From contig JAIEPP010000453.1 in assembly GCA_019748335.1 (NCBI GenBank), forward strand, positions 1 to 35,827: a stretch of DNA of 35,827 bases. The letters run 5' to 3'. This document shows positions 1-35,827 of the stretch, piece after piece (within the stretch, counting starts at the first letter, position 1; each line of letters starts with the position of its first letter). Under the pieces are notes generated by a model, which searched no databases, had not been told where the DNA came from, and saw nothing but the letters and a program-made list of their open reading frames with translations. A program made the translations under genes and the position numbers. The DNA comes from Xanthobacteraceae bacterium (GTDB lineage: Bacteria > Pseudomonadota > Alphaproteobacteria > Rhizobiales > Xanthobacteraceae).

Positions 1-899
1 CGCAGCAGCACGATCGGTGCAGAGGGCCCGGTGAGCAGCACTTCTTCCATGGGATCGACGCTGCAATAGCGCCTGATCACATCGAGATCCCTGGCCATTA
101 GCGCGAACGGCTTGGCATCGCGCTGCTTCAACTGCCGCAGCCGGGCCACCACGTCCGCCTTGGTGGCATCGCAGGCCAGCTGATACCCGCCAATTCCCTT
201 GATGGCGACGATCTCGCCGTTCTTCATCAGGCCGCCGGCAGCATCGACATCGTCCATCATCGAGAACTGGTCGAAACCAAACGGCCGCTGGTCGAACCGG
301 ATCAGCTTCGCCTTCGGACCGCAAACGTGACAGGCTATGGCTTCGGCGTGAAAGCGGCGGTCGGCCGGATTGTCGTATTCGGACCGGCAAGCCGGGCACA
401 GATCAAACGGCGCCATCGTGGTGTTGGCGCGGTCATAGGGAACGCCCCCGACGATGCTCAGCCGCGGCCCGCAATGGGTGCAATTGGTGAAGGGATAGCG
501 ATAGCGCCGCTCGAACGGATTGGCGACTTCATCCGCGCAGGCGGCGCAGACCGCCGCATCCGGCGCGACCTGGGTATGGGCGTTGCCCCCGAGGCTCTCG
601 ACAATCGCGAACTCGGTTGGAAGGCCGCCGAAATAGGGCCCTGTCTCGATCGCATCGATGCGGGCGAGCGGCGGCGGCTCGCGCCGGATCCGCGCGATCA
701 GCGCAGCAACCGCGACTTTGCTGCCAAAGACGCGAATCAGCACCCCGCTGGAATCGTTGAGCACCTCTCCGGCAAGGCTCAGGTCGCGCGCATAGCGCCA
801 GACCGTCGGCCGGAAGCCGACGCCCTGCACCCGACCGCGCACCCTGATTTCGGCCGCGACCGGAGCATCTACCGCGGCGATGGCGCTGCGGCGATTCAT
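1..899 (-). CDS. hypF: Carbamoyltransferase HypF, N-terminal part (3' end beyond window)
   Basis: Manual translation from ATG at 899: MNRRSAIAAVDAP..IRVRGRVQGVGFRPTVWRYARDL (acylphosphatase domain), then CAACADEVANPFERRYRYPFTNCTHCGPR and CPACRSEYDNPADRRFHAEAIACHVCGP zinc-finger motifs. ATGA overlap with the upstream NHL gene. Open to the window edge. Confidence 0.95.
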   Translation of the reverse strand, partial: MNRRSAIAAVDAPVAAEIRVRGRVQGVGFRPTVWRYARDLSLAGEVLNDSSGVLIRVFGSKVAVAALIARIRREPPPLARIDAIETGPYFGGLPTEFAIVESLGGNAHTQVAPDAAVCAACADEVANPFERRYRYPFTNCTHCGPRLSIVGGVPYDRANTTMAPFDLCPACRSEYDNPADRRFHAEAIACHVCGPKAKLIRFDQRPFGFDQFSMMDDVDAAGGLMKNGEIVAIKGIGGYQLACDATKADVVARLRQLKQRDAKPFALMARDLDVIRRYCSVDPMEEVLLTGPSAPIVLL

Positions 900-2098
900 G
901 ATGCTGCCTCCCACAAGAGAACGCGATTATTGCCGGCGTCAGCGACCACAAGCTGGTTCCCGCAGGCCGCAGCGCTGTAGGGCCAGCATACGCTGTCGCG
1001 GCTGGCAAAGCGCCAGCGGTTGTCGCCCTTGTCGGAAAACAGCGGTTGCCCCGCCAGCGCAATCGCCGGTGAATCCATCGCCAGGCCATCGAGCTCGAAG
1101 CCGAGCAGGCGCGAGTTCGCAGTATCGGTCACGACCAGCATGCCGCCGTGAACGGTGAGCCCATACGGCATGTTCAGGGCGCTTGAGGTCGGATAGTACG
1201 AAGCCCGGTTGTGATCGAGCCCCATGAAGTCGGCCTGGCCTATCACGAAATCGCAAGCGCAGCCGCTCGTGCGCGGAAAATTCCGCCACGCCATCACGCG
1301 GTTGTTGCCGGCGTCCGTGACGAACAGCATGCCGCTATCAACCGCGATGCCGTGTGGCCAGCGCATGCCGAGCGCGCCGCCAGCCTCGCCGGCATTGTCG
1401 TCGCGGGTGATAAAATCGCGCTGCCCAAGAACCAGATCGGCCGGCGCGCCGTTCGCCACGGGAACCGAATTCCAGATCAACACGCGGCGATTGCAGGTGT
1501 CGGCGACGATCAACTTGCCGTCGGCAATGGCGACACCATAGCACCAGTTCAAGGTCGTGGCGGTCGGCAGGCTGGCGCCGCGATTGGCGAGGCCGCCGAC
1601 AAAATCGGCCTGGCCGAGCACGACATCGGCAGGCCGGTTCGAGGTTTCGGGATAGCCGCGCCAGATCAGGATGCGGTGGTTCCAGGCGTCGGCGACCGCC
1701 AGAATGCCGTCGCTGGCCGCGACCCCAGTTGGCATGTTGAGCGTGGCGGCCCCGACCTCGCTTTTGGCGTTGCGGCCCTCACGCGAGAAATCCGGCTGGC
1801 CGATCACGATGTCGGCGTCAACCTGATCGCGCGAGGGCGGCTTGCACCAGATCATCAACCGGTGATGCCCGGTATCGCAGACGAACAGCGGACCGCTCTC
1901 GCTCGCAAGGCAGGCCCCGCGCGGGCCGAACAAAGTGTTGGCGCTGGGCACGATCGAACGCGCCAACCCGTTGGCAAGCGCCTCGCCGCCGAGCACCACG
2001 CGCGCGCCCTTCGCCGACAGCAATGGTTGCGCCACATGGTTGTCGCCCGCCCGTGGCAGGGCCTTTTGCAGACGGTTGGGGGCGAAGGAGACCTGCAT
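896..2098 (-). CDS. NHL-repeat (beta-propeller) protein of the hydrogenase locus
   Basis: Repeated units such as LFVCDTGHHRLMIW, LAVADAWNHRILIW, LIVADTCNRRVLIW, LFVTDAGNNRVMAW, LVVADAGNNRVLLW plus repeated VLGQxDF/VIGQxDF. Start taken at ATG 2098 (MQVSFAPN); the listed ORF extends to 2185. Confidence 0.9.
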   Translation of the reverse strand: MQVSFAPNRLQKALPRAGDNHVAQPLLSAKGARVVLGGEALANGLARSIVPSANTLFGPRGACLASESGPLFVCDTGHHRLMIWCKPPSRDQVDADIVIGQPDFSREGRNAKSEVGAATLNMPTGVAASDGILAVADAWNHRILIWRGYPETSNRPADVVLGQADFVGGLANRGASLPTATTLNWCYGVAIADGKLIVADTCNRRVLIWNSVPVANGAPADLVLGQRDFITRDDNAGEAGGALGMRWPHGIAVDSGMLFVTDAGNNRVMAWRNFPRTSGCACDFVIGQADFMGLDHNRASYYPTSSALNMPYGLTVHGGMLVVTDTANSRLLGFELDGLAMDSPAIALAGQPLFSDKGDNRWRFASRDSVCWPYSAAACGNQLVVADAGNNRVLLWEAAS

Positions 2099-2100
2099 GG

Positions 2101-2970
2101 CTACTTCGAAATCCTCACTTCGACGCGCGCGCCGATCACGCGCACGGCGTGCGCCTGCAATTGCACTTCCGGCGCGGTCAGGCATTCGCCGCTGGAAAGG
2201 TCATACTGGAAGCCATGATGTGGACAGGTGATGATGCCGTTTTCCACCTCGCCGTCGTGAATGGGAAGACCGAGATGCGCGCAAGCGTTCTGGAAACAGG
2301 TAACGCTGGCACCGCTGCGCGATAGCAGAACCTTTTCGCCATCGATGACGGTGGAACGTACGGCGCCATCCGGAATTTCCGACAACAGACCCGCCGCGAC
2401 CCAGCTACCCTTGTCGCCCAGCGCGAACGGACTGACGAAGCGTACGCCGCCTTCCTCGGAACCACCTAACCCCTTGACCTGAATGATATCGGTGATTTCG
2501 GGACAGGCGTCCTGAACGGCTTTCTTTACCCCGGCGTGAAACGTCAGTGCCGAAGCCGGACAACCATCACAGGCGCCGATGAAGCGCACCTCGACCGAGG
2601 GCGGCTTTACCTTGACGAGTTCGACGTCGCCGCCATGCGAGGCCAGCATCGGGCGGACGCCCTCTAGGGCGGCTTCGACGCGTTCATTTAAACTCGCCTT
2701 CACGATGTCGTGCCGCCGCAACACCGCATAGACGACCTCGTCGGCGATGGCACTCTTCATCGCGGCAAGGGCTGCCGGATCGGTTTTCAAGGCCCGGACC
2801 AACCGGCGTAACGCCTCGCCGTTCAGTTTCTCGATCGCCAGCTTGTAGGTCCCGACCGCGGCCTGCTGGTTCTCGTCCCAGGTTGCGAAGATGGCTTCCA
2901 GCCGCTCGATGTCGCCGACAAAGCCGGCAAGATCGTTTCGCATTGTCGAAGCCACATCGTGAGCGTTCAT
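2101..2970 (-). CDS. NifU C-terminal domain / Rieske [2Fe-2S] fusion protein
   Basis: NifU-like core GGDVELVKV...GACDGCPAS and Rieske motifs CAHLGL and CPHHGF in one ORF. Confidence 0.9.
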   Translation of the reverse strand: MNAHDVASTMRNDLAGFVGDIERLEAIFATWDENQQAAVGTYKLAIEKLNGEALRRLVRALKTDPAALAAMKSAIADEVVYAVLRRHDIVKASLNERVEAALEGVRPMLASHGGDVELVKVKPPSVEVRFIGACDGCPASALTFHAGVKKAVQDACPEITDIIQVKGLGGSEEGGVRFVSPFALGDKGSWVAAGLLSEIPDGAVRSTVIDGEKVLLSRSGASVTCFQNACAHLGLPIHDGEVENGIITCPHHGFQYDLSSGECLTAPEVQLQAHAVRVIGARVEVRISK

Positions 2971-3000
2971 GCCGGTCTCAATTGCTCGTGTTCGATATCC

Positions 3001-3225
3001 TCAGAGATATTTCAGGTCCTTGAACAGATACGGCTGCAATCCGCCGCCCAGCAGCGCCGCCACTAGAGCGGCCAGCCATAACGGGACGCCGATCTTGGCC
3101 AGAACGACCAGCAGCACCGCCGTGACGAGAATCCCGATCAGGATTTGCCTGGTCGCCTTGACCCGATCCGCGAACAGCTTGCCGCGAAAGAACAGGGCGA
3201 TGGAGTTTTTTGTCATTTCCCACAT
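3001..3225 (-). CDS. Small membrane protein (74 aa)
   Basis: Hydrophobic helices ILIGILVTAVLLVVLAKIGVPLWLAALVAALLGGG; sits co-directionally inside the hydrogenase operon. Confidence 0.65.
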   Translation of the reverse strand: MWEMTKNSIALFFRGKLFADRVKATRQILIGILVTAVLLVVLAKIGVPLWLAALVAALLGGGLQPYLFKDLKYL

Positions 3226-3235
3226 TGAAGCCGCC

Positions 3236-3445
3236 TCACCCTATGATTGCGAGCACGAGGAGGCCGATCATGGTTCCCGCGACGCCGGCGAGCGGGCCGT
3301 AAAATCCTCCCAGCATCGCGGCGAGTTCATTGCCGAGAATCTTTCCTCCGACGATCATCCCACCGATCGCGCCGCCGGCGATGGAAGCCAGCGTGCCCAG
3401 GACGAAGGCGAGAAGGAGCGCCAAGGGAGTGAGAGAAATCGTCAT
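3236..3445 (-). CDS. Small Gly-rich membrane protein (69 aa)
   Basis: Two hydrophobic segments with GxxxG-like spacing (LASIAGGAIGGMIVGGKILG...GPLAGVAGTMIGLLVLAIIG); start overlaps the end of the TPR ORF. Confidence 0.7.
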   Translation of the reverse strand: MTISLTPLALLLAFVLGTLASIAGGAIGGMIVGGKILGNELAAMLGGFYGPLAGVAGTMIGLLVLAIIG

Positions 3446-4479
3446 CGTTCAAAGGCTCCTGTTGCAGATGAATTAATCGCCGGATGCGACCCGCGACTGT
3501 TGGTGGCCGGCAAGGACAATATCTCTCGCTGGGTTTGATCGACGGCCTCGGCGACGATCCGTGCTTTTTCCAGGTCGCCGCGCTCCATGAAGATCGCGCG
3601 CGCCTCACGGTAGTAGGCGTTCGCCTGCGTCAGGTTCGAGCGATTGCCAGCCTCGGGATTTTCGGGATCGTCCGGCAGATTCCACAGGCAGTTGGCCTTG
3701 TTGGAAATCGTATTGGCGTATTCCAGCGGCGTCGTTTCGCGCGTACGTACCTTCAGCGCCTCGTCGTAGGCATCGAGCGCACGCAGGTTGTTTTCGAGCG
3801 TATGGCTCGAGGATACATATTGCAGTGCGTTTCCCAGATTGTTCTGCAGCATCGCATATTCGGTCGGATGATCGATCAGGCTCACAACCTTCAGGCCTTC
3901 TTCGAAGGCCTGCACGGCGAGCGCTTCGCGCATCTTCCCGCGCTCATCCGTCATCGGCATCGACAGGAAGGCGGTAGCAAGATTGTTCTGCAGGATGACG
4001 AATTCCCGCAGGAATTTTGTCTTGGTGAAGGTCCGGAGCGCACGCTGATACGCCGAGATCGCGTCGGTGATGCGGGCGCGGCCGGCACCGGCGAGATTTT
4101 GTATCACCAGTCCGAGATTCATTTCGGCCTCGGCCAGTTCCTCCGGTTTGCCGAAATCGATCAAGACCGGAATGGATTCTTCGAACGTTGAACGGGCCTG
4201 CTCCAGCGCGGCTGTGCCCTGCTCCGGGATTGCCTGCAGCGCGGTGGCCTTGCGCGCCAGAATGCGCGCCCGCAACAACCGCATGTCTGCCGGACAAACG
4301 GTCAACGCCTTGTCGTACAGCGTAACGGCGGAATGCAACTGATCCGGTGACTTCGGCCGCTGCTGCAGGCCCATCGCAATTTCCATCAGCATTTCGGCAC
4401 GCTCAGCCGGCGTCGCATCCGCGTCGTCGGCGGCAGCAAGCGCAGCGTGGATTTCGTCTGCGACGAGACTCTTGGTCAC
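3442..4479 (-). CDS. Tetratricopeptide-repeat protein
   Basis: Repeated helical TPR units (AVTLYDKALTVCPADMRLLRARI, AISAYQRALRTF, LRALDAYDEALKVR, ANAYYREARAIF). Confidence 0.85.
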   Translation of the reverse strand: MTKSLVADEIHAALAAADDADATPAERAEMLMEIAMGLQQRPKSPDQLHSAVTLYDKALTVCPADMRLLRARILARKATALQAIPEQGTAALEQARSTFEESIPVLIDFGKPEELAEAEMNLGLVIQNLAGAGRARITDAISAYQRALRTFTKTKFLREFVILQNNLATAFLSMPMTDERGKMREALAVQAFEEGLKVVSLIDHPTEYAMLQNNLGNALQYVSSSHTLENNLRALDAYDEALKVRTRETTPLEYANTISNKANCLWNLPDDPENPEAGNRSNLTQANAYYREARAIFMERGDLEKARIVAEAVDQTQREILSLPATNSRGSHPAINSSATGAFER

Positions 4480-4558
4480 CCGTTCCCTCCCCTTCGCGCT
4501 TCTTGGAGCGCGTTACGTTGCGGTTATTCTAACGCGGTCTTTCCGCCGGTGTCTACCT

Positions 4559-4586
4559 ATTATACGAAATGTAAACTTAGTTTACA
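4559..4586 (-). promoter_or_regulatory. Candidate internal promoter with palindromic operator (TGTAAAC-TTA-GTTTACA followed by TATAAT on the minus strand)
   Basis: Perfect 7-bp inverted repeat at 4570-4576/4580-4586 and a perfect -10 hexamer TATAAT (minus strand, 4564-4559), upstream of the TPR gene. Confidence 0.5.
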
Positions 4587-4896
4587 GTTCAAGCACGCCT
4601 GCGGCGACCAGTGCACCGCGTTCCGTTGACCAGACCACCGACAATTCCAGCGCGACATTTTCGTCGATGCCGCATTCGCGAAAGAAGTCCGGTGCATGCA
4701 CGACACGGTCGCCCGCCTTGTTGCGGAGCTTGAGGAGATAACCGCCGGCGGCGGCGTGCTTGACCGGCAAGATGCAGAGGTCCCGATCGCGGCGCAGTAA
4801 AATGACCGTATCGAGCCCGGGAAAATACCGGTCGTAGACTTCGCGGCTCAAATAGAGCGCCCCCCGTTGCAGGCTGACGGCAGATGCTGTGGTCAC
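4582..4896 (-). CDS. Conserved-looking hypothetical protein (104 aa) of the hydrogenase operon
   Basis: ORF overlaps the protease stop by ATGA (4893-4896), suggesting translational coupling; no family recognised. Confidence 0.7.
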   Translation of the reverse strand: MTTASAVSLQRGALYLSREVYDRYFPGLDTVILLRRDRDLCILPVKHAAAGGYLLKLRNKAGDRVVHAPDFFRECGIDENVALELSVVWSTERGALVAAGVLEL

Positions 4897-5381
4897 GAGG
4901 TTTCTGCTCGCGCCAGCAAGCGTGATCGAACCAGATCCTCGATGCGGTCGGAGACCTTGGCGACGGCGGACGATACGGGTTCGGAGAGGCCGATCCCGAG
5001 TTCGGTCGTCTGAACTTCGATCAGCAGCACCACCACGTCGGATGGGAATTGTTCGCGAAAGACTTTCCTGCCGGCAAACAGCGCGTGGTCCCAGCGAAAA
5101 TCGTGAAGGTTGAGAGACGGCTGGTAGCGCTGCTCAAGTTCATCCCCCGGCACTTCGAAAACGGCGCCTGGATCGGAGCCCGAACGGCACGCGTCGACGA
5201 CGATCAGCGTCTGGCAGCCGCGCGCTGCAAACATCGTCGCCATTCCGTCGGTTCCGGCGGCGAGCAGGCGTACCCTTTGCGCATCGCGACCAAGTCCACG
5301 CGCTTCCAGCCGGCGCAAAACCTCTATGCCTGACCCATCATCGAGGCGATTTGGATTGCCACATCCGATGACAACGATCAT
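4893..5381 (-). CDS. Hydrogenase maturation protease (HyaD/HupD-like)
   Basis: MIVVIGCGNPNRLDDGSGIEV N-terminus and VVDACRSG motif typical of the family; start at 5381 preferred over the listed ORF start 5426. Confidence 0.9.
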   Translation of the reverse strand: MIVVIGCGNPNRLDDGSGIEVLRRLEARGLGRDAQRVRLLAAGTDGMATMFAARGCQTLIVVDACRSGSDPGAVFEVPGDELEQRYQPSLNLHDFRWDHALFAGRKVFREQFPSDVVVLLIEVQTTELGIGLSEPVSSAVAKVSDRIEDLVRSRLLARAETS

Positions 5382-5413
5382 CTCAGCTCCCGACGGCACC
5401 ATGCAATACCCGA

Positions 5414-5644
5414 TCACACCCGCCACAGATCGCAGTACCAGTCGGGATCAACGGGGATGTTGAGTTCGGGCAGATCGCACCATTCACGGCGTGCCAGAAA
5501 ATAGATGCAGTTATCGCAAGCCTTCGTGATCCCGTCGTCTTCCACGGAATTCCGGATCAATCCGGCTATGGCGACGCGTTCCTTGATGTCACCGGTCGCC
5601 CGCATGCGATCAACCGTGACCTGGGTTGAATCAATGACGCTCAA
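5414..5644 (-). CDS. HiPIP-like small iron-sulfur protein, copy 2 (76 aa, TTG start)
   Basis: CDNCIYFLARREWCDLPELNIPVDPDWYCDLW (C-x2-C-x9-C-x14-C-x2-W). Proposed TTG start at 5644 preceded by AAGGAG with 7-nt spacing; the longer listed ORF reads into the upstream gene. Confidence 0.75.
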   Translation of the reverse strand: MSVIDSTQVTVDRMRATGDIKERVAIAGLIRNSVEDDGITKACDNCIYFLARREWCDLPELNIPVDPDWYCDLWRV

Positions 5645-5677
5645 ACCGATACTCCTTGTCGGAGCGGATGGATAACT

Positions 5678-5701
5678 GGCGAATCTGGTTTCAGATCCGC
5701 C
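5678..5701 (-). other. Intercistronic stem-loop between the two HiPIP-like genes
   Basis: GGCGAATCTG-GTTT-CAGATCCGCC: 10-bp arms with one mismatch, overlapping the stop of copy 1. Confidence 0.4.
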
Positions 5702-6002
5702 ATAAGCGGCACCACCATTCTGGTTCGACCGGCACCGCAAGTTCGGGCAGATCGCACCATTTTCGGTGCACGAGATAGTACATGCATTCGAGACAGCGTT
5801 GCTTCTCCGGCCCATAAGGGTGATCCAGAAAGCCTCCGACAACCAACTTCGCCTTCAGATCCTTGGGATCGAGCTGGCGAAGCTGGAGCAAGATATCGGA
5901 AAATTCCTTGTTGGTCTCTGGAAACGGCTCGACCTGCGTCTCGAGCCCGTTTCCAAGCATGTCGGCAATCGCCTTGAGCACTGCTCCGTTATCGGACGCC
6001 AT
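5691..6002 (-). CDS. HiPIP-like small iron-sulfur protein, copy 1
   Basis: CLECMYYLVHRKWCDLPELAVPVEPEWWCRLW, same Cys spacing as copy 2; start uncertain (ORF extends to 6062). Confidence 0.75.
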   Translation of the reverse strand: MASDNGAVLKAIADMLGNGLETQVEPFPETNKEFSDILLQLRQLDPKDLKAKLVVGGFLDHPYGPEKQRCLECMYYLVHRKWCDLPELAVPVEPEWWCRLWRI

Positions 6003-6098
6003 ATGTGACTGCCTTTTAACGATTCTGTCCGAGTCTATCACGGCGGCGCTCATGGGTATCAACCATGAGTTTGTTCCGGCATTCGCACCTATTGCCCA

Positions 6099-7697
6099 TC
6101 AGGCGGTTCGGAAGCGGGCCAACTCCTCTCCGGTCTTGGCGTCGTGGGCATGAACGGTACAGACAAGGCAGGAATCGTAGGAGCGGCAGACGTGCCCGAC
6201 TTCGACCGGGTCATGCACGTCCCTGATGGGCGAGCCGATCAAGGCCTGTTCCATCGGGCCGCGCACGCCGTCCGCTGACCTCGGCCCGACGTTCCACGTC
6301 GTCGGAGCGATGATCTGATAGTTCTTGATCTTGCCGTCCTTGACCTCGATCCAGTGACAGAGCGCGCCACGGATCGCTTCGGTAGCGCCCCAGCCGCGGC
6401 CGTCCCGTTCGGTCGGCTTGATGTACCAAGGATCGTTCAGCTTGAACTCGCGAAGCGCATGCTCGGCCTGGCGATACAGTTTCACGCCTTCATGCATGCG
6501 TGCGAAATGACGCAACATCACGCTGGCGCCTCCGAGCTTCTTGTACATTTCAAGAACCAGCGGATCATAATGCTGCCAGGATTCGCCGTGCTTGCCGCCT
6601 GCGATCAGCTGCCGGGACAGCGGTCCGGCCTCGAGACGTCCGTTTTCTTCGTGTCGCACGGCTGTCGACCATGAATACTGGCCGGCCATGTTCGTCGTGT
6701 TCTTCTGGGTCGGGATTGTGGTGCGGTCGAACGGATGCAGCCCGCCGGGTTCGTCGTACCAAGAATGCATCGTATCTTCTCGGGTATACTTCTGGTCCAT
6801 CAGCTTGAATTGGTCCGTTTTGCCGTCATAGACGCCGCTCTTCATGATCAATGCGGCATTGCGGCCGTCGATGGTCGGCTTCTGGTATTTGTCTTCGTGC
6901 GGCAGGTAACCCCATGAAACAAACTGTCCGTGGCCCCTGCCGAACTTGTCCATTCCGCAGTCTTCACTCATGCGCCAGAACATGCCGAGATCCGAATTGG
7001 CATGTTCGGGCTTCTCGTCGAGCCAGGCCTTGAAGTCGTCGTAGGTCTTGATTTCTTCGTAGCGTTCGAGCGAGCAGCCGAGCCAGATCTTTTCCATCCA
7101 GTCGCGGCGGAAATATTCCAGGATCGACCATGCCCTTGTGACGTCGGTCAAGGTAGGCGCGCACATCACGCCGCCGGGCACCATGTAGCTCGAATGCGGC
7201 CACTGGCCACCGAGCAACGCGTAGATTTCGACCGGCTTGCCGGAGATGGTGACGCCGATCTCGTAATTTGTGCCCGTGAACGGCGACCATCGCTTGACGG
7301 CCTCCTCATAGAACTTCGACTTCGAATAATTCTTGTTGGTGTAGTCGATCATGAAGAGCCCGTAGTGATGGCGCGGCAGACTCTGCAGGCTTTCAACGAG
7401 CTGACCGAGATTTCGTGCCAGGATCGCGTTGCGGGGCACTTCGGTCTGCCAGGCCGTGTCGAGCGCCCAGGCCGCGCACGTCAGATGCGACGCGCCGCAG
7501 ATGCCGCAAGCCCGCGGCGTTACAACAAGACCGGCCTGCGGATCCTTGTCGCGCAGAATGACCTCGAAGCCGCGAAACAATTCCGCCTGGGTCCAGGCGT
7601 CAACCACGACGCCGTCCTGAATGTTGACACGAACGTCGAGATCGCCCTCGACGCGGCCGACGGGTGAGATGTCGAGGGTTTGAACAGCTGAGGGCAT
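6099..7697 (-). CDS. hhyL: [NiFe]-hydrogenase large subunit, actinobacterial-type/group 1h-like
   Basis: N-terminal CGICGASHL and C-terminal DSCLVCTVH followed by a 16-residue tail (AHDAKTGEELARFRTA) expected to be removed by the protease. Confidence 0.95.
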   Translation of the reverse strand: MPSAVQTLDISPVGRVEGDLDVRVNIQDGVVVDAWTQAELFRGFEVILRDKDPQAGLVVTPRACGICGASHLTCAAWALDTAWQTEVPRNAILARNLGQLVESLQSLPRHHYGLFMIDYTNKNYSKSKFYEEAVKRWSPFTGTNYEIGVTISGKPVEIYALLGGQWPHSSYMVPGGVMCAPTLTDVTRAWSILEYFRRDWMEKIWLGCSLERYEEIKTYDDFKAWLDEKPEHANSDLGMFWRMSEDCGMDKFGRGHGQFVSWGYLPHEDKYQKPTIDGRNAALIMKSGVYDGKTDQFKLMDQKYTREDTMHSWYDEPGGLHPFDRTTIPTQKNTTNMAGQYSWSTAVRHEENGRLEAGPLSRQLIAGGKHGESWQHYDPLVLEMYKKLGGASVMLRHFARMHEGVKLYRQAEHALREFKLNDPWYIKPTERDGRGWGATEAIRGALCHWIEVKDGKIKNYQIIAPTTWNVGPRSADGVRGPMEQALIGSPIRDVHDPVEVGHVCRSYDSCLVCTVHAHDAKTGEELARFRTA

Positions 7698-7762
7698 GAG
7701 AATTCATCCTATTTGAGCAGGGCGTGAAGAGGTTTTGCAATCGTCCGAGGGGCGTCTTTTGG

Positions 7763-8725
7763 TCAGACCACGAAGATGTCGTCTTCGGCCCAGGCGGGAG
7801 ATGCCGCTTTCGCTGCAGCGGTGAGTTTGATGTAACCGGCCTTGTCGACGCCTGTCGGCATGTCCTTGGGGACGCCCATCACGGTCTGCGTCTTGAAGAC
7901 GGTTCCTGGCATCAGTTCGAAGAACGGGAATTCCGGCTCCGTGCAACCCATGCAAGGCATGCCGGCCCGCGTCTTCGATGATTGTCGATTCCAGAGGATA
8001 CGGTTGCACGGCGAGTGCGTCATCGGTCCGCGGCACCCGAGGTCATAGAACAGGCAACCCTTGCGCTGGCCGAACTCGGTCGCCGAGACCTTGTAGGCGA
8101 AGTGCATGTTGCGGGTGCACCCCGTCTGCGTGAAGCTCGTGAAGAACGTCTTCGGACGCTGAAATTCGTCGAGCGACAGATCGCCGCCCCGCCCGGTCGC
8201 AACCGCGACCACGATTTGCGTGATCCAGTCCGGATGCGCCGGACAACCGGGAACGTTGATGACGGGCAATCCGGCCTTCGACTTGTAGTCGGCGCCGAGG
8301 AATCCACCGTGCTTGCGCTTGAGAAACTGCAAGCCCTCACTGTCCGACGGGTTGGGCGCGGTTGCCGGAATGCCGCCCCAGGTCGCGCAATCGCCGATGG
8401 CTACCGTATAAGCGGCAACCTTCGCGAGGTCCGCCACCCAGTCTTTCATCGGCCGGCCGGCAAAGCGATTCCATTCGCCAGTGCCGTTCGGTGCGTTGAC
8501 GACCGTGCCTTCGAACACAAAGATATCGAGCGCCATCTCCCCGGACGTGAGTGAGTTCAGCAATTTCTTCAGGTTGTCGCCGAGCTCCATGCCCAGCGAA
8601 GGGTGCCACAAGACGTTGACGCCAAAATCGGTGACGAGATCGCAGGCGCTCGGCTCCTCGGCATTGAGGAATGACATGGTATTTCCGGAGCAAGCGCCGC
8701 CTTGAAGCCACAGCAGATTGGCCAT
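7763..8725 (-). CDS. hhyS: [NiFe]-hydrogenase small subunit, actinobacterial-type/group 1h-like
   Basis: LLWLQGGACSGNTMSFL, GDCATWGG, NVPGCPAHPDW and C-terminal Cys cluster ligands; no Tat signal and no C-terminal membrane anchor. GGAGGG Shine-Dalgarno 5' of ATG 8725/8728. Confidence 0.95.
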   Translation of the reverse strand: MANLLWLQGGACSGNTMSFLNAEEPSACDLVTDFGVNVLWHPSLGMELGDNLKKLLNSLTSGEMALDIFVFEGTVVNAPNGTGEWNRFAGRPMKDWVADLAKVAAYTVAIGDCATWGGIPATAPNPSDSEGLQFLKRKHGGFLGADYKSKAGLPVINVPGCPAHPDWITQIVVAVATGRGGDLSLDEFQRPKTFFTSFTQTGCTRNMHFAYKVSATEFGQRKGCLFYDLGCRGPMTHSPCNRILWNRQSSKTRAGMPCMGCTEPEFPFFELMPGTVFKTQTVMGVPKDMPTGVDKAGYIKLTAAAKAASPAWAEDDIFVV

Positions 8726-8785
8726 CATTCCCTCCAAGCCTTGTTCAATGAAACGCCCGAACGGCGTCTTGAACTCGAGAAGAGA

Positions 8786-8800
8786 GCAAGCGGCGTGCCA
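8786..8800 (-). promoter_or_regulatory. Sigma54 -24/-12 promoter of the hydrogenase structural operon
   Basis: Minus strand reads TGGCAC-GCCGC-TTGC, a perfect match to TGGCAC-N5-TTGC, about 60-75 bp upstream of the small-subunit start. Confidence 0.88.
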
Positions 8801-8830
8801 TTGAACCAGAAAATTCGATATCGCTGAAGT

Positions 8831-8893
8831 TGCAACAGCTTATCGATAATGCTGCAACAGCGCTGACCTGTACTTTCAGCGCGCGCTGCTGCA
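8831..8893. promoter_or_regulatory. Candidate upstream activator binding region for the NtrC-family regulator
   Basis: Dyad GCGCTGA-N9-TCAGCGC (8860-8866/8876-8882), direct repeats TGCAACAGC at 8831-8839 and 8853-8861 (22 bp apart) and inverted GCTGCTGCA at 8885-8893, roughly 60-120 bp upstream of the predicted start site. Confidence 0.55.
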
Positions 8894-9068
8894 AACGATG
8901 TTCGCTATGTAAAGATTGTTTTCAGAAAACGGCGCTCCATGCGAGCAGGATTTTCGCACTGCGAAAACGCGCTTGAAGACATCGCCGCAACATGGATTTA
9001 CAGGATTCAGTTTGTCGGATGAATCGCATCAACGACCATGGCGCCGAGCCGACGATTCGCTCGTCGTT

Positions 9069-9314
9069 CTAGCCGTGACGATTGCCGCACACCGGACACG
9101 TTACCTCCAGGAGGTATCCGTACCAGATCCCGTGACATCGGCTGCACCAGTGACCAGTTGCCTGGCGCTCCGGCAAGCCCAGCTTCCCGGACAAATCGCT
9201 CAGCCCAAGTTCCTTGAACGGCACCTTACTTCCCGCAGGAGCAACGCGCGATTGTGGGAACCGCACGATCCGGGCCTTTGAATTGCCATCGTCCGGAACA
9301 TTCTCATCGGGCAT
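9069..9314 (-). CDS. Short zinc-ribbon protein
   Basis: HWCSRCHGIWYGYLLEVTCPVCGNRHG (C-x2-C-x12-C-x2-C); start MPDENVPDDG at 9314, just after the regulator stop. Confidence 0.65.
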   Translation of the reverse strand: MPDENVPDDGNSKARIVRFPQSRVAPAGSKVPFKELGLSDLSGKLGLPERQATGHWCSRCHGIWYGYLLEVTCPVCGNRHG

Positions 9315-9336
9315 CGCGATATCCCAGCAAGGTTCG

Positions 9337-10782
9337 TCAGTTGGGTTCGTTAAGGCCGTAGCGTTTGATCTTGTTGGCGAGACCAACACGCGAAAGGCCG
9401 AGTTCGTTTGCGGCTCGGCTCTGGTTCCATCGGTGACGCGTCAATGCCTCATTCAGAACGTTCTTCTCGAGACTTTCAACCTTGTCTTTGAGAGTTGCCC
9501 CCTGCGCAACGAATCCGTTGGCCGAGCCCAATCGCTGCCGGGGTGGCGCAGCCAGGATCGCCGGTGACATATTCTTGGTGGTCAGATATTCTCCGTCCTC
9601 TGCCAATGCCACCATCCGGCGAATCTCGTTTTCGAGTTCGCGCACATTGCCGGGGAAGTCGAATCCAACAAATTTCTCCAACGCATTCGCCGAGATGCCA
9701 AGAATCTTTCGGCCGATCGCGTTGCTGTGCTTCGCGGCAAAGAATTCCGCGAGCGCAGGCACGTCGTCAGACCGATCGCGGAGCGGCGGCACCTCAAGTT
9801 CAAACCCCTTGAGGCGGAAATACAGGTCCTGACGAAACTTCCCGGCGGCCACCAGCGTGCGCAGCGGGCGGTTGGACGCTGCGATGATGCGGACGTTGCT
9901 GCTTTCGGTCTTGTCCGAACCTAGTGGCTTGATCTCACCGTCCTGCAAAAAACGAAGCAGGCTCACCTGGAACGACGGCGACACTTCCGAAATTTCATCG
10001 AGGAACACAGTCCCACCGTCGCCGGCGCGAAACAGACCGAGACGATCGGAGATGGCCCCGGTGTAGGCGCCGCGCTTATGCCCGAACAATTCCGATTGCA
10101 GCAGCTCGTCGGACATTCCCCCGCAGTTCTGTACCATCAATGGGCTGGTATGGCGGGTCGAATTGTAGTGAATCGCGCGAGCGAGCAGTTCCTTGCCGGT
10201 GCCGGTTTCCCCCTGAATCAGGATCGGCAATTCCGTTCTCGCCGCCTTGCGCGCGAGATCGCATAGTTCGGTCAGTTTTTCGCTGACATAGACCAGCTTT
10301 TCAAACCGCTGGCTCTCGGCATGCAGAGGCACGCCGGGGCGCGCATGGATGTGTATGGAATCGGCGGGGAATTTGAACTCACGCGACAGCATGCGATGGC
10401 GTCGTGCCAGTTCGCGGGATTCTAGGCCACGCTCGACGACGAGTCCGATCTGTTTGGCGTCAAGCGGTTTCCGAACGAACTGATAGATCGCCGCCGGCGA
10501 GATCGCCTGCTTCGTCAGGATCGTTTTGGCTTCGAGCGCCAGGACCCGAATAACATCGGGATGGGAGACGCGGAGGTTTGCGAGAAATTCCAGGCCGTCA
10601 CCATCGGCGCCGTGTTCAGCCAGGACGATATCGACATGCGCGTCAGATAGAGCGCTGGCCGCGTCTTCGCTGGATCGTGCCGTCAAGACCCGGTAGTCGT
10701 ACTCGTCGGACAATACGTCGGCTGTGGCGGTCCATTGAGGCCCGCCCCGCGCGACGATGAGGACCGTTCCGAGCGTTTCCAT
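9337..10782 (-). CDS. hoxA: HoxA/HupR-like sigma54-dependent NtrC-family activator with degenerate receiver
   Basis: AAA+ motifs GETGTGKELLARAIH, ELFGHKRGAYTGA, GGTVFLDEI, FPGNVRELEN, and C-terminal Fis-type HTH NQSRAANELGLSRVGLANKIKRYGL; adjacent to a hydrogenase operon with a sigma54 promoter. Confidence 0.88.
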   Translation of the reverse strand: METLGTVLIVARGGPQWTATADVLSDEYDYRVLTARSSEDAASALSDAHVDIVLAEHGADGDGLEFLANLRVSHPDVIRVLALEAKTILTKQAISPAAIYQFVRKPLDAKQIGLVVERGLESRELARRHRMLSREFKFPADSIHIHARPGVPLHAESQRFEKLVYVSEKLTELCDLARKAARTELPILIQGETGTGKELLARAIHYNSTRHTSPLMVQNCGGMSDELLQSELFGHKRGAYTGAISDRLGLFRAGDGGTVFLDEISEVSPSFQVSLLRFLQDGEIKPLGSDKTESSNVRIIAASNRPLRTLVAAGKFRQDLYFRLKGFELEVPPLRDRSDDVPALAEFFAAKHSNAIGRKILGISANALEKFVGFDFPGNVRELENEIRRMVALAEDGEYLTTKNMSPAILAAPPRQRLGSANGFVAQGATLKDKVESLEKNVLNEALTRHRWNQSRAANELGLSRVGLANKIKRYGLNEPN

Positions 10783-10792
10783 GCATTGTTCT

Positions 10793-10827
10793 TTGTCAAT
10801 TTGACAACTTACTTAGCAATATATTGC
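10793..10827. promoter_or_regulatory. Two perfect palindromes upstream of the sigma54 activator gene
   Basis: TTGTCAA-T-TTGACAA (10793-10807) and GCAATATATTGC (10816-10827), immediately 5' of the start codon at 10782. Confidence 0.45.
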
Positions 10828-10871
10828 CGTACGATCAAATGCTTTGTCGGTCACCAGATATTTATAGCGCG

Positions 10872-13199
10872 TCAGAATTGCCCGGCGACAGTCAGCCGGA
10901 TCGCCAGCGGCTCGACCGGATGGAGCACCCGGTCCATGACACCGGTCTGACACACCGCGGCTGGGGCGGTCGGCGCTCCGGCTACGGGAAAGCACATCGC
11001 AAAAAGAGAATCCGATTTGATCAGCGAACCATAGGCATAGGTGATCTGGTCGGATCTGCTGTTCAGCAAATTGAAGCCGTCGAGTTGCACGCGCCAGCCA
11101 TTTTCGAACCGATATCCCAAACGTCCGTTCAACAGCCCGGTCGCCGGAGAGACAAAGGCACTGTCCTCGGTCAGCGGCCGCGGCCCGAAATAGCGGTAGC
11201 GCAGGCCGGCGAACCAGCCGGTCTTCTCGCCGAGCGTAATTCCGGTGGAAGCGATCATGCTCGGTGCCCCCGGAATGTAATTACCCGGCGCATTGCCGAT
11301 CTGGGCTGCCGGAAAGCCTGCGAGCGAAGCATATAGCGCGGCCTGATCCGGATCGTCGCCCCGGAAGCGCGCATGGGTGATGGCAATATCGCCCTCAAAA
11401 CTGAGCCATGACAGTGGTCGATAGTCGTTGGTCCATTCGACGCCATAGCGCCTGCTCGGCCGGCTAGCCTTGGTATCCCCGGCATCGCCAGAGAACAGAA
11501 TCTCCGATGCAGAATCGAGCAGGAACAGGCTGACCGCGCTGGTGAGGCCGGGAATGGCCTTGGTGCGGAGACCGACTTCGGCGCCGCGCGTCTTGACCAG
11601 GAACGGCGAGGCCTGCAACGCCGCGCCATCCAGCGGCGTTTCCGTAATGGTCACTCCCCGCGCGTCGTTACTGTGAAACCCCTCGCCGGCGTTGACGAAG
11701 AACTCGACTTTAGCGAATGGCCCAAGCACCACGCCGAACTTGGGGCTGCCAATGGACGCGTTGGCGTTACCGGAGTTGGCCGGTGTGAAGAAGGAATTGA
11801 CCGAAGCCTGATAGAAATCGCCGCGCCAGCCGATATTCGTTCGCAGCCAGTGGGTCCAGTGCAGCGTGTTCTGCACGAACAGGCCAACGCTGCCTTCTTG
11901 CACAGCATCGCCGCGAATGGGCGACAGGAACCGACGCTGCACGGTGTTGTTGAGGCCCAGGTTGATATCGTCGTAGCGGCTCTGCACGCCGATTTCGGTT
12001 TCCACCGGCAGACCGGCGAACTTGCTCTTGAACGTGTGCGACGCGTTAATGCCACCCAGTATCCGATCATCATGCTGATGAAACTGATCGCCATTGACGG
12101 GATCGGAGAGGAAGTAAGTGAAATTATTCCAGAGGTTGAGCGAACTCTTGATGACATAGAAGTTCGTCTTGGAACTGCCGGTGTCATCGGTTCGCGCCCA
12201 TTGCCCGGACAGAGAAAAGCGATTGGAGTTGCCGCCATCACTGGGATCGAGCGCGCCATAGAGACCAATTTCGCCGGACGCGACCGCCCGCGAGGGAATC
12301 TGATCGGTGGAATTCCATTTGTTCGCGTAAGCCATTCCGGTCAGCGAAAAGCCATCCTCCGCCGTGCCCTGGCTATAGCGCATGACGCCATTCAACTTGC
12401 GCAGGTTGTCGGGGTAATCCCACGGACCGTTGTAAGCATTGACCTCGGCGGCAACCAGCAACGTACCCTCGCCCAGTTTGGTCGAGGTGACACCGAGGCC
12501 CCGGCGATAGCCGAAACTTCCTACCGTAACCGATGCCATGGTCTTGATGCGGTCGAGCAGGTTGATATGGACCGAGCCGACGGAGGAAAAATCGCCTTCG
12601 TCGGCAAAATATGGGCCCTTGCGGATATTGACCGAGCCGATCAATTCCGGGATCAGGAAGTTCAGGTCAGCATAGCCCTGTCCGTGCGCGTGGGTGCGCA
12701 TATTGACCGGCATGCCGTCGATCGAAATCGCCAAATCGGTGCCGTGATCAAGGTTGAATCCACGCAAAAAATACTGGTTGGCCTTGCCGTCACCGCTGTG
12801 CTGCGTGACGATCAGGCCGGGCACGACTTCGAGCGCCTCAGCCGGTCGGGAAACCGGCCGCGCACTGACTTCGGCGCCGCTGACGGTCTTTTCGCTCGAC
12901 GAGGTCGTCCGAGCCTGGACACTCGCATCCAGTCCAGCGTTAGGGATCGCGCCAACGCCAGCGCCGATCGCGGCACCAGCCCGGGTCGCTCTCCTGTTGC
13001 TGATGCCACCATTCGCTTGTTTTTGACGGGTAGCTCGGCGGCGTTCGGGGGCTAACACTTCGATGGTTGGAAGCCTCGTTGCTCCGTCAGGAGCATTCTG
13101 AGCCGAAGCCGCAGATCCGATGAAGATCAATCCGGTGAGGATGGCCCCACCCAGCAGCAACTCCCGCCTACGTCTGGATGAGATTGGCAGCTTACGCAT
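10872..13199 (-). CDS. TonB-dependent outer-membrane receptor, probable nickel receptor
   Basis: Signal peptide (ELLLGGAILTGLIFIGSAASAQ), plug domain (PAEALEVVPGLIVTQHSGDGKANQYFLRGFNLDHGTDLAISIDGMPVNMRTHAHGQGYADL), C-terminal beta-barrel ending AIRLTVAGQF. Start chosen at MRKLPIS (13199); ORF extends to 13250. Nickel specificity inferred from the NikR box. Confidence 0.88.
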   Translation of the reverse strand: MRKLPISSRRRRELLLGGAILTGLIFIGSAASAQNAPDGATRLPTIEVLAPERRRATRQKQANGGISNRRATRAGAAIGAGVGAIPNAGLDASVQARTTSSSEKTVSGAEVSARPVSRPAEALEVVPGLIVTQHSGDGKANQYFLRGFNLDHGTDLAISIDGMPVNMRTHAHGQGYADLNFLIPELIGSVNIRKGPYFADEGDFSSVGSVHINLLDRIKTMASVTVGSFGYRRGLGVTSTKLGEGTLLVAAEVNAYNGPWDYPDNLRKLNGVMRYSQGTAEDGFSLTGMAYANKWNSTDQIPSRAVASGEIGLYGALDPSDGGNSNRFSLSGQWARTDDTGSSKTNFYVIKSSLNLWNNFTYFLSDPVNGDQFHQHDDRILGGINASHTFKSKFAGLPVETEIGVQSRYDDINLGLNNTVQRRFLSPIRGDAVQEGSVGLFVQNTLHWTHWLRTNIGWRGDFYQASVNSFFTPANSGNANASIGSPKFGVVLGPFAKVEFFVNAGEGFHSNDARGVTITETPLDGAALQASPFLVKTRGAEVGLRTKAIPGLTSAVSLFLLDSASEILFSGDAGDTKASRPSRRYGVEWTNDYRPLSWLSFEGDIAITHARFRGDDPDQAALYASLAGFPAAQIGNAPGNYIPGAPSMIASTGITLGEKTGWFAGLRYRYFGPRPLTEDSAFVSPATGLLNGRLGYRFENGWRVQLDGFNLLNSRSDQITYAYGSLIKSDSLFAMCFPVAGAPTAPAAVCQTGVMDRVLHPVEPLAIRLTVAGQF

Positions 13200-13255
13200 C
13201 GCAACCGCCTGCCTACCATTATTGCCTAAGCAAAATTCGAGAGCTCTCACATCTG

Positions 13256-13283
13256 ATATGATATTGTCAATGAATTATCATAC
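13256..13283. promoter_or_regulatory. NikR operator
   Basis: ATATGA-N16-TCATAC, one mismatch from the E. coli NikR consensus GTATGA-N16-TCATAC; it covers a TTGACA hexamer on the receptor strand. Confidence 0.8.
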
Positions 13284-13306
13284 ACAACCAGACGAAGGGA
13301 AAGATC

Positions 13307-13351
13307 ATGCAGCGCATCACAATCACCCTCGATGACGACTTGATGGATGAG
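13307..13351 (+). pseudogene. nikR: nikR N-terminal remnant
   Basis: ATG at 13307 encodes MQRITITLDDDLMDE, matching the ribbon-helix-helix start of NikR; NikR resemblance is then lost and the frame stops shortly after. Confidence 0.7.
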
Positions 13352-13400
13352 CGCGGTGCCGCGGCAGCCGTTTCGCGCACGCGGGTGCTGCGCGAGTTTC

Positions 13401-13592
13401 CTAGCTCGCCAATTTGTCGATGCAGAGTTCAAGCAGCGCGGCGAGTTGGCGACGTTGTGCATCGTCAAGGCTTTTGAGCATCTCACCTTCGATGGGGAAC
13501 ACACGCTGCCTTGCGGCACGGAGTTGAGCTTCGCCAGCCTCTGAAAGTCGTGTCTCAATGACGCGTCCGTGGGTTGCGGAGGGCAGCGCCGC
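13401..13592 (-). pseudogene. MarR-family regulator C-terminal remnant
   Basis: Minus frame reads ATHGRVIETRLSEAGEAQLRAARQRVFPIEGEMLKSLDDAQRRQLAALLELCIDKLAS*, a MarR wing plus C-terminal helices with no N-terminal half. Confidence 0.7.
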
Positions 13593-13741
13593 CTACAACA
13601 GGCAGCCTCGAAACAATCGCGGAGTTTCAGGTCAGGCTTTGTCAACGGCGTCTAGACGGTCGATATGCCTCGAAGGCTGCTACACGACATCAGTATTTGT
13701 TTTTTACTCCGGCCTTGAACGGAGCGTGAGCGACGAGCAGA

Positions 13742-14272
13742 CTAATTCGGATTCTTTACAGACGGCGCAAAGGTAATGATTTTGGTGATCTGTCCGTTGC
13801 GACCGACTGTGATTTGGTCACCGCCACGGGCAACCTCCTTGCCATCGGCCTGGATGATAACCCAAGTCAATAAAGCTACATTGTGGTGAGAAGAGACATC
13901 GCCGATTTCAAAATGCCCGCCTGGGACTCTCTCTTGGAACGCGGCCATGTCCTCGATCACTACCGATCGGCCGATGGACACGTCATGTCGAGCCGTTTGG
14001 TATTCCATGTTCTCGCTCAAAACTTCGGTGGCGATTTTCAAGCGTTCCTCAATCGAGGTCGTATTCCATGCGCTGAGATATTTCTCGTACAGCTTCCAGG
14101 CTTCTTGATTGGTCATAACTGATCCTTCTCTTTTCGCCGGAGTCGGAGCCGGAACTGCTTGTGCAAAAACCGGGATCGGTAAAACCAGCATACTCATTAG
14201 GATAACTGCGTGAGGCAGGATTGCGCTCCCGCGCCGACGCGCCGCCATCGGGTTCGAACGTGCGAAGACCAT
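13742..14272 (-). CDS. Secreted SnoaL/NTF2-like protein
   Basis: N-terminal signal-like segment (AVILMSMLVLPIPVFAQA) then a SnoaL-type fold sequence (AWNTTSIEERLKIATEVLSENMEY...GGHFEIGDVSSHHNVALLTWVI). Confidence 0.7.
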   Translation of the reverse strand: MVFARSNPMAARRRGSAILPHAVILMSMLVLPIPVFAQAVPAPTPAKREGSVMTNQEAWKLYEKYLSAWNTTSIEERLKIATEVLSENMEYQTARHDVSIGRSVVIEDMAAFQERVPGGHFEIGDVSSHHNVALLTWVIIQADGKEVARGGDQITVGRNGQITKIITFAPSVKNPN

Positions 14273-14717
14273 CTATCTTTCCTTTGACATGGGGCTGGGA
14301 GATAGCGCGTCCGTCAGTTTATAGCGCTTCGACGTGTCAGAAAGTGTCAGCATCGAGCGCCAGTCACGATCCTGCTGCCGCCATCGCGTCACGATCGATT
14401 GACGTCGGCCTGGATAGCGGTCCTGCAGGGGCGCCCGTACCCGCAATCGGCGACACGGAAGTGACGGAAGGCCGATCGGTCTTCGCACCGTGTCGCCACG
14501 ATGCGGACATCGTCGAAATACACGATGGCGATCGGCCAAAGGGTGCGATCCGATAGCTCGCCATGCGTGTCTTAATAATTTCTCGCTACCTTATGTTGCC
14601 GACGGTTGGCATTTCGCAATAAAGCGGTCTGCGGCGGATCCACGCGCTCCGACACGGAAGCCGCCGCCGGCATCGGCGCATCGACGCGCTTGACATTATG
14701 TTTGCTTCCTAGCAATA

Positions 14718-14735
14718 TTGTTAGATGGCTAACAA
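14718..14735. promoter_or_regulatory. Candidate MarR autoregulatory operator overlapping the start codon
   Basis: Perfect inverted repeat TTGTTAG-ATGG-CTAACAA around the ATG at 14725. Confidence 0.5.
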
Positions 14736-15186
14736 ATTAAGCATTGCTCGGCATGACACGGTCGGGGCGTGGGCCAAGCGATGCTACTTCGCGGGCCGCG
14801 CGATCATTGAGGACACCCTCCGGCCGCACGGGCTGGGAGCCACGCAATGGTACGTGCTGCATCAGTTGGCCCAGGATGGGCCGACCCCGCAGCGCGAGCT
14901 ATTGGGGATGCTTCAAGTCGAACGGGCGACGCTGAGCATCGTCATCGGGGCGCTGGTGCGGAAAGACCTCGTCGAGCAAATTCCGGACCGCGTCGATCAG
15001 CGCCAGAAGCTCCTTCGGATGACGCCGGCCGGTCAGGCGCTGTGGGATGATCTGCCAGATTTGACCTTCATCCATAAAGCGGCGTTCGACGGTCTCGACG
15101 ACGCCGATGTCGCCGTCGCGATCAGCGTTCTTCGGACCGCTACCGAGCGGCTCGACAGGCTTTCACGGAAGGAAACTGACGAATGA
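14725..15186 (+). CDS. MarR-family transcriptional regulator
   Basis: Winged-helix pattern LGATQWYVLHQLAQDGPTPQRELLGMLQVERATLSIVIGALVRKDLVEQIPDRVDQRQKLLRMTPAG. Confidence 0.92.
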   Translation: MANKLSIARHDTVGAWAKRCYFAGRAIIEDTLRPHGLGATQWYVLHQLAQDGPTPQRELLGMLQVERATLSIVIGALVRKDLVEQIPDRVDQRQKLLRMTPAGQALWDDLPDLTFIHKAAFDGLDDADVAVAISVLRTATERLDRLSRKETDE

Positions 15187-15998
15187 CAATCCTGGTGACC
15201 GGGACGACTGGTCTTGTGGGCGCGCGTCTCCTACCGCGTCTCGTGGAGGCCGGCTTGGATTGCCGCGCCCTCGTGCGCAGTGGCAAAGTTGCGCCCGCCG
15301 GGGCGATCGCCGTCGAGGGCGACCTCCTTGATCCGGCGTCGCTCGTCCAGGCGGTGACCGGCGTCTCGGCGATCATCCATCTCGCAGCGGTTTTCCGCTC
15401 GCCCGACACCGATCTCATCTGGAAGAGCAATCTTGAAGGCACGCGCGGCCTCATCGCCGCGACGAAGGCCCACGCGCCCGAGGCGCGCTTCATCATGGCC
15501 AGCACCAGCCACGTCTACAACGCAGACAGCCCACGCCCGGGACGCGAGGAAGACGACGCCGATCCGAAACAGGCATATCCGGCCAGCAAACTCGCGGCCG
15601 AGATAGAATTGCGCGAAAGTGGGCTGACTTGGTCGATCCAGCGGTTCGGCTTCGTCTATGGCGATAGGGACGGACATCTGGAGTCGCTGCCCCAGCATGC
15701 GACGAACGGCAGGATGCATCCCGCTCAGAAGATGAGCCTGATCCATCATCGTGACATCGCCAACGCCATGATCCTCGCCCTGGCCGGGGCGATGGATGGG
15801 CGCATCGTCAACATCGTCGACGAGGCGCCGACCTCGATCTATGAACTGCTCGCGCTTATCGGCGAGACGATGGAGCCTTCCGCCGAACCGCTATCCAACC
15901 CCTGGCGTCTCCATGTCGATGGCGCGCTTGCACGGGCCCTCGGCTTTCGACCGACTGTGCGCACCGTCTATCAGGCCGCGCAGGAAAAACTGATGTGA
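15183..15998 (+). CDS. NAD-dependent epimerase/dehydratase family protein
   Basis: ILVTGTTGLVGARLLPRLVEAG nucleotide-binding motif; extended-SDR features (STSHVYN, YPASKLAAE); 4-nt overlap with the marR stop. Confidence 0.9.
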   Translation: MTILVTGTTGLVGARLLPRLVEAGLDCRALVRSGKVAPAGAIAVEGDLLDPASLVQAVTGVSAIIHLAAVFRSPDTDLIWKSNLEGTRGLIAATKAHAPEARFIMASTSHVYNADSPRPGREEDDADPKQAYPASKLAAEIELRESGLTWSIQRFGFVYGDRDGHLESLPQHATNGRMHPAQKMSLIHHRDIANAMILALAGAMDGRIVNIVDEAPTSIYELLALIGETMEPSAEPLSNPWRLHVDGALARALGFRPTVRTVYQAAQEKLM

Positions 15999-16284
15999 AC
16001 GCGGTCCGCGACGGCGGGGAACCACCCCACCCGGACTCTCACGACGTCCGCTAATGGGCTTCGATCGAGTTCTTCACCGAGGCATTTTGCCCGCTCCGGT
16101 CAGGAGCATTGGCTGATGATTATTACTTCATGAGGACAGCCCTTTCGACGGTGCGGGTCGTTCGCGGTAGGCCAACAATCTTCAAGCGTCGGGGTATGGC
16201 CTTCCGTAAGCGATATGCGCAGCAAATTTGCGATATCCTCATAGGGAGCAGTACGAGCGTCTGCGTCGGAGATGCCAGATCTCG

Positions 16285-16560
16285 CGCTCGGCATTTAAGA
16301 TACGCGATTCTGGCCGCAGAGCACGGGAGTTCTGCAGCGGGTGACGAATACATTGGACCTGTCTCAGTCCACCGTCAGCCGCCGGATCCTGCTGTTGGAG
16401 CGGCGTCTCGGGGTCGCCTTGTTCGAGCGCCGCAAGACGGGGATCAGCCTGACTCCGGCTGGACGCCGTTTTATCGATGAGGCGGCGGTCGGAGTCGAGC
16501 GCCTTACCACGACCATCTACGAGCTGAGGCAGGCGCGGAATGGTCGATCCAGGAGATCCG
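16285..16560 (+). pseudogene. LysR-family regulator, frameshifted N-terminal remnant
   Basis: HLRYAILAAEHGSSAA in one frame continues as VTNTLDLSQSTVSRRILLLERRLGVALFERRKTGISLTPAGRRFIDEA in another; no substrate-binding domain follows. Confidence 0.75.
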
Positions 16561-16927
16561 CACCGGACGGCCACAAGCATATGATCATCGAGTCGAACGC
16601 GACTGACATTTTGTTCAGTGCGTCGATCGATGGCGCCCCCGCCAACTGGCTGACCAAGAGTTTGCTCGCTGCGGGCAGCTTCGCATTCTAGTCGCGATTA
16701 TCAGTCGTCTTGCCGCGACATTGCAGCATCTGCGTCAGGTGCAGAGCTCGTTTCATTTGGTCATGCTGGATAGATACCGCAAGCTTACCAAGCGAACGTT
16801 CAGACCCCGATTGTTGCGCAGCCGTATTCGCGCACAACAAGCCGTAGCGACTTCACCTCTTCCGCGACCAGCGCGATCATGGGCCATGTCCACTCACACC
16901 CGCCGCGACGACGGTCATGATAACGTG

Positions 16928-18451
16928 TCATTCAGGGTGAAGCTTTCCATCCAAATAGAGATCGCGCAGCTTCCGCTTGAATATCTTCCCGGTCGTCTCA
17001 CGCGGCAACCCCGACATGAATCTGATGTCCCTGGGCACCTTGAAGTTGGCAAGTTTGGCTCGAAGGAAATTCTGCACTTCCGCTGACGTCAGCGATGCCT
17101 CCGGCTCGAGTTCGATGCAGGCGCACAACCGTTCACCGTATTCTTCGTCCGGAATACCGAATACGGCACAGTCTTGAACGCCGACCATTCCGACCAGGAT
17201 GTTTTCGATCTCGGCCGGATAGATGTTAACGCCGCCGGAGATAACCATGTCGCGCTTGCGGTCGCATAGGAACAAATAGCCATCCTCGTCGAGAAAGCCG
17301 ACGTCTCCGACGCTGACGAGATCACTGCGTCCGGCTTCAGCACGCGCACGCGCGTTGCCGTGATATTCGAAATCCGTATTGGCCGCCTGACGCATGAAGA
17401 TCTCGCCGGGCTCGTTCGGCCCGCAAGGTGTTCCATCCGAATGGAACACCTTTACGATACCGCCCTCGATTGGACGGCCCACCGTCCCCGGTTTCATCAA
17501 CGCCTCCTCGGCGGAGTGCCAAACCGGAATTCCGGTCTCGGTGGAGCCGAAATACTCATTTATGACCGGTCCCCACCATTCGATCATTGCGCGCTTCACG
17601 TCCGGCGGGCATGGGGCCGCGCCATGGACGACGAAGCGCAGGGAAGAAAGATCATAACGGCACCGCACTTGTTTCGGCAGACGCAAGAGCCGAACGAACA
17701 TGGTCGGTACCATATGCATGTGTGTAACTCGATGGCGCTCGACAAGCTGAAGCAGTTCTTCCGGCTCGAACCGAGGCTGCAGCACGAGTGTGCACTGATT
17801 TCGGAAGGCCATCATGCCGTAAGAGTGAGGCGCCGCGTGGTACATCGGTCCGTTCATCAGCACGACCTGGCCTTCGAGGGGCTTTATGCCAAACGCGGTC
17901 GCGCCGACCCGTGCCACAGCGGCCAACTGTTCGGGCCGCATCGACTTCCGCCGCACCCCTTTGGGTAACCCCGTGGTTCCCGACGTGTAGAACATCGGAG
18001 TCGACCCGGTCTCGCTTTCCTTCGACGGTTCGTACGAATCGCGCCAATCGTCCCAACTGATCCGACCAGTGGGGATTCCCGAAGCGTCGGGTGGGACACC
18101 ATATGCCTCGACGATCTCCGGCGGAGTCGCGACAGCCAGCAGCGTGATACGACCTGGCAAGTGGTCGCCGATCTGCGGCAGAAGGTCCGCGTGACAGACC
18201 AGGAGGTCAGCACCGCAGTCCGAAAGAATATAGGCGACTTCCTGGCCCTTCAGATGCCAATTGATTGGCACCACCGGGCTGCCTGACGTAGCCGCCGCCT
18301 GGACGACCTCGAAAAGCGCGAAATCATTTCGAAGCATCATGGCGATCGGCTTGCCGTCGCGCGCGCCCAGCGCATCGAACCCGGTACGTGCTCGCGCAAT
18401 GCGCTCCTGAATATCGGAATAGCTGATTACTCGGCTGCCACTAATGATCAT
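16928..18451 (-). CDS. AMP-dependent acyl-CoA synthetase/ligase (paralog 1)
   Basis: PMFYTSGTTGLPKGV, YFGSTETG, DRKRDMVISGGVNIYPAEIE, and C-terminal LPRETTGKIFKRKLR. Confidence 0.93.
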   Translation of the reverse strand: MIISGSRVISYSDIQERIARARTGFDALGARDGKPIAMMLRNDFALFEVVQAAATSGSPVVPINWHLKGQEVAYILSDCGADLLVCHADLLPQIGDHLPGRITLLAVATPPEIVEAYGVPPDASGIPTGRISWDDWRDSYEPSKESETGSTPMFYTSGTTGLPKGVRRKSMRPEQLAAVARVGATAFGIKPLEGQVVLMNGPMYHAAPHSYGMMAFRNQCTLVLQPRFEPEELLQLVERHRVTHMHMVPTMFVRLLRLPKQVRCRYDLSSLRFVVHGAAPCPPDVKRAMIEWWGPVINEYFGSTETGIPVWHSAEEALMKPGTVGRPIEGGIVKVFHSDGTPCGPNEPGEIFMRQAANTDFEYHGNARARAEAGRSDLVSVGDVGFLDEDGYLFLCDRKRDMVISGGVNIYPAEIENILVGMVGVQDCAVFGIPDEEYGERLCACIELEPEASLTSAEVQNFLRAKLANFKVPRDIRFMSGLPRETTGKIFKRKLRDLYLDGKLHPE

Positions 18452-18636
18452 GCCATAATTTCCCCTTCACGGCGTCGGACTCGCGGTGGCGCAAATCCCG
18501 TCGCCCACCCCTGCGGAACTACGAAGTCACAACCGATTGTTGCTGTCCTCAGCGTTTACAACAGACCGGTGAATGCGAAACCGAACGTTCCCATGGCCGC
18601 CCTTCGGCACGTCTGAGCAGTCCCGGCAGATGCGGA

Positions 18637-19611
18637 TCAGTTACGCGCGCGCCGCAGAAACTCGCCTTGCGCGCTCGCGAATTCGCTCTTCAGCCTGTCG
18701 ATCAATTCAGCGACAGGAGGCGCGTCGTTGATCTGTCCGATGCCTTGTCCCGCCCCCCAGATATCGCGCCACGCCTTGGCCTTCATGTTTCCACCCGAAC
18801 CGAAGTTCATCCTGGACTTGTCCGCGGCCGGCAGATTGCTTGGGTCAAGTCCGGCTGCAACGATCGAAGGTCCGAGATAGTTTCCATGCACGCCGGTGAA
18901 GAGGTTGGTATAAACGATGTCCTGCGCGGCATGATCGGCAAGAGCCTGCTTGTAACGCGGATCGGCATTGGCCTCCGCGGTCGCTATGAAGCGGGTCCCC
19001 ATATATGCCAGGTCGGCGCCTAGCGCGAGCGCGGACGCAATGCCCCAGCCGTCGGCGATTGCACCGGAAAGCAAGATGGTGCCTTTGAACCACTGCTTGA
19101 CCTCGCGGACCAGCGCGAAAGGCGACAGCGTACCAGCATGGCCGCCCGCGCCCGCGCACACGAGGATCAACCCGTCGACACCCTGCTCGGCGGCCTTGCG
19201 CGCATGCCGGACGTTGATGACGTCGTGAAACACCAGGCCGCCGTAGGAATGCGCAGCTTCGACAATCTCGGAGGGCGGCCGCAACGATGTGATGATGATC
19301 GGCGCCTTGTGCTTCACGCAAACTTCCATGTCACGCATCAAACCGTCGTTTGATGCGTGACAGATCTGGTTGACGGCATAGGGAGCGACCCGTTTCCCTG
19401 GATTCCTGGCCTTATATTCCGCAAGCTCGCCTTCAATTCTGGTCAACCACTGGTCCAGCGCTTGCGGCGGCCGAGCATTCAGCGCCGGAAACGAGCCAAT
19501 GACACCCGCCTTGCACTGCGCAATCGCCAGCTCCGGGCCGGACACGATGAAAAGCGGAGAGCCCAGGACCGGCAACTCAAGGCATTCTGCGAGCAGCTTA
19601 GGTAATGACAT
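18637..19611 (-). CDS. Nitronate monooxygenase / NPD-like FMN oxidoreductase
   Basis: PLFIVSGPELAIAQCKAGVIGSFPALNARP, LILVCAGAGGHAGTLSPFALVREVK, GAIADGWGIASALALGADLAYMGTRFIAT. Confidence 0.9.
   Translation of the reverse strand: MSLPKLLAECLELPVLGSPLFIVSGPELAIAQCKAGVIGSFPALNARPPQALDQWLTRIEGELAEYKARNPGKRVAPYAVNQICHASNDGLMRDMEVCVKHKAPIIITSLRPPSEIVEAAHSYGGLVFHDVINVRHARKAAEQGVDGLILVCAGAGGHAGTLSPFALVREVKQWFKGTILLSGAIADGWGIASALALGADLAYMGTRFIATAEANADPRYKQALADHAAQDIVYTNLFTGVHGNYLGPSIVAAGLDPSNLPAADKSRMNFGSGGNMKAKAWRDIWGAGQGIGQINDAPPVAELIDRLKSEFASAQGEFLRRARN
19329..19362. repeat. Perfect 34-bp hairpin (15-bp arms, 4-nt loop) inside the NPD-like CDS
   Basis: TGTCACGCATCAAAC-CGTC-GTTTGATGCGTGACA. Confidence 0.95.
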
Positions 19612-19707
19612 TTTCAGCCTTCCTTGTGTGAGACGGCAGGCATCCCACTTCGTTCGCGCATTCCGTGAGACCGGTTCGATCCCGCATCTCCTTGCGACAA
19701 GCCGACA

Positions 19708-20714
19708 TCAGAACGACACGCCGATCTTTCCGAAATGTTTTCCCGTACTTTGGTACCGAAACGCGTCCGCGAGTTCGTCTATCGGGAAGGTTCTGTCGAT
19801 GATCGGCCGTATTCCGGTCGTCTCCAGCGCCCGCACGAAGTCGTCCTGCTCGCTTCGATTCCCGACCACCAGCCCCTGCAGTGGGCCCTGTTTCGTCATC
19901 AGCAACGTGGATGGAATCTCACCTTTATGGCCGGTGAGCACACCGATGAGCGCGATATGCCCCCCACCTTTATGGCCGCGATCGACTGTGGCAAGGTTCG
20001 AGCGCCCCCGACTTCGATGACGTGGTCGACTCCGCGCCCGCCGGTCCAATCGAATATTCTCTTGCCCCAATCAGGCTGCGATCGATAATTAACGGTGTGG
20101 CTCGCGCCAAGTTTGCGCAATCTCTCCAGCTTTTCGTCGCTGGACGATGTAGCCACCACGGTTGCTCCGGTAGCGAGCGCAATCTGGAGCGCGAATAGAG
20201 AAACCCCGCCCGTTCCGAGGATAAGGACGACTTCCCCGGACCGCAGCCGGCCGTTCACGACGAGCGCCCTCCAGGCCGTCAAACCGGCGGTCGTCAGCGT
20301 TGCCGCCTCGATCGGGTCGTAGTCTTTGGGTGCCCTGGTGAACCATGTTGCCGGCCGCACGACGCGCTCTTGGGCATAGCCATCGACGCCGTCTCCAGGT
20401 GTGGTCTCAAACCCGTGCAGAAACGGCCGACCACTCGACCATGTCGGAAAGAAACACGACACGACCAGATCTCCCACCGAGAAGCGCCGAACCCCTTCGC
20501 CGACAGCCCGGACGACGCCCGCGGCGTCCGACAGAGGAATCCGGCCATCGAGAACACGAAATGGTCCGGCGGCCACGCTATAGTCGTGATAATTCAGCGA
20601 GCTCGCCCTTACCTCGACCAGTATTTCTCCGGGCCCAGGCGCTTCCGGCTCGGGTACGTCGCAGATCTGGAGATTGTCCAAGCCGCCGGGCGCCGTTAGC
20701 TTCACCGCTCGCAT
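19708..20714 (-). pseudogene. MDR/zinc-type alcohol dehydrogenase (quinone oxidoreductase-like), interrupted by a frameshift
   Basis: MRAVKLTAPGGLDNLQ...VVLILGTGGVSLFALQIALATGATVVATSSSDEKLERLRKLGA...LPQSIAAIK in one frame; GGHIALIGVLTGHKGEIPS...FPIDELADAFRYQSTGKHFGKIGVSF in another. The junction is a six-C run (19960-19965). Confidence 0.85.
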
Positions 20715-20729
20715 TGGATATCCTTCTTC

Positions 20730-21275
20730 TCAATTTTTCTTGTGGCAGCCGCCCGGCAGAGGCGGCGCCGAATGCGCGTCGCCCCTCGAGAATGGTGCCT
20801 TTCGCATGAGCGCTGAAATTGTGGCTCGGCTCTCGCCGGCCTGATCCAGCTGCGCCCGCAGAAAGGCCATCGAACCGGTCTCGTGCACGAGTTCGACGAG
20901 CGCATCGAGAGTCGTTTCGACACGAGCGGCGGACAGGAAATGGACGTCGAGCTGAACCGTTTGCCCGCCGAGCGCTCTTTCTCCGAGACCACCGAAAAAC
21001 GAACCACAAAACAGAGCCATATCCGCGAACGTCAGAAGCATTCCGCCGTGCAGCACGTTGGCCATGTTGAGATGCGATACCTGCGGCGACAGCATCCTCA
21101 CTCTGGCCCGCTTCGGCCCCTCGGATCGCACCATCAGCGGTCCCAGAACCTCGGTGAAGAGCCCCCTGCGCACGGGCTCCCATTGAAACCATCCAGGATG
21201 ATCCGCATGCGGACGGCAATCGACAAGCCCGAAAAGCGCGTCGAGATACGGAACGACATTCAGAGCAATAGTCAT
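20730..21275 (-). CDS. PaaI-like hotdog-fold thioesterase
   Basis: Hotdog motif LNMANVLHGGMLLTFADMALFCG; start taken at MTIALNV (21275). Confidence 0.85.
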   Translation of the reverse strand: MTIALNVVPYLDALFGLVDCRPHADHPGWFQWEPVRRGLFTEVLGPLMVRSEGPKRARVRMLSPQVSHLNMANVLHGGMLLTFADMALFCGSFFGGLGERALGGQTVQLDVHFLSAARVETTLDALVELVHETGSMAFLRAQLDQAGESRATISALMRKAPFSRGDAHSAPPLPGGCHKKN

Positions 21276-21351
21276 GGAGCGATCCCGCCCAGGTGCAAGA
21301 CGGTCGCAAACCACGGTTCAGCTGAACGAACAATATTTGGTCGCCAATGAT

Positions 21352-22113
21352 TCACCCCAGCGACTGCCTTCCCTCTTCCGTGCGCTGAAACGCGTGGAGG
21401 CTATGCTCGATCGCTTGTCGTTCGATGGAGATAGCCGTCGGACGATCGCAACACTCACCATTATCCATCGCCCGCTTGATCAAGCGAATACAACCGCGAG
21501 ATGCTCCGGCGATCTCGCGGATCAGCTCATCCAATCCCTCCTGTAGCTTGTCCTCGGAAAAGACGCGATTGACCAGACCAACGCTATTGGCTTGAGGAGC
21601 CGCAAGCCGACGTCCAGTAAAAAGCAATTCGCGCGCCAGACTCCGTCCCACAATGCGCGGAAGGCGCTGGGTGGCACCGACGCCGCCGCGCGACGCCTCC
21701 GGCCATTGGAACGACGCGCCGCTCGTGGCATAGATGAAATCGCATGCTGTCGCCAGTTCGCTGCCACCTCCTACCGCGGCTCCATGCACAACGCTGAGCG
21801 TCGGCGCGGGACACCCTTCGATGGCGAGATAGGCATCCAATCCGCGATGACGCCGTTTCGACATCCAATCCAGGCTCTGGGCCCGGAATTCCTTGAGATC
21901 GACGCCAGCGCAAAAGGCCGAGCCGCGACCACGTATGATAACAAGGTCGAGCTCACCGTCGAAGCGTAGCCGTTCAAACAGAACGCACAGTTCATCGCAC
22001 ATTTGCAGGTTGATGGCGTTGCGCGACTCGGGGCGGTTCAGCCACACGGTCAGCACGCCGGCCATCCGTTCCACGGTCAGTGTTTCAAAGGACAATCGGT
22101 TCGAGCTCATCAA
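21352..22113 (-). CDS. Enoyl-CoA hydratase/isomerase family protein
   Basis: Crotonase motifs NRPESRNAIN, GRGSAFCAGVDLKEF, GAAVGGGSELATACDFIYA, WPEASRGGVGATQRLPR. Confidence 0.92.
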   Translation of the reverse strand: MMSSNRLSFETLTVERMAGVLTVWLNRPESRNAINLQMCDELCVLFERLRFDGELDLVIIRGRGSAFCAGVDLKEFRAQSLDWMSKRRHRGLDAYLAIEGCPAPTLSVVHGAAVGGGSELATACDFIYATSGASFQWPEASRGGVGATQRLPRIVGRSLARELLFTGRRLAAPQANSVGLVNRVFSEDKLQEGLDELIREIAGASRGCIRLIKRAMDNGECCDRPTAISIERQAIEHSLHAFQRTEEGRQSLG

Positions 22114-22203
22114 ATATCCTCTGGATTTTCATCAGCTCAAAGGGGCTTCGAGCAGGTTCGTACCCGACAGTCCTGCTGACGCGGGTCGGGTGCGATCATT
22201 CGA

Positions 22204-22986
22204 TTACTTCTTGCGCGCCGGCCGGGAATTCCTGGGATCCTGATCCAGCACGAGATCCCACAGCTCCATACCGGTCGGAGCGCTGCGCTCCTCAAGCAGA
22301 TGGCCGACAAGCCCTGCACATCGGCCGACCATCATTAAACCTCTGCTGAGCAATGGATCGATTCCCATATCGGCAACAATCGCGGCAGTCGCGCCGACGG
22401 CATTCATCGGCAAGGTCTTTCCCAGCGCCGCGCCCAACTCGGCGGTCACCGCTTCCATCAGCCTCCAATGAACGCCATAGAACCCATTTGCTCGCGACAG
22501 TTCACGAAGCACCGGTACGCGCGGATCGCCGTTCACGTGAATATTGTGCCCGACGCCGTAGATAGGCCGACGTTCGGCGCGCATGGCATTCACCAGACTA
22601 CGCGCGGCTGCGTGCACCTCGTCGTCACTCGCCTGCGCCGGTAGAGGCTTGGCCGCGCCGACCAACATTTCCGCGGCATTCTGCGTGGTGCCAAGAAACA
22701 CGCTACCAGCGCCCAGCAGACCCGCAGCCACCGCTCCCTGCAAAGCTTCCGGAGCCCCCAGAAACGTGAGGCGGGCGCTCAGGGCGCTCGGCGTCAATCC
22801 ATGATCGCAGGCCGCGACCAACAGCACATTCAGCATCGCCTTTTCCGCCGGACTTGGCATCCGAGCAGCGGTCACGAGCATGAGCATGTCGACAAAATCG
22901 AGCTTGCCCAGGACCTCTTCAGCGAGATTGCGTCCTCGTACAACGATACTGTCAACTGTCGTGTAGCCGATTTCGGTCTTGATCAC
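22204..22986 (-). CDS. Citrate synthase superfamily / citryl-CoA lyase-like protein
   Basis: TVDSIVVRGRNLAEEVLGKLDFVDMLMLVTAARMPSPAEKAMLNVLLVAACDHGLTPSALSARL; 260 aa with GVGHNIHVNGDPRVP. Confidence 0.82.
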   Translation of the reverse strand: MIKTEIGYTTVDSIVVRGRNLAEEVLGKLDFVDMLMLVTAARMPSPAEKAMLNVLLVAACDHGLTPSALSARLTFLGAPEALQGAVAAGLLGAGSVFLGTTQNAAEMLVGAAKPLPAQASDDEVHAAARSLVNAMRAERRPIYGVGHNIHVNGDPRVPVLRELSRANGFYGVHWRLMEAVTAELGAALGKTLPMNAVGATAAIVADMGIDPLLSRGLMMVGRCAGLVGHLLEERSAPTGMELWDLVLDQDPRNSRPARKK

Positions 22987-23174
22987 GTTTCCAAATTCCT
23001 TCCGCGCGTGGAGATCCCTCGTCGCATTTGGGCCAAGCTGCGCTCGACAGAGAGCAGCCGTCCGATTTCCTCCCGAGTTCGCGAAGAGCCGATGGGTCTT
23101 GCCATCGACGACGTCCGCGTTCGACGCGCCTTGAAAGCCACTCTGTCGACACCTCGTGGATCGGTCAATTCACG

Positions 23175-23198
23175 GGATAAAAAATCAATAGGTTGATG
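23175..23198. repeat. 24-bp interspersed repeat, copy 1
   Basis: GGATAAAAAATCAATAGGTTGATG; 23/24 match to copy 2 at 28123-28146, with GGTCAA 12 bp upstream in both. Confidence 0.9.
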
Positions 23199-23405
23199 CG
23201 ATCGAAAGCTACAGACGGCTGTCGCTTCAACTGTCGCATTGACGGCGCCTTGCCACCCCGCGCCTCTCGCATGCCGCGAGGCACGTGAATGATCGGAATC
23301 GCCTTGGGCTAAATATCCAACGTGTGGTCGATGCGCGTCGTTCGGGTGAGACGCTGAAGGATGGATTTCCGCACGAGAACGGGACTCGTTCGGACACAGC
23401 CTGGG

Positions 23406-24950
23406 TTAGTTCGCCGAGTGCTCCCTGAGCATGCGACGCACTTCGGTCTTGAGTACCTTGCCCAACGGGCTTTTTGGCAAGTCAGCCCAGAATTCGACGG
23501 ACTTTGGAGCCTTGACGCCGCCAAGACGAGCCTTGCACCGACCAATCAATTCGGTCTCGCTCAGCGATGCTCCACTTTTCAGAACAACGATCGCCTTGAC
23601 GGCTTCACCCCACTTCGCGTCCGGCACGCCGACCACGGTACAGTCCTGGATCTCGGGAAAGGACCATATGGTCTGCTCCACTTCCGAGGGAAATACGTTG
23701 AAGCCCCCGCTGATGATAAGGTCCCGAATACGATCAACGATGTAGATGAAGCCCTCCTCGTCCTGATAGGCGATATCGCCAGTGCCATGCCATCCGAGCG
23801 CATTGCGCTCGACGACCTGGCCGTCCTGCCAGTAGCCTCGCATGACCATATTGCTCCGAACGACGACTTCTCCCCGCTCCCCCGGCTTCAGCAGCCGTCC
23901 GCCCTCTCCTCTGATCGCGATTTTGGCAAACGGGGTGGCCCGCCCGCAGCTATGCAGGCGATGCTCGAGAGCCGGGTCCTGGAAGCTCTTTTCATACTCG
24001 GACGGAAGCATCATCGCGACGACCGGTGACGCCTCGGTCTGTCCGAAGCCCTGCATGACGACGGGTCCGAACATCGCGATTGCCTGTCTGAGCTTCGCCA
24101 CGGACAAAGGAGCTGCGCCGATCAGGAGATAGCGCAGCGACGAGAAATCCCGATCGGAAATGCCGGGAATATCGAGAAGCGAATAGAGCGATGTCGGTGT
24201 CAGCATGAGCATGGCTATCCGATGTCGCTCTATCTGTTCGATGACGCGAGGCAGATCAGGCGTGCGCAAGATGTAGATGGTGCCACCGAGGGCCATGACA
24301 TGAAAGCTGATGATTCCTGCCGCATGCGTCATCGGGTTGCACAGGAGATAACGGGGTTTGTCGTCGTAATGGAGAAGAGCGAGAAGTGACGCCACACCGG
24401 CTTCGACGCCCCGTTGTGTCTGTACCACGGCCTTGGGCTCGCCCGTCGTTCCTCCGCTGCTCGTTATCCTGAAATCGTCGGCCGCGGGATCGTCTTGTGG
24501 CGGAGGGTAGGCGTTGTCATTTTCTCCGACCCAGTCTTCCAGACGCGGCGCTTCTGGCGCATCGCCCGCGAAGCAGACGACTCGAATGCCCTCAGCTTGA
24601 CTGCGGATATCTTCGATATCGGCCTGGAATTCGCTATGCACGAAGAGCAAGCGCGCTCCCGTCCGTACAAGGTGCCGAATGTTCTCCTGCATCGAGGAGC
24701 GCGCATTGAGCGGGATCCAGACGCAGCGCGCCCGTTGAAGTCCCAACAACGCTACGTAAGCCCAGAGGTTGTTATGACTGAGAATCGCGACGCGATCATG
24801 CTCGCGTATCCCCTCGCGGTTCAGCGCCCACGCGATCCGATGCGACCACTGAACCACTTCACGGTAGCTCAGTTGGGCATCTCCATCCACAAGGCACGGC
24901 AACTCGCGGCTTAGCGAACCGCCATGATCCAAGAAGTCGATCAACGTCAT
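23406..24950 (-). CDS. AMP-dependent acyl-CoA synthetase/ligase (paralog 2)
   Basis: ITSSGGTTGEPKAVV, GFGQTEASPV, IVDRIRDLIISGGFNVFPSEVEQ, LPKSPLGKVLKTEVR; start at MTLIDFLDH. Confidence 0.92.
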   Translation of the reverse strand: MTLIDFLDHGGSLSRELPCLVDGDAQLSYREVVQWSHRIAWALNREGIREHDRVAILSHNNLWAYVALLGLQRARCVWIPLNARSSMQENIRHLVRTGARLLFVHSEFQADIEDIRSQAEGIRVVCFAGDAPEAPRLEDWVGENDNAYPPPQDDPAADDFRITSSGGTTGEPKAVVQTQRGVEAGVASLLALLHYDDKPRYLLCNPMTHAAGIISFHVMALGGTIYILRTPDLPRVIEQIERHRIAMLMLTPTSLYSLLDIPGISDRDFSSLRYLLIGAAPLSVAKLRQAIAMFGPVVMQGFGQTEASPVVAMMLPSEYEKSFQDPALEHRLHSCGRATPFAKIAIRGEGGRLLKPGERGEVVVRSNMVMRGYWQDGQVVERNALGWHGTGDIAYQDEEGFIYIVDRIRDLIISGGFNVFPSEVEQTIWSFPEIQDCTVVGVPDAKWGEAVKAIVVLKSGASLSETELIGRCKARLGGVKAPKSVEFWADLPKSPLGKVLKTEVRRMLREHSAN

Positions 24951-25002
24951 CTGGAAATTTCCCTCTTGGGCACCACACTCGTCATCGGGCGGGAGGAACC
25001 AC

Positions 25003-25614
25003 CTAGCGCAGCCGAGCCATTTGAAAGAGATCCGAAGTTCGCGCATACCAGCCGCTGCCATGCATCCGAGCGATCAACCTGAGCTTCTCGCCGTGAATAT
25101 GGTGCCGCGTTGGCTCGACCAGATCGTCCCGAACGTGGAGGTGCGTTACGCGTCCCAATACAAGCTTCGATGCCGGGCCAAGTCGGATCGTCGTTGTGAC
25201 TTCGCACTCGAGGCTTGCTGGAGATTCCGCAACGACGGGAGCTCGCGTCTTCACCCCGCAGTGCGGTGTCAAGCCGGAACGTTCCAATTCGGATGTTCCT
25301 GCTGGAAATGGAAACGCGCAGACATTCATCTTCTCCGCCATCGGCTCGTCGACCAGATTGCAAACGAAATCACCGGCAGGATCGAGATTCCGCCATGTAT
25401 CCTTCAGAGCGTTCGCGTCACCCTCCCCCGGACCAATCCCCAGGGCCACGATGGGAGGGTCCGAGCTCACGAGGTTGAAGAAGCTGAAAGGAGCGCAATT
25501 GACCCGCCCCTGGTCGTCCATCGTGGTGACAAGCGCTATGGGACGCGGGACCACCACGCCGAGAAGCAATTTGTAGACCGATCGCGCAGGAATTTCCGTC
25601 AGGTCGAATATCAT
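25003..25614 (-). CDS. Flavin reductase-like (FMN-binding split barrel) protein
   Basis: YKLLLGVVVPRPIALVTTMDDQGRVNCAPFSFFNLVSSDPPIVALGIG; start at MIFDLTE. Confidence 0.85.
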   Translation of the reverse strand: MIFDLTEIPARSVYKLLLGVVVPRPIALVTTMDDQGRVNCAPFSFFNLVSSDPPIVALGIGPGEGDANALKDTWRNLDPAGDFVCNLVDEPMAEKMNVCAFPFPAGTSELERSGLTPHCGVKTRAPVVAESPASLECEVTTTIRLGPASKLVLGRVTHLHVRDDLVEPTRHHIHGEKLRLIARMHGSGWYARTSDLFQMARLR

Positions 25615-25727
25615 ATTTTTCTTTCTTGCCTGGCCCCTTCGCAGGAATCGAGACCGGCCCTGGTCCGCGCCGGACGATGTCATGGGAGTCCCCGATCATA
25701 ACCGTCGGCGAACCGTCGTCCGGTTCG

Positions 25728-26243
25728 CTATTCGACACCGGACCTTGTTGCGATGGTCCGTTCAGCCGCCGCATCCGTTCGGCGACGAACCATCATCACG
25801 GCGCGGACTTCAAGCACCGTCTCCTTCCGCTGATTTGTTGTCGTGCGGCGGAAGACGGCGACACCCCGGTCCCTGCGGCTTGTTTCCTTCAGTTCAACGA
25901 CCTCGACACTGACGCTGATCGTATCGCCGAGGAAAGTTGGACGCTTGAACGTCAACTCGGTCTCGAGCAGACCCAGGAGCGCGGGCTCGATGAACTGGTT
26001 GACGACCGTCCGCGTGTTCAATCCGGCGCTGACCGAAGCAACCAGCAAACCGTGAGCGATGCGCTGACCGAAGTGCGTCGTCTTGGCGTATTCGGCATCG
26101 ACATGGAGTCTGTTGAAGTCTCCGGTCAACGCGGCAAAGGTGACCACGTCCGTCTCGGTTATGGTTCGGCTGGCGGTCGAATAGCGTGCGCCGATTTCGA
26201 GATCGTCCCAGAAGAGTTCCCGGGCGAGTTGCTCCAGATTCAC
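25728..26243 (-). CDS. MaoC-family dehydratase (hydratase 2-like)
   Basis: ITETDVVTFAALTGDFNRLHVDAEYAKTTHFGQRIAHGLLVASVSAGL. Confidence 0.92.
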   Translation of the reverse strand: MNLEQLARELFWDDLEIGARYSTASRTITETDVVTFAALTGDFNRLHVDAEYAKTTHFGQRIAHGLLVASVSAGLNTRTVVNQFIEPALLGLLETELTFKRPTFLGDTISVSVEVVELKETSRRDRGVAVFRRTTTNQRKETVLEVRAVMMVRRRTDAAAERTIATRSGVE

Positions 26244-26992
26244 GACGAGTACCTCCCGCCAGTTACGAATAATGTGGTCCCCGTGATGTAACGCGCCCGC
26301 TCCGAAGCCAGGAAGGCGATCGCAGCCGCAATGTCGTCAGGTTGTCCAAGAAATCCGACCGGGGTCTTCGCGACCGCGGCGTCCCGCAGCACGGGAAAGT
26401 TCGTCAGCCTCTTGATACCCTCTGTCTCCACAAAGCCGGGAGCTACGGCGTTGACCGTGGTTCCTCGACCGGCACACTCGAGCGAGAGCGCGCGCGTGAA
26501 TCCAATGATTCCCGACTTCGCCGCCGAATAGTTTGTCTGGCCCGGATTGCCGAACACCGAACGCGAAGCGATATTGACTATTCGGCCCCAGGACCTTTCG
26601 CGCATGATCGGCACCACGGCACGACTGCAGAGAAAACTTCCCTTGAGAGTAACGTCGATGACGTTGGTCCAGTCCTCATCCGCCATCCTGGTTATTGCTC
26701 GGTCCTTTACGATCCCGGCATTGTTGACCAGGATGTCGATGCGTCCGAATGCATTGGCGACATGATCGAATGCTTCGCTGACGCTCTTCGCGTCCGTGAC
26801 ATCGCAGTCGAGCGCAATCGCCTTGCCGGAAGCGGCCACGATGGCGTCCCTGACCGACCCGGCGGCCTTGGCCTCGCGGTCGAGGATGGCAACCGCCGCC
26901 CCCTCCCGTGCGAAGAACGCGGCGGTCGCCGCGCCTATGCCGTTACCAGCTCCCGTTATGACGGCCGTGCGCCCCTCCAACCCAAGCTCCAT
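26240..26992 (-). CDS. Short-chain dehydrogenase/reductase (FabG-like)
   Basis: AVITGAGNGIGAATAAFFAREGA, NNAGIVKD, YSAAKSGIIGFTRALSLE; start at MELGLEG. Confidence 0.92.
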   Translation of the reverse strand: MELGLEGRTAVITGAGNGIGAATAAFFAREGAAVAILDREAKAAGSVRDAIVAASGKAIALDCDVTDAKSVSEAFDHVANAFGRIDILVNNAGIVKDRAITRMADEDWTNVIDVTLKGSFLCSRAVVPIMRERSWGRIVNIASRSVFGNPGQTNYSAAKSGIIGFTRALSLECAGRGTTVNAVAPGFVETEGIKRLTNFPVLRDAAVAKTPVGFLGQPDDIAAAIAFLASERARYITGTTLFVTGGRYSS

Positions 26993-27149
26993 GTTCGTCT
27001 CCCTCTTGTGTTTGCAGCACCGATCGCGGCCGCGCGCGCTTGCGGCGGCGCTGTTGCAATCGCTGGAAAAAGATGCAGTGATTTGGCGGCAACGACGCGC
27101 GACTGCGCGCATCACTCCGTTGTCACCCCGACAGAAGGCGCGCTGGACA

Positions 27150-27950
27150 ATGAAAGAACATCACTGGCGGCAGATACCGCCCACCGCCGACATCGACCAG
27201 AGCCTGCCCGTCGGCGTAAGATCTGCGGCTCGTCCGCTCAGAGTTCTTGAATTCTTCGACGAGATTCGTCGTCCTGCCCGCGCGCGCGAGATCTGGGAAC
27301 GCCTTGGTTTCCCGCAGTCCACGACTTCTCTTCTTCTCAACGGAATGGTCACGCTCGGATATCTCGACTACGATCCGGCGAGCCGAAGCTTCCTGCCAAG
27401 TTTGCGCGTCGCCATGCTCGGACGCTGGCGAGATCGCGGTCGCGGCTATACGGCCGCGCTGGAGAGCGTCGTGGACCAATTGTTCGAATACACCGGGCTT
27501 TCGGCCAGTCTTACCACGCGCCACGGCATCTTCCTGCGCTACCTTCACCTGGTGCAGACCGAGCGCGCGGGCCAGCCGCATGCAGCTCTCAACACCCGGC
27601 GCTACGCCGTGTGGAGCACCGCAGGCATGGTCCTGCTGGCGTCCACTTCCCATAGAGAGGTCCAGACTCTGATCCGGAGAACGCTCGCCGAAAAAGGACC
27701 AAGCGTCGGGAAGATCCGCGGCGACCGGATCCCCGAGATGCTCGATCTTGCCCGCAAGCAGGGTTACTTCGCAGCGACCGGCCTCGTCACGCCCAATGTC
27801 CGTACCATCAGCATGCTGGTGCCGGCCGAGGTCACCAAGACCGATCCCGCATTGGCGATCACGCTTGCGAGCGGTCGAAGTACATTCGACCAGTCTGACG
27901 AGAAACTTGCGCGAGTGATGCGCACGCACCTCTCGAAACTCCTGTCCTGA
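27150..27950 (+). CDS. IclR-family transcriptional regulator
   Basis: N-terminal winged helix AARPLRVLEFFDEIRRPARAREIWERLGFPQSTTSLLLNGMVTLGYLDYDPASRSFLPSLRVAMLG; start at ATG 27150, the longer listed ORF is antisense to the SDR. Confidence 0.85.
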   Translation: MKEHHWRQIPPTADIDQSLPVGVRSAARPLRVLEFFDEIRRPARAREIWERLGFPQSTTSLLLNGMVTLGYLDYDPASRSFLPSLRVAMLGRWRDRGRGYTAALESVVDQLFEYTGLSASLTTRHGIFLRYLHLVQTERAGQPHAALNTRRYAVWSTAGMVLLASTSHREVQTLIRRTLAEKGPSVGKIRGDRIPEMLDLARKQGYFAATGLVTPNVRTISMLVPAEVTKTDPALAITLASGRSTFDQSDEKLARVMRTHLSKLLS

Positions 27951-28122
27951 GTCGCCTATCGCGGCCTCGCCAGGCCTTCCGTGAGTGCCAGCGCTACGCG
28001 TGGACGTGTGAACCAGCGCGATTGCAGACATACGTCCCTCCCGTCCTTCGTGCGGCACATCTGCCGACGTCGCCTAGTGCCAAGCGAACTTGCGACGGTG
28101 ATCCGGGAGGGGTCAACCACTC

Positions 28123-28146
28123 GGATGAAAAATCAATAGGTTGATG
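28123..28146. repeat. 24-bp interspersed repeat, copy 2
   Basis: GGATGAAAAATCAATAGGTTGATG; see copy 1. Confidence 0.9.
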
Positions 28147-28646
28147 TCCGTCAATGGCGCAAAATGGCGCTTCGAAAGGGAACGACAATCGTTTCGGGCT
28201 GGAAGGGAGATCTTGCTGGCGAACGGCGCGATCTGCGCGCGTCGTCAGGTCACGCGCAACGAGAACTCGCCACGCGGCTGGACTCAATGGGTTGATGAAG
28301 GCACGTCGGACGCCGTCGTTGCTGGATTGCGCCAGGCTATCCTGGGCGAGACATTCGATGCGGTCCCGGTTGCGCCGATAGGCACCACGCATCAACGTCG
28401 GCTCGACAATTTCGCCGCCGCCAGACCGCATTCTCACGCGATTCGTTCTGCCAGCAACCAACTTCGCGACGAATGCCGCACGCAAACAAGCAAGTGACTG
28501 AATGTTAAAGATAATTTACTTCATAGTCAACGCGAAAATGCTTGCGCATAGCCGATAAGAATATTGCAGGAATCGCCTTTCAGTAGCAAATATAAGCAAT
28601 CGATTGTTGTGTTCTAGAAGCGCCGGCAGAGGGAGCTGAGATCAAC

Positions 28647-29498
28647 GTGCCTCGATGGAAAAATGGCCTGCAAACCAGCGATGAGGTCTTTCAACTGAAG
28701 CGGAATGCCGTGCTGCGAGAGGCTACTCGTATCATCGCGAGAAACGGGTTTCACAATACTTCACTGGACGATGTTGCCGAGGCTCTCCAGGTCTCAAAGG
28801 GCACGCTCTACAACTACATTGCCGACAAGCAGGAGATACTTTTCGAGTGCCATATCATGTCTCTCGACATGGGATTGCACGCGGCTGCCTTGGCGGAAGA
28901 GCATGGAACCACCGGATACGACAAGCTGCGGCTCAACATGCGCGCCTATATCCGATGGCAGAACCAGGCGTTAGGCGGTGGGGGCGTGACGTCAGACGTT
29001 ACCGCGCTACGGCCGGCGGATCGCCGCATCGTGATCGCCCGGCGAGACGAACTCGAGGCTCGACTGGTCTCGTACCTCCAGGAGGGCTTCAGGGACGGCA
29101 CCATTCGGCGTGTGGATCCAAAGCTAGCGGTTTTCACATTCATGGGAGCGGTGAACACGATTCAATCCTGGTATTCCCCCAAAGGCCGCCTCGAGCTTGG
29201 AGAGATCGCCGACGGGATGGTGGATATTCTGATGCATGGCTTAGGAACCGGCGCAGCCCATGACGACGTGGACACCGTCCCGATTCCTCCTTACGGGCTA
29301 TTAGGTAATTCCGATCCGTCTGGTGTCGGAACGTCCATCCGGCAATCCGGCGATGCGCCAATGGCTCGAATGCCCGCCGGCGCTGGGCAAGGGTCCAAGA
29401 ACGTCAAGACAGATGCGGCGGCTGAGCGAAGCCGCATTCGCGCGCCACAAGCTAAAGGGGCCCGTTCGAAGCCCGGCGCCAAGAAAAGACAGCGCTGA
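28647..29498 (+). CDS. TetR-family transcriptional regulator with basic C-terminal extension
   Basis: VLREATRIIARNGFHNTSLDDVAEALQVSKGTLYNYIADKQEILFECH; tail ...RSRIRAPQAKGARSKPGAKKRQR. Confidence 0.92.
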   Translation: MPRWKNGLQTSDEVFQLKRNAVLREATRIIARNGFHNTSLDDVAEALQVSKGTLYNYIADKQEILFECHIMSLDMGLHAAALAEEHGTTGYDKLRLNMRAYIRWQNQALGGGGVTSDVTALRPADRRIVIARRDELEARLVSYLQEGFRDGTIRRVDPKLAVFTFMGAVNTIQSWYSPKGRLELGEIADGMVDILMHGLGTGAAHDDVDTVPIPPYGLLGNSDPSGVGTSIRQSGDAPMARMPAGAGQGSKNVKTDAAAERSRIRAPQAKGARSKPGAKKRQR

Positions 29499-29500
29499 AC

Positions 29501-29530
29501 GCGCGGGGCCGAAGGACCTCCGCCCCACGC
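29501..29530. terminator. Candidate bidirectional hairpin between convergent genes
   Basis: GCGCGGGGC-N12-GCCCCACGC (8/9 pairing) between the tetR and thiolase stops; no U-tract. Confidence 0.35.
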
Positions 29531-29548
29531 CGAGAGGCTGAACAAAGC

Positions 29549-30796
29549 CTAGCTGGATGGGGCTTCAAAGATGCCGACATGCGCGACGGCTTCCTCGATG
29601 CCCCACAATCCGCCGCCGTTTTCTTGCAGAGCGAGCCTCGCGCCGCTGACCTGTCGCTTCCCGGCCTGTCCGCGAAGCTGATTGACCAATTCGAACAGCT
29701 GGCCGAGCCCTGTCGCTCCGACAGGATGGCCTTTCGATTCAAGTCCTCCCGACGGATTGATCGGCAGTCGACCTCCCAGGGAGTACTCGCCGAGTTCCGC
29801 CGTTCGGCCCGACTCGCCGCGGCCCGAAAATCCCAGGTTCTCGATTTGAATGAGTTCTCCGATCGCCGTGGCATCGTGAACTTCCGCGACGTCGACATCT
29901 TCGGGACCTATTCCGGCCTGCTCGTAGGCTTGGCGCGACGCCAGGGCGGTTATGTGCCTTTCGAAGTTGTCGGCGTCGCGCGAGGTTGCGCTTCTCACGA
30001 CGGACGCGCGTATGCGTACCGCCTTCGAACGATCTAATTTCAGCCTGTCCAATGCAGCTTCGCTACAGACTATCGCCGCCGCCGCGCCGTCGGAGATTGG
30101 CGCGCACATGGGCAATGTAAGGGGATACGTAATCGGTCGGGCCGCAAGGACCTCGTCGATCGTCATGGCGGACCGATACTGGGCGCGTTCGTTTTCGACC
30201 GCGTGACAATGGTTCTTGGCGGCGATGGCGGCCATCTGGCGCTGGGTTATGCCATACTGTCGAATCAACTGACGGCCGAACGCAGCATAGATATCCATGA
30301 AGATACTGTAGGGCGACGTCGACCTTGTGCCCTCCGGAGGTTCGACGCCCTTCCCGACCGCCACAAGCCGCCTGGCATTGTCTTCCGCGGTTTGGGTGTC
30401 CCAGCCAACATTGAAGAACCTGAACATCTTCGCCTTGTCGGTCGAAAATATCTTATCGACGCCGACCGCGAGTGCGACGTCGACTGCGCCGGAACGAACA
30501 TAGGCATCCGCCATGTGAAACGCGCTCGAAGCAGTAGAACAGGCGTTCTCGACGTTGAATATCGGAATGCCTTCGAAGCCGTTCGGAAGCAGCGCCACCT
30601 GCCCGCGGATCGACGCCTGCTCGTCCATGACGCCTTGGGCCACGTTTCCGAAGAACGCGGCCTCGATCCGCGCCCTCTCGCATCCGGCGTCTCTCAACGC
30701 ATCGCCGACTGCCGCGGACGTGAGCTGCTTTACCGACTTGTCCAGGTGCTGCCCGAAGGGCGTCATGCCAACTCCGACGATATAGTTGTCCGGCAT
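29549..30796 (-). CDS. SCP2/SCPx-type thiolase
   Basis: NVENACSTASSAFHMADAYV (nucleophile Cys), EVHDATAIGEL, GGLESKGHPVGATGLGQ, LALQENGGG. Confidence 0.9.
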   Translation of the reverse strand: MPDNYIVGVGMTPFGQHLDKSVKQLTSAAVGDALRDAGCERARIEAAFFGNVAQGVMDEQASIRGQVALLPNGFEGIPIFNVENACSTASSAFHMADAYVRSGAVDVALAVGVDKIFSTDKAKMFRFFNVGWDTQTAEDNARRLVAVGKGVEPPEGTRSTSPYSIFMDIYAAFGRQLIRQYGITQRQMAAIAAKNHCHAVENERAQYRSAMTIDEVLAARPITYPLTLPMCAPISDGAAAAIVCSEAALDRLKLDRSKAVRIRASVVRSATSRDADNFERHITALASRQAYEQAGIGPEDVDVAEVHDATAIGELIQIENLGFSGRGESGRTAELGEYSLGGRLPINPSGGLESKGHPVGATGLGQLFELVNQLRGQAGKRQVSGARLALQENGGGLWGIEEAVAHVGIFEAPSS

Positions 30797-30810
30797 TTAC
30801 TTCTCCTCGA

Positions 30811-32367
30811 TCAAATCGACCGCCATTGGCCTTCCCAAAACTTCTCTCGCACCTCTCGTCGCAACAGTTTGCCGACAGGACTTCTGGGAAGCTTCGGCCA
30901 TACTTCGACGGACTTGGGGGTCTTGACCGACCCCAGATGCTCACGGCACATGTTCAGGAGAGCGGCGACGTCCAGCGACCGACCATCCTTGAGCTGGACA
31001 ACGGCCATGACGGCTTCGCCCCACTTCTCGTTCGGAACACCGATGACGATGCAGTCGAGAACGTCTGAATTCTGATTGATCACGGCTTCGACCTCGGCGG
31101 GAAATACGTTGAATCCGCCAGATACGATCATGTCCTTCTTCCGGTCTACGATCGTGACGAACCCCTCTTCGTCCATGACCCCGATATCGCCGGTATGGAT
31201 GAAACCGAACTCACTCACTTCCTTCGTAGCTTCCGGGTTGTTGTGATAGCACTTCATCATCATCGACGATCGCACCACCAATTCACCGCGCGTTCCTCGC
31301 GGCACGATATTTCCCTTGTCGTCCATGATCTCGACGCGCACATAGTCCCAGGCTCGACCGGTTGACTTCAACACTTCCTCCCGGAACGAACCATCGGGAC
31401 GGAGATAGTCTTCGGTGCGCTTCACGAGGATCGGCAGAAGATTCTCGGATTGGCCAAACGACTCCCACATGACGGGTCCGAAAATCGAGACCGCCTCCTT
31501 GAATTTGTGCGGAGCCACCGGCGCGGCACCGATTACGACAACCTGTAGCGAGGAGAAATCGGTCTCCTGGCATTTTGGATGCGCCATCAAGCTGTAGAGA
31601 GCGGTCGGCGGAAGAAAGAAGTGAGTGATCTTTTCGCGCTCTATTGTCTGAAGAACACCGTCCGGGTTGAACCCATTTAGAATGACGCTCGTTCCGCCCG
31701 TGGGCAGCAGCCCCAGCGCCAGGTGTCCCGCGGCATGGGAGAGCGGAGCGGCAGTAAGGAGCCGCACGTTCTTCCGTCCGGAGAAGAATGCCATATTGAT
31801 GTGGACAATCTCGCTCTCGACCGCCCGCTCGGTATGGATCACGCACTTCGAGGGACCCGTCGTACCGCCGGTCGGAACGACGACTGCGGTCTTATCGGCC
31901 TTCGTGGGGCGATATTCGAAGCTTCGCGAGCATTCCGTTACCCAGCGATCCAGTTCGGGCCCGTGCGCGGACGGACCGTCGATACAGACCCAATGCCTGA
32001 TGCTGGGGCACAGTTCCTTCAGGCGACCGACGTCCTCTTCCAAAGAGCTGCTGAAAAACAGCAGATCGCAACCCGCGAATTCCGCAACCTTGGCGTTGGC
32101 CGCGGGACTGTTGTGCTCGTGGAGTCCCATCCATGCGCAACCGGCGTAGTTCACGCCCAGCATTGCCAGCGTGACGCGAGGATCGTTCCGCGAAAGGATT
32201 CCCACATGAGCGCCTTCGCCAAGCCCCTCGGTCGCCTGAAGTCTTGCGGCGATAGCGTGGGCATAGTCCCGGCCCTGCCGGAAGGTGAGCCGCGTCGTAT
32301 CAAAGACAAATCCCTCTGCATCGGGGTAGCGCTGCGCAGCTATCTCCAAATAGTCCGACACTCTCAT
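30811..32367 (-). CDS. AMP-dependent acyl-CoA synthetase/ligase (paralog 3)
   Basis: VVPTGGTTGPSKCVIHTE, ESFGQSENL, IVDRKKDMIVSGGFNVFPAEVEAV, LPRSPVGKLLRREVR. Confidence 0.93.
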   Translation of the reverse strand: MRVSDYLEIAAQRYPDAEGFVFDTTRLTFRQGRDYAHAIAARLQATEGLGEGAHVGILSRNDPRVTLAMLGVNYAGCAWMGLHEHNSPAANAKVAEFAGCDLLFFSSSLEEDVGRLKELCPSIRHWVCIDGPSAHGPELDRWVTECSRSFEYRPTKADKTAVVVPTGGTTGPSKCVIHTERAVESEIVHINMAFFSGRKNVRLLTAAPLSHAAGHLALGLLPTGGTSVILNGFNPDGVLQTIEREKITHFFLPPTALYSLMAHPKCQETDFSSLQVVVIGAAPVAPHKFKEAVSIFGPVMWESFGQSENLLPILVKRTEDYLRPDGSFREEVLKSTGRAWDYVRVEIMDDKGNIVPRGTRGELVVRSSMMMKCYHNNPEATKEVSEFGFIHTGDIGVMDEEGFVTIVDRKKDMIVSGGFNVFPAEVEAVINQNSDVLDCIVIGVPNEKWGEAVMAVVQLKDGRSLDVAALLNMCREHLGSVKTPKSVEVWPKLPRSPVGKLLRREVREKFWEGQWRSI

Positions 32368-32468
32368 GATGTGGCTCTCCGGATCGAAAGGCTGGTTCGT
32401 ATCACTTTAGGCGGTTCAGCTGACTTGAACTCGGAATTTTGCGTCGAAATGGTCATTGCCTCGAAGGA

Positions 32469-32498
32469 GGCCGTCAGCCCAATCGGGGGCTGACGGCC
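32469..32498. repeat. Perfect stem-loop, 12-bp arms, 6-nt loop
   Basis: GGCCGTCAGCCC-AATCGG-GGGCTGACGGCC in the divergent intergenic region. Confidence 0.95.
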
Positions 32499-32960
32499 AG
32501 GTTGCGCCGCGGGAGGACGACGCTTGAGTCAGAAGATTTGTCAGACCTGCGCTGCCGATAAGGTCCATCGCTCGAAACCGTTTCAGCATGCTCGCGCCGA
32601 TGGGTTTGCGTGCGTTCGGCGAACGTCAAGCTGTGCGCGACGTATGTGGTCGCGCCGCGAATTCTGCGCACTGCAATCCTCCCTGATCCTGTCCTGTACG
32701 AAAATCGTTCAGTGACTTTTCCGATTATACTAATGACTTTTAAGTCAGGTCAACCGACTTCTCGATCCAGCTTGCGCACTGCGCCATCCCATTGGCCCAT
32801 ATATATGATATACTGCATCGTCATTTTATTGACTATATCGTCATTCCTGCTAAATTGGTTGGCGCGCGGCGAGCAGATGAGGTTGCCTGGAAGTCAGAGG
32901 CGCCTTCACAGCCTACCCAGGCGATCGTCGTGCCAGTGGACGGAAGTAAGGGAGGCGGCA

Positions 32961-33746
32961 ATGCAGAATGTGCTCGATCTCAAAGGCAAGGTCGCGCTGA
33001 TCACCGGTGCGGGGCAAGGCGTGGGTCGGCAAGTAGCGCTCGACTTCGCTTCTCAAGGCTGCACGGCGGTCTTGGTGAATGACTTTCACGCGGAGCGCGC
33101 ACAAGCAGTGGCGGCCGAGGTCGCCGCGCTGGGCAGCAAGGGAATCCCGTTGGCAGGCGACGTGACCGACCTTGCGCAGATGCTGGATATCATCGGTAAC
33201 GCGGCAAGGGACGCCGGCGGCCTCCATATCTGCGTCAACAATGCAGGCAACGCAGGAACGTCCAGCGATACTTCGGCGCCGCCATTCTGGGAATCAGACA
33301 GATCGGAATGGGACAAGTGGCTGGGCACCAATCTGTTCGGCGTGTTGAACGTGTCGCGAGCTGCAATCCCGATCATGATCAAGAGCGGCGGCGGCAGCCT
33401 GGTGAACGTCATATCGGATGCCGGCCGCGTCGGAGAGGCTGCTTTGGCGGTCTATTCGGCCGCGAAGGCCGGTGCGTCCGGACTGTCTCGAGCCTTGGCA
33501 AAAGGGCTTGGACCTCATCTCGTCCGGGTGAACTCGGTATCGCTGGCGACCATCATGACGCCGACCATTGCCCCCATGCTGAGCGACGAGTCGGCGATGA
33601 AGAAGATGCTCCGCCATTACATCATTCGGCGGGTGGGACAGCCCAGCGATGCGTCGAATATGATCCTGTTCCTGGCATCCGATGCATCGAGCTGGATCAC
33701 CGGCCAGACCTTCGCTGTCAATGGTGGCTACTCGACTTCGCAATGA
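32961..33746 (+). CDS. Short-chain dehydrogenase/reductase
   Basis: KVALITGAGQGVGRQVALDFASQG, NNAGNAGT, YSAAKAGASGLSRALAK; start at MQNVLDLKGK after a GGGAGG Shine-Dalgarno. Confidence 0.92.
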   Translation: MQNVLDLKGKVALITGAGQGVGRQVALDFASQGCTAVLVNDFHAERAQAVAAEVAALGSKGIPLAGDVTDLAQMLDIIGNAARDAGGLHICVNNAGNAGTSSDTSAPPFWESDRSEWDKWLGTNLFGVLNVSRAAIPIMIKSGGGSLVNVISDAGRVGEAALAVYSAAKAGASGLSRALAKGLGPHLVRVNSVSLATIMTPTIAPMLSDESAMKKMLRHYIIRRVGQPSDASNMILFLASDASSWITGQTFAVNGGYSTSQ

Positions 33747-33816
33747 AGCGCATCACTGTCGGGCGTGAGGTCATTCTCCCTGGGCAATCATCTCGAACTC
33801 CAACTGGCGAGACAGC

Positions 33817-34584
33817 ATGACTTTCATCAGAACCGAAGTGCGCGAGAATATTCTCATCATCACGATCGATCGGCCGGAAGCCCGCAATGCCTTCAACAAA
33901 CCGATGGCATTGGAACTCGAGGCCGTGTTCGACGCGTACGAGGCCAACCCTGAACAGCGCGTCGCCATTCTTCAAGCAGCGGGACCGGTCTTCTGTGCCG
34001 GACAGGATCTCAAGGCCGCCGCGAAGGGAGAGATCGCAATGTCGAAGACGCGCGGGGGGTTCGGCATCATGGAGCGCCCGCCGTCAAAACCGTTGATTGC
34101 CGCGGTCGATGGACAGGTACTGGCCGGCGGAATGGAGATGACCCTTTGCTGCGACCTGATCGTGGCTTCTCGGGCATCGGTCTTCGGGCTTTTCGAGGCC
34201 AAGCGGAGTTTGGTGGCAACCGGCGGTGCGTGCTTTCGATTGCCGCGCCGGCTACCGTACCAGATCGCGATGGAGTTGCTGCTGACCGCGCAGCCAAAAT
34301 CAGCCGAGGAGATGCATCGGCACGGCTACGTCAACAGGCTGGTCGAGCCTGGCGAGAGCCTGCCCGAGGCCATTCGGATCGCCCAGATCATCGCCGCCAA
34401 CGGTCCGCTGGCGGTGCAGATGGCGAAACAAATCGCCTGGACGTCAACCAGCGAGGGATGGACCGACGCAGAGGCGTGGAAGCGGCAGGCGTTGATTGTG
34501 CAGCCACTATTGGAGTCGCTCGACATGAGGGAGGGGCTGGCGGCCTTCGCCGAGAAACGTCCGGCCGTCTGGCAAGGACGTTAG
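33817..34584 (+). CDS. Enoyl-CoA hydratase/isomerase family protein
   Basis: DRPEARNAFNKPM, GPVFCAGQDLKA, GQVLAGGMEMTLCCDLIVAS, FGLFEAKRSL (both crotonase Glu positions present). Confidence 0.92.
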   Translation: MTFIRTEVRENILIITIDRPEARNAFNKPMALELEAVFDAYEANPEQRVAILQAAGPVFCAGQDLKAAAKGEIAMSKTRGGFGIMERPPSKPLIAAVDGQVLAGGMEMTLCCDLIVASRASVFGLFEAKRSLVATGGACFRLPRRLPYQIAMELLLTAQPKSAEEMHRHGYVNRLVEPGESLPEAIRIAQIIAANGPLAVQMAKQIAWTSTSEGWTDAEAWKRQALIVQPLLESLDMREGLAAFAEKRPAVWQGR

Positions 34585-34585
34585 G

Positions 34586-35719
34586 ATGTCGGTCCTCCAG
34601 GGCCTGCGCGTCGTCGAGATCGCCGGTCTCGGCCCCGGCCCGTTCTGCGGGATGCTCCTGGCCGACCTCGGCGCCGAGGTGATCGTCGTGGAGCGCCGAA
34701 CCGAGTCGGCGCCCGCGCCGCGGCCAGCCTACATTGTCAACCGTGGAAAGCGCTCTATCGCACTGGATCTGAAGCGGCCCGAGGCCGTCGCGGTGGTACT
34801 GCGGATGCTGGAGCGAGCCGACGCCCTGATCGAAGGCATGCGTCCTGGCGTGATGGAACGACTGGGTCTGGGACCTGATATCTGTCTGGCGCGTCACCCC
34901 CCGCTGGTCTACGGGCGCATGACCGGCTGGGGCCAGCAGGGCCCACTCTCCCATTCGGCAGGGCACGACAGCAACTATACGGCGTTATCAGGGGCTCTCT
35001 GGTACTCAAGTCCGCCGGGCGTCGCTCCCGTTGCTCCGCCGACCCTTATCGGGGATGTCGGAGGTGGTGCGCTCTATCTTGCGGTCGGGCTGCTGGCCGG
35101 CATTCTGAAGGCGCGCCAAAGCGGCCGCGGGCAAGTGATCGACGCCGCCATCGTCGACGGTTCTGCCCACACGATGAACCTGCTGCTTAGCGCGTTCGCC
35201 GGCAGTCATGGGAACTTTGCGCGCGGCGTTCACTATTTTGATGGCGGCCCCTGGGTCAATACTTACCGCTGCTCAGACGGCGGCTGGATCAGCGTGGCCT
35301 CCCTTGAACCTCATTTCTATACAGAAATGCTTGAACGCGTTGGGCTTGCTGGCGACGTTCGATTTGAAAGTCGGACGGACCAAGCTTGCTGGCCCGGGCA
35401 GCGCGCGGCGTTGGCGGAAACTTTCGCAACAAGAACGCGCGCCGAGTGGTGCGCCATCCTTGAAGGAACCGACGCCTGCGTCGCTCCGGTGAACGACCCG
35501 GCGGAGGCCGCTCGGCATCCCCATATGGCAGCGCGCCAAATCTACACCGAGCTCGACGGCATCTTGCAGGCCGCGCCGGCTCCACGCTTCTCGCAAAACC
35601 CCTTCAACGGCTGGCGGCGGGGTGTGCCGCCCAAAGGTGCGGATACGGAATCGATCTTGCGTGAGACCGGCTGTGACGAACTCGACCTGCATAAACTCAA
35701 ATCGACCGGAGTGATCTGA
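34586..35719 (+). CDS. CaiB/BaiF family protein, alpha-methylacyl-CoA racemase-like
   Basis: LRVVEIAGLGPGPFCGMLLADLGAEVIVVER, MTGWGQQGPLSHSAGHDSNYTALSGAL, LIGDVGGGALYLAVGLLAGI, ASLEPHFYTEML: His/Asp/Glu positions of AMACR-type racemases. Confidence 0.88.
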   Translation: MSVLQGLRVVEIAGLGPGPFCGMLLADLGAEVIVVERRTESAPAPRPAYIVNRGKRSIALDLKRPEAVAVVLRMLERADALIEGMRPGVMERLGLGPDICLARHPPLVYGRMTGWGQQGPLSHSAGHDSNYTALSGALWYSSPPGVAPVAPPTLIGDVGGGALYLAVGLLAGILKARQSGRGQVIDAAIVDGSAHTMNLLLSAFAGSHGNFARGVHYFDGGPWVNTYRCSDGGWISVASLEPHFYTEMLERVGLAGDVRFESRTDQACWPGQRAALAETFATRTRAEWCAILEGTDACVAPVNDPAEAARHPHMAARQIYTELDGILQAAPAPRFSQNPFNGWRRGVPPKGADTESILRETGCDELDLHKLKSTGVI

Positions 35720-35827
35720 TCAACCCTGACAATCGACGGCTCGCAGCGCAGAAGCGTCGACCAGAGTGCACAGATCCAGGCTATCATTGCGGCGATCCCC
35801 AGCGATCGGGGCGCCGGATCATCCAAC

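Follow-up and report, generated by a model that had tools for sequence, protein, structure and literature searches.

The hand-over of electrons from a group 2a [NiFe]-hydrogenase to respiration has been solved structurally for Mycobacterium only, where menaquinone is reduced directly at the small subunit HucS of the Huc enzyme and is delivered via the HucM stalk (PMC10017518). Consumption of H2 by M. smegmatis also needs HucE and HhyE, which are putative Fe-S electron-transfer proteins, HhyE belonging to group 1h and carrying two CxxC motifs at its end (PMC6883350). In Nostoc the genes asr0689-alr0693 form part of an extended hyp operon, and two transmembrane segments have been reported for asr0689/asr0690 (PMC2408588). 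In Acidithiobacillus ferrooxidans DN052_04130 is annotated as a putative high-potential iron-sulfur protein (HiPIP) beside hupLS, the protein has been seen in proteomes, and it was suggested that the electron link to ubiquinone that was still missing is either DN052_04130 or the Rieske protein (PMC7735108). Group 2a includes a Proteobacteria-associated radiation (PMC7784904), and a group 2a hydrogenase has been published for Methylocapsa aurea KYG; one of the loci compared below (L039) is from the same species and strain.

Here we analyze a window of 35,827 nucleotides from a Xanthobacteraceae bacterium (contig JAIEPP010000453.1), which carries on its minus strand a hydrogenase operon that we assign to group 2a and that runs from an activator gene through to an NHL-repeat protein gene (Table 1). 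Two small proteins with four cysteines each, CysA and a short second copy, are encoded in this operon. A previous sequence-only reading had taken the enzyme for a group 1h hydrogenase. That label is wrong, since the large subunit scores 640 bits against Huc from M. smegmatis (7uus) and 127 bits against group 1h HofG (5aa5), the corresponding values for the small subunit are 525 bits against Huc and 118 bits against the group 1h enzyme, and the NifU-Rieske partner is of the HucE type, unlike the HhyE of group 1h. Judged by these sequence comparisons the window hydrogenase is of group 2a (Huc/cyanobacterial type): its subunits are nearest to Huc, the operon contains both a Rieske-NifU HucE and an NHL protein, and there is no Tat signal.

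Table 1 Assigned features of the hydrogenase operon in the window, in the direction of transcription.
Feature	Coordinates	Strand	Remarks
Sigma-54-dependent response-regulator-type activator (HupR-like)	9337..10782	-	
106-aa protein	9069..9389	-	zinc-ribbon-like C-x2-C/C-x2-C at C-terminus
Sigma-54 promoter match, TGGCAC-N5-TTGCT	8785..8800	-	perfect; ~57 nt before hucS
HucS/HupS small subunit	7763..8737	-	no Tat signal
HucL/HupL group 2a [NiFe]-hydrogenase large subunit	6099..7697	-	PF00374
CysA, HiPIP-like four-Cys	5691..6002	-	103 aa; ATG start; first gene after hucL
CysB', short divergent second copy	5414..5644	-	76 aa; TTG start; AAGGAG at 5657-5652
HycI/HupW-type hydrogenase maturation protease	4893..5426	-	
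Conserved 104-aa operon protein	4582..4896	-	synteny
TPR-like protein, position and type of alr0691	3442..4479	-	weak TPR match; synteny; PMC2408588
Small hydrophobic protein, asr0689/asr0690 position	3236..3445	-	synteny
Second small hydrophobic protein, asr0689/asr0690 position	3001..3225	-	synteny
HucE, NifU and Rieske [2Fe-2S] domains	2101..2970	-	PF01106 1.6e-22; PF00355 7.8e-16
NHL-repeat protein, alr0693 type	896..2185	-	

The promoter match upstream of hucS, TGGCACGCCGCTTGCT, is the single mismatch-free sigma-54 match in the window and is accompanied by a neighbouring sigma-54 activator gene. Searches of Pfam, NCBIfam and the PDB gave no match for the zinc-ribbon-like 106-aa protein, the gene of which is conserved ahead of hucS across most loci from the clade that carries the Cys genes. 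Outside the operon, a gene for a TonB-dependent receptor (10872-13250) adjoins the hydrogenase regulator, and the region 14725-35719 holds CoA ligases, enoyl-CoA hydratases, short-chain dehydrogenases and thiolase-like and CoA-transferase-like ORFs; from the ORF translations it looks like a catabolic gene cluster.

The two consecutive short ORFs described in the sequence-only reading are real and lie, as described, on the minus strand between the large subunit and the protease. Nucleotide differences between the window and its relatives are concentrated at third codon positions, with dN/dS values of approximately 0.03-0.06 in comparisons of CysA with four relatives and of 0.06 in that of the second copy with its counterpart from locus L011, and we take both ORFs to be genuine genes under strong purifying selection. 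The motif C-x2-C-x9-C-x14-C-x2-W is carried by CysA and the short copy alike; the earlier description was right about the motif being shared by both ORFs, while its spacing "x9-W-C" has to be corrected to "x8-W-C". The first cysteine is preceded by 69 residues in CysA and 42 in the second copy, as had been estimated. Together with their relatives the two proteins make up one family, in which the C-x2-C-x9-C-x14-C frame does not vary, all four cysteines being kept in 139 of 139 members, and with a near-invariant C-terminal WRI/WKI. AlphaFold models both proteins with high confidence (pLDDT 94.7 for CysA and 91.5 for the second copy), and the N-terminus of CysA is a well-predicted helical segment. 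A search for homologues among phage proteins gave no match.

For the distribution of the family, one genome per species was scanned, which produced 170 relatives, and the best 80 loci were compared for gene order. In these best 80 of 170 the order activator-HucS-HucL-CysA-(CysB)-protease is found throughout, as far as the contigs extend, except that the activator was undetected in two (L037 and L082); CysA is present in all 80 and CysB is absent from 12. The 80 loci span Alpha-, Beta- and Gammaproteobacteria, Acidobacteriota and Nitrospira moscoviensis. The genes for the TPR protein, the two hydrophobic proteins, HucE and the NHL protein can also be found ahead of the activator and in the opposite orientation, with the HucS-HucL-CysA-(CysB)-protease block intact (L027, L035, L036, L054, L065, L076, L085 and L086, comprising several Gammaproteobacteria and a Mariprofundus MAG).

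So that the choice of loci did not depend on the Cys genes, a search was also run with HucL only. A Cys gene was found next to hucL in 26 of 26 loci selected in this way with a HucL at least 69% identical (18 from the order of the window organism, 2 Nitrospirota, 5 Gammaproteobacteria and 1 Acidobacteriota), and still in 22 of 22 after removal of the starting genomes that had originally been reached via Cys genes. No Cys gene was present in six other group 2a loci with HucL identities of 54-57% (Mycobacterium, Thermus, Sulfobacillus, Runella, Hymenobacter and one acidobacterial locus) or in 11 more distant loci with 37-43% identity. All 88 Cys-bearing tips of the HucL tree fall in one clade (support 0.99), which fits the Proteobacteria-associated radiation of PMC7784904. 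The genes are rare: among 299 genomes sampled from the phylum two have them, one being that of the window itself. The proposed tie to the hydrogenase is supported by the 26 HucL-selected loci; the expectation that the pair would accompany related hydrogenases holds in its own clade and fails for the other group 2a branches examined. We regard it as near certain that the Cys pair is dedicated to a single branch of the hydrogenase as its partner, and the sequence data suggest that it is probably a dedicated iron-sulfur partner of the Proteobacteria-clade group 2a hydrogenase.

The CysA sequences form a single clade (support 0.78) with Trp or Tyr before the last cysteine, a position held by Ser in nearly all CysB sequences. 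The second copy of the window is of neither type: it shares a long branch with the copy from L011, is missing ~30 residues at the N-terminus and has Tyr before the last cysteine. This 76-aa form was found only in the window and in L011 (2304-2531), where it replaces the usual 105-aa CysB, and outside these two loci both copies are ~105 aa. Because the short copy is so confined, the difference in length is an oddity of one lineage, and the previous suggestion that the unequal N-termini reflect distinct docking roles is not borne out.

The PROSITE-type signature of HiPIPs has Gly-[YW] ahead of the last cysteine, and HiPIPs are usually, not universally, exported by the Tat pathway. In the Cys family a CxxC comes first and an aromatic residue follows the last cysteine in 139 of 139 members, and the departure noticed earlier in both window copies, Trp in place of the signature Gly, likewise holds for 139 of 139. 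In contrast to the export of HiPIPs, inspection revealed no signal peptide in either Cys protein, nor in the hydrogenase small subunit (MANLLWLQGG...), in agreement with the sequence-only reading. The HMM match to the HiPIP family that had been looked for did not materialize: both window proteins miss PF01355 at E<=1, a PF01355 search of the window's own genome gave no match at the hydrogenase locus at E<=10, and a PDB sequence search with the Cys family profile found no HiPIP below E 10. More members match PF01355 than any other Pfam family, yet these are 6 of 105 relatives, all sub-threshold (best E 0.085).

When the Cys profile was aligned to eight HiPIPs with hhalign, a score of 28.2 was obtained (E 1e-4, probability 58%), while controls in which the cysteine columns were fixed and all others shuffled had a mean of 11.9 and a maximum of 20.2, none of 200 reaching 28.2. 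A Foldseek search with the AlphaFold model of the second copy against 350,542 PDB chains placed two HiPIPs at ranks 1 and 2, namely 3h31 from Rhodothermus marinus (probability 0.94, TM 0.52, with a weak E of 0.12) and 1noe (E 3.7). The CysA model had no PDB match, and the viral libraries gave nothing useful. The HiPIP-like character claimed before is therefore supported by a profile similarity beyond the cysteine frame and by the top two Foldseek ranks of the second copy. A possible link between the two families is a genuine HiPIP in L095 (1501-1674; PF01355 E 4e-21), which has the same C-x2-C-x9-C start as CysA and matches the Cys family profile with E 2e-4 in a small ORF set. From sequence and models together we consider it likely, with about three chances in four, that the Cys proteins are HiPIP-like Fe-S proteins; they are probable distant relatives of HiPIPs, not certified members, and the pair is probably best described as HiPIP-like but divergent, lacking a signal peptide and extended by a helical N-terminus.

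The role that we propose for them is as follows. CysA and the second copy would reside in the cytoplasm and be either divergent members of the HiPIP fold or related to it. Each would most likely bind one [4Fe-4S] cluster through its four cysteines and have an added helical N-terminus that is full in CysA and shortened in the second copy of the window. The most likely docking site of the pair would be HucSL, from which the electrons gained from H2 would be handed on in parallel with, or in the direction of, HucE and the quinone pool. We give an even chance to this picture of a HiPIP-like pair docked on HucSL and relaying electrons, and we are equally divided as to whether electron transfer is the main role of the pair. 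The A. ferrooxidans locus tags bear on the same proposal: 04130 and 04125 lie by hupL, the NifU-Rieske gene is 04095 and 04090 lies beyond, and since tags in steps of five fit the operon order, DN052_04130 is almost certainly the CysA orthologue on the strength of gene order. Several observations count against a relay. The high potentials at which HiPIPs usually operate are a poor match for electron delivery to quinone; CysB is lacking in 12 of 80 loci; and the missing PF01355 match, the CysA model without a PDB match, the weak Foldseek E of 0.12 and the exchange of Gly for Trp all speak against the HiPIP character. Furthermore, K212, Y229 and Y301 of HucS (Huc numbering), which contact the quinone in Mycobacterium Huc, are invariant in the Cys clade and variable in distant group 2 enzymes, and direct quinone reduction at HucS may, from these residues, persist in the clade. 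Since the quinone-site residues are conserved, an extra relay is not strictly needed.

Because the Cys genes are positioned ahead of the protease gene, a role in maturation is a serious alternative, though a somewhat unlikely one. CysA/CysB would then help to build HucS or HucL, either by supplying or shielding Fe-S clusters in the presence of O2 or by serving as reductant, and would resemble in role the rubredoxin HupI/HoxR and HupGHIJK of other uptake hydrogenases. Their genes are flanked by those of the large subunit and its protease, and the operon has many accessory genes, which suits such a role, as does the proposal that extra genes of the same operon type in cyanobacteria encode small-subunit maturation factors (PMC2408588, PMC3126725). 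However, HucSL of this kind is also matured where a group 2a locus has no Cys genes, and a HiPIP-like character points to electron transfer rather than to scaffolding. The four cysteines might also hold zinc, the likeness to HiPIPs being superficial, a reading which concerns the metal and hence overlaps with maturation and with the structural role considered below. Four-Cys sites of this size are often zinc-binding, and the window copies have no significant HiPIP database match; against this, no zinc family matched convincingly, the cysteines have aromatic neighbours as in HiPIPs and the shuffled controls fall short of the HiPIP score. Identity with a zinc family was accordingly set aside, the sequence-only reading having named a confident match of this kind as evidence against its own proposal, and we consider zinc binding improbable.

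HucM (DUF1641, PF07849) was found in none of 25 genomes with Cys genes and in three of five records without them, the M. intracellulare copy matching HucM. With HucM not seen in any of the 25, its place might be taken by CysA/CysB, which as structural subunits would arrange HucSL, attach it to the membrane and have a structural metal site (Fe-S or zinc), and the well-predicted helical N-terminus, which HiPIPs do not have, would suit such adaptors. We nevertheless judge this quite unlikely: the Bacteroidota records have neither HucM nor Cys genes, so there is no simple either/or, CysA shows no similarity to HucM (hhalign probability 0.9%), and the anchor might be provided by small membrane proteins from other parts of the operon. 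A bolder version of the relay, which we think unlikely, is that the Proteobacteria clade swapped the HucM quinone stalk for a HiPIP-derived cytoplasmic pair taking electrons from HucSL; if true, this would mean that HiPIPs have a cytosolic variant and that atmospheric-H2 oxidation can be coupled to respiration by a second route.

The hydrogenase partnered by the pair is of the type able to scavenge hydrogen from air, and the strictly linked, hitherto unnamed Fe-S-like pair occurs in methanotrophs, Nitrospira, rhizobia and marine Proteobacteria. With the HucM stalk not found in the searched genomes of this clade, the Cys pair makes the question of group 2a electron hand-over testable, and it would add a cytoplasmic variant with a helical domain to the HiPIP fold. 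A role as electron carrier was put forward earlier for A. ferrooxidans (PMC7735108), where DN052_04130 received the same proposal as made here for the Cys pair; new are the strict linkage across the clade, the old A/B pair, the departure from the signature, the evidence on the fold and the absence of HucM.

Compared with HiPIPs (PF01355, with the short forms PioC, 6xyv, and R. marinus 3h31), the Cys family shares a CxxC followed by two cysteines, a hydrophobic residue ahead of the last aromatic-Cys and a C-x2-aromatic end, and HiPIPs are the top two, though weak, structural matches to the model of the second copy; it differs by Trp for Gly, by having no export signal, by the extra helical N-terminus and by scoring below the family cut-off. 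HucM of M. smegmatis Huc (7uus, 7utd) is also encoded by a small extra gene of group 2a operons that is found in some branches only, yet it has no sequence similarity to the Cys proteins and no Cys site. HucE, with its NifU and Rieske domains, is encoded in the window besides the Cys pair, and like HucE/HhyE the pair would be putative Fe-S electron-transfer proteins of the operon. Cyanobacterial loci lack the pair, as judged from published gene maps. Nostoc asr0689-alr0693 (PMC2408588) are the counterparts of the two hydrophobic, TPR, NifU and NHL genes of the window; an equation of the Cys pair with asr0689/asr0690 was rejected, as asr0689/asr0690 have their counterparts in the two small hydrophobic genes, and the pair is not among the five Nostoc genes.
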